Source: Bradyrhizobium lablabi (GTDB lineage: Bacteria; Pseudomonadota; Alphaproteobacteria; Rhizobiales; Xanthobacteraceae). From it: DNA of 64,000 bases. The translations under genes and the position numbers were made by a program. The notes under the pieces are model-generated. The model was not told where the DNA came from, made no database searches, and saw only the letters and a list, made by a program, of their open reading frames with translations. The stretch lies in the NCBI RefSeq assembly GCF_018129385.1, contig NZ_JAFCLN010000019.1, positions 62,001-126,000 on the forward strand, written 5' to 3'. Of this stretch, positions 1 through 64,000 are shown in pieces (the stretch's first letter is position 1; every line of letters starts with the position of its first letter).

Positions 1-894
1 TCGCTGGAGATGACGCTGACCAGCCAGGGCCGCAGCGCTTCCGCGCTGGTCGGCGCGCTCGCCGGCAGCGGCACGGTGACGCTGGAATCGGCCAAATTCG
101 CCGGCCTCAATCCGCGCGCGTTCGAGGTCGCGGTGCGCGCCAGCGACAGCGGCCAGGCCCGGGACGATGCGCGGCTCAAGCAGGTCGTGGAGCCGGCACT
201 GTCGGCTGGCGCGCTCGCGGTGGTCTCCGCTCAAATTCCCTTCAGCATTCGCGACGGGCGGATGCGGGTCAGCCCCACCACGATCGATGCGCAGGGCGTG
301 CGCGCGGTCATCTCCGGCGGCTACGACATTCCGGCCGATCAGGCCGACATCCGCGCCACGCTCGCGCTGACGATGCCGCTGGCGGTGAGCGGCCGTCCCG
401 AGATCCAGTTGTTCGCGGCCGGCACGCCCGATGCGATGACCCGCAGCGTCGATATTGCCGCCTTGTCGTCGTGGCTCGCCGTGCGCACGATCGATCACGA
501 AACCCGCCGGCTGGATGCCATCGAGCGTGGCGAGCCGCCGCCGCCCCCGCCGGCGCCGATTTCGATTCCCGCCGAAGCTGCGCAGGACATCGCTCCGCCG
601 CCGAGTCCGGCGCCGCCGCAGGTGCCGGTGCCGCCCCGCCGCACGCCGCCGCCAAAGGCCAAGGCCGGTCCACGCCCGCCCGCAGCGCAAGCGCCCACAC
701 CGCAGCAGCAGGCGGCCCCTCCGCGTCAGCCCGCGCCGCCACCCGCCGCCGCCCAGGCCGCGCCGTTACCACCGCCGATCGAGGTGCGGCCCGCGCCGGG
801 CGTCCTGGCAAAGCCAAGACCAAAACCGCCGCCGCCACCGCTGGCACTGACGCCGCAGGTCCCGCCGCGCCCGCCGGCGCCGGTGCAGAATTAG
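1..894 (+). CDS. AsmA-family protein, C-terminal part (5' truncated by window)
   Basis: The reading frame is open from the first base, so the gene starts outside the window and only its last 297 codons are visible. About the first 165 visible residues look like the C-terminal region of AsmA-type envelope proteins (alternating beta-strand segments such as GGYDIPADQADIRATLALTM). From about residue 175 the protein becomes a long low-complexity tail of Pro, Ala and Gln with poly-Pro runs. AsmA-like proteins are inner-membrane-anchored periplasmic proteins linked to outer-membrane lipid transport. Assignment rests on general resemblance, so the family is moderately sure and the function is not shown here. 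Confidence 0.6.
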   Translation, partial: SLEMTLTSQGRSASALVGALAGSGTVTLESAKFAGLNPRAFEVAVRASDSGQARDDARLKQVVEPALSAGALAVVSAQIPFSIRDGRMRVSPTTIDAQGVRAVISGGYDIPADQADIRATLALTMPLAVSGRPEIQLFAAGTPDAMTRSVDIAALSSWLAVRTIDHETRRLDAIERGEPPPPPPAPISIPAEAAQDIAPPPSPAPPQVPVPPRRTPPPKAKAGPRPPAAQAPTPQQQAAPPRQPAPPPAAAQAAPLPPPIEVRPAPGVLAKPRPKPPPPPLALTPQVPPRPPAPVQN

Positions 895-1011
895 AGCATG
901 CCCTTGGTGCTGCCACGCGCGTCACGTGTGATGAAGAAACTCAGCTTCAGATAACTGAGTTGGACAGTCGATGCGAATTGTTCCGCGAATAGCGGCCGGC
1001 AGCTTTGACAC

Positions 1012-1566
1012 TTAACGGACATCAGGTCGTCGAGAAGTATCTCTGTTTGAATTGTCAAAAATTACAGCAAGTGCCAAAGCAAGAAGGCCGTAGGCGATTG
1101 CATTAACAGCGCCTGCTATGGCCAGCGCCAAGATGTCGGAAGAGACCGGCCCATGGGGACCAAACAATAGCATTATCGCGATGATGCCTGGTGCTTGCAA
1201 AAAATCCAAGATACCGCCGGGCATTTGCCACGCTATCGCGAGCAAGATCATCGAGAAGAATATTCCAATCGCCATCGCAATGATATTTCTACGCTTCATG
1301 GTCAACGGCGCTGTGGACCAGCCAAGCAGGATGGTGAAGGCTAGGCCGATGGCTGCGACAGAAGCGGCCAGGATTGAGGTGTAGGTGAGCACAGCAAGCG
1401 TGCGTTCGGTAGTGAGCCCCCAAGTCCCTTCTGGACTTGGCATAAATGCTGACAGGACCACCGCCGCAAAATACATCGCCGGGGCAGCTAAAATGATCAG
1501 CGAAAACATGCGGGCAAGCCAGTGGGCCACGTCGTAGCTCCTTTCCGAAGCCTGCTGCCAGAGCAT
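1012..1566 (-). CDS. Hypothetical integral membrane protein
   Basis: The 184-residue protein has about five hydrophobic segments (roughly residues 19-42, 58-84, 92-116, 120-137 and 145-170) and a short basic C-terminus (RRPDVR). I do not recognise a family. It stands alone: the AsmA-like gene ends convergently 117 bp away and the ABC-F gene lies 109 bp upstream on the same strand. Lower G+C than its neighbours, visible in the AT-rich codons, may indicate later acquisition, but this is only an impression. Confidence 0.65.
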   Translation of the reverse strand: MLWQQASERSYDVAHWLARMFSLIILAAPAMYFAAVVLSAFMPSPEGTWGLTTERTLAVLTYTSILAASVAAIGLAFTILLGWSTAPLTMKRRNIIAMAIGIFFSMILLAIAWQMPGGILDFLQAPGIIAIMLLFGPHGPVSSDILALAIAGAVNAIAYGLLALALAVIFDNSNRDTSRRPDVR

Positions 1567-1675
1567 TGGCCTATCAGGATGCCACCAGGACGACTAGAAC
1601 GCACGCTTATCCGCCGCATCTGGCCCTTAGTGGGCCCTTCTGTGCGAACGGCCCAGTTCTGCGACCACCGGTTCG

Positions 1676-3250
1676 CTACAGCACCATCTCCCGATCAATC
1701 CCGATCGCCCGCAGAAACGCCTGATCATGGCTGACCACGATCAGCGCGCCGTCGAATCCGTTCAGCGCATCTTCTAGCTCCTCGATCGATGCGAGGTCGA
1801 GATGGTTGGTCGGCTCGTCCAGCAGCAACAGCAGCGGCGGCTGCGCGCGCGCGAACACGCAGGCCATGCCCGCGCGCAGCCGCTCGCCGCCGCTCAGCGT
1901 GCCGGCGACTTGCAGCGCGGCCCTGTTGCGGAAAGCGAAGCGCGCCAGTGCGGCATATGCTTCATTGTCCGTCAAATCTCCGTTCAGCCGCCGCATGTTG
2001 TCGAGAATGCTTGAGGCGGGATCGAGCAGACTGACGTGCTGGTCGAGCAGGGCGATCCGATCCGTGAGGCGGCGAACATCTCCCGCAACAGGCGCAAGCT
2101 CGCCGGTGATCAGGCGGAGCAGGGTGGTTTTTCCCGAACCATTGGCGCCGCGGATCGCGATGCGCTCGGGGCCGCGCACCACGAACGATAGCGGGCCGAA
2201 CAGCCGGCGGTCGGCATGCGCCATCACCACCTCGTCGAAGGCGATCAGTTCGCGGCTTCCGGGCAAATTCGCCTTCGGCAGGTTGATCGACAGCGGCGTC
2301 AATATCTCGACGCGGGCGTGCGCTTCCGCCAGCGCGTCGGTGCGGTCGCCGATCAGCCGCTCGGCGATGCGGTTTTCGCGCGCGCCGCTGTTCTCGGCGC
2401 GCTGCTTCATGGCGCCCAGCAGCAGCGTGTCATGGCTGCCGCTCGCCGCATAGGCGCGGCCGGCCTTGTCGCGCCGCGCCTTCTTCTCCTTGGCTTTCTG
2501 TGCCGCGCGTTCGGTGTTGCGCAGCGCATCAGCCGCGCGGTCGAGATCGGCTTCAGCGCGCTCGCGTGCGGCGTCGCGCGCTTCGGCGAATGCCGGCCAT
2601 GCGCCGCCGAAGATGGTGACGCCGACCGGCGTGAGCTCGACGATGCGGTCGACCTGCTCCAGCAGCACGCGGTCGTGGCTTGCGACCACGCAGCCGCCTT
2701 GCCAGCGCGCCAGCAATTGCGCGACCGCCTCGCGGCCGTCGGCGTCGAGATTGTTGGTGGGCTCGTCGAGCAGCAACAGGTTCGGCGCCTCGATCAATAG
2801 CCGCGCCAGCGCAACGCGCGTCCGCTCGCCGCCGCTGAGCGAAGCGACCGGCCGGTCCAGCGGCAAAGCGGGCAGGCCGGTCTCGGTCAGCGCCTGCTCG
2901 ATGCGGCTTTCCAGCGTCCAGTCGGCGTCATCAGCATCGGCGAGCGAGCCTTCGCCGCGTTCGAGCCGGCGCAGCCGGGCGAGGCGCTCGGTGACACCGA
3001 GCGCCTGCGCGACCGTGAGGCGTTCATCGGCCAGTTGCGCAAGCACGCCGATCGATCCGGCGCGATGCATCGAACCGGTGGCCGGTTCGACCTCGCCGGC
3101 GAGCAGCCGCAACAGGGTCGACTTGCCGCAGCCGTTGCGACCGACAACGCCAGTCCGCTCGCGTCCGAGCGCAAGCGTCAGTCCGTCGAAGAGGGGGCGT
3201 CCGTCAGGCGTAGAGAGGGAGATCGAATCCAGAATAACCAATGCGGTCAT
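1676..3250 (-). CDS. ABC-F family ATP-binding protein
   Basis: A 524-residue cytoplasmic protein with two ABC ATPase domains and no membrane segments, the ABC-F architecture. Domain 1 has Walker A GRNGCGKST (37-45), signature LSGGE (138-142) and Walker B LLLLDEPTNNLD (158-169). Domain 2 has Walker A GANGSGKTT (368-376), signature LSGGERLR (452-459) and LLLLLDEPTNHLD. A charged Arg/Lys/Ala-rich linker (about 225-270) joins them, as in Uup/YheS-type proteins. ABC-F proteins act on ribosomes (translation factors, some giving antibiotic protection). The exact subfamily cannot be told from the sequence by eye. It is transcribed alone. Confidence 0.9.
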   Translation of the reverse strand: MTALVILDSISLSTPDGRPLFDGLTLALGRERTGVVGRNGCGKSTLLRLLAGEVEPATGSMHRAGSIGVLAQLADERLTVAQALGVTERLARLRRLERGEGSLADADDADWTLESRIEQALTETGLPALPLDRPVASLSGGERTRVALARLLIEAPNLLLLDEPTNNLDADGREAVAQLLARWQGGCVVASHDRVLLEQVDRIVELTPVGVTIFGGAWPAFAEARDAARERAEADLDRAADALRNTERAAQKAKEKKARRDKAGRAYAASGSHDTLLLGAMKQRAENSGARENRIAERLIGDRTDALAEAHARVEILTPLSINLPKANLPGSRELIAFDEVVMAHADRRLFGPLSFVVRGPERIAIRGANGSGKTTLLRLITGELAPVAGDVRRLTDRIALLDQHVSLLDPASSILDNMRRLNGDLTDNEAYAALARFAFRNRAALQVAGTLSGGERLRAGMACVFARAQPPLLLLLDEPTNHLDLASIEELEDALNGFDGALIVVSHDQAFLRAIGIDREMVL

Positions 3251-3507
3251 GGAGAACTTCCGAGATGGAGGGGAATCGCGGCGCAGTGAGCGAGGCGAAA
3301 TCCATTTCGGGCTCCATGGGGTCAGAGGATTCGGACGGCTTACATAGAAGCCCTGCGGGGAGGGTGCAAGTCGGAACTCGTCGGGCTGACTTCAGCTAAG
3401 TGAGGTAACGATGCATCTTTTTCGGCTCAGGCCAGCGACTCCGAGCGACGGCCGGCCGGAGGCGTGTTCTACTGTGCATGGGGTTGTTTTGCAGATTTTG
3501 GTTTCGG

Positions 3508-5379
3508 CTACCCGGCGCCGAGCGCGAACGCGATCTGGTAGGTCACAAGGCTGGCAAGATAGGCCAGCGTCAGCATGTAGAAGAACGTCGCCCACATCCA
3601 TCGCCAGCCGCCGGTCTCGCGGCGGATCACGGCGAGCGTGGAGGCGCATTGCGGAGCGAAGATGTACCAGACCAGCAGCGACAGCGCGGTGGCCAGACTC
3701 CATTTGGTCGCCAGCATCTGCCCGATCTGCTCGGCGGCTTCCTTGCCGCCCTCGATCGAGTAGACCGTGCCGAGCGCGCCGACCGCGACTTCGCGCGCCG
3801 CCATGCCGGGGATCAGCGCGACCGCGATCTGCCAGTTGAAGCCGAGCGGCGCCAGCAGCGGCTCCAGGGTTTTGCCGAGCCAGGCGGCGATGCTGTAGTC
3901 GATGGCAGGTTCAGTCGCGCCGGCGGGTGCTTGCGGGAATGACGCCAGGAACCAGATCAGCACCATCATCGACAGGATCGTGGTGCCGGCGCGCTGGAGG
4001 AACATCAGCGCCCGCGTGTAGATGCCGATCGCGATGCTGCGCAGCCGCGGCAGCTTGTAATCGGGCAGTTCCAGCATGAACGGCGCCGGCTGGTAGTCGC
4101 GCAGCATGAAGAACTTGATCAGGAACGACATGCCGAGGGCGCTGGCGATGCCGGCGGCATAGAGCCCGAACATCACGAGGCCCTGGAGGTTGATAAAGCC
4201 CCAGACCTTCTGGTCGGGGATGAAGGCCGAGATGATCAGCGTGTAGACGGGAATGCGCGCCGAGCAGGTCATCAGCGGTGCGATCAGGATGGTGGTGAGG
4301 CGGTCGCGGCGATTGTCGATCACGCGCGTCGCCATGATGCCGGGAATGGCGCAGGCAAAGCTCGACAGCAGCGGAATGAAGGCGCGGCCGTGCAGGCCCG
4401 CGCCGCCCATGATGCGGTCCATCAGGAACGCCGCGCGCGCCATGTAGCCAAAGTCTTCCAGCAGCAGGATGAACAGGAAGATCAGGATGATCTGCGGCAG
4501 GAACACCACCACGCTGCCGACGCCGGCGATCAGGCCGTTTTGCAGAAAGCTCTGGAACAGGCCGTCGGGCAGGGTGTCGTGGATGAACTGCCCGAGCGCG
4601 CCGAAGGAGGACGACAGCAGCTCCATCACCGGCGATGCCCAGGCGAACACCGCCTGGAACATCACGAACAGGATCAGCGCCAGCACCAGAAGGCCCCACA
4701 CGGGATGCAGCACCACGGCGTCGATCCGTGCCGTCCAGGTGTCCGGCCGCGTCGGCAGGCTGACGGCGGAGGCAATGATGCGGTCGGCCTCGCGCTGGGT
4801 AGCGCGCAATTGCGCCACCGTCAGCGGCTGCCACTGATTTGGCTGCGGCGGGGCCGCTTCCTTTGCCGCGATCTCGTCGGTCAGTTTCAGCAGGTCAGCG
4901 GTGCCGCCCTTGCGCACGGCGATCGAGGTGACCACGGGAATGCCGAGCGCCTCGGACAGTTTTGGCACGTCCACGCTGACGCCGCGCCGTGTTGCGATGT
5001 CGAACATGTTGAGCACCAGCGCCAGCGGACGGCCGGTGTTCTTCAGTTCCAGCAACAGACGGATGGTCAGCCGCAGATTGGTGCTATCGGCAACGCACAG
5101 CACGAGATCCGGCGGCACTTCGCCCGGCGCGCGGCCGAGCACCATGTCGCGCGTGATCTCCTCATCCGGGCTGCGGCCGCGCAGCGAATAGGTGCCGGGC
5201 AGATCGACCACCGAGACCTGGCGCCCCGTCGGGGTGACGAAAAAACCCTGTTTGCGCTCCACGGTGACGCCGGGATAGTTGGCGACCTTTTGCCGGCTGC
5301 CGGTCAGCGCGTTGAACAGCGAGGTTTTTCCGCTGTTTGGCGTGCCAACCAGGGCTAGATTCATCAGCGGAGCTTCCAT
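3508..5379 (-). CDS. feoB: Ferrous iron transporter FeoB
   Basis: A 623-residue inner-membrane Fe(II) transporter. The N-terminal G domain shows G1 GTPNSGKTS (12-20), the YPGVTVE switch (35-41), G3 DLPG (59-62) and G4 NMFD (124-127). A multi-helix membrane part follows from about residue 225, including two Gate-like segments (around GDLPDGL.. to GIMATRVI). It is shorter than E. coli FeoB (773 aa), mainly at the C-terminus. G1 has Thr where Asn is usual (GNPNSGK). The start lies 20 bp after the feoA stop, so the two form an operon. No feoC is present. A candidate iron-control element sits upstream of feoA. Confidence 0.95.
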   Translation of the reverse strand: MEAPLMNLALVGTPNSGKTSLFNALTGSRQKVANYPGVTVERKQGFFVTPTGRQVSVVDLPGTYSLRGRSPDEEITRDMVLGRAPGEVPPDLVLCVADSTNLRLTIRLLLELKNTGRPLALVLNMFDIATRRGVSVDVPKLSEALGIPVVTSIAVRKGGTADLLKLTDEIAAKEAAPPQPNQWQPLTVAQLRATQREADRIIASAVSLPTRPDTWTARIDAVVLHPVWGLLVLALILFVMFQAVFAWASPVMELLSSSFGALGQFIHDTLPDGLFQSFLQNGLIAGVGSVVVFLPQIILIFLFILLLEDFGYMARAAFLMDRIMGGAGLHGRAFIPLLSSFACAIPGIMATRVIDNRRDRLTTILIAPLMTCSARIPVYTLIISAFIPDQKVWGFINLQGLVMFGLYAAGIASALGMSFLIKFFMLRDYQPAPFMLELPDYKLPRLRSIAIGIYTRALMFLQRAGTTILSMMVLIWFLASFPQAPAGATEPAIDYSIAAWLGKTLEPLLAPLGFNWQIAVALIPGMAAREVAVGALGTVYSIEGGKEAAEQIGQMLATKWSLATALSLLVWYIFAPQCASTLAVIRRETGGWRWMWATFFYMLTLAYLASLVTYQIAFALGAG

Positions 5380-5399
5380 GGGGCGATGTCCGGCAGCCT

Positions 5400-5675
5400 C
5401 TATACGACGATGACCGCCATCGCCTCGCGGCGGCGGAGCGCGACGGTGATGTTTTGAACGCGGACCGCAATCGGATCGCGGCCGACAGCGCCCTCGTGCA
5501 GCACTTCCACCTGCGCGCCCTCGACAAAGCCCATCTCGATCAGCCGGCTCTCGAGCTCGACGTCGGGCAGGGCGGAACCTGCATCAGCGGCGGCAATGCG
5601 ATGAATCACGCCGGCGAAGCCGCGGCTGGCCAATCCGAGCGGAAATTGCTGTTGAGTATCGTTTGCATCGGTCAT
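5400..5675 (-). CDS. feoA: Ferrous iron transport protein FeoA
   Basis: A 91-residue cytoplasmic SH3-like protein of the FeoA family, typical in length. It shows the expected pattern of a central FVEGAQVEVLHEG loop and a C-terminal IAVRVQNITVALRRREAMAVIVV strand region. FeoA is needed for FeoB function. It is the first gene of a feoA-feoB operon, and its only upstream neighbour is divergent. The palindrome at 5737-5753 lies about 62 bp before its start and may bind an iron regulator. Confidence 0.92.
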   Translation of the reverse strand: MTDANDTQQQFPLGLASRGFAGVIHRIAAADAGSALPDVELESRLIEMGFVEGAQVEVLHEGAVGRDPIAVRVQNITVALRRREAMAVIVV

Positions 5676-5736
5676 GACCTGTCATTTCAAATCGTGCCTT
5701 GGCAGGTCAAGCGCGGCTGATGAACTAGGGCGTTAC

Positions 5737-5753
5737 CTTAGAACGATTGTAAG
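5737..5753. promoter_or_regulatory. Candidate iron-control (Irr/ICE-like) palindrome upstream of feoAB
   Basis: The 17-bp sequence CTTAGAACGATTGTAAG is a near-perfect inverted repeat (CTTA.AA...TT.TAAG). It resembles the TTAGAA-N3-TTCTAA core known for Irr-binding iron-control elements in Bradyrhizobium relatives. It lies between feoA (minus strand) and the TPR gene (plus strand), so it could act on either. The match is by eye; binding is inferred. Confidence 0.5.
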
Positions 5754-5849
5754 TATCGCCGCGCCGCCGGCCGTCGGCCCTGGAAAATTGCGGGAATGTC
5801 ATCGGCATGCCGGGGTTTTTGCATTCGGGGCGCAAGCACGGAGATTCGC

Positions 5850-6431
5850 ATGGCCTCTCTCGCGAAGCTGTTGATTCCGGCATTGCTCTCGATCGCGTGG
5901 ATGGCTCCGCCAGCGGCCATTCCGGCCTTTGCCGCCGGCGGAGGCGGCGATCCGCCGTCGGCCAACCCGCCGCCGTCGCAAAGCCAGCCGGCTCCCGCCG
6001 GCCGCTCCAGCCAGAAGGGCAAGAAGAAGCCGCAAAAGCAGTCCGGGCTCGAGGATTCCTCGTTTGCCGACGGATATCGCGCGGCCTATGCGACGATCTA
6101 TCAGCGTAACGATTACGCCGCCGCGATCGGCCAGCTCAAGGCGCTCGGCCGCGACGATATCGCCGATGTCGCCAACCTGATCGGCTATTCCTACCGCAAG
6201 CTCGGCGACTACAAGCTGTCGCAAGCCTGGTACGAGCGCGCGCTGAAGTCAGATCCGAACCACGTTCGGACCTGGCAATATTACGGCCTGTGGCAGGTCG
6301 AGCAGGGCAACCGCGATTCCGCGCAATATCACCTGAGCCGGATCGCGGCGATCTGCGGCACGGCCTGCGACGAATACAAATCGCTGGCGGCCGCGCTCGA
6401 ACAGCCTCCGGGCAGCGGCCTCGTATACTGA
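5850..6431 (+). CDS. Secreted tetratricopeptide-repeat protein
   Basis: The 193-residue protein starts at an ATG preceded by CGGAG at 5839-5843; an upstream ATG at 5796 has no such site. A signal peptide (KLLIPALLSIAWMAPPAAIPAFA, about residues 5-27) is followed by a Pro/Gln/Lys-rich linker. From about residue 85 come two or three TPR-like helix pairs (ANLIGYSYRKLGDYKLSQAW, RTWQYYGLWQVEQGNRDSAQ). It probably sits in the periplasm as a protein-protein scaffold. The partner is unknown, and it appears monocistronic. Confidence 0.8.
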   Translation: MASLAKLLIPALLSIAWMAPPAAIPAFAAGGGGDPPSANPPPSQSQPAPAGRSSQKGKKKPQKQSGLEDSSFADGYRAAYATIYQRNDYAAAIGQLKALGRDDIADVANLIGYSYRKLGDYKLSQAWYERALKSDPNHVRTWQYYGLWQVEQGNRDSAQYHLSRIAAICGTACDEYKSLAAALEQPPGSGLVY

Positions 6432-6487
6432 GCTCAAAGGAAGCAGCGGGCGCTTCATCGCGAAGCGCCCATGTTCGCGTGGGCGGG

Positions 6488-6757
6488 TCAGGCCTGCGGC
6501 CGCGTTTCCTGCGCGGGCGTCGGGGATGCGGGAGCATTCGCCGCGCGGGTGCGGAAATAGTCGAGCACGAACAGGCGAATTGCCGACGACAAATTGCCTT
6601 GCTGACGATTGCTGTCGATCTCGCCGACGAGCTCGGACAGCGTCATGTCGCGCATGCCGGAAATTTCCTTCATGCCGTTCCAGAACGCCTCTTCGAGGCT
6701 GACGCTGGTCTTGTGGCCGGCGACGACGATCGAACGTTTGACGACAGGAGACTTCAT
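6488..6757 (-). CDS. Ribbon-helix-helix domain protein
   Basis: This 89-residue protein has a ribbon-helix-helix fold pattern: an N-terminal basic strand (VVKRSIVVAGHKTSVSL) followed by two helices (EEAFWNGMKEISGM and MTLSELVGEIDS). Such alphaproteobacterial proteins (RHH_4 type) are presumed DNA-binding. Its start codon overlaps the stop of the upstream DUF4169 gene (ATGA), so the two are translationally coupled. Targets are unknown; autoregulation is likely by analogy only. Confidence 0.82.
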   Translation of the reverse strand: MKSPVVKRSIVVAGHKTSVSLEEAFWNGMKEISGMRDMTLSELVGEIDSNRQQGNLSSAIRLFVLDYFRTRAANAPASPTPAQETRPQA

Positions 6758-6942
6758 GACGCCTCTCCGCCGTCGAGCCGATGTTGATCGAGCAAACCGG
6801 TGGCGCGATCCTTGCGCTTCTGCTCCGATGTGCGCTCGGACTTGCTGCGGCCGAACTTCGCGCGATTGGCGTCAGCCTGCCGCGCCGATTGTTCTTTCTC
6901 GGCGCGCTTCCTGAAACGATTCAAATTGACCACGTCCCCCAT
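6754..6942 (-). CDS. DUF4169 family small basic protein
   Basis: A 62-residue, highly charged protein beginning MGDVVNLNRFRKRAEKEQ, which matches the DUF4169 family of alphaproteobacteria. I chose the internal ATG at 6942 because the family starts with this VVNLNRFRK segment; a longer frame to 7071 has an unrelated N-terminus. It has no membrane segment. The stop overlaps the ribbon-helix-helix start (ATGA). Family function is unknown. The two genes lie near fumC and sspB. Confidence 0.8.
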   Translation of the reverse strand: MGDVVNLNRFRKRAEKEQSARQADANRAKFGRSKSERTSEQKRKDRATGLLDQHRLDGGEAS

Positions 6943-7219
6943 GCCCGTCTCCAAGATCAAAGATGGCAAGGTGCGATAACCAGTGATGAAAATAGGAACG
7001 AAAACTGCGCCGCGCAAATGGACTCGATTGCCATCCAGGAATCCCCTTGTATTGCCCTCTGATAGCATCAAAAAAACAGTTTCGCTCTGCGAAAACTATT
7101 TTTTTTATGCTGTATCACGCAGAGCTGAGATGCGGATAGCCGATCAGCCTCCGCCTTTAGGTGTTATGATCTATAATTATAACAACGCTCCGCAATTTTT
7201 CGGGTCGTTGCGTGGTCAC

Positions 7220-8635
7220 TCAGCCGGGGTGTGTCATTTTGTCCGGCTGCACCAGGCGGTCGAATTCCGCCTCTGAAACGAATCCGAGTCGCAGCGCTTC
7301 TTCCTTCAGCGTCGTGCCGTGCGCATGTGCCGACTTGGCGACTTTTGCGGCATTGTCGTAGCCGATTTTCGGCGCGAGCGCCGTCACCAGCATCAGTGAA
7401 CGCTGCATCAAATCGCTGATACGCTTCTCGTCGGCGCGTATCCCGCTCACGCAGTGCTCGGTGAACGAACGCGCGGCATCGGACAGCAATTGAATGGAAT
7501 GCATCATACAATATGCCAACACCGGCTTGTAGACGTTCAGCTCGAAATGCCCCTGGCTGCCCGCCACGGTGATCGCGGTGTGATTGCCGAACACCTGGCA
7601 GCACACCATGGTCATGGCTTCGCATTGGGTCGGGTTGACCTTGCCCGGCATGATCGACGAGCCCGGCTCGTTCTCGGGCAGGATCAATTCGCCGAGGCCC
7701 GAGCGCGGACCGGAGCCGAGCAGGCGGATGTCGTTGGCGATCTTGAACAGCCCGGTCGCCACCGAATTGATCGCGCCGTGCACCAGCACATAAGCATCGT
7801 TGGAAGCGAGCGCCTCGAACTTGTTCCTGGCGCTGGTGAACGGCAGGCTGGTGATTTTCGCGACGTGCTTTGCGAATGCTTCGGCAAATTCCGGCTTCGA
7901 GTTGAGCCCGGTGCCGACCGCGGTGCCGCCCTGCGCCAGCGGGTAGGTGTCTTTCACCGCCGTGTGCAGCCGGGCGATGCCGCTTTCCACCTGCGCGGCG
8001 TAGCCGGAAAATTCCTGGCCCAGCGTCAGCGGCGTCGCATCCTGCGTGTGGGTGCGCCCGATCTTGACGATCCTGGCGAACGCCTGCTCCTTCTTGCGCA
8101 GTTCGTCATGCAATTGCGTCAGCGCGGGAACGAGATCGGCGAGGATGCGGCTGGCCGCGGCGATATGCATCGCGGTCGGGAACGAATCGTTCGACGACTG
8201 GCTCATGTTGACGTGATCGTTGGGATGAACCGGTTCCTTGGCGCCGAGCTTGCCGCCGAGCAACTCGTTGGCGCGGTTGGCGATCACCTCGTTGAGGTTC
8301 ATGTTGGTCTGCGTGCCCGAGCCGGTCTGCCACACCACCAGAGGAAAATGATCGTCGAGTTTGCCCTCGACCACTTCGCACGCGGCTTTCGTGATAGCAT
8401 CGGCGCGGCGTGCATCGAGCAGGCCGAGCTCGCGATTGGTCTGGGCCGCCGCCAGCTTGACGATGCCGAGTGCATGCACGATCGGCATCGGCATGCGGTC
8501 CTTGCCGATCTTGAAATTCTGCCTGGAACGTTCGGTCTGCGCGCCCCAATAGCGGTCGGCTGGCACTTCGATCGGACCGAAACTGTCGGTCTCGGTGCGG
8601 GTGGCGTTCTTCGAAGAGGCTGCTGACGAGGACAT
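7220..8635 (-). CDS. fumC: Fumarate hydratase class II
   Basis: The 471-residue protein is an iron-independent class II fumarase, which interconverts fumarate and malate in the TCA cycle. It shows the superfamily signature [12 protein letters not shown] (325-336) with the catalytic Ser loop, SGTQTNMN (106-113), and [10 protein letters not shown] (193-202) with its active-site His. Length fits the family (about 460-470). It is monocistronic or distantly linked to sspB, 67 bp upstream on the same strand. The 278 bp between it and the DUF4169 start is AT-rich. Confidence 0.97.
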
Positions 8636-8702
8636 GAGAAAACTTCCGTTACGCGTGAGTGCGAAACGGATTCTACAGCGTCAGTAAGGCGCTGTGTTTG
8701 GA

Positions 8703-9212
8703 TTATTTCTTACGAAAACGGTCCAGCCGCACCACTTCGGCGCCATCACCCGTCTTGGCTGGCTCCTCCTGTTCCGCGGCCGGCGCGGAAACCGGCAAGG
8801 CTGCGGCCGGCGCTACCGCGGGCAGCTTGGTCGCGGCCGGCGTTTCGCTTGCGGCTTCGGAGGGTTCGAACTGAAGGCCGAACTGCACGGACGGATCGAA
8901 AAAGCTCTTGATCGCGGCGAACGGCACCACCAGCCGCTCGGGGATGCCGCCGAACGACAGGCCGACCTCAAAACGGTCCTCGGTCACCGCCAGGTCCCAG
9001 AACTGGTGTTGGAGGATGATGGTCATTTCTTCCGGATATTGCGCCAGCAGCCGCGGCGACAGCTTCACGCCGTCGGCCTTCGACATGAAGGTGATGAAGA
9101 AATGATGCTCGCCGGGCAGGCCGTGCTCGGCGGCGTCGCTCAGCACGCGGCGCAGCACTCCGCGCAGCGCATCGCGCGCCAGCACGTCGTATCGGATGTG
9201 ATCGGTCGGCAT
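8703..9212 (-). CDS. sspB: SspB-family ClpXP adaptor
   Basis: A 169-residue protein of the alphaproteobacterial SspB family. The N-terminal substrate-binding domain (about 1-115: IRYDVLARDALRGVLRRVL, HHFFITFMSKADGVKLS, FGGIPERLVVPFAAIKSFFDP) is followed by a flexible Ala/Glu/Pro-rich linker. A short C-terminal motif (AEVVRLDRFRKK) fits the ClpX-tethering tail. SspB binds the ssrA degradation tag and hands tagged proteins to ClpXP. The tmRNA gene that makes that tag lies directly upstream on the same strand. Confidence 0.9.
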   Translation of the reverse strand: MPTDHIRYDVLARDALRGVLRRVLSDAAEHGLPGEHHFFITFMSKADGVKLSPRLLAQYPEEMTIILQHQFWDLAVTEDRFEVGLSFGGIPERLVVPFAAIKSFFDPSVQFGLQFEPSEAASETPAATKLPAVAPAAALPVSAPAAEQEEPAKTGDGAEVVRLDRFRKK

Positions 9213-9319
9213 GTTATTCCCTTGGACTGGTGTTGCGGCCGGTCGTCCGACTCGCCCCTTTGACGTGCATGCTACTCCGGCCGCAAGGCGAGGTCAGCAG
9301 GCGATATCGATGGAAATTG

Positions 9320-9690
9320 CAGCAGGCAAGGCCGCTCCAGCAAGATCCGGAAGATGAACGGAATTAAGTGGAGGCTTCTGTTGCCAGGTGCCTCCGAACC
9401 CCGCCTGACGGAGCTTAACCCGTCAGGACTTTAAGTTGGTCTTTCAAACTGCGTTACGCAGCCTGAGCAACCGGAGCAAAGTTGTCGTTGGCAACTATTG
9501 CAATAGCCCGATAACGGCGGAACAATACCGGGAAAAAACACGCCCTTTACGCCCTCGTCGATCCTGTTTCGCCCCCGCCGAAACCCGCCGCTTTCGAAGG
9601 GTGGGCTTGGGTGGAGGCGCCGGGTACCGCCCCCGGGTCCGAATGGTTTATTGCGACGGCCATTTATTTCCATAGCCGGCGAACCGGCAC
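9320..9690 (-). ncRNA. ssrA: tmRNA (circularly permuted, two-piece alphaproteobacterial type)
   Basis: Read on the minus strand, the acceptor piece comes first. It has a -10-like TATATT (9695-9700), then a T-arm-like CCGGG/CCCGG hairpin, and ends with acceptor strand CGCCTCC followed by ACC near 9610-9619. After a short spacer the coding piece begins at about 9576 with GGGGGCG AAACAGGATCGACG; its GGGGGCG can pair with CGCCTCC (one G-U). The tag frame is 9492-9454: codons for ANDNFAPVAQAA then TAA. Downstream hairpins follow (CCTGACGG/CCGTCAGG and GGAGGC/GCCTCC). Piece ends, especially the 3' end of the coding RNA, are approximate. A terminal CCA is not fully encoded (ACCC), so the last A may be added. 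Confidence 0.93.
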
Positions 9691-9818
9691 CCTCAATATA
9701 GGCTGCAAAGATTGAGAAAAACAGAGCCGCTTTTGGCGCATTTTGCCGTGGAACAAGCCTTGGAACACGCCGAATTGGCTTGGCGCTGGCAAAAAAACGG
9801 CGTTCTAGTTTTGGTGTC

Positions 9819-10427
9819 ATGCCTCTGGATTCTTCGCCGGCCGCCGCCCCTGGGCCGGATATTCCCACACCGCATCCTGTTCAGCCCGGCCTCCTGGAGC
9901 TGTTTTTGGCGTTCGCGAAGATGTCGCTGGCCGGATTCGGCGGGGTTTTGGTCTGGGCAAGGCGCGGCATCGTCGACCAGCACCGCTGGATGACCGCGGA
10001 GGAATTCAACGAGACCTTTGCGCTGTGCCATTTCCTGCCGGGGCCGAACATCGTCAACCTTTCGGTGGTGTTCGGGGCGCGCTTTGGCGGAATTTTGGGC
10101 GGGCTTGCGGCCTTTGCCGGGCTGGTCGGGCCTCCCATGGTGATCGCCACCATCCTTGCCGCAATCTATGCACGTTACGGCGAGGTCGACGCGCTGCGGC
10201 GTATCCTTACCGGAGTGTCCTGCGCGGCGGTGGGCCTTCTGATCGCAGTCGTGCTGCGCATGATGATGCCGCTTGTCAGGAAGCGCGACGCCGCCGGGAT
10301 GATCATCCTGGCCGCTGTTTTCATCGCGATCGGATGGCTGCGGCTGCCCTTGCCGGCGGTGCTGCTGGTGGCGGTCCCGCTCAGCCTTCTCATCACCTAT
10401 CTTGTTCGCCAACGGGTGCCGTCATGA
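9819..10427 (+). CDS. Chromate transporter family protein, N-terminal-type half
   Basis: The 202-residue membrane protein belongs to the CHR (ChrA) family, in the short form that works as a pair. It carries the FGGVLVWARR and FLPGPNIVNLSVVFG motifs typical of the domain, with about six membrane segments. ATG 9819 was chosen over an upstream TTG at 9780. The stop overlaps the start of the next gene (ATGA), so they are coupled. ChrA-type proteins export chromate; short pairs form a heterodimer. The substrate here is inferred from family only. Confidence 0.88.
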   Translation: MPLDSSPAAAPGPDIPTPHPVQPGLLELFLAFAKMSLAGFGGVLVWARRGIVDQHRWMTAEEFNETFALCHFLPGPNIVNLSVVFGARFGGILGGLAAFAGLVGPPMVIATILAAIYARYGEVDALRRILTGVSCAAVGLLIAVVLRMMMPLVRKRDAAGMIILAAVFIAIGWLRLPLPAVLLVAVPLSLLITYLVRQRVPS

Positions 10428-10957
10428 ACGAGCCGGCCAATCCGATCGCGACACTGGTCTGGACTTTCGGCTTGATGTCGCTGTTTGCGGTTGGCGGCGC
10501 CAACTCGGCCATTCCCGAAATGCACCGGGTCGTGGTCGATGTCCATCACTGGATGAGCGAAACACAGTTCGCCGATGTGTTCGCGATCTCGCAGCTCTCG
10601 CCGGGCCCGAATGTGCTGATCGTGACCCTGATCGGCTATTCCGTGGCGGGCGTTTTGGGCGCGCTGGCAGCCACATTGGCGATGTGCGGGCCGACAGCCG
10701 TGCTTGCCTATTATGTGAGCGGCCTCATGGCGCGGTCCGGCGCCTCGCGCTGGCCAGCACTGATCCAGGCCGCTCTGGTTCCACTTTCGATCGGCCTGAT
10801 GGGCGCCAGCGCGCTGATTCTGGCCGGGAGCTCGGACGGAAGCTGGGTGGCTGTCCTGGTCACGCTTGGCGCCGCCGCATTCGCCTTTGGTACAAAGCTT
10901 AACCCGTTCTGGATGCTAGCGGCCGGAGGCATTTTGGGTTTTGCTGGCGTTGTCTGA
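10424..10957 (+). CDS. Chromate transporter family protein, C-terminal-type half
   Basis: A 177-residue membrane protein and the second short CHR-domain protein. It has the matching motifs VGGANSAIPEMHR and ISQLSPGPNVLIVTLIGY and about six hydrophobic segments. It starts at ATG 10424 overlapping the previous stop, so the two are translated together and probably form the two halves of one transporter. No chrB regulator lies nearby, and chromate as substrate is not shown. Confidence 0.88.
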   Translation: MNEPANPIATLVWTFGLMSLFAVGGANSAIPEMHRVVVDVHHWMSETQFADVFAISQLSPGPNVLIVTLIGYSVAGVLGALAATLAMCGPTAVLAYYVSGLMARSGASRWPALIQAALVPLSIGLMGASALILAGSSDGSWVAVLVTLGAAAFAFGTKLNPFWMLAAGGILGFAGVV

Positions 10958-11040
10958 CGAAAATGGCTAGGCAGGGGTTGGGATCACCTATCAACCGCCA
11001 TCCATAGAGCGGCCAGAAGCTTTGTATGGGGAGGGAGTCG

Positions 11041-11541
11041 ATGAGTAACGCGCCGGGCCATGCGCCGGTCAAATCGATCATGCCGAAATGGGTTCGTGCG
11101 CCGCAGGATTTCATCGGCGGACTGGCGCTGGTCGCGCTTGCGCTGTTCGCGCTATGGGCATCGAGCGACCTGCAAGGCATGCGTGGATTTTCGTTCGGCG
11201 CCGGCACCGCGCCCCGCATGTTTGCTTTCCTGCTGCTTGGACTGGGGCTTGCGGTGATGGTTGTGGGCGTCACGTCCGACGGCCCGCATGTTTCAACGTA
11301 TCACTGGCGCGGTCCGCTGTTCGTGTCGGCGGCAATTCTCTTCTTTGCGTTTATGATCCGTCCGATGGGACTGATCTTCACCGCCTTTGCAAGCTTCATG
11401 ATCGCGGCGATGGGTACCCCCGAAACCAAATGGAAAGAGACGGTCATCGTCGCCGTTTGTCTGACGGCTTTCTGCGCCCTTCTTTTCCCCTACGCACTCG
11501 GTCTGCCCTTGCAGATGGTGCCGAAATTCATGATCCGGTGA
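11041..11541 (+). CDS. tctB: Tripartite tricarboxylate transporter, TctB small membrane subunit
   Basis: The 166-residue protein has four hydrophobic segments and the TctB pattern (FIGGLALVALALFALWASSDL, then SFGAGTAPRMFAFLLLGLGL). It starts at ATG 11041 behind a strong site GGGGAGGGAG (about 11028-11037); an earlier ATG at 11026 lacks one. TctB is the small membrane subunit of the TctABC uptake system for di- and tricarboxylates. It is followed by tctA (8-bp gap) and the binding protein, so the unit is tctB-tctA-SBP. Confidence 0.9.
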   Translation: MSNAPGHAPVKSIMPKWVRAPQDFIGGLALVALALFALWASSDLQGMRGFSFGAGTAPRMFAFLLLGLGLAVMVVGVTSDGPHVSTYHWRGPLFVSAAILFFAFMIRPMGLIFTAFASFMIAAMGTPETKWKETVIVAVCLTAFCALLFPYALGLPLQMVPKFMIR

Positions 11542-11548
11542 GGGCGCG

Positions 11549-13114
11549 ATGGGAGACGTATTATCAAATCTTGCTCTCGGTTTCGGCGTCGTATTCAACT
11601 TCGTGCAATGGGCTCCGCCTTTTCTCGGCGGCATGTCGATCCCGATACCCGTCAACATCCTGTTGTGCCTGATCGGTGCGTTGGTCGGCACGCTGGTCGG
11701 CGTGCTGCCGGGCATCGGCACCATTGCCACCGTCGCCATGCTGCTGCCGATCACCTTTGGTCTGCCGCCCGTCGGCGCGCTGATCATGCTTGCCGGCATC
11801 TACTACGGCGCCCAGTACGGCGGCTCGACCACCTCGATCCTGGTCAACATCCCCGGTGAAGCCGGTTCCGTGGTGACCGCACTCGACGGCTTCCAGATGG
11901 CCAAGCAGGGCCGGGCGGGCCCGGCACTGGCGATCGCCGCGATTGGCTCGTTCTTTGCCGGCTGTGTCGCCACCGTGCTGATCGCGCTGCTCGGCGCGCC
12001 CTTGACCAAGATCGCGCTGGCCTTTGGTCCGGCCGAATATTTCTCGCTGATGGTGCTCGGCCTGATCTTCGCCGTGGTGCTGGCCAAGGGCTCGGTGCTG
12101 AAGGCGATCGCGATGATCGTGCTCGGTCTGCTCCTGTCGATGGTCGGCTCCGACATCGAAACCGGCGCCTCGCGCATGGCCTTCAACATTCCCGAGCTGG
12201 CGGACGGCCTTGGCTTTGCCACCGTCGCGATGGGGCTGTTCGGCTTTGCCGAGATCATCCGCAATCTCGATACTGGCGGTGAGAGTGACCGCCAACTGGT
12301 TCAGCAGAAGGTCACGGGCCTGATGCCGACCAAGGACGATCTCAAGGCTGCGGCCCCGGCCGTGGGACGCGGCACGGTGCTGGGATCGATCCTCGGCATT
12401 CTGCCGGGCGGCGGTGCTGTCATCGCATCCTTCGCCGCCTATACGCTGGAAAAGAAGGTGTCGAGGACGCCGCAGCGGTTCGGCCGCGGCGCGATCGAAG
12501 GCGTCGCGGCGCCGGAAAGCGCCAACAATGCCGCGGCGCAGACCTCGTTCATTCCGCTGCTAACGCTCGGCATTCCGCCGAATGCGGTGATGGCGCTGAT
12601 GGTCGGCGCCATGACGATCCACGGCATCGTGCCGGGCCCGCAGGTGATGCAGAAGCAACCCGAGCTGGTCTGGGGCATGATCGCCTCGATGTGGGTCGGC
12701 AACCTCATGTTGCTGGTCATCAACCTGCCGCTGGTCGGCATCTGGGTGCGCCTGCTGCGCGTGCCCTACCGGCTGATGTTCCCCTCGATCGTGGTGTTCT
12801 GCTCCATCGGCATCTATTCGGTGAACAATGCGCCGGTCGACGTGATCCTCGCCGGTGTGTTCGGGCTGGTCGGCTACTGGCTGATCAAGCACGATTTCGA
12901 GCCGGCGCCGCTGTTGCTCGGAATGGTGCTCGGTCCGCTGATGGAAGAAAACCTGCGGCGCGCGCTGCTGATCTCGCGCGGCGACTGGTCGGTCTTCCTC
13001 ACCCGGCCGCTGTCGGCGGTGCTGCTCGCCATCGCGGCATTCCTGCTGGTACTGGCGGTGCTACCGACGCTCCGTGCGAAACGCGACGAGGTGTTCGTCG
13101 AGTCCGAAAACTAG
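11549..13114 (+). CDS. tctA: Tripartite tricarboxylate transporter, TctA large membrane subunit
   Basis: A 521-residue integral membrane protein with about 11-12 hydrophobic segments. It shows family motifs GVLPGIGTIATVAMLLPIT, YYGAQYGGSTTSILVNIPGE and GIPPNAVMALMVGAM. TctA is the transport core of the TctABC system, driven by ion gradients and fed by an extracytoplasmic binding protein. It starts 7 bases after the tctB stop. Two strong hairpins (13147-13169 and 13192-13211) separate it from the binding-protein gene. Confidence 0.94.
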   Translation: MGDVLSNLALGFGVVFNFVQWAPPFLGGMSIPIPVNILLCLIGALVGTLVGVLPGIGTIATVAMLLPITFGLPPVGALIMLAGIYYGAQYGGSTTSILVNIPGEAGSVVTALDGFQMAKQGRAGPALAIAAIGSFFAGCVATVLIALLGAPLTKIALAFGPAEYFSLMVLGLIFAVVLAKGSVLKAIAMIVLGLLLSMVGSDIETGASRMAFNIPELADGLGFATVAMGLFGFAEIIRNLDTGGESDRQLVQQKVTGLMPTKDDLKAAAPAVGRGTVLGSILGILPGGGAVIASFAAYTLEKKVSRTPQRFGRGAIEGVAAPESANNAAAQTSFIPLLTLGIPPNAVMALMVGAMTIHGIVPGPQVMQKQPELVWGMIASMWVGNLMLLVINLPLVGIWVRLLRVPYRLMFPSIVVFCSIGIYSVNNAPVDVILAGVFGLVGYWLIKHDFEPAPLLLGMVLGPLMEENLRRALLISRGDWSVFLTRPLSAVLLAIAAFLLVLAVLPTLRAKRDEVFVESEN

Positions 13115-13146
13115 CCTGGGAATTGACCTGCGTCGGGTCGCCGCAG

Positions 13147-13211
13147 CCCGAAGTCGAATCGACTTCGGGCGCGGCGCTATAGAAACAGAAGGCCGGCCCG
13201 GCGGGGCCGGC
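13147..13211 (+). promoter_or_regulatory. Paired intercistronic hairpins between tctA and its binding-protein gene
   Basis: A perfect 10-bp stem (CCCGAAGTCG, loop AAT, CGACTTCGGG; 13147-13169) and a second GC-rich stem (GCCGGCCC, loop GGC, GGGGCCGGC; 13192-13211) sit in the 117-bp gap. Neither is followed by a T run, so they do not look like a full intrinsic terminator. They may instead stabilise or cap one mRNA segment, which would favour unequal tctA and SBP expression. The role is inferred. Confidence 0.5.
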
Positions 13212-13231
13212 ACTTTAACTGGAGATATCGA

Positions 13232-14218
13232 ATGAATTGGTCTGGTCGCTCGCTCGCGGGCGGTTGTTTTGCAGTCATCGCCGCGCTGGGCGCATGGAGC
13301 GGGCAGGGCCATGCCCAACAAGCCTATCCAACGCGCAACATCACCATGATCGTGCCGTTCGCGGCCGGCGGTCCGACTGACGTCATCGCGCGCATTGTCA
13401 CCGGCCATATGGCGCAGACGCTCGGCCAGACCATCATCATTGAAAACGTGGTCGGCGCCGGCGGCACCACCGCCAGCGCCCGCGCGGCGCGTGCCACCCC
13501 TGACGGCTATACGTTGATCACCGGGCATATGGGCACGCACGCCGCATCGGTGCCGCTCTACCCGAACCTCGCCTATCACCCGGAAAAGAGCTTCGAGCCG
13601 GTCGCTCTGCTGGCGGGCACGCCGATCCTGATCCTGGCGCGCAAGGATTTTCCGGCCAAGGACCTCAAGGAATTCATCGCTTACGTGAAGGCCAATGAGA
13701 GCAAGGTGAATGCCGCGCATGCCGGCGTCGGCTCGGTCTCGCACGTGTCGTGCCAGCTTCTTGAATCGATCCTCAAGATCAAGCCGGTCAGCGTTCCCTT
13801 CAACGGCACGGGCCCGGCGATGAACGCGCTGGTCGCAGGTCAAGTCGACTATATGTGCGACCAGATCGTCAACGCCGTGCCGCAGATCAACGGAGGCACG
13901 ATCAAGGCCTATGCGGTCGCTACCCCCGAGCGCAATCCGTCGCTGCCGGACGTTCCAACCACCAAGGAAGCCGGACTGCCGGAATTCCAGGCCCAGGCCT
14001 GGAACGCGATCTTTGCACCGAAGGGCACGCCGAAGGAGATCATCGAGAAGGTGAACGCTGCCGCCGCCAAGGCGCTCAACGACGAGAACGTCAAGAAGCG
14101 CCTGCTCGAGCTAGGCAGCGTGATCCCGGCACCCGCCGACCGCACCCCGGAGGCGCTGGGGACGCTGGTGAAGAGCGAGGTCGCGAAGTGGACGCCGGTG
14201 CTCAAGCCGGCGAATTGA
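13232..14218 (+). CDS. Bug/TctC-family extracytoplasmic substrate-binding protein
   Basis: The 328-residue protein has a signal peptide (about residues 1-28, ending GQGHA) and the Bug-family motifs NITMIVPFAAGGPTDVIARI and IIIENVVGAGGTTAS near the N-terminus. The ligand site in such proteins binds carboxylates. It is the third gene of the tct operon and presumably delivers substrate to TctAB. The exact ligand is unknown. A GGAG site at 13219-13222 precedes the ATG. Confidence 0.92.
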   Translation: MNWSGRSLAGGCFAVIAALGAWSGQGHAQQAYPTRNITMIVPFAAGGPTDVIARIVTGHMAQTLGQTIIIENVVGAGGTTASARAARATPDGYTLITGHMGTHAASVPLYPNLAYHPEKSFEPVALLAGTPILILARKDFPAKDLKEFIAYVKANESKVNAAHAGVGSVSHVSCQLLESILKIKPVSVPFNGTGPAMNALVAGQVDYMCDQIVNAVPQINGGTIKAYAVATPERNPSLPDVPTTKEAGLPEFQAQAWNAIFAPKGTPKEIIEKVNAAAAKALNDENVKKRLLELGSVIPAPADRTPEALGTLVKSEVAKWTPVLKPAN

Positions 14219-14240
14219 ACTACTTACACTGACGTTTCAG

Positions 14241-14266
14241 GGGGCGGGACTGCGGTTCCGCCCCTT
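14241..14266 (+). terminator. Probable terminator after the tct operon
   Basis: GGGGCGG, a 10-nt loop region and CCGCCCC form a 7-bp GC stem followed by TT and a T-rich stretch (TTGGCATTTGTG). It lies 23 bp after the substrate-binding gene stop. It is a reasonable but not strong intrinsic terminator. Confidence 0.6.
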
Positions 14267-14388
14267 GGCATTTGTGTAAACAAGCAACATTTTCTTTGTA
14301 TAATTCCGCTCGACGAGCCTGAGTCGGTACAAGCGATCCGGCCCGGCCGCTACATTTGCCCTCCCTCGGAAGGGCCTGACCGGACGCC

Positions 14389-15183
14389 ATGAACCAGTAT
14401 CACGACCTGCTCGAACGTATCCTCGCCGACGGCGCGGAGAAGCACGACCGCACCGGCACCGGCACGCTGTCGATCTTCGGTCATCAGATGCGCTTCAACC
14501 TGCAGGCCGGCTTTCCGATGCTGACCACCAAGCGCCTGCCGCTGAAGTCGATCGTGCACGAGCTGCTCTGGTTCCTCAAGGGCGACACCAACATCAAATA
14601 CCTGAAGGACAACGGCGTCTCGATCTGGGATGAATGGGCCGACGCCAACGGCGATCTCGGCCCGGTCTATGGATCGCAGTGGCGCTCGTGGCCGGCGCCG
14701 GACGGACGCACCATCGACCAGATTTCCAACGTGATCGACATGATCAGACGCAATCCGGATTCGCGCCGGCTGATCGTCAGCGCCTGGAATCCGGCCGAGG
14801 TCGACAAGATGGCGCTGCCGCCCTGTCACTGCCTGTTCCAGTTCTATGTCGCGAACGGCAAATTGTCGTGCCAGCTCTATCAGCGCTCGGGCGATGTTTT
14901 CCTCGGCGTGCCCTTCAACATCGCCTCCTATGCGCTGCTCACCATGATGGTCGCGCAGGTGACGGGATTGAAGGCGGGCGACTTCGTGCATTCGCTCGGC
15001 GATACGCATCTCTATTCGAACCATCTCGAGCAGGCGCGCCTGCAACTGACGCGTCCGACCAGGCAATTGCCGGTCATGAAGATCAATCCCGACGTGAAGG
15101 ACATCTTCGCCTTCCGCTACGAAGACTTCGTGCTCGAAGGCTACGATCCGCATCCGCACATCAAGGCCGAGGTCGCGGTGTGA
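14389..15183 (+). CDS. thyA: Thymidylate synthase
   Basis: A 264-residue enzyme, the same length as E. coli ThyA. It methylates dUMP to dTMP with methylenetetrahydrofolate and releases dihydrofolate. Catalytic Cys146 lies in [12 protein letters not shown], and the substrate-binding [18 protein letters not shown] stretch is present. The stop overlaps the GTG start of the dihydrofolate reductase gene, coupling the enzymes of one cycle. A TATAAT-like -10 at 14299-14304 precedes it, but a matching -35 is poor. Confidence 0.98.
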
Positions 15184-15716
15184 CCGCGACGGCTGTTGCC
15201 CGCCCGCACATCGTCTTCGTCGTCGCCATCGCCGAGAACGGCGTGATCGGCGCGAACGCTGCGATGCCGTGGCGGCTGAAATCCGACATGCAGCGCTTCA
15301 AGGCATTGACGCTCAACAAGCCGGTGGTGATGGGGCGCAAGACCTTCGAATCCCTGCCCAGGGCGCTCCCTAGGCGCACCAACATCGTGGTCACGCGCGA
15401 TACCGCCTACCGCGCGGCCGGCGCCATTGTCACGCATTCGCTTGCGGACGCCCGCGCGATCGCGACGGGCGATGCGCTGCGGCGTTTCGCCACTGAGATC
15501 GCCGTGATCGGCGGCGCGGAAATCTATGCGCAATGGATGGAAGATGCCGACCGGCTCGAGGTGACCGAGGTGCATGCCAAGCCCGACGGCGACACGCGGC
15601 TCGCCGCGATAAGTCCGGCGGATTGGGAGGAGGTCGCGCGGGTGCGCAATCCGGCGGGGCCCGACGACAGCGCCGAGTTCTCCTATGTGACCTATCGCCG
15701 GCGCAAACCGGGCTAA
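15180..15716 (+). CDS. folA: Dihydrofolate reductase
   Basis: The 178-residue enzyme reduces dihydrofolate to tetrahydrofolate with NADPH, closing the cycle opened by thymidylate synthase. The N-terminal [21 protein letters not shown], catalytic Asp in LKSDMQRFK, and [10 protein letters not shown] (51-60) are diagnostic. The start is a GTG that overlaps the thyA stop (GTGA), which supports it over internal starts. The C-terminus ends YRRRKPG. It is cotranscribed with thyA. Confidence 0.96.
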
Positions 15717-15877
15717 TCGCCGCATTAACAATGTTTGCATTGACAATTGTGGCGCCGCGCATAGCTCGTTCGGACACCAAGGCTGCGTTGTAAGGGCCCG
15801 GGCAGTCCCCTATAAAGCCGGGCAGAATTGCAAGGCAGGGCGCACCGTCCGGTCCTTGGCTTTTAGGAGACATTCGA

Positions 15878-17020
15878 ATGCCGTGGAAGAATCAAGGCGG
15901 GGGCCCATGGGGCCAGGGTCCGAAAGGACCATGGGGCCAGGGACCGCAACCGGTTGGGCCACGGCCGCCCGATCTTGAAGACCTGCTGCGTCGCGGCCAG
16001 GACAAGCTCCAGCAAATCCTGCCCGGCGGACATTTCAGCGGCATGGGCATCGCGCTGATCCTGGTCGCTGCGCTCGCGATCTGGGGCCTGTCCGGCTTCT
16101 TCCGCGTGCAGTCCGAAGAGCTCGGGGTCGTGCTGCGCTTCGGCAAGCATGTGCGCACGGTGCAGCCCGGCCTCAATTATCACCTGCCGTATCCGATCGA
16201 GACCGTGCTGCTGCCGAAGGCGCTGCGCGTCTCCACCATTTCGATCGGCATGACGCTGCTCGAGGATCCGGCGCGGCGCGGCCGCACCATGCGCGATGTG
16301 CCGGAAGAGAGCCTGATGCTGACGGGCGATGAGAACATCGTCGACGTCGATTTCACGGTGCTGTGGCGGATCAAGGCCGACGGCGTCGGCAACTACCTCT
16401 TCAACATCCAGAACCCCGAAGGCACCGTGAAGGCGGTCGCCGAAAGCGCGATGCGCGAAGTGATCGGCCGCTCCGAGATTCAGCCGATCCTGACCGGCGC
16501 CCGCACCCAGGTTGAAAACACCGTGCAGGAGCTGATGCAGAAGACGCTCGATTCCTACGGTTCGGGCGTGCAGATCGCGCAGGTGCAAATGCAGAAGGTC
16601 GACCCGCCGCAACAGGTCATCGACGCGTTCCGCGACGTGCAGGCGGCCCAGGCCGACGCACAGCGCGCGCAGAACGAAGCCCAGGGCTATGCCAACCGTG
16701 TCGTGCCGGAAGCACGCGGCCGCGCCGCGCAGATCCTCCAGGTGGCGGAAGGCTACAAGGAGCAGGCGGTCGCCGAAGCCAAGGGCCAGAGCGCACGTTT
16801 CGACAAGGTCTATGAAGAATACAAGAAGGCGCCCGACGTGACCCGCCAGCGCATCTATCTCGAGACGATGGAGCGCATCCTCGGCTCCTCTGAAAAACTG
16901 GTTTACGACGGTGGTCCGTCAGGACAGGGCGTCGTGCCGTTTCTCCCGTTAAACGAACTCACGCCGCGCCGAACGCCGCAAGCGCCGGCAACCCAGCCGC
17001 AGCAGGGAGGCAACCGATGA
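15878..17020 (+). CDS. hflK: HflK, membrane regulator of FtsH
   Basis: The 380-residue SPFH/prohibitin-domain protein has a Gly/Pro/Gln-rich N-terminus, one membrane helix (about 48-70), then the band-7 domain with periplasmic topology. HflK and HflC form a complex with the FtsH protease and modulate its degradation of membrane proteins. An AGGAG site (15866-15870) precedes the ATG. Its stop overlaps the hflC start (ATGA), so they are coupled. The Pro/Gln C-terminus (TPQAPATQPQQGGNR) is unstructured. Confidence 0.95.
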   Translation: MPWKNQGGGPWGQGPKGPWGQGPQPVGPRPPDLEDLLRRGQDKLQQILPGGHFSGMGIALILVAALAIWGLSGFFRVQSEELGVVLRFGKHVRTVQPGLNYHLPYPIETVLLPKALRVSTISIGMTLLEDPARRGRTMRDVPEESLMLTGDENIVDVDFTVLWRIKADGVGNYLFNIQNPEGTVKAVAESAMREVIGRSEIQPILTGARTQVENTVQELMQKTLDSYGSGVQIAQVQMQKVDPPQQVIDAFRDVQAAQADAQRAQNEAQGYANRVVPEARGRAAQILQVAEGYKEQAVAEAKGQSARFDKVYEEYKKAPDVTRQRIYLETMERILGSSEKLVYDGGPSGQGVVPFLPLNELTPRRTPQAPATQPQQGGNR

Positions 17021-17922
17021 GGTCTCCCGTTACAGGCGTCGTTTCGCTGCTGCTGTTGTTCGTCGTCATTATCGTCGGCTACAGTTCCGTGTTTACGGTC
17101 GCGCAGACCGAACAGGTGTTGCTGGTGCGGTTGGGCGAGCCGATCCGCGTCGTCACTGAACCGGGCCTGAATTTCAAGGCGCCGTTCATTGACTCCGTCA
17201 TCTCGATCGACAAGCGCATCCTCGACCTCGAAAATCCGTCGCAGGAAGTCATCGCCGCCGATAGCCGGCGGCTGGTGGTCGACGCGTTTGCACGCTACCG
17301 GATCAAGAACGCGCTGCGGTTCTATCAGAGCGTCGGCTCGATCCAGGCGGCGAACCTCCAGCTCACCACGTTGCTCAACGCCGCCCTGCGCCGCGTGTTG
17401 GGCGAAGCCACCTTGACCCAGATCGTCCGTGACGACCGCGAGGCGCTGATGATCAAGATTCGCGACCAACTTGATAAGGAGGCCGAGGGTTACGGCATCC
17501 AGGTGGTCGACGTGCGGATTCGCCGCGCCGACCTCCCTGAAGCCAACAGCCAGGCGGTGTATCAGCGGATGCAGACGGAGCGTCAGCGCCAGGCTGCCGA
17601 GTTCCGCGCCCAGGGTAACCAGAAGGCGCAGGAGACGAGGGCGAAGGCCGACCGCGAGGCGACGGTCATCGTCGCCGACGCCAACTCCACCGCCGAGCAG
17701 ATCCGCGGCGCGGGCGATGCCGAACGCAACCGCCTGTTTGCCGAGGCCTATGGCAAGGATCCCGACTTCTTCGCCTTCTACCGCTCGATGTCGGCCTACG
17801 AGACCGGGTTGCGCGCCAACGACACGCGCTTCCTGCTGCGCCCTGACTCCGATTTCTTCCGTTTCTTCGGCAGCGCGTCGGGCAAGAATGGCGCGGCGAC
17901 GCCGGCCGCGCCTAAGCAGTAA
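17017..17922 (+). CDS. hflC: HflC, membrane regulator of FtsH
   Basis: A 301-residue partner of HflK with an N-terminal membrane helix (VVSLLLLFVVIIVGYSSVF), an SPFH domain, and a charged helical region rich in Arg/Gln/Ala (about 180-240). It forms the HflKC ring around FtsH. It starts within the hflK stop. A 13-bp hairpin (17934-17964) follows the stop, before the DUF2065 gene. Confidence 0.96.
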   Translation: MRSPVTGVVSLLLLFVVIIVGYSSVFTVAQTEQVLLVRLGEPIRVVTEPGLNFKAPFIDSVISIDKRILDLENPSQEVIAADSRRLVVDAFARYRIKNALRFYQSVGSIQAANLQLTTLLNAALRRVLGEATLTQIVRDDREALMIKIRDQLDKEAEGYGIQVVDVRIRRADLPEANSQAVYQRMQTERQRQAAEFRAQGNQKAQETRAKADREATVIVADANSTAEQIRGAGDAERNRLFAEAYGKDPDFFAFYRSMSAYETGLRANDTRFLLRPDSDFFRFFGSASGKNGAATPAAPKQ

Positions 17923-17933
17923 GCAAAGACTTC

Positions 17934-17964
17934 AGGCCGCGAAGCGGATTGCGCTTCGCGGCCT
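17934..17964 (+). terminator. Long hairpin after hflC
   Basis: AGGCCGCGAAGCG (17934-17946), loop GATTG, and CGCTTCGCGGCCT (17952-17964) form a perfect 13-bp stem. The following bases are TAAAAAC, not a T run, so this is a weak intrinsic terminator or an mRNA-stabilising hairpin. Read-through into the DUF2065 and protease genes is likely. Confidence 0.5.
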
Positions 17965-18005
17965 TAAAAACAAGAACAAGGTTTCCGCGGGGAGGTTTCC
18001 GTCCG

Positions 18006-18206
18006 ATGAGGTCACTTGCGTTCACCGACTTCCTCATCGGTGTTGGAATCCTGTTCGTGCTGGAAGGCCTGTTGTTTGCGGCGAGCCCGTCGTGGATGCG
18101 GCGCGCGATGAAGAGCGCGGCGATGACGCCGGATAATATTTTGCGTGCGGTCGGCATCGGTTCGGCCGTGGCCGGTTTGTTGCTGATCTGGCTGGTGCGG
18201 CGCTAG
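18006..18206 (+). CDS. DUF2065 family small membrane protein
   Basis: The 66-residue protein has two membrane segments (about 5-25 and 44-63) and matches the YjeT-like DUF2065 pattern (LIGVGILFVLEGLLFAASP). ATG 18006 was chosen over 17949, whose translation overlaps the upstream hairpin. The family is conserved beside hflKC in many bacteria. Its function is unknown. Confidence 0.8.
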   Translation: MRSLAFTDFLIGVGILFVLEGLLFAASPSWMRRAMKSAAMTPDNILRAVGIGSAVAGLLLIWLVRR

Positions 18207-18353
18207 CCCTACTGCCTGATCAACGCAATCGTGAGGCTCGGGCGGCCGGTTTTTCGCCGAAATGTCCCGCTCCCATGCTTGCACCAAGGCCCAATTCGGG
18301 CGCAGTGTGGTGCCATATTCCGTTGTCCGATTTGCCTCTGGAGAGAAGCTGAC

Positions 18354-19859
18354 ATGACCGGTGCCAGACCAGCCCTTAGCCGTCGCCTGCGCCTGTTCGG
18401 GGCCGCGATGACGATCGGCGTGGCAAGCGCGCTTGCCACCGCGCCGGCGTTCGCCCGCGGCCCGGACGGCATTGCCGACATCGCCGAAAAGGTGATCGAC
18501 GCCGTCGTCAACATCTCGACCTCGCAGACCGTCGAAGCCAAGGGCGGCGGCGATCGCGGCGTCACGCCGCAGGTTCCGCCGGGTTCGCCCTTCGAGGAAT
18601 TTTTCGACGATTTCTTCAAGAACCGCAGGGGTGGCGGCGGCGGCAAGGAATCGAACCGCGAGTTCCAGCCGCGCAAGACCAACTCGCTCGGTTCCGGCTT
18701 CATCGTCGACACGTCGGGCGTCGTCGTGACCAACAATCACGTCATCGCGGATGCCGACGAGATCAACGTCATCATGAACGACGGCACCAAGATCAAGGCG
18801 GAACTGGTCGGCGTCGACAAGAAGACCGATCTGGCGGTGCTGAAGTTCAAGCCGGTCAAGCCGCTCACCGCGGTGAAGTTCGGCGATTCCGACAAGCTGC
18901 GGCTCGGCGAATGGGTGATTGCGATCGGCAACCCGTTCAGCCTCGGCGGCTCGGTGACGGCCGGCATCGTCTCGGCCAAGAACCGCGACATCAGCCAGGG
19001 CCCGTATGACAGCTACATCCAGACCGACGCCTCGATCAACCGCGGCAATTCCGGCGGCCCGCTGTTCAATCTCGAAGGCGAAGTGGTTGGCGTCAACACG
19101 CTGATCATCTCGCCGACCGGCGGCTCGATCGGCCTCGGCTTCGCCGTGCCGTCGAAGACGGTGGTCGGCGTGGTCGATCAGCTCCGGCAGTTCGGCGAAT
19201 TGCGCCGCGGCTGGCTCGGGGTGCGCATCCAGCAGGTTACCGACGAGATCGCCGAGAGCCTGAACATCAAGCCGGCGCGCGGCGCGCTGGTCGCCGGCGT
19301 CGACGACAAGGGACCGGCAAAACCGGCCGGCATCGAGCCGGGCGATGTCGTCGTGAAGTTCGACGGCAGGGACATCAAGGATCCGAAGGATCTTTCCCGC
19401 GTCGTTGCCGACACTACGGTCGGCAAGGACGTCGACGTCGTCGTGATCCGCAAGGGCAACGAGGAGACCAAGAAGGTCAAGCTCGGCCGGCTCGAGGAAA
19501 CCGACAAGGTGAAGGAAGCCGCGCTCAAGCCAAAGGAAGACCCTGCCGAGAAGCCGGTAACGCAAAAGGCGCTCGGCCTTGATCTGGCTGTCCTCAGCAA
19601 GGACCTGCGCACCAAGTACAAGATCAAGGAAAGCGTGAAGGGCGTCATCATCACCGGCGTCGACAACGGCTCCGACGCCGCCGAGAAGCGCCTCTCCGCC
19701 GGCGACGTCATCGTCGAGGTCGCCCAGGAAGCCGTCGCCAATGCCGGCGATATCAAGAAGCGCGTCGAGCAGTTGAAGAAGGACGGCAAGAAATCCGTGC
19801 TGCTGCTGGTCGCCAACGGCGAAGGCGAACTGCGCTTCGTGGCGCTCGGCGTGCAGTAG
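18354..19859 (+). CDS. degP: Do/DegP-family periplasmic serine protease
   Basis: A 501-residue HtrA-type protease and chaperone. It has a signal peptide (residues 1-35, ending APAFA) and a trypsin-like domain with catalytic His129 (NNHVI), Asp159 (KTDLAVL) and Ser233 (RGNSGGPLF). Two PDZ regions follow (about 285-380 and 400-500). The ATG at 18354 follows GGAGAG. It degrades or refolds misfolded envelope proteins. Its position after hflKC is a common quality-control cluster in alphaproteobacteria. Confidence 0.95.
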   Translation: MTGARPALSRRLRLFGAAMTIGVASALATAPAFARGPDGIADIAEKVIDAVVNISTSQTVEAKGGGDRGVTPQVPPGSPFEEFFDDFFKNRRGGGGGKESNREFQPRKTNSLGSGFIVDTSGVVVTNNHVIADADEINVIMNDGTKIKAELVGVDKKTDLAVLKFKPVKPLTAVKFGDSDKLRLGEWVIAIGNPFSLGGSVTAGIVSAKNRDISQGPYDSYIQTDASINRGNSGGPLFNLEGEVVGVNTLIISPTGGSIGLGFAVPSKTVVGVVDQLRQFGELRRGWLGVRIQQVTDEIAESLNIKPARGALVAGVDDKGPAKPAGIEPGDVVVKFDGRDIKDPKDLSRVVADTTVGKDVDVVVIRKGNEETKKVKLGRLEETDKVKEAALKPKEDPAEKPVTQKALGLDLAVLSKDLRTKYKIKESVKGVIITGVDNGSDAAEKRLSAGDVIVEVAQEAVANAGDIKKRVEQLKKDGKKSVLLLVANGEGELRFVALGVQ

Positions 19860-19881
19860 AGCGCTACGCCCCAAGCTTACG

Positions 19882-19988
19882 GTCGTCATGCCCCGCGAAG
19901 GCGGGGCATCCAGTATGCTGCGGCCTATCGAATCATCACTGCATTCTCTGGAATACTGGATCACCCGCTTTCGCGGGTGATGACGAGC
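19882..19988. repeat. Palindromic intergenic repeat, family A copy 1
   Basis: About 107 bp with mirrored ends (GTCATGCCCCGC.. and ..GCGGGTGATGACGAG) and the core TCTGGAATACTGGATC. Two further copies with the same core occur at 24044-24151 and 25193-25299. It lies between degP and serB, which converge, and may also serve as a two-way terminator. Confidence 0.75.
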
Positions 19989-19993
19989 GAGGG

Positions 19994-20887
19994 CTATGCG
20001 CTTACAAATTCATCCCGCCGATACCCCTGCACATACAGCAGCGCAGTGAGATCGCCGTAGTCAATCCGTGCCGCCGCAGCCGCCGCCACCGCAGGCTTGG
20101 CATGATACGCCACGCCCAGCCCGGCGGCCTGGATCATGCCGAGATCGTTGGCGCCGTCGCCGGTCACCAGCGTGTCGATGTCGTCGAGGTCAAAACTCTC
20201 GGTCAGCTCGATCAGGGTCGAGAGCTTCATCGCGCGGCCGAGGATCGGTTCGCGAACTTCGCCTGTCAGTTTGCCATTGCTCACGAGAAGCTCATTGGCG
20301 CGGTTTTCCTGAAATCCGATCTTTTCGGCGACCGCATTGGTGAACAGCGTGAAGCCGCCCGAGATCAGGCAGGTATAGGCGCCATGGGCGCGCATGGTCA
20401 TGACCAGCTCGCGGCCGCCCGGCGTCGGCGTGATGCGTTTTTGCAGGACTTCGTCGACAACGCTCACGGGCATGTCCTTGAGCAGCGCCACGCGCTCGCG
20501 CAGCGCCGGCTCGAACTCGATCTCGCCGCGCATCGCCCGTTCGGTGATGGCGGCGACATGCGCCTTCAGCCCGGCAAAGTCGGCCAGCTCGTCGATGCAT
20601 TCCTGGCCGATCATGGTGGAATCCATGTCGGCGAGAAAAAGCTTTTTGCGCCGGAAGGCGGCGGGCTGTACCACGATGTCGATCGGCAGGTCGCCGCGCG
20701 CCGCGCGCAGGCGGGCTTCCACGGCCTTGATATCCTCGCTGCCGGTGAAGGGGATATCGACCGCGACCTCGTTGAACAGCCATTTGGCATTGCCTGGCGA
20801 GGGCAGCACGGCGAGCGCGCCGTCCACGATGGTGCTATCGAGGGCAGGGTTGGCGGGATTGCAGATGAGCGTGGCGACGAGGGACAT
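19994..20887 (-). CDS. serB: Phosphoserine phosphatase
   Basis: The 297-residue enzyme makes L-serine from phosphoserine, the last step of serine synthesis. It is a HAD-family hydrolase with catalytic Asp87 in LADMDST (85-91) and C-terminal GDGANDLGM that binds Mg. The N-terminal 80 residues form the ACT-like extension of the SerB family. The start ATG at 20885-20887 shares bases with the miaA ATG on the other strand. A longer frame exists upstream but would run through miaA. Confidence 0.94.
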
Positions 20888-21815
20888 GCAGGCGGGATCA
20901 TCCGGTTTGAAGGCCGTGCTTATCGCAGGGCCGACCGCCAGCGGCAAGTCGGCGCTGGCGCTCGAACTGGCGCAAAAAGCCGGCGGAATCGTCATCAATA
21001 CCGATTCCATGCAGGTCTATCGCGACCTGCGCATCATCACCGCACGGCCGACGCCGGATGAGGAGGCGCTGGCGCCGCACCGGCTCTACGGCCATGTCGA
21101 TGCGTCCGTGAACTTTTCCGCCGGCGCCTGGGTGGCCGATGCGACAAAGGTGCTCGCTGAAGCGCGCGCGCAAAAACGGTTGCCGATTTTTATCGGCGGC
21201 TCCGGTCTCTATTTCAAGGCGCTGACGCGCGGACTGTCGGCGGTGCCGCCGATCCCCGCCGAGATACGCGAAAGCGTGCGCAACCGGTTGGAGCACGGCG
21301 GTGTGGAGGCGCTGCATGCCGAGCTCGCGCAACGCGATCCGGTCTCCGCCGAACGCCTGAAGCCACGCGACCGCACGCGCATCGCGCGCGCCCTGGAAGT
21401 CATCGAGGCCACCGGCCGCGCGCTGCCGGACTGGCACCGCGAAGGCCTGCCGCCGCTGCTGCCATCAGGGGAATTCTCCGCGCTGTTCCTCGCGCCCGAA
21501 CGCGAACAACTCTATGCGCGGATCGACGCCCGCTTCGGCGTGATGCTGACATCAGGCGCCATCGAGGAGGTCGCCGCGCTGGCCAAACGGCAGCTTGACC
21601 CGCTGCTGCCGGCCATGAAGGCCCACGGCGTGCCGGCCCTGATCCGCTATTTGCGCGGCGAGATCGGTTTGGCCGAAGCGGCCGAAATCGGCCGCGCCGA
21701 CACCCGCCATTACGCCAAACGACAGTTCACCTGGTTCAGGCACCAATTGCCGGAGTTTGAATGGGTGAAGCCGGAGGAGGCGAGGGGGTGGGTGATGGCC
21801 CAGACCTCATCCTGA
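20886..21815 (+). CDS. miaA: tRNA dimethylallyltransferase
   Basis: A 309-residue enzyme that prenylates A37 of tRNAs reading UNN codons. The N-terminal P-loop [17 protein letters not shown] and the [18 protein letters not shown] and [12 protein letters not shown] motifs are diagnostic. The ATG at 20886 overlaps the serB start; a TTG at 20907 (giving [13 protein letters not shown]) is an alternative start with a GGCGGGA site. The last residues (AQTSS) and the stop codon lie inside a family D repeat, so the C-terminus is repeat-derived. Confidence 0.94.
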
Positions 21816-21912
21816 GGAGCCGCGCAGCGGCGTCTCGAAGGATGGGCCGCGGGCGAGATGGGGGCCTTCATGGTTCGAGACGCCTGCTTCGCAGGCTCCT
21901 CACCATGAGGAA
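21802..21912. repeat. Palindromic intergenic repeat, family D copy 1
   Basis: This unit contains CCTCATCCTGAGGAGC, GCGTCTCGAAGGATG, and the mirror GGTTCGAGACGC ... GCTCCTCACCATGAGG. A second copy lies at 29270-29392. It supplies the miaA stop codon and overlaps its last 5 codons. Confidence 0.75.
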
Positions 21913-22019
21913 CACAGAGCTGCCATGACGCCTTTTTGTGCCGTTGCAGCAATTTCGCACTCGCCGAATGCCGGAAAGCCCGCTAATCTGCCCAAATCGC
22001 GCCAGCAAACCGCCTTGCC

Positions 22020-22047
22020 TTGACTTTCAAAGGCATACGGCTATAAC
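22020..22047 (+). promoter_or_regulatory. Promoter of the ilv leader
   Basis: TTGACT (22020-22025), a 16-bp spacer and TATAAC (22042-22047) form a good sigma-70-type promoter. The predicted start near 22054 is about 26 bp before the leader peptide ATG, which fits an attenuated biosynthetic operon. Confidence 0.65.
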
Positions 22048-22079
22048 CCGCGCAACCTTTGGGAAGTCCGAGCGGCCAA

Positions 22080-22145
22080 ATGCGTAACATTATTACCAAA
22101 CTCGCCCTTATCGTCGTACCCAGGTGCACCGCCGGGGATGGCTAG
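22080..22145 (+). CDS. ilv leader peptide
   Basis: A 21-codon frame reads MRNIITKLALIVVPRCTAGDG and ends at TAG. Seven of residues 4-13 are Ile, Leu or Val (I4 I5 L8 L10 I11 V12 V13), the amino acids made by the following operon. It lies between a promoter and a terminator before ilvI, so ribosome stalling on it is expected to control attenuation. The assignment rests on composition and placement and is strong. Confidence 0.9.
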   Translation: MRNIITKLALIVVPRCTAGDG

Positions 22146-22194
22146 GGCCATCCAAATTCTGGCGGTGCGCATGGGGCCTCTGGGGCCCTTTTTT
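22126..22194 (+). terminator. ilv attenuator (pause hairpins and terminator)
   Basis: A pause structure pairs GCACCGCC (22126-22133) with GGCGGTGC (22161-22168). It encloses the inner stem GGATGGC-TAGG-GCCATCC (22136-22153). The terminator stem GGGCC/GGCCC with loop TCTGG (22174-22188) is followed directly by six T. The leader peptide stop lies in the inner stem, so ribosome position changes the folding. This is classical transcription attenuation by Ile/Leu/Val tRNA charging. Confidence 0.85.
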
Positions 22195-22250
22195 ATTTCC
22201 CGAAGTAAACAACCGAAAAGTCCGCGCAAACAGCGCATCCGGAGCAAGCC

Positions 22251-24026
22251 ATGAGTGACAAGAGCCACGATCCGAACCAGATGACGGGAGCCGCGATGAT
22301 CGTCCGCGCGCTGATCGATCACGGCGTGCAGCACCTCTTTGGCTATCCCGGCGGCGCGGTCCTTCCGATCTATGACGAGATCTTTCAGCAGAGCGAGGTC
22401 GAGCACATCCTGGTCCGCCACGAGCAGGGCGCCGGCCATGCTGCCGAAGGCTATGCGCGCTCCACCGGCAAGCCCGGCGTGGTGCTGGTGACGTCAGGCC
22501 CCGGCGCCACCAACATGGTGACGCCGCTGACCGATGCGCTGATGGATTCGATCCCCTTGGTCTGCATCACCGGACAAGTCCCCACTCATCTGATCGGCAA
22601 CGACGCGTTCCAGGAATGCGACACCGTCGGCATCACACGGCCCTGCACCAAGCACAACTGGCTGGTGCGCGACGTCAACGATCTCGCCATGGTGCTGCAC
22701 GAGGCGTTTTACGTCGCGACATCAGGCCGTCCCGGCCCCGTGCTGGTCGACGTGCCCAAGGACGTGCAGTTCGCCACCGGCACCTATCATCCGCCGCGCA
22801 AGTCGGACGTGCACGTCTCCTACACGCCGCGCGTCAAGGGCGATGCCGCGCAGATCCGCAAAGCCGTGTCGCTGCTGGCGAACGCCAAGCGGCCGGTGAT
22901 CTACAGCGGCGGCGGCGTCATCAATTCGGGACGCGGAGCCTCGAAGCTGCTGCGTGATCTGGTCGAGGCGACCGGCTTTCCGATCACCTCGACGCTGATG
23001 GGCCTCGGCGCCTATCCGGCCTCGGGCAAGAACTGGCTCGGCATGCTCGGCATGCACGGCACGTATGAAGCCAACATGGCGATGCATGATTGCGACGTCA
23101 TGCTGTGCGTCGGCGCGCGCTTCGACGACCGTATCACCGGCCGCGTCGATGCGTTCTCGCCCGCCTCGAAGAAGATCCACATCGACATCGATCCGTCGTC
23201 GATCAACAAGAACATCCGCGTCGACGTGCCGATCATCGGCGATGCCGGCAATATCCTGGGCGACATGCTTCAGGTGTTCAAGGCGGAGGCGAAGAAGCCG
23301 GACATCAAGTCGTGGTGGCAGCAGATCGCGATCTGGCGCGCCCGCAACTCGCTCTCCTACAAGAAGAGCAGGGACGTCATCCTGCCGCAGCAGGCGATCC
23401 AGACCCTGTTCGACGCCACGCGCGGGCATGACACCTACATCACGACCGAAGTCGGCCAACACCAGATGTGGGCTGCGCAGTTCTTCGGCTTCGAGGAACC
23501 GCACCGCTGGATGACCTCAGGCGGCCTCGGCACCATGGGCTATGGCCTCCCGGCGGCGCTGGGCGTGCAGGTCGCCCATCCCGACAGCCTGGTCATCGAC
23601 ATCGCGGGCGATGCCTCGGTGCAAATGACCATGCAGGAGATGTCGACGGCGGTTCAGTACGAGCTGCCGATAAAAATCTTCATCCTGAACAACCAGTACA
23701 TGGGCATGGTGCGGCAATGGCAGCAATTGCTGCACGGCAACCGCCTGTCGCACTCCTATTCCGAAGCGCTGCCGGATTTCGTCAAGCTGGCGGAAGCCTA
23801 TGGCGGCGTCGGCCTGCAAGCGACCAAGCCGTCCGACCTCGAAGGCGCGATCAAGGAGATGATCAAGGTCAAGCGTCCCGTGCTGTTCGACTGCCGCGTC
23901 GCCGCGCTGGAAAACTGTTTCCCGATGATCCCGTCCGGCAAGGCGCACAACGAGATGCTGTTGCCGGAGGAAGCCACCGATGAGGCCACCGCCACCGCCT
24001 TCGCCGGCGGCAAGGCGCTGGTGTGA
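22251..24026 (+). CDS. ilvI: Acetolactate synthase large subunit
   Basis: The 591-residue ThDP enzyme condenses pyruvate (or pyruvate and 2-oxobutyrate) in the first shared step of branched-chain amino acid synthesis. Catalytic Glu58 lies in HEQGAGHAAEGYAR, after FGYPGGAVLPIYDE. The C-terminal cofactor loop DIAGDASVQMTMQEMSTA binds Mg-ThDP. It starts 56 bp after the attenuator terminator. The regulatory subunit IlvN is 1.3 kb downstream, separated by the threonine dehydratase-like gene. Confidence 0.97.
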   Translation: MSDKSHDPNQMTGAAMIVRALIDHGVQHLFGYPGGAVLPIYDEIFQQSEVEHILVRHEQGAGHAAEGYARSTGKPGVVLVTSGPGATNMVTPLTDALMDSIPLVCITGQVPTHLIGNDAFQECDTVGITRPCTKHNWLVRDVNDLAMVLHEAFYVATSGRPGPVLVDVPKDVQFATGTYHPPRKSDVHVSYTPRVKGDAAQIRKAVSLLANAKRPVIYSGGGVINSGRGASKLLRDLVEATGFPITSTLMGLGAYPASGKNWLGMLGMHGTYEANMAMHDCDVMLCVGARFDDRITGRVDAFSPASKKIHIDIDPSSINKNIRVDVPIIGDAGNILGDMLQVFKAEAKKPDIKSWWQQIAIWRARNSLSYKKSRDVILPQQAIQTLFDATRGHDTYITTEVGQHQMWAAQFFGFEEPHRWMTSGGLGTMGYGLPAALGVQVAHPDSLVIDIAGDASVQMTMQEMSTAVQYELPIKIFILNNQYMGMVRQWQQLLHGNRLSHSYSEALPDFVKLAEAYGGVGLQATKPSDLEGAIKEMIKVKRPVLFDCRVAALENCFPMIPSGKAHNEMLLPEEATDEATATAFAGGKALV

Positions 24027-24043
24027 TGATGGAGACACATTCC

Positions 24044-24151
24044 GCCGTCATCGCCCGGCTTGACCGGGCGATCCAGTACGCCGCGGCCTCTCGATTGCTC
24101 CGCGGCGTCTCTGGAATACTGGATCCCCGCCTTCGCGGGGATGACGAGCGC
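24044..24151. repeat. Palindromic intergenic repeat, family A copy 2
   Basis: CCGTCATCGCCCGGCTTGACC and GGGCGATCCAGTACGCC form one arm. The other arm is TCTGGAATACTGGATCCCCGC plus TTCGCGGGGATGACGAG. It lies upstream of the threonine dehydratase-like gene and is closely matched by copy 3 downstream of it. Confidence 0.8.
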
Positions 24152-24180
24152 AGCGTGCGGAAAGACTGATCGGAAGCAAG

Positions 24181-25164
24181 ATGTTCGACCTCGCCGAGTT
24201 GGAGCGCGCACACACGATCGTCGGGGCAGCGATGCCGCCCACGCCGGCGCATGCCTGGCCGCTGCTGGCGCAGCGGCTCGGCGCCTCCGTCGTGGTCAAG
24301 CATGAGAACCACACGCCGATCGGCGCCTTCAAGGTGCGCGGCGGCCTGGTCTATCTCGAGCGGCTCAAGCGCGAGCAGCCGGATGTCCCCGGCATCATCT
24401 CGGCGACCCGCGGCAATCACGGCCAGAGCCTTGCCTTTGCGGCGAGCCGCTACGGCGTGCCGGCGCTGATCTATGTGCCGCACGGCAATTCGACCGAGAA
24501 GAACCGCGCGATGCAGGCGTTCGGCGCAAAGCTGGTCGAGCACGGCGAGGACTTTCAGGCCGCGCGCGAGGAATCGGTTCGCGAGGCGAAGCGGGCAGGG
24601 CTGCACATGGTGCCGTCGTTCCACCGCGACCTCGTGCTCGGCGTCGCCACCTACGCGCTCGAGCTGCTGCGCGCCGCGCCCGATCTCGACGTGCTCTATG
24701 TGCCGATCGGGCAGGGCTCCGGCATCTGCGGTTGCATCCTCGCGCGCGATCTCCTGGACCGGAAGACCGAGATCGTCGGCGTGCAGTCGACCGAAGCGCC
24801 GGCCTATGCGCTGTCCTTTGCCTCGGGCACGCTGGTGAAGACCAACAGCAGCGATACCCGCGCCGACGGCCTTGCGACCCGCGTTCCCGACGAGGAGGCG
24901 CTTGCCATCATCCGCAAGGGCGCTTCCCGCATCGTGCAGGTGACTGACGACGAGATCGCCGCGGCGATGCGCGTCTACTGGACCGACACGCACAACCTCG
25001 CCGAAGGCGCCGGCGCCGCCGCGCTCGCGGCCGCGCTGCAAGACAAGGCCAAGCTCGCGGGCAAGCGCGTCGGCCTGATCCTGAGCGGCGGCAATATCGA
25101 TTTCGATCTGTTCCGGAAATGGGTCATGCCGGAAGCGGCTCCGATGCAGAAGATCGCGGTGTAA
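24181..25164 (+). CDS. Threonine/serine dehydratase-like PLP enzyme
   Basis: A 327-residue fold-type II PLP enzyme. PLP Lys51 lies in KHENHTPIGAFKVRGG, and a glycine loop GQGSGICG binds the cofactor phosphate. It lacks the C-terminal regulatory domain of biosynthetic IlvA, so it resembles catabolic threonine dehydratase or EutB-type enzymes. Threonine dehydration yields 2-oxobutyrate, a substrate of the neighbouring acetolactate synthase, which makes an isoleucine role plausible. It sits between ilvI and ilvN and is flanked by family A repeats. Confidence 0.88.
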   Translation: MFDLAELERAHTIVGAAMPPTPAHAWPLLAQRLGASVVVKHENHTPIGAFKVRGGLVYLERLKREQPDVPGIISATRGNHGQSLAFAASRYGVPALIYVPHGNSTEKNRAMQAFGAKLVEHGEDFQAAREESVREAKRAGLHMVPSFHRDLVLGVATYALELLRAAPDLDVLYVPIGQGSGICGCILARDLLDRKTEIVGVQSTEAPAYALSFASGTLVKTNSSDTRADGLATRVPDEEALAIIRKGASRIVQVTDDEIAAAMRVYWTDTHNLAEGAGAAALAAALQDKAKLAGKRVGLILSGGNIDFDLFRKWVMPEAAPMQKIAV

Positions 25165-25192
25165 GGATGGCGCATCCCGCGCAGCAAACACT

Positions 25193-25299
25193 GACGTCAT
25201 CGTCCGGCTTGACCGGACGATCCAGTACGCCGCGGCTTATCGGTTCCATCGCAACTGCTCTGGAATACTGGATCCCCGCTTTCGCGGGGATGACGAGAC
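25193..25299. repeat. Palindromic intergenic repeat, family A copy 3
   Basis: CGTCATCGTCCGGCTTGACC, then GATCCAGTACGCCGCGGC and TCTGGAATACTGGATCCCC ... GCGGGGATGACGAG. It matches copy 2 closely and lies 25 bp before ilvN. Confidence 0.8.
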
Positions 25300-25324
25300 G
25301 AACGAGAGATTGACAGGGACGACA

Positions 25325-25867
25325 ATGAACCAGCCGGCATCCGCCTATTTCCTCGAGGACCGCCACGATCCGAACGAGACCCATACGCTCTCGATCCTCG
25401 TGCAGAACGAGCCCGGCGTGCTCGCCCGCGTGATCGGTCTGTTCTCGGGCCGCGGTTACAACATCGACAGCCTCACCGTCTCGGAGACCGAGAGCCAGAA
25501 ACACCTCTCGCGCATCACCATCGTGACGACTGGAACGCCGATGGTCATCGAGCAAATAAAACACCAGCTCGACCGCATGATCCCGGTCTACCGCGTCGTT
25601 GACATGACGCTGACCGGCCGCTCGATCGAGCGCGAGCTCGCGATGGTGAAGGTGCGCGGCGCCGGCGACCACCGCGTGGAGGCGCTGCGGCTGGCGGACG
25701 CGTTCCGAGCCCGCGTCATCGACGCCACGACCGAAAGTTTTGTGTTCGAGATCACAGGCAACACCGCAAAAATCAATCAATTTATCGACCTGATGCGCCC
25801 GCTCGGCCTTGTCGAGGTGTCGCGCACCGGCGTCGCAGCGATCGGCCGCGGGCCCGAAGGGATGTAG
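25325..25867 (+). CDS. ilvN: Acetolactate synthase regulatory subunit
   Basis: The 180-residue protein has an N-terminal ACT domain (HTLSILVQNEPGVLARVIGL) and the family C-terminal domain (about 85-175). It is the valine-sensing small subunit that activates the large subunit. The ATG at 25325 is preceded by AGGGAC; the earlier ATG at 25310 gives a poor N-terminus. It is close to the methyltransferase gene (4 bp after its stop). Confidence 0.95.
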   Translation: MNQPASAYFLEDRHDPNETHTLSILVQNEPGVLARVIGLFSGRGYNIDSLTVSETESQKHLSRITIVTTGTPMVIEQIKHQLDRMIPVYRVVDMTLTGRSIERELAMVKVRGAGDHRVEALRLADAFRARVIDATTESFVFEITGNTAKINQFIDLMRPLGLVEVSRTGVAAIGRGPEGM

Positions 25868-25871
25868 CAAC

Positions 25872-26567
25872 ATGCTGGCGCGCGACTGGTACTACACACA
25901 AAGACGGCGGCTGGGTCTCGATTCCGCGGTCGCCTCGATCTACGACCGGCACGACGACAGCGACCTGCGCGCCCGTGCGGCGCTGAAGATGCTCGGCGTG
26001 CAGCGCGGCTGGCGCGTCGCCGATATCGGCTGCGGCAACGGCGTGCTCGCTACCGAGGCTGCGCTGATCGGCGCCGAGGTCGACGCAATAGATATCTCGC
26101 CGGCGATGCTCGCGCTCGCCGATATCTATGCCCGCGACCGCAAGGCTGTCGTGCGCACCCAGCCCGCGGGCCTGCTCAGCTTTGCCTACGAGCCGAATTC
26201 CTATGACCTGATCGTCAGCGAGTTCACGCTGCATCACCTGCCGGACTTCTGGAAGGCGGTGGCGCTGTCGCGGATCTACAATGCGCTCAAGCCCGGCGCG
26301 AATTTCTACCTGCGCGACATCGTGTTCGTCTCGATGCCCGACGGCACCGAGCGAGACGTCGAGGGCTGGGCCGATTTCTCGATCAAGAACCACGATTTCG
26401 ACCGCGACAGCGTCGTCACCCACATGCGCGACGAGTATTCCACCTTCGGCTGGGTGATCGAGCGCATGCTGACAGACGTCGGCTTCCAGATCGTCTCGGT
26501 CGATTACCACGCCCCGCTGCACGGCACCTACCTCCTGCGCAAACCTAAGGCCGGCGAACAAAGCTAA
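25872..26567 (+). CDS. Class I SAM-dependent methyltransferase
   Basis: A 231-residue protein with the SAM motif VADIGCGNGVLATEAALIGA (about 46-65) and a downstream acidic segment VDAIDISPAML. The acceptor is unknown. A conserved-looking YDLIVSEFTLHHLPDFWKAV motif resembles the arsenite/ubiE-type methyltransferases of bacteria. It starts 4 bp after ilvN, so it is likely cotranscribed, but no link to amino acid synthesis is evident. Confidence 0.85.
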   Translation: MLARDWYYTQRRRLGLDSAVASIYDRHDDSDLRARAALKMLGVQRGWRVADIGCGNGVLATEAALIGAEVDAIDISPAMLALADIYARDRKAVVRTQPAGLLSFAYEPNSYDLIVSEFTLHHLPDFWKAVALSRIYNALKPGANFYLRDIVFVSMPDGTERDVEGWADFSIKNHDFDRDSVVTHMRDEYSTFGWVIERMLTDVGFQIVSVDYHAPLHGTYLLRKPKAGEQS

Positions 26568-26596
26568 CCAACGAGAGCCACAAAAGGGCCAGGAAA

Positions 26597-27472
26597 ATGA
26601 AGCCGGCCGACGTCTTCATCGCCGTCCTTGTCGCGGTGATCTGGGGCCTTGCGTTCGTCGCAAGCCGCATCGCGCTCGACGAGTTTTCGCCGGAGCTGAT
26701 GACGACGCTGCGTTTTGCCATCGCCGCGATCCCCTGTCTTTTCCTGCGCCGGCCCGACGTGGCGTGGCCGGTGCTGGTGGCCATCAGTTTCGCGCTGTTC
26801 CTCGGTCAGTTCCTGGCGCAGGCCTTTGCCATTGCCCATGGGGTGCCGGTCGGCCTCACCAGCGTGATCGTGCAGAGTCAGGTGCTGTTCACCATCGCCT
26901 TCGCCGCCGTGTTGTTCAGCGAGCGGCCGACCCGAACGCAGACGATCGGTATCGGCATCGCCACGGTTGGGCTGCTGATGATCTGCGGCACCGTCGGTTA
27001 TGATTTCAGCGTCGGGGCCTTTGCCGTGCTGATGATCTCGCCCGTCAGCTTTGCGGTCGGCAATCTGCTGCTCCGTCGCGCGCAGGACGTGCGGATGTTC
27101 GATCTGTTCGCCTGGCTATGCCTTGCCGCCGGCGTCCCGCTGTTTGCGCTGACGCTTCTCAGCAACGGGCCGCAGCCGACCTGGCACGCGTTGACGCACA
27201 TGTCGCTGATGGGCCTTGCCTGCATGCTGTTCCTCGGCGGCGTCTCCACCAGCATCGCTTATTGGCTGTGGGGCCGGCTGCTGCGGGATTATCCGGCGGC
27301 GCAGGTGGTGCCGTTCGCGCTGCTGGTGCCGTTCGTCGGCTCCGCCGCATCGAGCATTGTCTTCGGCGAAACCTTCGGCCCGCTTCGCCTGGCCGGCATG
27401 GTCACTGTGATCGGCGGCATTGCCGTCATGTGGCTGGCAAGGCGCCCGCAGGCGCTGCCCAAAATCGCGTGA
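26597..27472 (+). CDS. EamA-family (DMT) membrane transporter
   Basis: The 291-residue protein has ten hydrophobic segments in two EamA repeats (about 1-140 and 145-285), with IWGLAFVASRIALDEFSPEL near the N-terminus. Members export amino acids, metabolites or drugs. The direction and substrate are not shown. A CCAGGAAA site precedes the ATG. It is followed by a LysE-type exporter gene 8 bp later, so both may export related compounds. Confidence 0.9.
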   Translation: MKPADVFIAVLVAVIWGLAFVASRIALDEFSPELMTTLRFAIAAIPCLFLRRPDVAWPVLVAISFALFLGQFLAQAFAIAHGVPVGLTSVIVQSQVLFTIAFAAVLFSERPTRTQTIGIGIATVGLLMICGTVGYDFSVGAFAVLMISPVSFAVGNLLLRRAQDVRMFDLFAWLCLAAGVPLFALTLLSNGPQPTWHALTHMSLMGLACMLFLGGVSTSIAYWLWGRLLRDYPAAQVVPFALLVPFVGSAASSIVFGETFGPLRLAGMVTVIGGIAVMWLARRPQALPKIA

Positions 27473-27480
27473 GGGTTCGG

Positions 27481-28089
27481 ATGTCGCAATCGCTGTTCGT
27501 CGCCTTTGTCATGTTCGCCACGGTGATGTTCTTCACGCCGGGGCCGAACAACATCATGCTGCTGTCTTCGGGCCTCACTTACGGCTTCCGCCGCTCCATC
27601 CCGCATATCGCGGGTATCACCGTCGGCTTCGCCTTCATGGTCGGCGCGGTCGGCGTTGGGCTAGGTGCCGTCTTCATCGCCTATCCGATCCTGCAAACCA
27701 TCCTGAAATATGCCGGGGTCGCCTATCTGATCTATCTCGCCGCCAACATCGCCATGTCCGAGCCGCACGGGCCTGACGAGGAGGGCGGCGGCCGCGGCCG
27801 GCCCATGACCTTCTGGGGCGCGGCGATGTTCCAGTGGGTCAATGCCAAGGGCTGGGTGATGGTGATCGGCACCATCACGGCCTATGCGGCGATCGCCGCC
27901 TTCCCGCTCAACATCGTGATCCAGGTCGTGATCAGCCTGATCCTGGGCGCTTTTTCTTGCGTGACCTGGGCGCTGTTCGGCACCGCGCTGCGGCCGATCC
28001 TGAGCTCGCGCCGGGCGGTGCGCGCCTTCAACATCGTGATGGCGCTGCTGCTGCTCGCCTCCCTCTATCCCGTCTTCATGGACGCATGA
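27481..28089 (+). CDS. LysE/RhtB-family amino acid exporter
   Basis: A 202-residue membrane protein with about six segments and the LysE hallmark FFTPGPNNIMLLSSGLTYGF near residues 17-36. The family exports amino acids such as Thr, homoserine or Lys. The ATG at 27481 follows GTGAGGGTTCGG. Placement between ilvN and ilvC suggests branched-chain or related amino acids, but this is inference. Confidence 0.92.
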   Translation: MSQSLFVAFVMFATVMFFTPGPNNIMLLSSGLTYGFRRSIPHIAGITVGFAFMVGAVGVGLGAVFIAYPILQTILKYAGVAYLIYLAANIAMSEPHGPDEEGGGRGRPMTFWGAAMFQWVNAKGWVMVIGTITAYAAIAAFPLNIVIQVVISLILGAFSCVTWALFGTALRPILSSRRAVRAFNIVMALLLLASLYPVFMDA

Positions 28090-28201
28090 TGCCGCAGTCC
28101 GCCATGCAGAAACGGGTTTCCCACAGCGCGAAAAATGCTCTAGACAACGCCGGAAATTTCCGGGCGACCGGCGGGTCCCATCCAGCTAACAGCCTGATTA
28201 A

Positions 28202-29257
<1,056 letters not shown>

Positions 29258-29269
29258 GGGGTCGGGGGC

Positions 29270-29392
29270 TTTCATCCTTCGAGACGCACGCTTGCGCGTG
29301 CTCCTCAGGATGAGGTCAGGCAGCGTCTCGTGACGACGTCAGACCCTCATGGTGAGGAGCGCGGCAACGCCGCGCGTCTCGAACCAGAGGCC
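29270..29392. repeat. Palindromic intergenic repeat, family D copy 2
   Basis: TCATCCTTCGAGACGC with CTCCTCAGGATGAGG makes one arm, and CCTCATGGTGAGGAGC with CGCGCGTCTCGAACC the next. It is related to 21802-21912 and lies 13 bp after ilvC. Confidence 0.75.
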
Positions 29393-29528
29393 CGATGCTG
29401 CAACACGAAATCTTAAGCCTTGAACGGCATAGTCCCGGCGAGATCGCGCGAGCGGTCTCGCCGTTGACACTTCAACCAGACTCTTCGCCAAGCGCCGTCG
29501 AGCAAAGTTTCCGGCCAGGAACGAAGAA

Positions 29529-29550
29529 CTGAGAGTTCAATCACATTCTT
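29529..29550 (+). repeat. Direct repeat, copy 1 of 2
   Basis: The 22-bp element (CTGAGAG, then TTCAATCACATTCTT) matches 29687-29708 at 20 of 22 bases. The intervening segment is about 136 bp. Confidence 0.6.
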
Positions 29551-29686
29551 GGTGCAGCATGTTTCGAGTGGTTTCTCGAAGCGAAAAAGATTCGCGATTT
29601 CAGAATCAAGGCGCCATTGCTTAATCCGTATTCTCGCGCGCGGATTCCCAAGAAAATGAGATGGAGCGCGTCTCGATCGCCAAAGG

Positions 29687-29708
29687 CTGAGAGCTCAACC
29701 ACATTCTT
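29687..29708 (+). repeat. Direct repeat, copy 2 of 2
   Basis: The second copy (CTGAGAG, then CTCAACCACATTCTT) ends 11 bp before the DUF2336 stop codon. Confidence 0.6.
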
Positions 29709-29719
29709 CAGCAGACGCG

Positions 29720-30832
29720 TCACGCCGCGTTGATGCGGGTGTCCTGCTTCTCGATCCGGTTGTGCAACTGCCAGAAGCGGATGGTGCGCTGCGCGGTCTC
29801 CCGCGACAGCCGGCTGTAGTCGAGGTTCGCCTGCCAGATCGACTTTTCGCCGATCGGCTGCGGGAACGGCCGGTGACGCAGGATGGTCTCGACCGTCATC
29901 CAGTCGAGGCCGGCCGATTTGCAGGGAATGAGGACGAGGTCCGAACGCGGGCCCTCGAGCACGCGTGCCATCAGATCGGTCGGCACGTCATTGAGGGCCG
30001 CCAGCGCGGCGGCGACTTCCTCGAATTTCCCTGAGCCGACGAATTTGACGATGGCGGCGTCGTCGAGCTCGTTCAGGTCCTTCAGCAGCTTGACGAGCTG
30101 CTCGGCGAGGCTGAAATCCCGCGGCGGCGGCATCGGCGCTTCCTGGGCAATGTCGTCCAGCACCTGCCGGATTTGCGCCTGAATGGTCCGCGGGGCGATG
30201 GCGAGCAGGCGGTCGCGGACGGCATCCTTGGCGCGCCGCAGCAGATCGCGCAGGAACCTCATCGGCAGGTCGATGCGCAGGCCGAGGATCTCGACCAGTT
30301 CGTCGTCGCTGTCGGCATGGGCGACCATGCCGGAATAGCCGGCCTCGGAGAATTTTGCGCTGGCGTTGTTGGCGAGCTTGCGGATCACCTTTCCTTCGCC
30401 GCGGTCGACGATGACGTCGGTCACGGCCTCCGGCAGGTCGGCGCGCGCCGAGATCGCCATCAAATGGTCCTGCCCCTTGGTGCTGGCGATCCTGACCAGC
30501 GCATCGGTGCCGAGCCGGCTGGAATGGGTCAAGACTTCGCCGGCGACCTCGATCTCGTCGTCGGAAGCCAGCGTTTCGATGATTTCGAACGGCGCGTAGT
30601 CGATCGGCGCCAGCCGCCTGCTGAGCTCGGCCCGCGCGCGCGTCTCGACCCGCGCGATCAACAGGCACAGCACGTCGTCGAAGACCTTGACCTGGTCCTC
30701 GCTGAGACGCTCGCCGTCATGCAGGAAAAGGTCGGTCACGCGCCGCAGGGTCGCGACTCGCTTGGCGGGAGAGCCGCCATTTACCGCATCTTCCAGTTCG
30801 CCGATGATCGATTGCGCTGGCTGTTGCACCAT
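29720..30832 (-). CDS. DUF2336 domain protein
   Basis: The 370-residue soluble protein is all-helical with HEAT-like repeats and resembles DUF2336 of alphaproteobacteria (for instance LARIETRARAELS-type motif, here LLIARVETRARAELSRRLAP). I start it at ATG 30832 (MVQQPAQSII) because the frame upstream, to 31558, overlaps the SDR gene and has unrelated, Ser/Arg-rich translation. Function is unknown; homologues are often large and hypothetical. Confidence 0.78.
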   Translation of the reverse strand: MVQQPAQSIIGELEDAVNGGSPAKRVATLRRVTDLFLHDGERLSEDQVKVFDDVLCLLIARVETRARAELSRRLAPIDYAPFEIIETLASDDEIEVAGEVLTHSSRLGTDALVRIASTKGQDHLMAISARADLPEAVTDVIVDRGEGKVIRKLANNASAKFSEAGYSGMVAHADSDDELVEILGLRIDLPMRFLRDLLRRAKDAVRDRLLAIAPRTIQAQIRQVLDDIAQEAPMPPPRDFSLAEQLVKLLKDLNELDDAAIVKFVGSGKFEEVAAALAALNDVPTDLMARVLEGPRSDLVLIPCKSAGLDWMTVETILRHRPFPQPIGEKSIWQANLDYSRLSRETAQRTIRFWQLHNRIEKQDTRINAA

Positions 30833-31115
30833 CGTGGGCAGCCCGTCGGTTGTTGCCTGTTGGCGGAACCATCGCCGCCGCACCGTTACATCAGGGTTAA
30901 GCCGGGGTGCCGTAGAAATACAGGACAGCAGCCTTCTGCAACCTAAGGCTAACGATGTGTTGGTGCCGCCGGCGCAATGCGCGATAAATCGCGCGCCATT
31001 TGACGCGGTATCAAGGCCGGGTGCCGCCTGTCCGGGCCCCCTGTTCCGGGCAATCCGCTCTTGCACCGCCATTCTGCTATGCTGACATAAAGCCGGAACA
31101 GAGGGGGAAGCGACC

Positions 31116-31967
31116 ATGAAATCCATCGTCGTCACCGGCGCGTCCACCGGCATCGGCTGGGCCACCGCCAAACTGCTGGTTGATCGCGGCTTTCGCGTGT
31201 TCGGCAGCGTCCGCAAGCAGGCCGACGCCGACCGCCTGAAAGGCGAACTCGGCGCCAGTTTCACACCTCTATTGTTCGATGTCACCGATGAGCCGGCCGT
31301 GCTGGCGGCCGCCCGCGACGTGCGCGCGGCGCTGAATGGCGAAAAGCTCGCCGGGCTCGTCAACAATGCCGGCATCGCGGTGGCAGGACCCGTGCTCGGG
31401 TTGTCGGCGGACGAATTCCGCCGCCAGATGGACGTCAACGTGATCGGTCCGATCATCGCGACGCAGGCCTTTGGCCCGCTGCTCGGCGCCGATACCTCGC
31501 TCAAGGGGGCACCGGGGCGGATCGTGATGATCTCCTCGGTCGCCGGCCAGAACGGCAATCCGTTGACCGCGGCCTATGCTGCATCGAAACACGCCATCGA
31601 GGGGCTGTCGGAGAGCCTGCGCCGCGAACTGATGCTGTTCGGCATCGACGTCATCATCGTCGCGCCCGGCGCTGTGAAGACGCCGATCTGGAGCAAGGCC
31701 GAGGAGCTCGACATCGCCCCCTACAGGAATTCACCCTACTTCCCGGCGCTGGAGCGAATGCGCGCCTTCATGCTTCAGCTTGGCGCCAACGGCCTGCCGC
31801 CGGAGCGGATCGCGGAAACGGTCTTCGCGGCCCTGACCCTGCCGCGCCCAAAGGTGCGCTACTCCATCGTGCCCGATCCGGTGCGGATCAGCATGATGAA
31901 GACGCTGCCCAAGCGCGTGGTGGACAAGATCATCGCCAAACGCGTTGGCCTGCTGCCGCCGGCATGA
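31116..31967 (+). CDS. SDR-family oxidoreductase
   Basis: A 283-residue short-chain dehydrogenase/reductase. It has the NAD(P)-binding TGASTGIG (7-14), NNAG (83-86), and the catalytic Ser141, Tyr154, Lys158 set (YAASK). The C-terminus is long (about 190-283), as in classical SDRs that act on steroid-like or fatty substrates. The substrate is unknown. The stop overlaps the start of the next small gene. Confidence 0.9.
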   Translation: MKSIVVTGASTGIGWATAKLLVDRGFRVFGSVRKQADADRLKGELGASFTPLLFDVTDEPAVLAAARDVRAALNGEKLAGLVNNAGIAVAGPVLGLSADEFRRQMDVNVIGPIIATQAFGPLLGADTSLKGAPGRIVMISSVAGQNGNPLTAAYAASKHAIEGLSESLRRELMLFGIDVIIVAPGAVKTPIWSKAEELDIAPYRNSPYFPALERMRAFMLQLGANGLPPERIAETVFAALTLPRPKVRYSIVPDPVRISMMKTLPKRVVDKIIAKRVGLLPPA

Positions 31968-32212
31968 CGATCGGCAAGAGCAGGGCGGAGTTGACCGAGC
32001 TGGCAAATGCGGCGCTTCGCAGCGAGCCAGGCTGCGAAACCGCGCGGGTGGTCGATCTGCAGGCGCTGCCCGGTGCAGCAGCGGGGGCCGGGCGCAACTG
32101 GGAGATTCCGAACGTCGCCCTCGGCGACAGCCTGATCAGCGACGTCGACCGCGCCGTCATCACGGTGCATCGGCGGCTCGGCCGGCAGTTTCATCTGGTC
32201 GGCGACGACTAA
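31964..32212 (+). CDS. Hypothetical 82-residue protein
   Basis: This short acidic-to-neutral protein starts at an ATG that overlaps the SDR stop (ATGA), so it is translationally coupled. No signal peptide or membrane segment is visible. I recognise no domain. Coupling and frame integrity support it being real, but the length makes it uncertain. Confidence 0.6.
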   Translation: MTIGKSRAELTELANAALRSEPGCETARVVDLQALPGAAAGAGRNWEIPNVALGDSLISDVDRAVITVHRRLGRQFHLVGDD

Positions 32213-32214
32213 CG

Positions 32215-32838
32215 CTAGTTCGCCTGCGCCGTCCTCGGCGCACCCTTCTGCGCCATGCTGATCATGCGCAGCGCGAACACCGCCACCAGCGGGATCAGGA
32301 ACAGCGCATAGAGCGGCATGTCGGGAATCCTTTTTCCGAACGGCACCATGAACTGGAACAGCAGGTAATAGCCGCCGACGAGGTGCAGCGCCCGCCAGGC
32401 GCGCGGGCCGATCGCGGCCGCGGTGCGGTCGAACGAGGTCGCGGCCATCGCAATGATGAAGGCATAGCCGATGCCGCCGAAGATGTAGGAGGCCGCCGAG
32501 GTCGCCGCCGAATAACCGACCGGATCCATCGCCGCAAAGCAGCCGATCGCGATGGCATGCAGGCCGTGCGAGGCCGCAAAGGTGACGCCGAGATAGCGGC
32601 GGTTGCGGCGCTGCCATCTCGTCCACCCATTGGGCCACAGCCGCGCCAGCGCGGCGGCGGAGAAGGCGAGGCAGAAGAACAGCAGCGAGGTGCGCGCCGT
32701 GAAGCGGATCACCATTCGCACGCCCTCGACCTCGAACTGCCGCATCGCGGCGATCCAGATGCAGAGCGCTGCTAACGTCAGGCTGAGTACCCAGAACAGC
32801 CGCCAGTTCTCGAACCAGCCTTGCCGATGCGATGTCAT
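32215..32838 (-). CDS. Ferric-reductase-like integral membrane protein
   Basis: A 207-residue protein with about six hydrophobic segments and several conserved-looking His residues (SHGLHAIAIG around 90, ALHLVGGYY around 150) that may bind haem, as in ferric reductase-like (MsrQ/YedZ-type) proteins. ATG 32838 follows GGGAGGA, a strong ribosome site; the longer frame start at 32895 lies in the operator region. It is divergent from a TetR gene with two shared operators, so it is the probable target. Confidence 0.72.
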   Translation of the reverse strand: MTSHRQGWFENWRLFWVLSLTLAALCIWIAAMRQFEVEGVRMVIRFTARTSLLFFCLAFSAAALARLWPNGWTRWQRRNRRYLGVTFAASHGLHAIAIGCFAAMDPVGYSAATSAASYIFGGIGYAFIIAMAATSFDRTAAAIGPRAWRALHLVGGYYLLFQFMVPFGKRIPDMPLYALFLIPLVAVFALRMISMAQKGAPRTAQAN

Positions 32839-32853
32839 ATCGTCCTCCCTGCC

Positions 32854-32874
32854 TATGTAATCATCAGTTACATA
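32854..32874. promoter_or_regulatory. Operator-like palindrome O1 (TGTAA-N7-TTACA)
   Basis: TATGTAATCATCAGTTACATA is a 7-bp-arm inverted repeat with a 7-bp spacer. It lies 18 bp upstream of the start of the membrane-protein gene. The same half-sites and spacing recur at 32899-32915, about 43 bp (four helical turns) away. Confidence 0.72.
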
Positions 32875-32898
32875 GCAGGGTAGCGTTTGGGTCAATTG

Positions 32899-32915
32899 TG
32901 TAATCGATGCTTACA
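32899..32915. promoter_or_regulatory. Operator-like palindrome O2 (TGTAA-N7-TTACA)
   Basis: TGTAATCGATGCTTACA repeats the same half-sites as O1. It lies just upstream of the TetR gene start (32948), a place where binding would block its own transcription. Confidence 0.72.
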
Positions 32916-32947
32916 TTCACAAGCCGGTGATGCTAGACAGGTGCGAA

Positions 32948-33622
32948 ATGCGCCCCTCAGCCAAACGTTTGCCCGCAAAGCCGCGCCGCCCGGCGGCCCG
33001 CCGCGCGCCAACTCAAAAGCCCTATCACCACGGCGATCTGCGCCGGGTGCTGATCGACGCGGCGTTGCAACTGGTCGGCGAGGGCGGTCCGGATGGTCTA
33101 AGCGTGCGCGAGGCCGCGCGCCGCGCGGGCGTCTCGCCGGGGGCGCCGTTCCGGCATTTTCCGAGCCGGGAAGCGCTGATGACCGCGGTGGCCGAAGAGG
33201 CGCAGCGGCGCTTTCGTGCCGAAATCGAGGCCGCTCTCACGGAGGCGCCGGCGGACGATCCGCTTGCGCGATTCCGCCACCTCGGCCTTGCCTATCTGCG
33301 CTGGGCGATGCGCAATCCGACCCATTTCGAGATCCTCTCCAGCCGCCGCTTTTTCGATCACGACAAATCCGTGCAGGTCTCGCGCGACAATAACGAACTG
33401 ATCGACCTGACCGGACGCACGCTGGCGGAAGCCTTTGCGAAGGGACAATTGCGCGTCACCGACCTGAAGCAGGTGCAGATCGCCGGCCGCGCGCTGGTCT
33501 ACGGCTTTGCCCGCATGAATATCGACGGCCATTTCCCGCGCTGGGGCGTCAACGATGCGGAAGCCGAACGCACGGCGGAGGCGGTCCTCGATCTTTTTAT
33601 TGCCGGAATTGCCCAGCGCTAA
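32948..33622 (+). CDS. TetR/AcrR-family transcriptional regulator
   Basis: A 224-residue regulator (231 if ATG 32927 is used). After a basic Pro/Arg-rich N-terminus, the helix-turn-helix reads LSVREAARRAGVSPGAPFRHF, preceded by a helix GDLRRVLIDAALQLVGE. The C-terminal ligand domain is TetR_C-like. It faces the ferric-reductase-like gene across a 109-bp gap with two identical palindromes, so autoregulation and control of the neighbour are likely. The start is uncertain between 32927 and 32948. Confidence 0.9.
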   Translation: MRPSAKRLPAKPRRPAARRAPTQKPYHHGDLRRVLIDAALQLVGEGGPDGLSVREAARRAGVSPGAPFRHFPSREALMTAVAEEAQRRFRAEIEAALTEAPADDPLARFRHLGLAYLRWAMRNPTHFEILSSRRFFDHDKSVQVSRDNNELIDLTGRTLAEAFAKGQLRVTDLKQVQIAGRALVYGFARMNIDGHFPRWGVNDAEAERTAEAVLDLFIAGIAQR

Positions 33623-33740
33623 GGCAGGCTCTGGTTCCCTCCACGGAACGCGCGGACGGATTGACGCGGGAACGATGGCGAAGCCGCCGGCGTTGCTCCG
33701 GCATGCAGTCAGTCGGCTGCGTTACGAGGGAACGCGCAGC

Positions 33741-33920
33741 ATGGTCAGGGAAGGTCCGCCGCAACCTGCTCCGCCGCCGAAAGAGCCATATCCGGCCGAG
33801 AAAGCGCGCGGGGGCGAGATCATCCTCAACACGCCGCTGCGCCGATGGGTGTTCATCGGCGGCCTCGTCGGCGCGATCGTATTGGTGCTGTTCCTGAGTC
33901 TGGTTCGCTGGGCGGCCTGA
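33741..33920 (+). CDS. Small single-span membrane protein
   Basis: The 59-residue protein has a Pro-rich acidic N-terminus (REGPPQPAPPPKEPYPAEK) and one membrane helix (WVFIGGLVGAIVLVLFLSLV, about 37-56). I chose ATG 33741, which follows ACGAGGGAACGC. An upstream in-frame ATG at 33675 is possible. Function is unknown. It precedes two other small envelope proteins. Confidence 0.65.
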   Translation: MVREGPPQPAPPPKEPYPAEKARGGEIILNTPLRRWVFIGGLVGAIVLVLFLSLVRWAA

Positions 33921-33941
33921 GATCATTGAGCGGAGGTTGCC

Positions 33942-34214
33942 ATGAAGCCAGTTACCGTTGTGGCGCTGGTCCTGATCCTTGGAGTTTTTCTTGGAGGTTT
34001 TCTTGGAGGTTCTCTTGGAGGTTCCGCCGTCGCGCAACCTGCAAAGGGCCCCGCGTTCTATGTGGTGCTGAATTCGCTGACCAGGCAATGCACGGTCGTC
34101 GATCAGACGCCCAAGGCCGACACGCCCAACATCACGGTGGCGAGCGACACCATCTATCCGACGCGCGCCGAGGCCGAGAACGCCATCAAGACGCTGAAGC
34201 CTTGCAATCCCTAA
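33942..34214 (+). CDS. Small secreted protein with tandem repeat in its signal peptide
   Basis: The 90-residue protein has a signal peptide (residues 1-30, ending SAVAQ). The rest is short with two Cys (TRQCTVVD and KPCNP) that could form a disulfide. The hydrophobic core of the signal (LGVFLGGFLGGSLGGS) is encoded by four tandem 12-nt units (33978-34025), each adding four residues without shifting the frame. Function is unknown. The site GGAG lies close to the ATG. Confidence 0.65.
   Translation: MKPVTVVALVLILGVFLGGFLGGSLGGSAVAQPAKGPAFYVVLNSLTRQCTVVDQTPKADTPNITVASDTIYPTRAEAENAIKTLKPCNP
33978..34025 (+). repeat. Four tandem 12-nt repeats inside a signal peptide gene
   Basis: Units are CTTGGAGTTTTT, CTTGGAGGTTTT, CTTGGAGGTTCT, CTTGGAGGTTCC. 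They encode L-G-[VG]-[FS] and are exactly in frame. Copy-number change would alter signal length by four residues per unit. Confidence 0.9.
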
Positions 34215-34252
34215 CCTTGCAATCCGTAAACCTAACGAACCGGGAATTCGAC

Positions 34253-34477
34253 ATGGATGATCGTCAGAAGGAAAACTCGACCCGTACCACCGCGATCGCC
34301 GCCATCATCGCGGCCGTGGCGTTGCTCTTCGTCGTCCTCATCTGGGGGCCGGGGCGGGTGAACCATGTTGAGATCAACCCCGGCCCAAGCGGCACGCCGG
34401 GATCCACGGCCAAGAATACCGCGCCGCCGCCGGCCGAAAGCCCGTCGGGCGGCAGCACGACCGGGACGGCGCGCTGA
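34253..34477 (+). CDS. Small membrane protein with Pro/Gly/Ser-rich tail
   Basis: The 74-residue protein has an N-terminal charged start (MDDRQKENSTR), one membrane helix (about 12-31, AIAAIIAAVALLFVVLIWGP) and an extracytoplasmic low-complexity tail (PGPSGTPGSTAKNTAPPPAES). It is coupled in order with the two preceding small genes, but the gaps (about 38 bp) are consistent with one transcript. Function is unknown. Confidence 0.62.
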   Translation: MDDRQKENSTRTTAIAAIIAAVALLFVVLIWGPGRVNHVEINPGPSGTPGSTAKNTAPPPAESPSGGSTTGTAR

Positions 34478-34607
34478 CCGCCGGCGTGTTCCGACTTTAG
34501 GCGTAGGTCGAAATTTACCGAGCCGAGCGGCGGCTCGGTAAATTCATTGCGCGTTCATGACGTTTCCAATACGGTTTTGTGACACGCTGTGAAAACCGGC
34601 TAGCCGC

Positions 34608-36410
34608 GTGCGCCTCCTGGCCTTCGCCAGCCCAGGTTTTCGATTGTGCCGGGTGTGTTGCGTCCTGCCTATGGCGCCCGCGCCGAAATCCCGCCCGTCT
34701 TCAACCGCCGCCGTCAGCGGCGTCGCGGCCATCGGCATTGGCTGCGTCGCCGCGCTGCATCTTGGCGCGCTCTATGCGCTGTTCACCACCGAATACGGGC
34801 CGTTCGCGATTACCCTGGCGCTGCTTGCCTGGCTGTTCGCCAATTGTCTCGTGCTGGTATTCCTGCCGCGCCCCGGCATCGCGGCCGCGCTGTCGCTGAT
34901 CCTGACCGTCACGCTGATCGCATTTTCGCGCTTCAAATTCGACATCCTCCAGCTTTCGGTCACCTTCCTCGACTTCCTGATCATCGACCGCGACACGTTT
35001 TCATTCCTGCTGTCGGTGTTTCCCCGGCTGAAGATGCCGCTGCTGATCGCCGCGGTTGCTGCCGTGCCCGCGCTGTGGGTGATCTGGCGCACCGATCCGT
35101 TCCGCATCAGCCGCAAAATCTCGTTCGCGCTGCTGGTATTCGCCACCGCCGCGATCTCGCTCATGGCGATCGCGAAACCGGAGCAGCCGTGGGAGCCGTT
35201 CCAGGGCGTCAACCACATCTCCAGCCTCGCTCGATCAGGCGTGGTCGCGGTGTCGCATCTGACGTCGACCGGCTGGATCGAGGCCGACCCGCCGGCGCAG
35301 CCCTCGCTTCCCCTGGCGCGCGGCGCGCACGCCGCCACCAGCACGCTCGCGCCGCCGACGGATTGCGATACCACGGTCAAGCGCCCGCACGTCATCATGC
35401 TGCTGGATGAGTCCAGCTTCGATGTCCGTACCGCGCCCGGCATCAAGGTGCCGGCCGACTATGCCGGCTTCTTCAAGTCCTTTGACGGCAAGCAGCGCAC
35501 CTTTGTCGCGGAGGCGACGGGCGGACCGACCTGGTACACCGAGTTCAGCGTCGTGACCGGCCTGTCGGCGCGCTCGTTCGGCGACTTGAAATTCTACGTC
35601 ACGCGCATCGCCGCCGGACGGGTGACGCGCGGATTGCCGGCCGCCCTCCAGCACTGCGGCTACAAGACCGTTTCGCTCTATCCGACCTATGGCGATTTCC
35701 TCAGCGCCCGCACGTTCCAGAAGGCGACCGGCGTGGAAGATTTCATCGACATGGCCGCGATGGGCGTGAACGAGGACATGCAGCCCGACAGTTTCTACTA
35801 CGACCAGGCGCTGAAAGTGTTCGAGCGCGAGGCGCCCTCGCGCGCGCCGGTCTTCATGTTCCTGTATCTGACGGCCAATCATTTCCCGTGGACCGACGTC
35901 TACCGGCCCGAGCTGACGCCGGACTGGAAGGCGCCGGGCAATACCGCCGACATCGACGAATATATCCGCCGGCAATCCATGACCGCGCAGGACTACGGAA
36001 AATTCGTCGCGCGCCTCAAGCAGGATTATCCCGACGAGCAGTTCCTGATCGTGCGCTTCGGCGATCATCAGCCCGCGATCTCGCAAAAGATGATCGAGCC
36101 CGGCATCGACCGCGCCACGCTGGCAAAGCGCCTGATGACGTCGGACCCGCGCTATTTTTCCACCTATTACGCCATCGACACCGTCAACTTCACGCCCCGC
36201 GACCTCTCGTCGGCGCTGGACAAGCTAGATGCTTCCTACCTGCCGATCGTGATCCAGGATGCCGCCGGCGTGCCGCTCGATCCCACCTTCGCCGAGCAGA
36301 AAAAGATCATGCTCCGCTGTAGCGGCGTGTTCTACACCTGCAACAAGGGTGCCGAGGCGCGGCGCTTCAACCGCCTGCTGATCGATGCAGGATTGATCAA
36401 GGGGCTCTGA
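34608..36410 (+). CDS. LtaS/OpgB-like membrane sulfatase-fold transferase
   Basis: A 600-residue protein with about five membrane segments (within 35-190) and a C-terminal extracytoplasmic alkaline phosphatase-superfamily domain (from about 255). It shows DESSFD (267-272), the nucleophile-region GPTWYTEF (Thr308 aligns with the LtaS Thr), and RFGDHQP near 484. Such enzymes transfer phosphoglycerol or phosphoethanolamine from lipids to surface glycans. The substrate is unknown. The start could be ATG 34671 instead. Confidence 0.8.
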   Translation: MRLLAFASPGFRLCRVCCVLPMAPAPKSRPSSTAAVSGVAAIGIGCVAALHLGALYALFTTEYGPFAITLALLAWLFANCLVLVFLPRPGIAAALSLILTVTLIAFSRFKFDILQLSVTFLDFLIIDRDTFSFLLSVFPRLKMPLLIAAVAAVPALWVIWRTDPFRISRKISFALLVFATAAISLMAIAKPEQPWEPFQGVNHISSLARSGVVAVSHLTSTGWIEADPPAQPSLPLARGAHAATSTLAPPTDCDTTVKRPHVIMLLDESSFDVRTAPGIKVPADYAGFFKSFDGKQRTFVAEATGGPTWYTEFSVVTGLSARSFGDLKFYVTRIAAGRVTRGLPAALQHCGYKTVSLYPTYGDFLSARTFQKATGVEDFIDMAAMGVNEDMQPDSFYYDQALKVFEREAPSRAPVFMFLYLTANHFPWTDVYRPELTPDWKAPGNTADIDEYIRRQSMTAQDYGKFVARLKQDYPDEQFLIVRFGDHQPAISQKMIEPGIDRATLAKRLMTSDPRYFSTYYAIDTVNFTPRDLSSALDKLDASYLPIVIQDAAGVPLDPTFAEQKKIMLRCSGVFYTCNKGAEARRFNRLLIDAGLIKGL

Positions 36411-36419
36411 CGGTTACCA

Positions 36420-36499
36420 CCGTCATTGCGAGCGAAGAGAAGCAATCCATAGCGCGGCGAGTCGATGCATGGATTGCTTCGCGTCGCTCGCAATGACGA
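36420..36499. repeat. Palindromic intergenic repeat, family C copy 1
   Basis: CGTCATTGCGAGCGAAG, GAAGCAATCCA, and the mirrored TGGATTGCTTCGCGTCGCTCGCAATGACG. A second copy is at 42359-42442. Confidence 0.8.
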
Positions 36500-36503
36500 A
36501 AAA

Positions 36504-38060
36504 CTACTTCCCCACCTTCTCCCACAGCCACCGCGCCACCGCATCCGGCGAACTTGCCGCGTCGTTCCCCGCCGCGCGCAGATTGGCCTCGCGCATCGCT
36601 GCGATGTCGATCCTGCCGAGCAACGGCCGCAGCGCCGCCTTCAACCTCTCATCCTCCGCGCGCTTCGGCGCCAGCAGCACGATCGCATCATAAGGCGGGA
36701 TCGCGTGCTTCGGATCCTCCAGCACCACCAGATCGTACTTCGCGATCAGCCCGTCGCTGGTATAGCCGGCGATCACGTCGACTTCGCCGCTCGCCACCGC
36801 CGCATACATGAAGTCCGGCTGCATCTGCCGCTGCGTCCGGAACGCGAGCCCATAGGCCTTCTGGATACCCGCCCATTCCGGCCGCGAGAAAAACTCGTAG
36901 TCGCCCGCAATCGACAGCGCCGGCGCCCGCGCGGCGAGATCGGCGATGCTCCTGATGCCGAGCTCCGCGGCGCGCTTCCTCGGCATCACCAGCGCATAGG
37001 CATTCTCAAAACCAAGCTCGCCGAACAGCGTGATGTTCTGCTTCGTAAGGATGGTCTTCAATTCGCGCAGCAATTCCTCGCGAGGGAGAATATCGCTGTG
37101 ATGAAACTGGTTGGCCCACAGCGTGCCGGAATAGTCGACATAAACGTCGATATCGTTGGATGCGAGCGCGTCAAAAATCACGTTGGAGCCAAGCCCCTCG
37201 CGCGATGTGGCCGACAGTCCCGCCGCGCGCAGCCGCTGCGCGATCAGCGATGACAGTACATATTGTTCGGCAAAGGTCTTTGCGCCGACGGTATAATTCG
37301 ACGACGAGCGCGCCATTGCCGGCACCAGCGTGGCGGCAACCAGCGCCAAAATCCCGATGCCGCCGAGCGCGGTGCGCAGGCGGCTTCGGTAGCGCACGCC
37401 GCTTTCGATCAGCGCCAGCAGTTGATCGACCGCGAGGGCCAGCGCCGCGGCCGCGAAGCAGCCGAACAGCACAAACACCCAGTTCTGGGTCTGTAGGCCC
37501 GCAAAGATGTAATTGCCGAGGCTGGTCTGGCCGATCGGCGTCGACAGCGTCGCGGTACCGATCACCCACACCGCGGCGGTGCGGATGCCCGCCATCATGA
37601 CAGGCAGCGCCAGCGGCAGCTCGACCGAGAACAGCGATTGCCGCGGCGTCATGCCGACGCCCTGCGCCGCCTCCAGGATTTGGGCATCGACGCCCAATAG
37701 TCCCGTGATGGTGTTGCGCAGCACCGGCAACATCGAATAGAGCGCCAGCGCCAGCACCGCAGGCAGGAAGCCGAACGCGGAAAAGCCAACGCCGAACCAT
37801 GACAGCGAGAGCGCGGCCAGCGCCAGCAGCAGCGGATAGAATAGCGCGAGCAGCGCCAGCCCCGGTACCGTCTGCACGATGCTGGCCAGCCCGAGCAGCG
37901 CGCCGCGCAGCACCGGGCGATGGCGCGAGAGGATGGCGAGCGGCAAGCTCACCGCAAGCCCGAGTACGAGCGCGGTGACGCTGACGCGTACATGATTGCC
38001 GAGATAATCGGGCAGGTGCGAAAGCGCCTCGCTCCAGCGGGGATCGGGGAAAAAATTCAT
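36504..38060 (-). CDS. Osmoprotectant ABC transporter, fused permease and substrate-binding protein
   Basis: The 518-residue protein fuses a permease half (residues 1-225, about six membrane segments with the EAA-like loop GVDAQILEAAQGVGMTPRQSLFSVELPLALP) to a choline/betaine-type binding domain (about 250-515, starting SSNYTVGAKTFAEQYVLSSLIAQR). This OpuCB-OpuCC-type fusion takes up quaternary amines. It has no separate signal peptide because the binding domain follows a membrane segment. The ATPase gene overlaps its start (ATGA). Confidence 0.88.
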   Translation of the reverse strand: MNFFPDPRWSEALSHLPDYLGNHVRVSVTALVLGLAVSLPLAILSRHRPVLRGALLGLASIVQTVPGLALLALFYPLLLALAALSLSWFGVGFSAFGFLPAVLALALYSMLPVLRNTITGLLGVDAQILEAAQGVGMTPRQSLFSVELPLALPVMMAGIRTAAVWVIGTATLSTPIGQTSLGNYIFAGLQTQNWVFVLFGCFAAAALALAVDQLLALIESGVRYRSRLRTALGGIGILALVAATLVPAMARSSSNYTVGAKTFAEQYVLSSLIAQRLRAAGLSATSREGLGSNVIFDALASNDIDVYVDYSGTLWANQFHHSDILPREELLRELKTILTKQNITLFGELGFENAYALVMPRKRAAELGIRSIADLAARAPALSIAGDYEFFSRPEWAGIQKAYGLAFRTQRQMQPDFMYAAVASGEVDVIAGYTSDGLIAKYDLVVLEDPKHAIPPYDAIVLLAPKRAEDERLKAALRPLLGRIDIAAMREANLRAAGNDAASSPDAVARWLWEKVGK

Positions 38061-38845
38061 GCCGCGCCGTCCCGCGGCAGCGCGTCGCTCAGCCGCTCGG
38101 CCTGCCGCCGCGGCGTGCGCAAGAGTTCGCCGACATATACATCGCCACTCGCGGCAAGCTCGCGAGGGGTGCCCTGCGCCAGCAATTTGCCGCCATGCAT
38201 CACCGCGATGCGGTCGGCGAGCAGGATGGCCTCGGTCATGTCATGGGTGATCATGACCGTGGTCAGTCCAAGCTTGCGGTGCAGCTCGCGATAATCATCG
38301 CCAAGGGCATCGCGGGTGAGGGGGTCGAGCGCGCCGAACGGCTCGTCCATCAGCACGATGCGCGGCTTTGCGGTCAGCGCCCGCGCCACGCCGACGCGCT
38401 GGCGCTGTCCGCCGGAAAGCTCGTGCGGCAGGCGGTCGCGATAGGCCGCGCGGTCGAGCCGCACCAGGTCGAGCAGTTCGTCGACGCGCGCGGATATTTC
38501 CGCGGCCGGCCAGCCCAGCAGCTTTGGCGTGACGCCGACATTTTCAGCCACGCTCATGTGCGGAAACAGCGCGCCGCTCTGGAAGACATAGCCGATCCGC
38601 CGCCGCAGACGTATCGGATCGGCGCGGCCGACATCCTCGCCTTCAACCGTGATGGTGCCACCGTCCGTCTCGATTAGCCGGTTGGCCAACCGCAGCAGCG
38701 TGGTTTTGCCCGAGCCGGAGCCGCCGACGATGGCCAAAAATTCACCCTCGGCTACCTCGAGCGAGACATCAGCCACCGCCACCACGCGGCCGCCATCGAA
38801 GGTCTTGGTTACCTGCTTGTAGGCGATCAGCGGGGCAGGGGGCAT
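38057..38845 (-). CDS. ABC transporter ATP-binding protein (OpuCA type)
   Basis: A 262-residue ATPase with Walker A GGSGSGKTT (41-49), signature LSGGQRQRVGVARAL, and Walker B IVLMDEPFGALDP. It lacks the C-terminal CBS pair that osmosensing OpuCA proteins have. I chose ATG 38845 (MPPAPLIAYKQVTK) rather than 38908. It overlaps the permease-binding gene by ATGA, so both make one importer of quaternary amines or related compounds. Confidence 0.9.
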   Translation of the reverse strand: MPPAPLIAYKQVTKTFDGGRVVAVADVSLEVAEGEFLAIVGGSGSGKTTLLRLANRLIETDGGTITVEGEDVGRADPIRLRRRIGYVFQSGALFPHMSVAENVGVTPKLLGWPAAEISARVDELLDLVRLDRAAYRDRLPHELSGGQRQRVGVARALTAKPRIVLMDEPFGALDPLTRDALGDDYRELHRKLGLTTVMITHDMTEAILLADRIAVMHGGKLLAQGTPRELAASGDVYVGELLRTPRRQAERLSDALPRDGAA

Positions 38846-38943
38846 TGAGCTCTTCGAAGCCTCGATGGTTCTCACCCTCCCCCAGGGAGGATCTCCATCA
38901 CCTAGCACGTTGCAGCGGTTGGTTGAACTTGGGTGAGGCCGGC

Positions 38944-40344
38944 CTAATGCGCCGCGGATGCCTGCGGTGGCGGCGGGTTCGGCTGGCGGGCGGTCGAGTC
39001 CTCCCGCGGCCGGCGGTCATAGGCACGCGCGCCGCTGATGTCCTTGCCGGTGCGGTCGATCATCAGGGCGGTCGCGACGAGGCTGACGACGGCGCAGACG
39101 GCAATGTAGGCCGCGATCGCAGTGGACGATTGGAACGTGCCGAACAGCCAGGTTGCAATCAGCGGCGCCGGGCCGCCGGCGATGACGGAAGCAAGCTGGT
39201 AGCCGAGCGAGGAACCGCTGTAGCGCAGCTCTCCCGTAAAGCTTTCGGCGATCAGCGCGGCTTGCGGGCCATACATCATGTCGTGCGGAATCAGCGAAAG
39301 AACCGTCGCAAGGAAGATGAGTGGTTCGGATCCCGTGTTGAGCATCGCGAAATAGATGAAGCCGAAGATGCCGGTTACAGCCGCCCCGGCCATGTAGATG
39401 TTCTTGCGGCCATACAGGTCGGACAGGTGCCCGAACAGCGGGATCGAGACAAAGGACAGGACGGATGCCGTCAGCACCGCGGTCAGCAGGAAGTTGCGCG
39501 AGACATGCAGCGTGCCGATTCCGTAGGAGAAGATGAAGGCCGTGAAGATGTAGAAGGGCGCCTGCTCGGCCATGCGCGCAAAGGCGGAGAGCACGATTTC
39601 CTTCGGATGCTGCCTGATTGCCGATAGCATCGGCGTGCGGTCGATCTTGCGCTCGGCCAGCAATCTGGCGAACACCGGCGTTTCCAGAATGCCGAGCCGG
39701 ATATAGAGGCCGAGGCCCACCAGGACGATGCTGAGTGCGAACGGGATCCGCCAGCCCCAGGCCAGAAACTGTTCGCCGGACATCTGGCTCAATGCCAGCA
39801 CCGCGAGATTGGCCAGGAACAGTCCGCACGTCGCCCCGAACTGGGGCCATGACGCGATCAGCCCGCGCGATCGGTTGTCGCGCGCCCATTCCATCGACAT
39901 CAGCACCGATCCGCCCCACTCACCGCCGACGCCGACGCCCTGGATGAATCGCAAGGCAGTCAGGATCACGGCGCCCCAGATGCCGATGCTCTCGTAGGTC
40001 GGCACCAGGGCCACCGCGGCGGTGGCCAGGCCCATCAGCAGCAGCGTTGCAATCAGCGTCGACTTGCGGCCGATGCGGTCTCCGAAATGCCCGAAAATGG
40101 CGGCGCCGACCGGACGGGCGATGAAGCCCACGGCATAGATGGCGAACGCCTCCAGCGTACCGACCCACGGATCGGAGTGCGGGAAAAACAGCTTTGCGAA
40201 GACGAGGCCGGTAACGGTGCTGTAGAGGAAAAAATCATACCATTCGATCGTGGTTCCGATCGTTGACGCGACCACGGCGCGGCGAAGCTGGATCCGATGT
40301 TCGGATGGGGCGAGCGACGTCGTGTCCGCGCCAGGTTTTGTCAT
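38944..40344 (-). CDS. MHS-family major facilitator transporter
   Basis: The 466-residue protein has 12 membrane segments and the metabolite:H+ symporter motifs STIGTTIEWYDFFLYST, GRKSTLIATLLLMG and GVGVGGEWGGSV. Members import dicarboxylates, citrate, shikimate or betaines using the proton gradient. The substrate is unknown. It is divergent from the SsuB-like ATPase gene. Confidence 0.93.
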   Translation of the reverse strand: MTKPGADTTSLAPSEHRIQLRRAVVASTIGTTIEWYDFFLYSTVTGLVFAKLFFPHSDPWVGTLEAFAIYAVGFIARPVGAAIFGHFGDRIGRKSTLIATLLLMGLATAAVALVPTYESIGIWGAVILTALRFIQGVGVGGEWGGSVLMSMEWARDNRSRGLIASWPQFGATCGLFLANLAVLALSQMSGEQFLAWGWRIPFALSIVLVGLGLYIRLGILETPVFARLLAERKIDRTPMLSAIRQHPKEIVLSAFARMAEQAPFYIFTAFIFSYGIGTLHVSRNFLLTAVLTASVLSFVSIPLFGHLSDLYGRKNIYMAGAAVTGIFGFIYFAMLNTGSEPLIFLATVLSLIPHDMMYGPQAALIAESFTGELRYSGSSLGYQLASVIAGGPAPLIATWLFGTFQSSTAIAAYIAVCAVVSLVATALMIDRTGKDISGARAYDRRPREDSTARQPNPPPPQASAAH

Positions 40345-40569
40345 GGGCGTTTCTCCGCAACCGCGCTGATCTTGATATGATTATGCGCCAGTCAATGGAA
40401 ACGCGCCGTTCCGTTCAGGGTTCGGTCACGGCTGGTAAACTCTGGTTCAACCGGATTCGAGATCGGCCGCAGGACTTCGCAGGCAGCGCTCGGCAACGAT
40501 GCTGCAATGCCGCGTTGAACTTGCCGCGCGTAACCGCTAAGGCATCCATCAAATCCGGAAGGAGCGAGA

Positions 40570-41394
40570 GTGGGCGGCAGAATGCCAACGGCGGTTGCGC
40601 TGGAGGATGCGACGGTGGCGTTTCGCCTTGCCGATGCACGCATCTATACCGCGGTCGAAAAGGCCAGCCTTTCCGTGGAGCAGGGCGAGTTCGTCGCCAT
40701 CGTCGGCCCGACCGGCTGCGGAAAATCGACCCTCCTGAACGTCGCCGCCGGGCTGCTGAAGCCAGCTGCGGGCGCGGTGCGCATCTTCGATGCCCCGCTG
40801 ACCGGGCTGAACCGCGACGCCGGCTATCTCTTCCAGGCCGATGCGCTGTTTCCGTGGAAGACCGCGCTCGACAATGTCGCGATCGGGCTCGAGATCAAGG
40901 GCGTGTCGCACACGGAAGCCCGTGCGCGTGCGCAAAAATGGCTGACGTCGGTCGGCCTCGGCGCCTTCGCGGGCCGCTACCCTCACATGCTCTCCGGCGG
41001 CCAGAGAAAACGAGTTGGCCTGGCGCAGGTGCTGATTCGCGATCCCAAGATCCTCTTGATGGACGAGCCGTTCGGGCCGCTCGATGCCCAGACCCGCCAG
41101 ATCATGGGCAATCTCTTGCTGGAGCTCTGGAATGCCGACCGCAAGGCGGTGCTGTTCGTCACCCACGATCTGGAGGAAGCCATCGCGCTCGCCGACCGCG
41201 TCGTCATCATGTCGGCCGGCCCGTCCGCGCGCATCATCGGCGACTGGCGCGTGACGCTCAAGCGGCCGCGCGACATTTCCGAGGTGCGGATGGAAAAGGA
41301 ATTTCACGAGCTGCACCGGGAAATCTGGAGCGTCTTGAAGGACGAGGTGATGAAGGGCTACGCGCAGTCTACCCAAGCGGCGGGAGCCGGCTGA
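40570..41394 (+). CDS. ABC transporter ATP-binding protein (NitT/TauT type)
   Basis: A 274-residue ATPase with VGPTGCGKSTLLN Walker A, LSGGQRKRVGLAQVL signature, and ILLMDEPFGPLD. It belongs to the nitrate/taurine/sulfonate class. The start is GTG 40570, five bases after GGAAGGAG; ATG 40582 is too far from this site. Its permease follows at 41559, after a family B repeat. Confidence 0.91.
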   Translation: MGGRMPTAVALEDATVAFRLADARIYTAVEKASLSVEQGEFVAIVGPTGCGKSTLLNVAAGLLKPAAGAVRIFDAPLTGLNRDAGYLFQADALFPWKTALDNVAIGLEIKGVSHTEARARAQKWLTSVGLGAFAGRYPHMLSGGQRKRVGLAQVLIRDPKILLMDEPFGPLDAQTRQIMGNLLLELWNADRKAVLFVTHDLEEAIALADRVVIMSAGPSARIIGDWRVTLKRPRDISEVRMEKEFHELHREIWSVLKDEVMKGYAQSTQAAGAG

Positions 41395-41422
41395 TGTCGC
41401 TTTGTGGCAGGAGGAATCCACA

Positions 41423-41550
41423 CCGTCGTCCCGGCGAACGCCGGGACCCATACGCCGCGGCCGAATTGATGGAAGACGGTGGCCGACGGCTTTGTTCAAG
41501 CAACCAGCATCGGTGGTTATGGGTCCCGGCTTTCGCCGGGACGACGGGTG
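41423..41550. repeat. Palindromic intergenic repeat, family B
   Basis: The arms are CGTCGTCCCGGCGAACGCC with GGGACCCATACGCCGCGGCC, and ATGGGTCCCGGCTTTCGCC with GGGACGACGG. It sits inside the transporter operon between ATPase and permease genes. Confidence 0.75.
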
Positions 41551-41558
41551 GCTAGAAC

Positions 41559-42347
41559 ATGTCGCGCCTTACGCTTCTCGCATTGCAGATCCTGGTCGCC
41601 GTGGTCGCGCTGGCGCTGTGGCAGCTCTTCGCTACGGTGCCGGTGTTCGGAAAGATCCTGCTACCGCCGTTCTTCTTCTCCACCCCCATCGATGTCGCCA
41701 GCCAGATCGTCAAATGGTTTTCGAGCGGCGTGATCTGGAAGCACCTGTTCATCACGCTGCTGGAATCGGCCCTCGCCTTCGTGATCGGCTCGATCGCCGG
41801 CATACTGGTCGGCTTCTGGTTCGCGCGCCAGCCGCGCGTCGCCGCCGTGTTCGATCCCTATGTCAAGATGATCAACGCCCTGCCGCGCGTCGTGCTGGCG
41901 CCGATCTTTGCGCTGTGGCTCGGCCTCGGCATCTGGTCGAAGGTCGCGCTCGGGGTGACGCTGGTGTTCTTCATCGTGTTCTTCAACGTCTATCAGGGCG
42001 TCAAGGAAGTCTCGGCCACGGTGCTGGACAACGGCCGCATGCTCGGCATGAACGAGCGGCAGTTGACGCGGCACGTCTACTGGCCGTCGGCACTGTCCTG
42101 GATGTTCTCCTCGCTGCACACGGCCGTGGGCTTTGCCGTGGTCGGCGCCGTGGTCGGCGAGTATCTCGGCTCTGCGGCCGGCCTCGGCTATCTGATCCAG
42201 CAGGCCGAAGGCATCTTTGACGTCGCCGCCGTGTTCGCCGGCATGTTCGTGCTGTCCGCCTTCGTCATCCTGATCGATTTCGGCGTGACGCTGGTCGAGC
42301 GGCGGCTCTTGGTCTGGCGCCCCGCCGCGGCGGAGGGCAGGGGGTAG
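41559..42347 (+). CDS. ABC transporter permease (SsuC/TauC type)
   Basis: The 262-residue protein has about six membrane segments and an EAA loop LDNGRMLGMNERQLTRHVYWPSAL. It is the permease for the ATPase encoded at 40570. The expected binding protein lies further on at 43114, separated by a family C repeat and an opposite-strand cupin gene. The ligand may be a sulfonate, nitrate or other small molecule. Confidence 0.9.
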   Translation: MSRLTLLALQILVAVVALALWQLFATVPVFGKILLPPFFFSTPIDVASQIVKWFSSGVIWKHLFITLLESALAFVIGSIAGILVGFWFARQPRVAAVFDPYVKMINALPRVVLAPIFALWLGLGIWSKVALGVTLVFFIVFFNVYQGVKEVSATVLDNGRMLGMNERQLTRHVYWPSALSWMFSSLHTAVGFAVVGAVVGEYLGSAAGLGYLIQQAEGIFDVAAVFAGMFVLSAFVILIDFGVTLVERRLLVWRPAAAEGRG

Positions 42348-42358
42348 GTCTTACCACT

Positions 42359-42442
42359 CGTCATTGCAAGGAGCGAAGCGACGAAGCAATCCATACTTCC
42401 TTCGTGGCGGCATGGATTGCTTCGCTTCGCTCGCAATGACGG
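42359..42442. repeat. Palindromic intergenic repeat, family C copy 2
   Basis: CGTCATTGCAAGGAGCGAAGC, GAAGCAATCCA, and TGGATTGCTTCGCTTCGCTCGCAATGACG. It is nearly the same as 36420-36499. Confidence 0.8.
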
Positions 42443-42458
42443 CGGAGAGGCCGGTGCC

Positions 42459-42908
42459 TCAATTCAACAGCTTCGTATCGTCAGGCGCCTGCGGCGGCGT
42501 CTTGATCGCGATCGCCTTGATGGTGCGGCCGCTGGGCTTGGTGCCGGCATGCGGCGTTCCTTTCGGGATGATGACGAGGTCGCCTGGCTTCACCGTCACT
42601 TCCTTGTCGCCGAGCCAGATCGTGCCGGTGCCTTCCAGGATATACTGGATTTCGTGCGAATTGGCGTGCAGGTGCTTTGGCGGGCTGCCGTCCTGCATCG
42701 CGATGGTCATGCCGTCGGCCACGGCGAGCACCTTGTTGCGCATGCCATTGGGCGCGACCGGGCTGAGCGCGTCGCCTTCCAGTTCACCGGTGTGAATGAC
42801 CTGCGCGGTGATGTTCTCGGCGGCGAGCGCCGGGCGCAGGAAATGCGTGACGCCGCAGCCGGCGGCAAAGGCGGCCGTCAGCGAGAACGCAGCAACGATG
42901 CGGTTCAT
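42459..42908 (-). CDS. Secreted cupin-domain protein
   Basis: A 149-residue protein with a signal peptide (residues 1-29) and one cupin barrel, which includes HANSHEIQYILEGTGTIW and VKPGDLVIIPKGTPHAG with His/Glu metal ligands. Function is unknown; cupins bind or act on diverse small molecules. It lies opposite to the SsuABC-like genes and interrupts them. Confidence 0.82.
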   Translation of the reverse strand: MNRIVAAFSLTAAFAAGCGVTHFLRPALAAENITAQVIHTGELEGDALSPVAPNGMRNKVLAVADGMTIAMQDGSPPKHLHANSHEIQYILEGTGTIWLGDKEVTVKPGDLVIIPKGTPHAGTKPSGRTIKAIAIKTPPQAPDDTKLLN

Positions 42909-43113
42909 GGAATCCTCCCTGGGCTTGTTTTTGTGCCGTGGATGCTAAGCCGCCGCGGCCAGGCTGAAAAGTTGCAATGGCGCAAAAGATCGCCCGCACG
43001 CGGTGGAATAAAGCGCTTCCGTCACGGTTGCCCCGGCAGATGTGCCATGGCCCAAAGTCTCCTTCTCAAGTCCCGCCCGCTGCACTATCTTCCCGGCCAA
43101 AATGGAGGAATTC

Positions 43114-44142
43114 ATGCAAAAACTCTTCAGCCGTCTGGCCGGAACGCTGCTGGCGCTGGCGCTCACCACTGGCATTGCGGCGGCGCAAAGCAAGGTCACG
43201 ATCGCGGTCGGCGGCGGCGCCTGCCTCTGCTACCTGCCGACCGTGCTGGCCAAGCAGCTCGGGGAGTATGAGAAGGCGGGGGTGGCGGTCGAGCTGGTCG
43301 ACCTCAAGGGCGGCTCGGATGCGCTCAAGGCAGTGCTCGGCGGCAGCGCCGACGTGGTCTCCGGCTATTTCGACCATTGCGTCAACCTCGCGGCCAAGAA
43401 GCAGGAGCTGCAATCCTTCGTCGTCTATGACCGTTATCCCGGCCTCGTGCTGGTGGTGTCGCCAAAGACCACGGCCAGCATCAAGTCGATCAAGGATCTC
43501 GCCGGCAAGAAGGTCGGCGTCAGCGCGCCGGGCTCCTCGACCGATTTCTTCCTCAAATATCTTCTCAAGAAGAACGGTCTCGACCCCACCAGCGCGTCCG
43601 TGATCGGCGTCGGCCTTGGCGCCACCGCGGTGGCCGCCATGCAGCAGGGCCAGATCGATGCCGCCGTGATGCTCGATCCCTCCGTCACCGTGCTCCAGGG
43701 CGAGTACAAGGATCTGAAGATCCTCGCCGACACCCGCACGCAGAAGGACACGATCGAGATGCTGGGCGGCGAATATCCGGGCGGATCGCTCTATTCGACG
43801 GTCGCCTGGATCAAGTCACATGAGAAGGAAGCCCAGGCGCTGACCAATGCGATCGTCGCCACGCTGAACTGGATCCACTCGCACACGCCGGAAGAGATCA
43901 TGGCAAAGATGCCGGACGAGATTGTCGGCAAGAACAAGGAGCTGTATCTGGCGGCGCTGAAAAACACGATCCCGATGTATTCGACGTCAGGCCTGATGGA
44001 CCCCAAGGGTGCCGACGCCGTGCTCGCCGTGTTCAGCGAGGGCTCGCCCGAAGTCGCCAAGGCCAATATCGACGTCAGCAAGACCTGGACCAACAAGTTC
44101 GTCGAGAACGCCAAGAAGACGACGGGCACGGGCACGAAGTAG
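43114..44142 (+). CDS. ABC transporter substrate-binding protein (NMT1/SsuA type)
   Basis: The 342-residue protein has a signal peptide (residues 1-24, ending GIAAA) and a NitT/TauT-type binding domain with YLPTVLAKQLGEYEKAG and an internal AAVMLDPS. It starts at ATG 43114 behind GGAGG at 43104-43108. It is the likely partner of the ATPase (40570) and permease (41559). The ligand is unknown. It is 9 bp from the Nudix-like gene. Confidence 0.88.
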   Translation: MQKLFSRLAGTLLALALTTGIAAAQSKVTIAVGGGACLCYLPTVLAKQLGEYEKAGVAVELVDLKGGSDALKAVLGGSADVVSGYFDHCVNLAAKKQELQSFVVYDRYPGLVLVVSPKTTASIKSIKDLAGKKVGVSAPGSSTDFFLKYLLKKNGLDPTSASVIGVGLGATAVAAMQQGQIDAAVMLDPSVTVLQGEYKDLKILADTRTQKDTIEMLGGEYPGGSLYSTVAWIKSHEKEAQALTNAIVATLNWIHSHTPEEIMAKMPDEIVGKNKELYLAALKNTIPMYSTSGLMDPKGADAVLAVFSEGSPEVAKANIDVSKTWTNKFVENAKKTTGTGTK

Positions 44143-44151
44143 TCGCTGTTC

Positions 44152-44853
44152 GTGACTGCCGCGCGCATTCATCGCGTCACCACGCTTGATTTGCGGGTGA
44201 CGCAGTGGGCATGGCCGTTCGCGCAGGCGCGGCGGGCCGAGATCGATGCGCACTTTGCCGATCAGCAGCGCATCAGGCCAAAGCTGTGGAACGGCCGCGT
44301 GCTGCTCGCCCGCAATGCGAGCTTGTCGAGGGACGCGATCAGCGCCGATTATTTCGAGACCGATTTTGCCAGCTTCCTTGCCTGGCGCGACTGGGGCTTT
44401 CCGGACGGTGAGGTGTTCAACGGTTTCGGGATGGGCGCGCTACGCTCTTCCGACGGCGCCTTCGTGCTCGGCGAGATGAGCGCGCACACCGCCAATGCCG
44501 GCCGCATCTATTTTCCGGCCGGCACGCCCGACCTCGACGACATCAGGGATGGTGCCGTCGACATTCCCGGCAGCATCGCGCGCGAAGCCGAAGAGGAAAC
44601 CGGGCTGACGCCCGCGGATTATCGCGCCGGCGATCATTGGGACTGTATCGACACCGGCACATCGTTTGCGATGATCCGCATCCTGCAATCCGATCTGTCC
44701 GGCGAGGAACTCCGCGGCGTGATCGAGGCCAATCTCGCGCGCCAGGCCTCGCCCGAACTATGCGCCATCCATCTGGTGCGGAAGCGCAACGATATCACGG
44801 CGGCGATGCCGCGCTTCGTGACCGCCTTTCTGGAAACGCAACTGGCGGCGTAA
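44152..44853 (+). CDS. Nudix-like hydrolase
   Basis: A 233-residue protein with a Nudix-box-like segment (PGSIAREAEEETGLTP) near residue 145. The leading Glu of the box is not in the usual place, so catalysis is uncertain. Nudix enzymes hydrolyse nucleoside diphosphate-X. It starts at GTG 44152, 9 bp after the binding-protein stop. Function and substrate are unknown. Confidence 0.7.
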   Translation: MTAARIHRVTTLDLRVTQWAWPFAQARRAEIDAHFADQQRIRPKLWNGRVLLARNASLSRDAISADYFETDFASFLAWRDWGFPDGEVFNGFGMGALRSSDGAFVLGEMSAHTANAGRIYFPAGTPDLDDIRDGAVDIPGSIAREAEEETGLTPADYRAGDHWDCIDTGTSFAMIRILQSDLSGEELRGVIEANLARQASPELCAIHLVRKRNDITAAMPRFVTAFLETQLAA

Positions 44854-44918
44854 CCCTGCGTTGCAGACTTGGCTGATCCCCGATTGTGCCTGCGCTGGGC
44901 AGACGCAGCCCAATGCGC

Positions 44919-44947
44919 TTGACATCGGGCGGCACTCCCCCTGTGAT
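44919..44947 (+). promoter_or_regulatory. Promoter before the livGFHM operon
   Basis: TTGACA (44919-44924), a 17-bp spacer and TGTGAT (44942-44947) lie about 52 bp before the substrate-binding gene. The -35 is perfect and the -10 is 4 of 6. Confidence 0.55.
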
Positions 44948-44999
44948 AGGCGCCAACAAGACCAAGAAAAACAAAAAGCACAATTCCAGGGAGGTTTGA

Positions 45000-46310
45000 A
45001 TGCCGGGGCACAAAGCTACGCGCCTTGCCGTTGGGCTTGTTACCGCGATCGCGGCGCTGGGGATGGCGTCTTCCGCCGTCGCCCAGGAGAAAAAGATCAA
45101 GATCGGCGTGATCTACGACCTGACGGGCCCGCTCGCAGGCGGCGGCTCGGAGCTGCAATATACCGGCGCCAAGATCATGCTCGACCAATACGCCAAGACC
45201 GGCGTCGAAGGTTACAAGGTCGAGGCGATCTATGCCGACGCCCAAAGCAAGCCGGACGTCGCCATCAACGAGGCGGTCCGCCTGATCGAGCAGGAAAAGG
45301 TCGACATGCTGCTCGGCTTCTTCTCCTCCGCGCAGTGCGTGCCGGTGGCCGCCCGCGTCGAGCAGCTCAAGAAGTTCATGTGGATCACCACCTGCATCTC
45401 CTCCGCCGTGCTCGCTGACAAGAACTTCAAATACGTGTTCCGCCCGCAGGCGAGCGGCGACCAGTTCGGCATGATGACGATGGATTTCATCGCGCAAAAC
45501 TCAAAGGAGAAGCTCGGCAAGGAGCCGAAGGACCTGCGCGTCGCCATCATCCATGAGGACGGCGCCTACGGCGTCGACGTCTCCAAGGGCAACGAGGCCG
45601 GCGCCAAGAAGGCCGGTTTCCAGGTCGTGCTGAAGGAAGGCTATGCCGCCACCGCGCCGGATTTGTCCGCGCTGGTGACCAAGCTCAAGCGGGCCCGGCC
45701 CGACGTGATCTTCCACACCGGCTACAATCCGGACATCACGCTGTTCGGGCGTCAGGCGCGCGAGCAGGGCTTGAAATTCGCCGCGCTGGTCGGCCACGGC
45801 GCCGGTTACGGCGTCTACGAAAAGCTCAAGGAAGGGTTAGGCACCGACGTCAACTACGTCTTCAACACCGACCCCATCTCGATCTGGCTCGCCAACCAGA
45901 AATCGATGGACCCGAAGCTGCCGCCGGTCATCAAGATGGTCGGCGAGGAGTTCGACAAGCTCAAGCCCGGGGTGGCGATCCGATCCGCCCATGTCGGCAT
46001 GGCTGCTTCCAACACCTATCTGTTCCTGACCGAGGTGATGCCGCGCGCCATCAAGAAGTATGGCGGCGTCGATCCGGACGCGTTGCGCAAGGCTGCGCTC
46101 GACACCGATATCGCCGAAGGCGGCACCATGCTCGGCTTCGGCGTCAAGTTCCACGGCGAGGGCACGCAGATGGCCGGGCAGAACGAGCGCTCGTTCCCCG
46201 TCGTCATCCAGTATGTCGACGACAAGTCCCATGTGGTCTGGCCGAAGAGCCAGGCGCAGCGCGAGGCGGTGTTGCCCCTGCCGAAGGGCACCACTTTCTC
46301 CAACCAGTAA
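45000..46310 (+). CDS. Branched-chain amino acid-type ABC binding protein
   Basis: The 436-residue protein has a signal peptide (residues 1-28, ending SAVAQ) and a type-I periplasmic binding fold (KIGVIYDLTGPLAGGGSELQ). AGGGAGG precedes the ATG. It is longer than LivJ (about 370) and may bind amides or aromatic compounds. It leads the Liv operon livG-livF-livH-livM. Confidence 0.93.
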   Translation: MPGHKATRLAVGLVTAIAALGMASSAVAQEKKIKIGVIYDLTGPLAGGGSELQYTGAKIMLDQYAKTGVEGYKVEAIYADAQSKPDVAINEAVRLIEQEKVDMLLGFFSSAQCVPVAARVEQLKKFMWITTCISSAVLADKNFKYVFRPQASGDQFGMMTMDFIAQNSKEKLGKEPKDLRVAIIHEDGAYGVDVSKGNEAGAKKAGFQVVLKEGYAATAPDLSALVTKLKRARPDVIFHTGYNPDITLFGRQAREQGLKFAALVGHGAGYGVYEKLKEGLGTDVNYVFNTDPISIWLANQKSMDPKLPPVIKMVGEEFDKLKPGVAIRSAHVGMAASNTYLFLTEVMPRAIKKYGGVDPDALRKAALDTDIAEGGTMLGFGVKFHGEGTQMAGQNERSFPVVIQYVDDKSHVVWPKSQAQREAVLPLPKGTTFSNQ

Positions 46311-46332
46311 GCGAGCGAACGGAGTACCGGCG

Positions 46333-47112
46333 GTGCTGGTCGTCAACGGTTTGGTCAAACGCTTTGGCGGCTTCACCGCGGTCAATAACGTGTCGTTCAA
46401 GGTCGATCAGGGCGAGATCCTCGGCCTGATCGGCCCGAACGGATCCGGCAAGAGCACGATCTTCAACATGCTGTCGGGCACCCTGGTGCCGACGGCAGGC
46501 TCGATCGAGTTCGACGGCCGCCAGATCGCAGGCACCGCGCCGCATGCCATCATCAACAGCGGCATCGGCCGCACCTTCCAGATTCCGCGGCCGTTCCGCC
46601 GTCTCACCATCTTCGAGAACGTGGAGCTCGCCGGCTTCTACGGCCAGGGCCGTCACAGCCGCGCCAAAGCGGATGCTTCCGCCGAGAAGGCGCTCGCCAT
46701 GGTGGGCCTGCCGACCAATCGCCACGCCACCGTCGACACGCTCGGCGCGGCGGGGCTGAAGAAGCTCGAGCTCGCGAAAGCGCTCGCCACCGGGCCAAAA
46801 CTGCTGCTCGCCGACGAGAGCCTCGGCGGGCTCGACGAGCATGAGATGGACCAGGCCGCCGACATGCTGCGAAAGATCCGCGACGAGCTCGGCATCACCA
46901 TCATCTGGGTCGAACATATCATGGGTGTTTTGATGCGCGTGGTCGATCGCGTCATGGTGCTCGATCACGGCGAGAAGATTTCGGAAGGGCTGCCGAGCGC
47001 GGTCGCGAGCGATCCGCGCGTGATCGAGGTCTATCTCGGCACCGATGCGGATTCGACGCAGGCCGCGGCCGCCGAAGCGCGCCGCCGCGCAGGGATCCAG
47101 CCCCATGCTTGA
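46333..47112 (+). CDS. livG: Branched-chain amino acid ABC ATPase LivG
   Basis: A 259-residue ATPase with GPNGSGKST Walker A and ADESLGGLDEHE Walker B. The LivG extension includes GIGRTFQIPRPF. The usual signature LSGGQ is replaced by LGAAGLKKLELAKAL, a divergent signature. The start is GTG 46333, eight bases after GGAG. It overlaps the livF start by a few bases. Confidence 0.9.
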   Translation: MLVVNGLVKRFGGFTAVNNVSFKVDQGEILGLIGPNGSGKSTIFNMLSGTLVPTAGSIEFDGRQIAGTAPHAIINSGIGRTFQIPRPFRRLTIFENVELAGFYGQGRHSRAKADASAEKALAMVGLPTNRHATVDTLGAAGLKKLELAKALATGPKLLLADESLGGLDEHEMDQAADMLRKIRDELGITIIWVEHIMGVLMRVVDRVMVLDHGEKISEGLPSAVASDPRVIEVYLGTDADSTQAAAAEARRRAGIQPHA

Positions 47113-47809
47113 ACTGCGATCGGTCGATGCGGGATATGGCAGCTTTCAGGCGTTGTTTGGCGTCAACCTCGACGTCAAGGCGGGCGAGGCGGTCGGCGTG
47201 ATCGGCCCGAACGGCGCCGGCAAGACGACTCTGATGCGGGTGATCTCCGGCTTGATCCGCCCGACCAGGGGCACCATCAAAATGGAAGGCACCAATGTGC
47301 TGGCGACGCCGCCGCACCGCATCGTCAGCCTCGGCATCGCGCATGTGCCGGAGAACCGCCGGCTGTTTCCACGCCTGACCGTCGACGACAATCTGAAGAT
47401 GGGCGCCTACATGCCGGGCGCCCGCGGGCAATATGCCGAGCGGCTCGAATTCGTGTTCGATCTGTTCCCGCGCATGAAGGAGCGCCGCCACCAGATGGCT
47501 GGCACCATGTCCGGCGGCGAGCAGCAGATGTGCGCGATCGGCCGCGCGCTGATGTCCAATCCGAAGTTACTGCTGCTTGACGAGCCTTCCGCGGGTCTCG
47601 CGCCCGTCGTGGTGCAGCAGGTGTTCGAACTGGTCAAGCGCATTCGCGCCTCCGGCCTCACCGTGCTGATCGTCGAGCAGAACGTGCAGCAGGTGCTGAA
47701 GGTCGTCGACCGCGCCTACCTGCTGGAAGCCGGCACTATCCGCGCCTCCGGCTCGTCGGAGGAACTCTTGAACAGCGACACCATCAAGCAGGCATATCTC
47801 GGGGTGTGA
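47105..47809 (+). CDS. livF: Branched-chain amino acid ABC ATPase LivF
   Basis: The 234-residue ATPase has GPNGAGKTT Walker A, LSGGEQQ-like MSGGEQQMCAIGRALM signature, and LLLLDEPSAGLAP. ATG 47105 overlaps the livG end by eight bases, so translation is coupled. It pairs with LivG. A family F repeat then separates it from livH. Confidence 0.95.
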   Translation: MLELRSVDAGYGSFQALFGVNLDVKAGEAVGVIGPNGAGKTTLMRVISGLIRPTRGTIKMEGTNVLATPPHRIVSLGIAHVPENRRLFPRLTVDDNLKMGAYMPGARGQYAERLEFVFDLFPRMKERRHQMAGTMSGGEQQMCAIGRALMSNPKLLLLDEPSAGLAPVVVQQVFELVKRIRASGLTVLIVEQNVQQVLKVVDRAYLLEAGTIRASGSSEELLNSDTIKQAYLGV

Positions 47810-47849
47810 TGATGAGATTGGCCGAGCGGCTACCGCATGCACACTGCGC

Positions 47850-47984
47850 CTCCTCTCCCGCTTGCGGGGGAGGGCTGGGGTGGGAGACTCTCCGCGAGTC
47901 ACACCGCCCGCGCGGAGAGAATTTCCCCCACCCGGATCGCATCTGTCGATGCGATCCGACCTCCCCCGCAAGCGGGAGAGGTGA
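47850..47984. repeat. Palindromic intergenic repeat, family F (CTCTCCCGCTTGCGGGAGAGG type)
   Basis: CTCCTCTCCCGCTTGCGGGGG and the mirrored CCCCCGCAAGCGGGAGAGG enclose a variable middle with smaller stems. It lies inside the Liv operon between livF and livH. Confidence 0.8.
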
Positions 47985-48006
47985 AGCGAAGCCGGGATAA
48001 AAAACG

Positions 48007-48888
48007 ATGCAGGGCTTTCTCGACGTCTTCGACATCTTCCTGCTGGAAGCCGTGATCAACGGCATCCTGCTCGGCGGCGTGCTGGCGCTGCTCGCGCTCG
48101 GGCTCAATCTGATCTTCGGCGTCATCGACGTCACCTGGATCTGCTACGCCGAGCTCGTGATGATCGGCATGTACGGCATGTACTACATGGTCCAGGTGTT
48201 CGGCTTGCCGTACTGGGTCGCCGCTCCCTTTGCGATCCTGCTGGTCGCGGCGCTCGGGGCGTTGCTGCATTTCCTCGTCATCGAGCCGCTGCTGACCGCG
48301 CCGCCGGTCAACCAGTTGCTCGCCACTGGCGGCGTGCTGTTCATCCTGCAAAGCTTTGCCACCGTCGCCTTCGGCATCGATTTCAGGAATCTCGGCATCC
48401 GCCTGCCGGTGCTGGCATTCGGCGAGATGCATTTCAGCTACTCACGGCTGTTGTCCTTTATCGCCGCGCTGATCGGCATGGTGGCCGTCTATCTCTTCAT
48501 GACGCGAACCTTCACCGGCACCGCGATCCGCGCCATCGCGCAGGACCGCCAGATCATGTCGCTGATGGGCGTCGACACCAGGCGCATCTATCTCATCACC
48601 TCCGCGCTCGGCGGCGCGCTCGCCGGCCTCGCCGCGTGCCTGCTCGTGCTGCAATATGACGTGCATCCCTTTGTCGGGCTGTCGTTCGGTCCGATCACCT
48701 TCCTGATCTGCGTGCTCGGCGGGCTCGGCAATTTCGTAGGCGGCTTCATCGCGGCGTTCGTGTTCGCCGAGATCATCTCGCTGGGCGGCCTGTTCTCCGA
48801 CCTCGAATGGGGCTACGTGCTGGCCTTCGCCTTCTTCATCGTCATGATGTTCATTCGGCCCGCGGGCCTGTTTGCGAGGCGCTCGTGA
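48007..48888 (+). CDS. livH: Branched-chain amino acid ABC permease LivH
   Basis: The 293-residue protein has about eight membrane segments and starts MQGFLDVFDIFLLEAVINGI, typical of LivH. The EAA-like loop reads GTAIRAIAQDRQIMSLMGVD. It forms the membrane dimer with LivM. The stop overlaps the livM GTG start (GTGA). Confidence 0.93.
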   Translation: MQGFLDVFDIFLLEAVINGILLGGVLALLALGLNLIFGVIDVTWICYAELVMIGMYGMYYMVQVFGLPYWVAAPFAILLVAALGALLHFLVIEPLLTAPPVNQLLATGGVLFILQSFATVAFGIDFRNLGIRLPVLAFGEMHFSYSRLLSFIAALIGMVAVYLFMTRTFTGTAIRAIAQDRQIMSLMGVDTRRIYLITSALGGALAGLAACLLVLQYDVHPFVGLSFGPITFLICVLGGLGNFVGGFIAAFVFAEIISLGGLFSDLEWGYVLAFAFFIVMMFIRPAGLFARRS

Positions 48889-49841
48889 ATTCGCGTTACG
48901 CCGCCTGGGCCGTCGGCCTCGCTGTACTGATCGCGCTGCCCTTCGTCTATCGCGATCCCTATCATCTGCACATTCTCGTGCTGATCCTGATCTGGTCGTT
49001 CGCCTATACCTCGTGGTCGATCATGGGCCGCTTTGGCCTCGTCTCGCTCGGCCATGGCGGCTTCATGGGGGTAGGGGCCTACGTCACCGCGCTATTGTGG
49101 AACCACCTCCACATCACGCCCTGGATCGGCATTCCCGTCGGCATGCTGCTGGCCGGCGTGCTGGCGCTGATCGTCGCCTATCCCTGTTTTCGCTTCCGCA
49201 TTACCGGCCACTATTTCGTGCTGGTGACGCTGGCGCTGTCAGGCATCGTGCTCCAGGTTATCACCGCAACGCGCGAATATACCGGCGGCTCGCTCGGCTT
49301 GACGCCGAACCGCGACCGCGGCATCTGGGCGCTACAGTTCGACGACAAGACGACATGGTATCTGATCGCGCTGTTCGTCTGGGTGGTCGGCCTCGTCGTC
49401 TGGAACTGGGTCGACCGCTCCATGGCGCGCTATGCCATGGAGGCGATTTCGGAGGACGAGGACGCCGCCGCCGCGGCCGGCGTCAACGTCACGGCCGAAA
49501 AGCTCAAGATCACGCTGGTCTCCGCGCTGATGACGGCGCTCGCCGGCGCGATCTACTGCCAGTACCAGATGTTCATCTCGCCTGATACGGTGAGCGGCAT
49601 CGCGGTGTCGCTACAGATGGTGTTCGCCGCCATCGTCGGCGGCCTCTACGTTTCGCTCGGCCCCACTGTCGGCGCCATCATCACCATCCTGCTCGCCGAA
49701 ATCCTGCGCATCGGTTTCGGCACCAAGGCGGTCGGCTGGGACAATCTCGTCTACGGCCTGCTCCTGGTGCTGTTCATCATCTTCCTGCCGAAGGGAATTC
49801 TGGGCAGCATTCTGGAACGGCTGAAGCTGAAGAAGGCGTAG
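48885..49841 (+). CDS. livM: Branched-chain amino acid ABC permease LivM
   Basis: A 318-residue permease with about nine to ten membrane segments and the LivM hallmark FGLVSLGHGGFMGVGAY. The start is GTG 48885, overlapping the livH stop; an upstream frame start at 48807 lies inside livH. The cytoplasmic loop reads MARYAMEAISEDEDAAAAAGVN. Confidence 0.93.
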   Translation: MNSRYAAWAVGLAVLIALPFVYRDPYHLHILVLILIWSFAYTSWSIMGRFGLVSLGHGGFMGVGAYVTALLWNHLHITPWIGIPVGMLLAGVLALIVAYPCFRFRITGHYFVLVTLALSGIVLQVITATREYTGGSLGLTPNRDRGIWALQFDDKTTWYLIALFVWVVGLVVWNWVDRSMARYAMEAISEDEDAAAAAGVNVTAEKLKITLVSALMTALAGAIYCQYQMFISPDTVSGIAVSLQMVFAAIVGGLYVSLGPTVGAIITILLAEILRIGFGTKAVGWDNLVYGLLLVLFIIFLPKGILGSILERLKLKKA

Positions 49842-49846
49842 GCAAA

Positions 49847-49936
49847 GCCGTCATGCCCGGGCTTGTCCCGGGCATCCACGTCTTTGCTGCTATCAAGGAA
49901 GTCGTGGATGGCCGGGACAAGCCCGGCCATGACGGA
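49847..49936. repeat. Palindromic intergenic repeat, family E
   Basis: CCGTCATGCCCGGGCTTGTCC, CATCCACG and mirrored CGTGGATGGCCGGGACAAGCC with CGGCCATGACGG form a long imperfect palindrome of about 90 bp. It sits between livM and the converging VOC gene. Confidence 0.8.
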
Positions 49937-49944
49937 GACAATCT

Positions 49945-50799
49945 CTATCTCGTCACAAACGCCAGCATCACACCGTTGGCATTGGACGGGGGCACGATCA
50001 CCGCATCGCCGCTCGCAATCCCCTTCGCCCCAACCGCAGCCTTCGCCGCCGCCAGATCGCCGGCCACCAGCCGCAGGCCCGCGCCCGCGCGCTCCGGCAA
50101 TTCGCTCACCGGCACGCCCGGATACCGCTTCGCCATCGCCTCGCGCGTCAGAAACACAAAGTCGGCGCGCCCGTAACCGGTCGGCACCACGAACGCATCG
50201 GTATCCCGGCCGACATTGCCGGCGATCATCTTCGCCAGATGTCTGGCATCATCCTCCGGCGCGGGCGTCGTCACCAGCACATCAGAAATCCGCTTCGCCG
50301 TATTGGCATGCTTCTGCAATTCGGGAATCCACACCGTCTCGCGCGTCTTGTGCTGGCAGGCGAACAGCCGCACGCCGCCGGGAGCCTCGTCGGTCGGCCA
50401 CATGAAGGTGGCGAACTTTGCCGCACTTCGGTGGCCGTCCGGCATCGTCACCGGCCGCTCGAAATCGGTTGGGCCGATCGGCGTGTAGCCCATGCTGCGG
50501 ATTTCCGCCGCGCCCGCCGCCGCGCTCAGCGTCGTGAACGCGATGCGCTCGATGCCGCCGCCGGTCCGCTCGAGATAGGCGCGCGTCGGCGCGTTGTGCT
50601 CGGTAGCGGTAAGCACGCCGAGCAGCTCCATATAGTCCTCGCCGAGCATGATCGTGTAGTTGCCGGTGCCCATATGCGCGCTGTGGGTGCCGCGCGGCGA
50701 GATCGTGAAGCCGAGCTGCTGCCAGTTGGCGGCCGCCGCGTCGAGGTCCCTGACCGCGATCACGGCGTGGTCGATTCCGGTTATGCTCTTGATCGTCAC
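49945..50799 (-). CDS. VOC-superfamily (glyoxalase-like) protein
   Basis: The 284-residue protein has two vicinal-oxygen-chelate modules. The first starts GIDHAVIAVRDLDAAAANWQ and contains YMELLGVL, and a second region around 165-280 fits a Glyoxalase_3-like form. It may be a metal-dependent dioxygenase or isomerase. The substrate is unknown. Confidence 0.82.
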   Translation of the reverse strand: MTIKSITGIDHAVIAVRDLDAAAANWQQLGFTISPRGTHSAHMGTGNYTIMLGEDYMELLGVLTATEHNAPTRAYLERTGGGIERIAFTTLSAAAGAAEIRSMGYTPIGPTDFERPVTMPDGHRSAAKFATFMWPTDEAPGGVRLFACQHKTRETVWIPELQKHANTAKRISDVLVTTPAPEDDARHLAKMIAGNVGRDTDAFVVPTGYGRADFVFLTREAMAKRYPGVPVSELPERAGAGLRLVAGDLAAAKAAVGAKGIASGDAVIVPPSNANGVMLAFVTR

Positions 50800-50897
50800 G
50801 CTTGCGCTGCTTCGTTGTTCGTTGGCACAGTGAGATAAACAGAACGGTTCTGCGCCTGCAAGTCCGCACGATGCCGCTGAAAGAGGAAGCGCGCCAG

Positions 50898-52280
50898 ATG
50901 CAATCCAACGAGGTCCGCTGGCCGGAGTCGCTCTGGGCCGCCGTGACGCCGCCCGGTCCCGAATTGCCGCGGCTGATTGGCGCGGCGCAAGCTGACGTCG
51001 TCATCATCGGCGCCGGCTTTACCGGCCTTTCCGCAGCATTGCATCTGCGCGAGGCGGGCGTTGATGTTGCGATCATCGAGGCCGCTGAACCCGGCTGGGG
51101 CGCGTCCGGCCGCAACAACGGCCAGGTCATCCCGACGCTGACGCGGCCGGACCCGGACGACATCGTCGCCAAGCACGGCGCCACTGGGGAGCGCTTTGTC
51201 ACGCTGCTTCGCGACAGCGCGTCCGTCCTGTTCGACCTGGCGCGCCGCTACCAGATCCAGGCCGAGCAGGAGCAGGCCGGCTGGATCCAGCCGGTGCATT
51301 CGCCCGGCCGCATCAGGATTGCCGAGCGCCGCGTGCGGCAATGGTCGAAGCGAGGTGCGCCGGTCGAAATCCTGTTGCGCGAGCAAATACGAACCATGCT
51401 CGGCTCGGATGCCTGGCATGGCGGCTTCTGGAACAGGAACGGCGGCCACATCAATCCACTGGCGCTGTCGCGTGGACTTGCCCAATGCGTGCTCGATCGC
51501 GGCGGCCGCATCTTTGTAAGGTCGCCTGCGGCGAGTTTCGAACGGCAGAACAATCGCTGGATCGTGAAAACGGCCGACGGCGAAATCAGCGGCCGCGCGC
51601 TCATCCTCGCCACCAACGCCTATACCGGCGAATTCGGCAAATCGCTGGCCCCTGACATCGCGCACGAGGTAATGCCGGTGCTGTCATGGCAGATGGCGAC
51701 CGAGCCGCTCTCCGAAGCGGCGCGCAAGACAATCATCCCCGGCCGGCAGGCGATGTCGGACACCCATGGCGAGCTCTACTTTGCCCGTTACGATGCGCGC
51801 AATCGCCTGGTCACCGGCGGCGCCATCTTCAACACACCGGATGCGGCTACCCGCCTGAAGGACACGGTCGGCAAACGCCTCCAGCGCCTGTGGCCGCAGA
51901 TCGGCAAGGTCAAGTTCGACTATGTCTGGAATGGCTACGTCGGCATGACCACCGACTTCCTGCCGCGCATCCATCGCCTCGGCCCCGATGCCTTTGCATG
52001 GGCCGGCTGCAACGGCCGCGCGGTGGCGCTGTCGATCTCGATCGGCCAGCAATTGTCGCTGGCAGCCCAAGGCCATCCTGCCGACGATCTCGCATTGCCG
52101 TTTACCGAACTTGCACCCTATATCGCGCATGGCCTGCTGCGCCGGCTCGCGCCGCTGATGCTGATGGTCTATCGTCGCCGCGATGCCAGGGAAATTCCTG
52201 ACGGCCCGTCCGGGCCGCCTCAACCGGAGCACTTCATTTCATGGGCAAGCACTCTTCGCAATCGCTGGCGGACCAACTGA
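50898..52280 (+). CDS. FAD-dependent oxidoreductase (DAO family)
   Basis: A 460-residue flavoprotein with FAD-binding motif VIIGAGFTGLSAALHLREAG and a C-terminal GCNGRAVALS region. It resembles gamma-glutamylputrescine or glycine/D-amino acid oxidases of the DAO fold. The ATG at 50898 has an AGAGGA site upstream; ATG 50871 is an alternative. Its last 40 bp overlap the PPK2 gene start. Confidence 0.88.
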   Translation: MQSNEVRWPESLWAAVTPPGPELPRLIGAAQADVVIIGAGFTGLSAALHLREAGVDVAIIEAAEPGWGASGRNNGQVIPTLTRPDPDDIVAKHGATGERFVTLLRDSASVLFDLARRYQIQAEQEQAGWIQPVHSPGRIRIAERRVRQWSKRGAPVEILLREQIRTMLGSDAWHGGFWNRNGGHINPLALSRGLAQCVLDRGGRIFVRSPAASFERQNNRWIVKTADGEISGRALILATNAYTGEFGKSLAPDIAHEVMPVLSWQMATEPLSEAARKTIIPGRQAMSDTHGELYFARYDARNRLVTGGAIFNTPDAATRLKDTVGKRLQRLWPQIGKVKFDYVWNGYVGMTTDFLPRIHRLGPDAFAWAGCNGRAVALSISIGQQLSLAAQGHPADDLALPFTELAPYIAHGLLRRLAPLMLMVYRRRDAREIPDGPSGPPQPEHFISWASTLRNRWRTN

Positions 52281-53179
52281 AGCCTTTTGTCTCGCCATTC
52301 ACGTTCGACGGCTCCGGCGAGTTTCATCTGAAATCGTGCAGCACCAGCGAGAAGGGCGGCCTCGACAAGGAGAAGGGCGAAAAGATCATCGAGGCCAACC
52401 GCAAGCGGCTCAATGACTTCCAGGAAAAGCTCTATGCGCAGGACCGCTGGTCGATGCTGCTGATCTTTCAGGGCATGGACGCTGCCGGCAAGGACTCCGC
52501 GATCAAGAGCGTGTTCGAGGGCGTCAATCCACAGGGCTGCGAGGTCTGGTCCTTCAAGCAGCCGTCATCGCTCGAGCTCGACCATGATTACCTCTGGCGC
52601 AGCATGATCGCGTTGCCGCAGCGCGGCCGCATCGGCATCTTCAACCGCTCCCATTATGAAGAATGCCTCGTCGTGCGCGTGCATCCGGAAATCCTCGCCA
52701 AGCAGAAGATTCCGCCAAAACTCGTCACGAAGAACATCTGGCGCGACCGCTTCGAGGATATTTCCGCCGTCGAACGCTACCTCGTGCGCAACGGCACGGT
52801 GATCCTGAAATTCTTCCTGCACATCTCCAAGGAAGAGCAGCGGCAGCGCTTCCTCGACAGGCTGGAGCAGCCATCGAAGAACTGGAAATTCGAGATGGCC
52901 GACGTCAGGGAGCGCGCGCTGTGGGGCAAATACCAGGCGGCCTATCAGGAGGTGATCCGCCACACCTCAACGCGCCATGCCCCTTGGCACATCGTGCCGG
53001 CCGATCACAAGTGGTTCGCGCGGGTCGTGATCGGCTCGACGATCGTGTCGGCGCTGGAAAAGCTCGACCTGCATTTCCCGAAGGTCGACAAGGCGGAGTT
53101 GAGCGAGTTCAGGCAGGTTCGCCAGGCGCTGCTTGATGAAGAAAAGGGCAGTGCCGTGAGGGTCGTGTCGAAGAAGTAA
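52241..53179 (+). CDS. Polyphosphate kinase 2 family protein
   Basis: The 312-residue enzyme has Walker A GMDAAGKDS (78-86), a lid region and FNRSHYEECLV. PPK2 members transfer phosphate between polyphosphate and nucleotides. Its length and single domain fit class I/III. The start overlaps the FAD gene by 40 bp, so both may share a transcript. Confidence 0.92.
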   Translation: MGKHSSQSLADQLKPFVSPFTFDGSGEFHLKSCSTSEKGGLDKEKGEKIIEANRKRLNDFQEKLYAQDRWSMLLIFQGMDAAGKDSAIKSVFEGVNPQGCEVWSFKQPSSLELDHDYLWRSMIALPQRGRIGIFNRSHYEECLVVRVHPEILAKQKIPPKLVTKNIWRDRFEDISAVERYLVRNGTVILKFFLHISKEEQRQRFLDRLEQPSKNWKFEMADVRERALWGKYQAAYQEVIRHTSTRHAPWHIVPADHKWFARVVIGSTIVSALEKLDLHFPKVDKAELSEFRQVRQALLDEEKGSAVRVVSKK

Positions 53180-53365
53180 GTTCCCGCTAAGGCGCGACAG
53201 CTTGCGGGCGGCGGCGCCGGGCTCATCACTCACGTCTCAATTTGCCGTGCGCATGTTCCGCGGAACCCTTGCCTCAATTTCCCGAAAGAGTGAGGCCGTC
53301 CGTCAGGAACGCTCCTCCCATCGCGCCGTTGGCAATGCAGCGAGCTCGTGGATTGGAGAGCAGGC

Positions 53366-54028
53366 ATGCATGGCCCAAACGACCCACCAAACGATCACGG
53401 AATATCACGGCGCGACCTCCTGATCGTCGGGGCGGCGTCGTTCGCGATCCCCCACATTGCCGAAGCCGCAGCGCCGTCGCTCGCCAGAGCCGAGGCCGCC
53501 GCCATCGGGGTGCCGATCATGTCCAATGTTTCATTCGAGGTGAACGGCAAGACCCGCGATGTCGCTATCGATACCCGCACCACCTTGCTCGACGCCTTGC
53601 GCGAGCACCTGCATCTCATCGGCACCAAGAAGGGCTGCGATCACGGCCAGTGCGGCGCCTGCACGGTGATCGTCGGCGGCCGCCGCATCAATTCATGCCT
53701 GACGCTGGCGGTGATGCATCAGGGCGAGACCATCACCACCATCGAAGGGCTCGGCACGCCGGAACAGATGCATCCCATGCAGGCCGCCTTCGTCAAGCAT
53801 GACGGCTATCAGTGCGGCTATTGCACGCCGGGCCAGATATGTTCGGCGGTCGCGGTGCTCGACGAGGTCAAGGCCGGCATTCCGAGCCACGTCAGCACTG
53901 ACCTGAACGCGCCGCCGGAGTTGACCAATGCCGAACTGCGCGAGCGCATGAGCGGCAACATCTGCCGCTGTGGCGCCTATTCCAATATTGCCGAGGCGAT
54001 CACCGAGGTCGCCGGGAGGAAAGCATGA
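53366..54028 (+). CDS. paoA: Aldehyde oxidoreductase iron-sulfur subunit (PaoA type)
   Basis: A 220-residue subunit with a Tat-type leader ([14 protein letters not shown], about 14-27) and two [2Fe-2S] sites. The first uses Cys91, Cys96, Cys99 and Cys111 and the second Cys150, Cys153, Cys200 and Cys202. It passes electrons from the molybdenum site to FAD. GGAGAG precedes ATG 53366. The stop overlaps the next gene (ATGA). It is exported as a folded complex. Confidence 0.93.
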
Positions 54029-54975
54029 GGGCTTTTTCCTACGAGCGCGCCCATTCGCCCGCTGAAGCGGCGGCAGCCGCGGCGCGCACCGATGGCGCAA
54101 AGTTCATTGCGGGCGGCACCAACCTGCTCGACCTGATGAAGCTCGAGATCGAGGCGCCCAACCATCTGATCGACGTTAATCACCTCGGGCTCGACAGGAT
54201 CGAGCCCACGCCCGATGGCGGATTGCGCATCGGCGCGCTGGTCCGCAACACCGATCTCGCCGCGGACGCGCGCGTGCGGCGCGACTATGCCGTGCTGTCG
54301 CGCGCGCTGCTCGCCGGCGCCTCCGGCCAGTTGCGGAACCGGGCGACCACCGCGGGCAATCTGCTTCAGCGCACCCGCTGCCCCTATTTCTATGACACCA
54401 ATCAGCCCTGCAACAAACGCCATCCCGGCAGCGGCTGCGCCGCTATCGGCGGATTCAGCCGCCAGCACGCGGTGGTCGGCGTCAGCGATGCCTGCATCGC
54501 GACCCATCCGAGTGACATGGCCGTTGCGATGCGCGCGCTCGACGCGACGGTGGAAACCGTCAAGCCCGACGGCGCTACGCGAAACATCCCGATTGCGGAG
54601 TTGCACCGGCTGCCCGGCGATACGCCTCACATCGAGACGACGCTCGAACCCGGCGAATTGATATCGGCCGTGACGCTGCCAAAACCGGTCGGCGGCAAGC
54701 AGATCTATCGCAAGGTGCGCGACCGCGCGTCCTATGCGTTTGCGCTGGTTTCGGTCGCCGCCATCGTGCAGCCCGACGGCAGCGGGCGCGTCGCGCTCGG
54801 CGGCGTCGCGCACAAGCCCTGGCGGATCGAGGCGGCGGAAGCGGCGCTGCCGCGCGGCGCGCAGGCCGTCACTGAAAAGCTGTTCGAGGGCGCAAAGCCG
54901 ACGCGCGAGAACGCCTTCAAGCTGACGCTGGCCGAACGCACCCTCGGCGCGGTGCTTACTGAGGCAAGAGGTTGA
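54025..54975 (+). CDS. paoB: Aldehyde oxidoreductase FAD subunit (PaoB type)
   Basis: The 316-residue subunit has the FAD-binding [12 protein letters not shown] (28-39) and [20 protein letters not shown]. Cys119, Cys129, Cys138 and Cys157 occur in a loop that in E. coli PaoB binds an extra [4Fe-4S] cluster, so this is likely the PaoABC rather than the plain xanthine dehydrogenase type. It is coupled to paoA and followed by paoC (3-bp gap). Confidence 0.92.
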
Positions 54976-54978
54976 GAC

Positions 54979-57183
54979 ATGCGCTTCGATACCCCGGCCA
55001 CGACCAATCCGATCGATCAGCTCAAGGTGATCGGCCATCCCCTGAGCCGCATCGACGGCCCGCTCAAGACCACGGGCACCGCGCCTTACGCCTATGAGCG
55101 GCACGACGTCGCGGCGAATGCGGCCTACGGCTACATCGTGGGCTCCGCGATCGCCAAAGGCAGGATCGCGTCGATCGATCTGTCGCAGGCCAAGAAGGCC
55201 TCCGGCGTGCTGGCGATTGTCACGGCCGACAATGCCGGCAAGCTCGGCAAGGGTCAGCGGAATTACGCGATGCTGCTCGGCGGTCCTGAGATCCAGCACT
55301 ATCACCAGGCCATCGCCCTGGTCGTCGCGGAGACGTTTGAACAAGCCCGCGCGGCGGCGCAACTCGTCCGCGTCCACTACGTCCCCGAAAAGGGCGCATT
55401 CGATCTTGCCGCGCTGACGCACTCGGCCAAGCCCGCGGAAGTGCTGGACGGACCCGCCGACACCAAGGTCGGCAATTTCGATGAGACATTCGCCGCAGCG
55501 CCGGTCCAGCTCGACGCCACCTACACCACGCCGGACGAGTCGCATGCGATGATGGAGCCGCATGCCTCGATCGCCGCCTGGGACGGCGACAAGGTCACGC
55601 TGTGGACCTCCAACCAGATGATCGCCTGGACCGCCACCGACCTTGCGAAAACTCTCGGCATCGACAAGGCGAAGGTACGGGTGGATTCCCCGTTCATCGG
55701 CGGCGGCTTTGGCGGAAAGCTGTTCCTGCGCGCCGATGCGCTGCTGGCAGTGCTGGGTGCGCGCGCCGCGGGACGGCCCGTGAAGGTGGCGCTGACGCGC
55801 CCGATGATGTTCAACAACACCACGCACCGGCCCGCCACCATCCAGCGCGTCCGCTTCGGCGCCAGCCGCGACGGCAAGATCACGGCCATCGGCCATGAAA
55901 GCTGGTCCGGCAATTTGCCGGACGGCAGGCCTGAAGCTGCGGTTTCGCAGACGCGTCTGCTCTATGCGGGCGCCAACCGGCTGACCACGACGCGCCTTGC
56001 GATGCTGGACCTCGCCGAAGGCAACGCGATGCGCGCGCCCGGCGAAGCGCCGGGCATGATGGCGCTGGAGATCGCCGTCGACGAAATGGCCGAACGGCTC
56101 GGCATGGATCCGATCGAATTCCGCATTCTCAACGATACCCAGGTCGATCCGGAACGGCCGCAGCGTCCGTTCTCGCAGCGCCAGCTCACCGAATGTATGC
56201 GCATCGGCGCCGATCGCTTCGGCTGGAGCAAGCGCGATGCGCGGCCGGGCCGCGTCCGTGACGGGCGCTGGCTGGTCGGCACCGGCGTCGCCGCCGCGTT
56301 CCGCAACAATTTGCTGACCAAATCGGCCGCGCGCGTCCGCCTGGACAACAGCGGCATCGTGACGGTCGAAACCGACATGACCGATATCGGTACCGGCAGC
56401 TACACCATCATCGCGCAAACCGCGGCGGAGATGATGGGCGTGCCGCTGGAGAAGGTGAGGGTGCACCTCGGCGATTCCAGCTTTCCTGTCTCCGCCGGAT
56501 CAGGCGGGCAGTGGGGCGCCAACAACTCCACGGCCGGCGTCTACGCCGCCTGCGTGAAACTGCGCGAAGCGGTGGCGCAAAAGCTCGGCTTCAACACCAC
56601 GGACGCTGTGTTCGCGGACGGCGAGGTTCGTTCCGGCAATCGCAGCGTGCCGCTGGCGCAGGCCGCGCGCGACGGCGCGCTGTCGGGCGAGGACGGCATC
56701 GAATATGGCGACCTCGGCAAGAAGTATCAGCAATCTACCTTCGGCGCGCATTTCGTCGAAGTCGGCGTCGACACCGCGACCGCCGAGATCAGGGTCCGCC
56801 GCATGCTGGCCGTGTGTGCGGCCGGCCGCATCCTCAATCCGAAAACCGCGCGCAGCCAGGTGATCGGCGCGATGACCATGGGCGTCGGCGCCGCGCTGAT
56901 GGAAGAGCTCGTGGTCGACAAGCGCAGCGGCTTCTTCGTCAACCATGACCTTGCGGCCTATGAGGTGCCGGTTCATGCCGACATCCCGCATCAGGACGTC
57001 ATCTTCCTCGACGAGACCGATCCGATGTCCTCGCCGATGAAGGCCAAGGGCGTCGCCGAGCTCGGCATCTGCGGCGTCGGCGCCGCCGTCGCCAATGCCG
57101 TCCACAATGCCACCGGCATTCGCGTGCGCGACTACCCCATCACGCTCGACAAGCTGCTCGACCGCCTGCCGAACGTCGGATGA
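54979..57183 (+). CDS. paoC: Aldehyde oxidoreductase molybdenum subunit (PaoC type)
   Basis: A 734-residue catalytic subunit with molybdopterin-binding regions GGGFGGKLFLRADALLA and GQWGANNST. The catalytic Glu is about residue 694 in KGVAELGICGVG. It oxidises aldehydes to acids using water as oxygen source. No maturation (XdhC/PaoD) gene follows in the window, so the cofactor inserter must be elsewhere. Confidence 0.94.
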   Translation: MRFDTPATTNPIDQLKVIGHPLSRIDGPLKTTGTAPYAYERHDVAANAAYGYIVGSAIAKGRIASIDLSQAKKASGVLAIVTADNAGKLGKGQRNYAMLLGGPEIQHYHQAIALVVAETFEQARAAAQLVRVHYVPEKGAFDLAALTHSAKPAEVLDGPADTKVGNFDETFAAAPVQLDATYTTPDESHAMMEPHASIAAWDGDKVTLWTSNQMIAWTATDLAKTLGIDKAKVRVDSPFIGGGFGGKLFLRADALLAVLGARAAGRPVKVALTRPMMFNNTTHRPATIQRVRFGASRDGKITAIGHESWSGNLPDGRPEAAVSQTRLLYAGANRLTTTRLAMLDLAEGNAMRAPGEAPGMMALEIAVDEMAERLGMDPIEFRILNDTQVDPERPQRPFSQRQLTECMRIGADRFGWSKRDARPGRVRDGRWLVGTGVAAAFRNNLLTKSAARVRLDNSGIVTVETDMTDIGTGSYTIIAQTAAEMMGVPLEKVRVHLGDSSFPVSAGSGGQWGANNSTAGVYAACVKLREAVAQKLGFNTTDAVFADGEVRSGNRSVPLAQAARDGALSGEDGIEYGDLGKKYQQSTFGAHFVEVGVDTATAEIRVRRMLAVCAAGRILNPKTARSQVIGAMTMGVGAALMEELVVDKRSGFFVNHDLAAYEVPVHADIPHQDVIFLDETDPMSSPMKAKGVAELGICGVGAAVANAVHNATGIRVRDYPITLDKLLDRLPNVG

Positions 57184-57192
57184 GCCGATAGA

Positions 57193-57315
57193 TTCGTAGG
57201 ATGGGTAGAGCGCAGCGAAACCCATCATGATACGGGCATGTGCGGCGATGGGTTTCGCTTCCAGTGTTGCCAGTCGTTCCGTCGTCAGTTGTAGTCGCTC
57301 TACCCATCCTACGAA
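57193..57315. repeat. Palindromic intergenic repeat, family G
   Basis: TTCGTAGGATGGGTAGAGC, GCGAAACCCATC, and mirrored GATGGGTTTCGC ... CTCTACCCATCCTACGAA. It is a long palindrome with a variable middle, after paoC. Confidence 0.8.
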
Positions 57316-57378
57316 GACGCTTGACCTGCATTTCCCGAAATCAGACAAGGGAAGGGAACGCAGCAAGCCGGCGCGACC

Positions 57379-58221
57379 ATGGACCGCCTCAATATCCGCC
57401 CCATGCGGCCTGACGAAATTCCGCTCGCGGTGAACTGGGCTGCGGCAGAGGGCTGGAATCCCGGCTCTGCCGATGCCGCCTGCTTTGCCACCGTCGATCC
57501 GCAAGGCTTTTTCGTCGGCGACCTCGATGGCGTGCCGGCCGCGACGGTCTCCTGCGTCAACTACGACGACCGTTTTGCCTTCCTCGGCTTCTACATCGTG
57601 CGGCAGGATTTGCGCGGCCGTGGCCATGGCTTAAGCATCTGGAATGCGGCGATGGCGCATGCGGCCTCGCGCGTGGTCGGGCTCGATGGCGTTGTGGCCC
57701 AGCAGGAGAACTATCGAAAATCCGGCTTTGCGCTGGCCTATGCCAATATCCGCTACGGCGGCATCGCGGCGGTTCCCGCCGCTGCGCGGACCGGCATCGT
57801 CGCGCTCGGCGACGTCCCGTTCGCGATGGTGGAGGCCTCCGACGCCACGGTGTTTCCCGCCCCGCGGCCGGCCTTCCTGCGCGCCTGGATTTCCGCGCCG
57901 GGGCATGTCGGCTGCGCGCTGATGCGCGACGGCAGGCTCGCCGGCTGGGGCGTGATCCGCCCGTGCCGGCAGGGCCGCAAGATCGGCCCCCTCGTAGCCG
58001 ACGGCCGCGCCGCTGCCGAAGCAGTGTTGTCAGCGTTGCTGGCGCGGGCCGGGGGCGGCGAGATTTTTCTCGATGTTCCCGCCGTCAACCGCGACGCCGT
58101 CGCATTGGCGGAAGATCTCGGGCTCAAGCCGGTGTTCGAGACCGCGCGCATGTACACCGGGGCGTTACCGTCGTTGCAGTTGCAGCGGGTGTTCGGCGTC
58201 ACCACGTTTGAGCTGGGGTAA
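57379..58221 (+). CDS. GNAT-family N-acetyltransferase with extra C-terminal domain
   Basis: The 280-residue protein has a GNAT domain (about 1-130, with the acetyl-CoA loop RQDLRGRGHGLSIWNAA) and a second domain (about 150-280) found in YitH-like acetyltransferases. The substrate is unknown. It begins 195 bp after paoC, behind a family G repeat, so it is a separate unit. Confidence 0.85.
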   Translation: MDRLNIRPMRPDEIPLAVNWAAAEGWNPGSADAACFATVDPQGFFVGDLDGVPAATVSCVNYDDRFAFLGFYIVRQDLRGRGHGLSIWNAAMAHAASRVVGLDGVVAQQENYRKSGFALAYANIRYGGIAAVPAAARTGIVALGDVPFAMVEASDATVFPAPRPAFLRAWISAPGHVGCALMRDGRLAGWGVIRPCRQGRKIGPLVADGRAAAEAVLSALLARAGGGEIFLDVPAVNRDAVALAEDLGLKPVFETARMYTGALPSLQLQRVFGVTTFELG

Positions 58222-58240
58222 TTCAGCAGTGGGCCAAGCC

Positions 58241-58864
58241 ATGAGCGATTCCGCCCGGCAAGTGTTTTGGGAAGGCGTCTACTCCAGCAAGGGCGAGAAG
58301 GAAGTCAGCTGGTACCAGGACAATCCTGCGACCTCGCTCGACCTGATCGCCCTGACGGGCGCTTCGCGCGGCACCGCGATCGTCGATATCGGCGGCGGCG
58401 CGTCGCGGCTCGTCGATCATCTCCTTGTGAAAAAATTCGAGCGGATCACCGTGCTCGATCTTTCCGCCGCTGCGCTGGACGCAGCCAGGGCGCGGCTTGG
58501 CGAGGACGCGAAGAAGGTCCGCTGGGAAGCCGCCGATATCACGCAGTGGAATCCGCCGGCGCACTACGACCTCTGGCACGATCGCGCGGCTTTCCATTTT
58601 CTCACCGAGCCCGCCGATCAAATCGCCTATGCTGAGCGGGTGAAGCGCGCGGTCAATGCGGGCGGCCACGTCATCATCGGCACATTTGCACCTGATGGTC
58701 CGGAGAAATGCAGCGGATTGCCGGTCGTGCGGCACGATGCGGCCTCGCTGTCTGGAGTCCTCGGTCCGGATTTCGAGCTGGTCGATACGCGGCGGCATGA
58801 TCACGTCACCCCATGGGGCTCCGTGCAGCGCTTCCAATTCAGCACGTTCCGGCGGGGGAAATGA
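58241..58864 (+). CDS. Class I SAM-dependent methyltransferase
   Basis: A 207-residue protein with the SAM motif AIVDIGGGASRLVDHLL and RITVLDLSAAAL. The catalytic acceptor loop HYDLWHDRAAFHFLTEPADQ suggests a thiopurine/halide-type or related small-molecule methyltransferase. ATG 58241 was chosen; GTG 58229 is possible. It starts 19 bp after the GNAT stop, so both are likely cotranscribed. Confidence 0.85.
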   Translation: MSDSARQVFWEGVYSSKGEKEVSWYQDNPATSLDLIALTGASRGTAIVDIGGGASRLVDHLLVKKFERITVLDLSAAALDAARARLGEDAKKVRWEAADITQWNPPAHYDLWHDRAAFHFLTEPADQIAYAERVKRAVNAGGHVIIGTFAPDGPEKCSGLPVVRHDAASLSGVLGPDFELVDTRRHDHVTPWGSVQRFQFSTFRRGK

Positions 58865-59036
58865 CGCTGAAGCGGTGCAGCTCGATAGGCAGATGGCTTA
58901 CGCCGCGCGCATGATCGCGTGAGAGGCGCCGGTCTTTCGGACCGGAACTTGCGCCTGCTTGAGGCTGGGCGTACGCGAGCCGGGAACAAGTGGTAATGCC
59001 GCGCGTTGCGATTCCTCCAATGTAAGGAGAGTGCCA

Positions 59037-59276
59037 ATGCTCATCAGGTCGATCATCGCAGCGAGCGCGATCGTGTTTGCCACTTCCGCATTCGCGCAGG
59101 GAGTGTCGAACAAGACGCCCGGACATCAGATGCAAAAAGCCACCAAGTCCACCGCGCCCGGTGCGTCGGAATATGCCCCCGGACACAAGATGCAGAATGC
59201 GAAGAAATCAACGGCGCCTGGAGCATCCGAATATGCGCCCGGTCAGACGACGGGAAGCAACACGAAGCGGCGCTGA
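59037..59276 (+). CDS. Small secreted protein with 20-residue tandem repeat
   Basis: The 79-residue protein has a signal peptide (residues 1-20, ending SAFA) and two near-identical 20-residue units (28-47 and 48-67), each starting PGH[QK]MQ and ending STAPGASEYA. A third partial unit starts PGQTTG. AAGGAG precedes ATG 59037. The unit is basic and small; no function is known. Confidence 0.72.
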   Translation: MLIRSIIAASAIVFATSAFAQGVSNKTPGHQMQKATKSTAPGASEYAPGHKMQNAKKSTAPGASEYAPGQTTGSNTKRR

Positions 59277-59327
59277 TTCGCAGGGGCCGGGCGGTGATCG
59301 CCGGGCCTTCTCCACGGGTAACGCGCC

Positions 59328-59837
59328 TCACGATTTTTCGGCGCGGTCGGGATTTACGTCGTCCTCTTCCTTGACGAGCGTCAGCAGTCTGAGCGTCAGG
59401 AATGTGAACAGTGCAATCGTGACGGCGACGTCGTAGGCGCCGAGCCCGACCGCAACGCCGACCGCGCCGGTCGCCCACAGGCTCGCCGCCGTCGCAGTGC
59501 CGTAAACGCTGCTGCCATGCTTGAGGATGGCGCCGCCGCCGACAAAGCCGATACCGGTGATGATGCCTTCGATGACCTTCGACATGCCGTCGGGCGAGTT
59601 GCCGAGCATGCTTTCGCAGGCTTGTATGAATCCGCAAGCCGCCAGCGCGACCAGTGGAAACGTCCGCAGGCCCGCGCTTCGCTCCTTCTTTTCGCGGTCC
59701 CAGCCGATCGGGATGGCCAACGCGAAGGCGACTGCCAGAGCAATCAGGTGAGGGCCGATCTGAAGCTTGTCCAAGAGAGTTCTCGCGGGTTTGAATGCTC
59801 GCGGGAAACCACCGGATTCCTGATTGGTTCCCATCAT
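59328..59837 (-). CDS. MgtC/SapB-family membrane protein
   Basis: The 169-residue protein has about five membrane segments and the MgtC pattern GWDREKKERSAGLRTFPLVALA, then GIGFVGGGAILKHG. MgtC-type proteins affect growth at low Mg and virulence in some species; transport itself is not established. The start is ATG 59837 or 59834. Confidence 0.88.
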   Translation of the reverse strand: MMGTNQESGGFPRAFKPARTLLDKLQIGPHLIALAVAFALAIPIGWDREKKERSAGLRTFPLVALAACGFIQACESMLGNSPDGMSKVIEGIITGIGFVGGGAILKHGSSVYGTATAASLWATGAVGVAVGLGAYDVAVTIALFTFLTLRLLTLVKEEDDVNPDRAEKS

Positions 59838-59905
59838 GGAACCTATTGCCGCACCCCGCAAGCGCGCAGGCACCCGGTCAGGCAAGTGAAGCGATGGCGG
59901 CCGGA

Positions 59906-62425
59906 TTACAACCACAACACCTTGCGGCGCAGGTCGAGATCGTCCCGCAGGGCCCTGGAAGGCCCTTGATGGATCACCCGGCCGCGCTCGAGTGCCACCG
60001 TGGTGTCGGACAGGGCGAGCGCCAGATCGAGATGGTGATCGACGATAACGATGGCGATCTCCCTTCGCAGCCGGTCAAAGGTCTCGAACAATTGCTCCAC
60101 GACCGCGGGTGCGAGCCCTTCGAACGGCTCGTCCAGCAGCAGAACCCGGACGTCGCCGGACAGTGCGCGCGCCACCGCGACCATCTGCTGCTCGCCGCCG
60201 GAAAGATAATCTGCCGGACTGTTGAGCCGTTCGCGAATCCTCGGAAAATATTCGTAGATGCGCTCGCGCGTCCAGTGCACGCCGTTGCCGGTCTGCCGCT
60301 TCAGCGCACCGAGTTCGAGGTTCTGTTCCACGCTCATGCCGGCAAACAGTCCGCGGCCCTGCGGCACATAGCCGATGCCGAGGCGCGCGTTCTGGGCGGA
60401 TGAACGGCCGACCAGTTCGGCATCGGCTAGCCTGATCGAGCCGTTCGAAGCCGGCGCGATGCCGATCAGGGTTTTCAGGAGCGTCGACTTGCCGGCCCCG
60501 TTGCGGCCGAGCAGGGCGATGATCTCGTTCTCATGCAGGTTGAAACTGACGTCGTTGAGGATATGGCTCTTGCCGTAGAAGGTATCGACATTGGCGATGC
60601 TGAGCAGCGGACTGGCGCCGGCGGCGGTTTCGCGCGGCCGGGCGGCGACTGCCGTGGCGCCGGAGCCGATATATACCTCCTGGACCTTTGTGCTGGCGCG
60701 GGCATCTTCCACCGTGCCGTCGAGCAGCACCCGGCCTTCGTTCATGACCGTGACATGGTCGGCGAGCTGGAACACCCGGTCGATGTCGTGCTCGACCAGC
60801 AGCACCGGCAAATCGGAGGAGATGCGCTTGATAATGGCGCCGATGCGCTCGCGTTCCGCGGCGGCAAGGCCCGCGAGCGGCTCATCCAGCAGCAGGATGC
60901 GCGGCGCTGTGGCCAGCGCAACGCCCATGTCGAGCAGGCGCTGTCCGCCATAGGACAGCGTGCCAGCTTCGGCCTTTTCGATGCCAGCAAGACCGAGATA
61001 GCGGATCGTCGCGTCCGTCTCGGTGTTGATCGCCTCAATCGACAGCGCATTGGCGAACGGATCGAAGCGGCGAGGGTGACGCGCCTGCACGGCAAGGCGG
61101 ATATTCTCGCCGACGCTGAGTGCCGGAAACAGATTGGTGATCTGGAACGATCGGCCGATGCCGGCGGTCGCGATCTCTTCCGGTGTGTGGCCGGCGATCG
61201 GCCTGTCAAGCAGCGACACCGTGCCGTCGTCAGGCCGGTACATGCCGGACAACAGGTTGAACGCCGTGGTCTTGCCGGCGCCGTTGGGCCCTATCAGCGC
61301 ATGCAGCGAGCGGTCGGCTATCGATATGTCGACGTCCTGCACCGCTTTGATGCCACCAAAGCTCTTGGCCATGTGGCGGGCCGCGAGCACCGGGCCTTCA
61401 ACGTGTGAAACAGGGCGCAGGAATTCGGGCAACGGCAGTACTTCAATGCGCCGCGCCGCCATCGCGGCGTCTTCAACGACCTTCTTGCGGAACGGCGCCG
61501 TCAACCGCTCGCCGACCCCGACGAGGCCGGTCGGTGAAAACACGATGAAGCCGACGAACACGAGGCCGAACCAGAGCAGCCAGTTCTCGGTGTAGATTCC
61601 GAGAAATTCACGAAACAGGATGAAGAACAGCGCGCCCAGCGCCGGCCCGAGGAAGCTTCGCATGCCGCCGATCACGACCATCGCCAGCAATTCACCGGAG
61701 AACGCCACCGAGATCGGGTCCGCCGAGGTCATACGGTTCTGGAACAGCAGCAGGATGCCGGCAAGACCGGTGATCCCGGCTGACAGCACAAACCCTGCGA
61801 GCTTGTAGCGGTTGGTCGGATAGCCGAGGAAACGCGCGCGCTGTTCGTTTTCCCGGATGGCGACCAGCACGCTGCCCACGGTCGAATTATGGAAGCGCCA
61901 CAGTACGATCAGGATGAAGAAAGCGATCGCCGCCACGAACCAGTAGTAGTTGGTCGAGGATTCCAGGTTGAAGCCGAACAGCGGCGGCCGCGTGATGCCG
62001 CCGAGACCGTTCTCGCCGCCGGTTACATCGGTCCATCGAAACGACACCGCATACAGCATCGCCGACAGCGCCAGAGTCAGCAGCGAGAAATAAACGCCGC
62101 GCCGGCGCAGGATCAGGAAGCCGAAGGCGGTGGCAATGATCGCGACAATGACGATGCCAATGACCGCTGGGCCGAAAAACGAATCGTGTATCCAGTTGCG
62201 CTGTAGGAGCGCCGCCGCATAGGCGGCGAGGCCGAACCAGGCGCCGTGGCCGAATGAGACCAGACCAGTATAGCCGACCAGAATATTGAGTGCCATGCAG
62301 GCGATGGCGTAGATCACGACTTCGGAGGCCGATGTCATGGTGAGGCCGAGCGACAGCAGCAGGTAGGGTAGCGCCAGAAGTCCGGCGCCAGCGATCAGCA
62401 ATGGAATGGGCAGGCGCGTTGTCAT
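59906..62425 (-). CDS. LivM-LivG-LivF fusion: permease plus two ABC ATPases
   Basis: An 839-residue protein joining three normally separate subunits. LivM spans about 1-320 (FGHGAWFGLAAYAAALL near 58-74). LivG spans about 345-590 (Walker A GPNGAGKTT 379-387, signature SYGGQRLLDMG, Walker B LLLLDEPLAG). LivF spans about 605-839 (GRNGAGKST 640-648, LSGGEQQ 741-747, LLLDEPFEG). No stop or frameshift separates them. The system needs a LivH, which is next (62435), and the binding protein at 63477. Confidence 0.93.
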   Translation of the reverse strand: MTTRLPIPLLIAGAGLLALPYLLLSLGLTMTSASEVVIYAIACMALNILVGYTGLVSFGHGAWFGLAAYAAALLQRNWIHDSFFGPAVIGIVIVAIIATAFGFLILRRRGVYFSLLTLALSAMLYAVSFRWTDVTGGENGLGGITRPPLFGFNLESSTNYYWFVAAIAFFILIVLWRFHNSTVGSVLVAIRENEQRARFLGYPTNRYKLAGFVLSAGITGLAGILLLFQNRMTSADPISVAFSGELLAMVVIGGMRSFLGPALGALFFILFREFLGIYTENWLLWFGLVFVGFIVFSPTGLVGVGERLTAPFRKKVVEDAAMAARRIEVLPLPEFLRPVSHVEGPVLAARHMAKSFGGIKAVQDVDISIADRSLHALIGPNGAGKTTAFNLLSGMYRPDDGTVSLLDRPIAGHTPEEIATAGIGRSFQITNLFPALSVGENIRLAVQARHPRRFDPFANALSIEAINTETDATIRYLGLAGIEKAEAGTLSYGGQRLLDMGVALATAPRILLLDEPLAGLAAAERERIGAIIKRISSDLPVLLVEHDIDRVFQLADHVTVMNEGRVLLDGTVEDARASTKVQEVYIGSGATAVAARPRETAAGASPLLSIANVDTFYGKSHILNDVSFNLHENEIIALLGRNGAGKSTLLKTLIGIAPASNGSIRLADAELVGRSSAQNARLGIGYVPQGRGLFAGMSVEQNLELGALKRQTGNGVHWTRERIYEYFPRIRERLNSPADYLSGGEQQMVAVARALSGDVRVLLLDEPFEGLAPAVVEQLFETFDRLRREIAIVIVDHHLDLALALSDTTVALERGRVIHQGPSRALRDDLDLRRKVLWL

Positions 62426-62434
62426 CGCTCTGCC

Positions 62435-63313
62435 TCACTCGAACCGGGTGATGCGTTCGCCGAACAGGCCACGCGGCCGGAACAGCAACACGAGCAGCAT
62501 CAGCAGATAGATCGCGGCGGTGGATGCGGCGGAATAGCCGATGCCGACCATCACGCCCTTGACGAGGCCTACCAGAAGCGCGGCGGCAACGACGCCCCAG
62601 AACGAGCCGAGGCCGCCGATCACGACCACGACGAAAGCGGGCGTGATGATTTCCTGGCCCATCGCGGGATGGATTGAATAGATCGGAGCGAGCAGCACGC
62701 CGGCGAGGCCGGCAAGGCCGATGCCCAGTGCGGCTACCGCGGACATATAGGGCTGCAACGAGATGCCGAGCGCGCCGACCATGTCGGGGTTCTGCACACC
62801 GGCCCGCACCACGCGCCCGAATGCGGTCTTGTTCAGCAGCAGCCAAAGACCGGCAATGCAGGTCGCTGCGATGCCGATCAGGACGACACGATAGAATGAG
62901 TAGATGAAGCTGCCCAGCGCGACCTGTCCCCGCAACCATGGCGGAATCGAGTAGGACAGCGGGGCCGCGCCGAAGATCATGCGGAGCAGCTGTTCCGCCA
63001 CCATCGCAAGCCCGAATGTCATCAGCAGCGAAAGGATGGGGTCGGCACGGTAGAAGCGGCGGAACAGCGTGCGTTCGATGACCATGCCCAGCAGTGCAAC
63101 CGCGACAGGGGCCGCGACGAATGACCCGCCAAACCCGACATAGGGCGACAACACGAGGGTGAGATAGGCACCGATTGCATAGAAGGCGCCGTGCGCCAGA
63201 TTGACGATGCCCCCAAGCGAGAAGATCAGGGAAAGGCCAAGCGCGATCAGGAGATAGTAGACACCGTCGAGCAGTCCGTTGAGGACTTGCTGGGTGAGCA
63301 ACATGGCAGACAT
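62435..63313 (-). CDS. livH: LivH-type ABC permease
   Basis: The 292-residue protein has about eight membrane segments and the start MSAMLLTQQVLNGLLDGVYY typical of LivH. The loop GRVVRAGVQNPDMVGALGIS is the EAA-like contact. It lies 9 bp before the fusion gene, so the pair is cotranscribed. The binding-protein gene follows upstream after a family H repeat. Confidence 0.93.
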   Translation of the reverse strand: MSAMLLTQQVLNGLLDGVYYLLIALGLSLIFSLGGIVNLAHGAFYAIGAYLTLVLSPYVGFGGSFVAAPVAVALLGMVIERTLFRRFYRADPILSLLMTFGLAMVAEQLLRMIFGAAPLSYSIPPWLRGQVALGSFIYSFYRVVLIGIAATCIAGLWLLLNKTAFGRVVRAGVQNPDMVGALGISLQPYMSAVAALGIGLAGLAGVLLAPIYSIHPAMGQEIITPAFVVVVIGGLGSFWGVVAAALLVGLVKGVMVGIGYSAASTAAIYLLMLLVLLFRPRGLFGERITRFE

Positions 63314-63363
63314 GTCTGGGTCCCCAAAGAGAATGGCCGGCTTTCAGCCGCCACAGCCGACGC

Positions 63364-63463
63364 CGTCATTCCGGGGCGGTGCGAAGCACCGAACCCGGAA
63401 TCTCGAGATTCCCCGATGCGCAATTGCGCATCTGAGGTCTGGTCCTCCGGACCATTCCGGAAT
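63364..63463. repeat. Palindromic intergenic repeat, family H
   Basis: CGTCATTCCGGGGCGGTGC, GAACCCGGAATCTCGAGATTC, and a mirrored GGACCATTCCGGAAT form a degenerate palindrome in the 163-bp gap between livH and its binding-protein gene. Confidence 0.65.
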
Positions 63464-63476
63464 CACCGACCGACGG

Positions 63477-64000
63477 TCAGCTCGGGAACACGCAGCTGTT
63501 TTCTTCCTTGGTCGCTGCGATCACTTCCAGATCTTCGTTCGGGCCCGGTACCGGCGGGCTCGACGCGAAGATATCCCACTGGTTCTTGATCTTGTCGGCG
63601 GGCAACGCGGTGACCGCGTACATCTCGTGCATCAATTGGTGATCCGAGCCGCGGAAGTAGCCCTGCCGGGTCTTGAGTACATCGAACTTCGCGCCCTTTT
63701 CGAAGTGTTCGATGATTTTCGGCGACTCCGCCGATTTCAGCTCATTGACGGCCTGCGCCACGATCTTGGTTGCGATGTAATCGCCCCAGGCCTGATTCTC
63801 CGGCGGCTTGTTGTATTTCTTGGTGAAGGCGCCGACGAACGCCTTGGTGCCGGGCGTGTCGATCAGGTGATGCCAGACAACGGGCCACGTGCCGACGAAA
63901 TTGCCCTTGCCGGCTGCCCAGGCCAGCGCGGTATCGAAGCCGAACCCGCCGACCGGGAATGTCAGGCCGAACTCCGCATATTGCTTGAGGAAGTTGGTGA
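63477..64000 (-). CDS. ABC branched-chain-type substrate-binding protein (5' truncated by window)
   Basis: The frame stays open through the window end, so the N-terminus and signal peptide lie beyond it. The visible 174 codons begin NFLKQYAEFGLTFPVGGFGF and end KEENSCVFPS, with a hydrophobic-to-basic GFDTALAWAAGKGNFVG segment and typical type-I binding-fold layout. It presumably feeds LivH and the LivM-LivG-LivF fusion. Ligand unknown. Confidence 0.85.
   Translation of the reverse strand, partial: TNFLKQYAEFGLTFPVGGFGFDTALAWAAGKGNFVGTWPVVWHHLIDTPGTKAFVGAFTKKYNKPPENQAWGDYIATKIVAQAVNELKSAESPKIIEHFEKGAKFDVLKTRQGYFRGSDHQLMHEMYAVTALPADKIKNQWDIFASSPPVPGPNEDLEVIAATKEENSCVFPS

Follow-up and report, generated by a model that had tools for sequence, protein, structure and literature searches.

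The ilvI gene of the window, that is, of the whole 64,000-nucleotide stretch of Bradyrhizobium lablabi DNA analyzed in this study, is preceded by an element that is very likely a ribosome-mediated leader-peptide transcription attenuator of the ilvI operon. The leader carries Ile, Leu, and Val codons at the last five positions before a Pro codon, just upstream of a conserved hairpin and a terminator, and this arrangement therefore supports a leader-peptide attenuator. The parts of the element are directly visible, as are their conservation and the bases common to two RNA structures. Attenuation by means of these two structures appears to be the most likely reading of the folding calculations, although the modeled switching between them was not cleanly reproduced.

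Genomic context and promoter

The window lies in a 7.24-Mb genome, and the closest named relatives of its IlvI protein are those of Bradyrhizobium, with up to 94% identity. The ilvI gene, which encodes the large subunit of acetolactate synthase (NF006581, 1188.8 bits), occupies positions 22251 to 24026 of the forward strand, as do all features of the leader described below; miaA is the upstream neighbor of the leader. A threonine dehydratase gene (NF004771) and then ilvH (NF008864) are found 3' of ilvI, followed further downstream by genes for methyltransferase-like and transporter-like proteins, both of which scored under the cutoffs of their models. From a reading of its sequence, we take the open reading frame at 28238 to 29257, downstream of ilvI and ilvH, to be ilvC. 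The threonine dehydratase gene between ilvI and ilvH is flanked by 103-nt direct repeats that are 87% identical (24046 to 24148 and 25195 to 25297). Between miaA and the promoter, the segment from 21805 to 21915 contains an inverted-repeat-looking sequence (CTCATCCTGAGGAGCC...GGCTCCTCACCATGAGGA), which is perhaps a dispersed palindromic repeat.

A promoter had been noted upstream of the leader in the initial annotation, and a putative alpha-type sigma-70 promoter, CTTGAC-N16-CTATAA, was indeed read at 22019 to 22046 (CTTGAC at 22019 to 22024, a 16-nt spacer, and CTATAA at 22041 to 22046); it recurs in relatives. A strict sigma-70 consensus scan of the 401-base region returned no promoter because the scan requires a T at the last −10 position. 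The promoter call rests on the alpha-type pattern together with the recurrence in relatives.

An 18-nt box, CGCGCAACCTTTGGGAAG (22049 to 22066), lies where the transcript is expected to begin and is strongly conserved in close relatives: the pattern CGCGCAACCTTTG[GA] was present in 46 of 51 loci, the window counted. The box core, GCGCAA, was located no more than 62 nt upstream of 59 of the 69 family leaders, compared with 4 of the 57 Rhizobiaceae-type leaders. No second exact copy of CGCAACCTTTGGGAA was found anywhere in the genome. Pairing between the box and the bases that follow the Val codons (UUUGGG:CCCAGG) was rejected, since the box is constant while its partner becomes CCCUGG or CCUUGG.

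Leader peptide

The leader peptide, MRNIITKLALIVVPRCTAGDG, is encoded by 21 codons at 22080 to 22145, and its TAG stop codon (22143 to 22145) falls in the apical loop of the inner hairpin formed by GGATGGC and GCCATCC, the same place as in relatives. Both the placement of the stop codon within this hairpin and the residues Ile4, Ile5, Leu8, Leu10, Ile11, Val12, and Val13 agree with the initial annotation.

Leader codons were compared in 87 leaders, of which 46 came from the genus and named relatives and the rest from close relatives. The five codons before Pro encoded Ile, Leu, or Val in 80, 85, 77, 87, and 85 of the 87 leaders, respectively, and the last of them was GTA in 81; changes at these five positions were mainly swaps among Ile, Leu, Val, and Ala. 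The leader is, as expected of an attenuator, a short open reading frame rich in codons for the product of the pathway (77 to 87 of the 87 leaders). Further toward the N terminus, position 5 was Ile or Val in all 87 leaders, whereas position 4 was Ile in 40, Lys in 37, Phe in 9, and Leu in 1. Conservation of the leader codons in relatives, proposed earlier as a check, was therefore borne out for the five positions before Pro but not for the variable Ile4. The variant codons comprised 14 silent and 57 nonsilent changes; with 24% silent changes expected, silent changes were not enriched.

Hairpins and terminator

The intrinsic terminator reported previously ahead of ilvI is present at 22173 to 22194, with a stem at 22173 to 22179 and 22183 to 22189 and six T residues at 22189 to 22194. 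Upstream of it, the inner hairpin (5' arm GGATGGC, 22136 to 22142; 3' arm GCCATCC, 22147 to 22153) is carried by a 12-bp outer stem (22124 to 22135 and 22159 to 22170) that was overlooked in the initial annotation. The fold of 22120 to 22172 had an energy of −35.9 kcal and a z score of −5.62, and none of 200 shuffled sequences folded as well; for the whole leader, the z score was −2.48, with 3 of 200 shuffled sequences as good. Across 46 distinct leaders, 93.1% of the cells in the outer and inner stems were paired, and two-sided changes occurred at 5 stem pairs, compared with 1.6 in shuffled alignments and 1 to 3 in slid versions. In the inner hairpin, 4 of 7 pairs showed two-sided changes. 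Pairing of the inner hairpin with the terminator (GGCC:GGCC) is possible in the window; this candidate was rejected, as it is not possible in L003, L014, and L018.

A DNA-level match to this region was obtained in 194 of the 195 genomes of the genus, a count that includes the genome of the window itself, and Rhodopseudomonas, Nitrobacter, and Afipia are among the named relatives with the same layout. For the wider family, with the genus of the window excluded, stretches upstream of ilvI were taken from 80 of the 153 genomes that had an IlvI match. A scan for a short open reading frame that contains clustered Ile, Leu, and Val codons and has a terminator hairpin downstream was positive in 69 of these 80; among the 69, the reading frame taken in L198 was the wrong one, and L191 apparently lacks the outer stem. 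In the remaining 11 of the 80, an MRN- or MRK-like leader (MSK or MNS in others), a stem, and a GC hairpin were found by eye. The terminators located in this way have four or five T residues in L173, L176, L182, L193, and L194 and three in L186. In L178, L188, L190, L197, and L200, distant family members that keep the leader and the hairpin, the T run is broken (TTCGTCG or TTCGTTG), and an intrinsic terminator is doubtful. An intrinsic terminator lies between the leader and ilvI and recurs in relatives, although its T run is interrupted in these 5 of the 80 family leaders.

In Rhizobiaceae-type leaders, the peptide differs and the plan is the same; here, too, the apical loop contains the stop codon. 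The distance from the stop codon to the T run was 42 to 52 nt in both the Bradyrhizobium and the Rhizobiaceae types; the scan that gave these distances missed most minus-strand loci, which were placed with another pattern. In one metagenome-assembled genome (L080), the end of the leader open reading frame is joined straight to the end of the terminator and the rest of the hairpin is absent, which may reflect either a genuine deletion or faulty assembly.

A terminator-like site by itself is not rare in this region: the terminator scan of the 401 bases found one site where 0.5 was expected per shuffle, which alone is weak evidence. Such a site would be accounted for by a constitutive terminator that separates miaA and ilvI, with an Ile/Val-rich open reading frame arising next to it by chance. 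Against this, the branched-chain amino acid (BCAA) codons, the stop position, and the hairpin recur together across the family and the Rhizobiaceae, and the leader codons are conserved in relatives, which is the outcome that counts against a chance reading frame. We consider a constitutive terminator highly improbable.

Comparison with Escherichia coli attenuators

The initial annotation regarded all parts of classical attenuation as visible and the hairpin as a pause hairpin; it named no antiterminator. If the attenuator were of the classical four-segment type, stalling of a ribosome at the Val codons would mask the 5' arm of the outer stem, positions 22159 to 22166 would pair with the 5' arm and loop of the terminator (the 2:3 pairing), and the hairpin would act as a protector or pause structure. 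The leader was subjected to a masking test in which the RNA was cut just before the 3' arm of the terminator and the bases upstream of the leading edge of the ribosome were hidden; the readout was the cost of freeing the 5' arm and loop of the terminator, obtained by folding with masks and without kinetics. Seven E. coli leaders fetched by accession (ilvL, ivbL, leuL, thrL, trpL, hisL, and pheL) served as positive controls. Edge positions are in nucleotides, with 0 at the first base of the final regulatory codon, which is the last Val codon in the window.

When the better of the values at +6 and +9 was taken, opening cost 7.8 to 17.2 kcal in all seven E. coli leaders. With the edge about 9 nt beyond the stop codon, the cost was 0.1 to 3.1 kcal in five of them, and in ilvL and leuL, where the stop codon is further on, the cost was 1.3 kcal at the last edge computed; for hisL, it rose again past the stop codon, to 10 to 13 kcal at +33 to +42. 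From this control profile, the working edge of the ribosome was set at about +6 to +9. The window behaved differently: opening cost 8.2 to 8.6 kcal for edges from −30 to 0 and 7.4 kcal at +3, then only 0.2 kcal at +6, 0.4 kcal at +9, and 1.5 kcal at +12, and 4 to 5 kcal beyond. The median of 46 leaders followed the same profile, and the median cost at +6, also in further close relatives, was 0.2 to 1.0 kcal. Since the terminator arm is free at +6 and +9, the trp-type state is absent here: masked folding did not yield a 2:3 antiterminator at the last regulatory codon together with a free terminator at the stop codon. The claim that every part of classical attenuation is visible is not supported by this profile, which is unlike that of the seven E. 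coli leaders. In the folding of alternative forms, which had been proposed as a check, two structures share bases (see below), and the trp-type state was not among the forms obtained.

Other evidence bears on the classical arrangement. When the edge is placed at +15, the terminator arm of the window is mostly paired (0.79), and a CUGG-C-GGU:GCC-U-CUGG hairpin of −7.9 kcal is predicted when only the last part is free; otherwise, the architecture matches. However, the arm is free at edges +6 to +9, where the seven E. coli leaders work, and arm pairing at +9, +12, and +15 was above the null in only 9%, 4%, and 20% of the 46 leaders, whereas all seven E. coli leaders were above the null at +9 (with single-leader P values of only 0.02 to 0.41). 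In addition, the 2:3 pairs (22159 to 22166 with 22176 to 22183) showed no excess covariation, as 482 of 500 shuffles reached the observed percentage paired. The classical four-segment arrangement is therefore judged unlikely.

Three measures were used for such comparisons, namely, the arm-paired probability, the opening cost, and the net gain of the terminator, and the first two disagree on the state without a ribosome. In the analysis of arm-paired probability against ribosome position, 19 loci in a set of 29 were left unplaced, and L048 and L049 were dropped. Equilibrium folding of the terminator against ribosome position was also tried and was abandoned, as only pheL of the seven E. coli controls switches.

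A candidate antiterminator

In the masking test, the terminator arm of the window is held by the hairpin itself. The sequence CCCA at 22119 to 22122, right after the last Val codon, can pair with UGGG at 22172 to 22175 as the base of a long hairpin, and three bases of the UGGG (22173 to 22175) belong to the 5' arm of the terminator stem, so that the two structures share bases. Because the CCCA:UGGG base overlaps the terminator arm, the supposed pause hairpin may instead be the top of an antiterminator. A pausing role, as annotated, is not supported by the masking test, in which the terminator arm was free with the last Val codon occupied, while the hairpin itself held the arm when the edge was upstream. 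Holding of the arm by an upstream edge is shared with ilvL, thrL, and ivbL, in which opening also costs 5 to 10 kcal at edge −30; the other four E. coli leaders do not show this.

Without a ribosome, the opening cost was 7.3 kcal, compared with 4.6 kcal in random sequences that keep the stems, and it exceeded the null in 93% of the 46 leaders. For the window alone, the cost was 8.4 kcal, compared with 5.3 kcal for the null, and 13% of 30 null sequences attained the cost of the window. A further 44 close relatives had IlvI proteins 84 to 92% identical (L191, seemingly without an outer stem, and L198, taken in the wrong frame, were excluded); in these, the cost for an edge placed at the last Val codon was 8.4 kcal, compared with 4.1 kcal, and 41 of the 44 were above the null.

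The letters of the helix vary among relatives (CCCA:UGGG, CCCUG:CAGGG, CCUU:AAGG, and CCCUGG:CCGGGG). In counts that, like all the others given here, ignore ancestry, a fourth base A (46 of 87 rows) was matched with U in 37 rows, C in 3, and A in 6, and a fourth base U (28 of 87 rows) was matched with A in 23, C in 5, and U in none; in the five rows with U and C, the register shifts and U meets G. The fourth base was C or G in the other 13 of the 87 rows, some of which arise from misplacement of the last Val codon by the scan. Likewise, when 41 distinct pairs were permuted, again with ancestry ignored, own partners fit better than swapped partners in 5,000 of 5,000 permutations; this test parsed 81 of 91 leaders, skipped 10 in which the stem was unparsed, and placed an artificial stem between the partners.

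Several results go against this helix or do not single it out. The arm-paired probability without a ribosome was 0.54, compared with 0.62 for the null, and was above the null in only 24% of the 46 leaders. Sliding CCCA:UGGG by one column paired more cells (91.8% versus 76.1%), as would be expected of runs of C and G. A mutual-information scan of 83 leaders mainly picked up lineage signal, and the base of the long hairpin did not stand out. The pairing was absent both from the more distant family group, in which 5 of 22 leaders were above the null, and from 55 Rhizobiaceae-type leaders, in which the median opening cost never exceeded 2.2 kcal and no antiterminator was found.

The terminator forms in the fold of 22055 to 22197 even though no ribosome is present. 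For the window, the net gain of the terminator was 0.0 kcal with the edge 12 to 24 nt before the last Val codon, 2.8 to 4.8 kcal at −9 to +3, 11.2 kcal at +6 (the maximum), 9.5 kcal at +9, and 3.5 kcal with the ribosome at the stop codon; there was no clear difference between a ribosome near the Leu and Ile codons and one at the stop codon. The medians of the 46 leaders were 1.4 to 2.2 kcal up to −9, 2.7 to 5.4 kcal from −6 to +3, about 11 kcal at +6 to +9, and 5.6 kcal at the stop codon. In E. coli, the median was 4 to 7 kcal around the last regulatory codon and rose to about 16 kcal at the stop codon. Since the window reaches its maximum when the last Val codons are occupied by the ribosome, valine starvation would not be expected to derepress the operon.

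Taken together, the long hairpin, whose base shares 22173 to 22175 with the terminator, is a candidate alternative structure that is supported by opening cost, paired base changes, and permutations but not by arm-paired probability and net gain, and it is limited to this clade. We put forward tentatively, as a possible reading of these models, that the long hairpin is the antiterminator of the ilvI attenuator in Bradyrhizobium and its close relatives.

We infer from these parts the order of events, the amino acid that matters, and the regulation of termination itself. RNA polymerase would start near 22050, and a ribosome would translate the leader peptide. A ribosome that runs through to the stop codon would melt the hairpin, the terminator at 22173 to 22194 could then form, and transcription would stop. 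If the ribosome were held on the Ile and Leu codons, 22119 to 22135 would be free and would fold into the long hairpin (22119 to 22175), the base of which would take up part of the 5' arm of the terminator, and the polymerase would read on into ilvI. If the long-hairpin model is true, the leader would distinguish leucine or isoleucine starvation from valine starvation. The leader is compact and conserved, it belongs to a genus that fixes nitrogen, and few base changes separate its antiterminator candidates.

Relationship to known attenuators

Vitreschak et al. reportedly predicted BCAA attenuators of ilvIH in alphaproteobacteria in 2004. As far as can be judged from excerpts of later papers that cite this work, an "ilvIH cis regulatory" element is listed in Sinorhizobium meliloti (PMC2573895) and an alphaproteobacterial ilvB leader peptide is mentioned (PMC1273637); by way of these citing papers, the predicted ilvIH and ilvB attenuators resemble the element in the window in gene and in bacterial group. 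A further paper, which cites the 1994 work of Tarleton, describes an ilv leader coding sequence before ilvIH in Caulobacter (PMC4117421). By that description, the Caulobacter ilvBN/ilvIH attenuator is alike in that its ilv genes are preceded by a rho-independent terminator and by a leader coding sequence containing Ile and Val codons. The E. coli attenuators also share a leader peptide, hairpins, and a terminator with the window, and in ilvL, thrL, and ivbL, as in the window, the terminator arm is held with an upstream edge. All seven E. coli leaders also hold the arm when the ribosome occupies the last regulatory codon, a state in which the arm of the window is free. The element had been called a good model for an alphaproteobacterial ilv operon. 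An ilv leader-peptide attenuator is supported, but it is not new, since the excerpted literature indicates that alphaproteobacterial ilvIH attenuation is already in print. We regard the element as a conserved case of a known kind of attenuator, in which only the RNA folding may be unusual.

Relationship to Rfam family RF02502

The leader matched the Rfam family RF02502 (Atu_C8) over its full length with 28.6 bits (E value of 3.6e-4 in 171 bases), which is below the gathering score of 50. In the whole genome, the ilvI leader was the best match (E value of 0.0036); a second match (L208; E value of 0.094) lies in a His-rich coding stretch and was taken as chance. At an E value of 0.001 or less, RF02502 matched 61 of the 121 genomes of the order, 18 of them over the cutoff, and none of 14 control genomes; the genome of the window was not among the 61. 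At the loose limit of an E value of 10, there were also matches in 10 of the 14 control genomes, none over the cutoff. In G214, the one of these genomes in which the place of the match was compared with that of ilvI, the match sits just upstream of ilvI.

Twelve loci fetched by their ilvI genes were also searched; L065, L079, L081, L056, L044, and L023 scored 95 to 122 bits, and the other six scored below 50. The RF02502 "sRNA" coincides with an ilvI leader and a BCAA peptide in L065 (1323 to 1444), L079 (1316 to 1435), and L081 (1316 to 1435), and the matching leaders at about 120 bits are the ilvI leaders of Agrobacterium and Rhizobium. The order of the outer stem, the inner hairpin (with UAA in RF02502), and the terminator is alike in RF02502 and the window, whereas Rfam labels the family a Rhizobiales sRNA and not an ilvI leader. 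The leader in the window is a distant, subthreshold relative of RF02502. According to PMC3738593, 32 Agrobacterium sRNAs from the Wilms study resemble segments of long 5' untranslated regions.

One explanation may be that the terminated leader, about 145 nt long, is a trans-acting small RNA, with attenuation as its source or a side effect. The sRNA typing of RF02502, which matches the ilvI leaders of L065, L079, and L081 at 120 to 122 bits and the window at 28.6 bits, points in this direction, and a precedent exists in rnTrpL of Sinorhizobium, as far as the excerpts of PMC7143759 and PMC10117765 describe it. However, attenuation explains the conserved BCAA peptide and the place before ilvI, although for the loci tested with RF02502 this place is not independent evidence, as they were fetched by their ilvI genes. 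A trans-acting role is considered quite unlikely.

In a joint reading of the ilvI attenuator of Bradyrhizobium and its close relatives and of the RF02502 matches, there would be no separate protector hairpin, and the long hairpin would itself be the antiterminator. The long hairpin would be on as long as the ribosome has not reached the last two Val codons, as in leucine or isoleucine starvation or without translation, and would be broken on entry into the last Val-Pro codons, so that valine starvation would not relieve termination; the RF02502 "sRNA" would be the terminated product of the Rhizobiaceae version. As a whole, this joint reading is possible, if rather on the unlikely side. We suggest that RF02502 is perhaps better described as an ilvI leader.

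In an Rfam search of the whole window, no family covered the leader at its gathering score, and only two tmRNA models were hit, both at 9367 to 9727, where an alphaproteobacterial tmRNA is located on the minus strand (309 bits).
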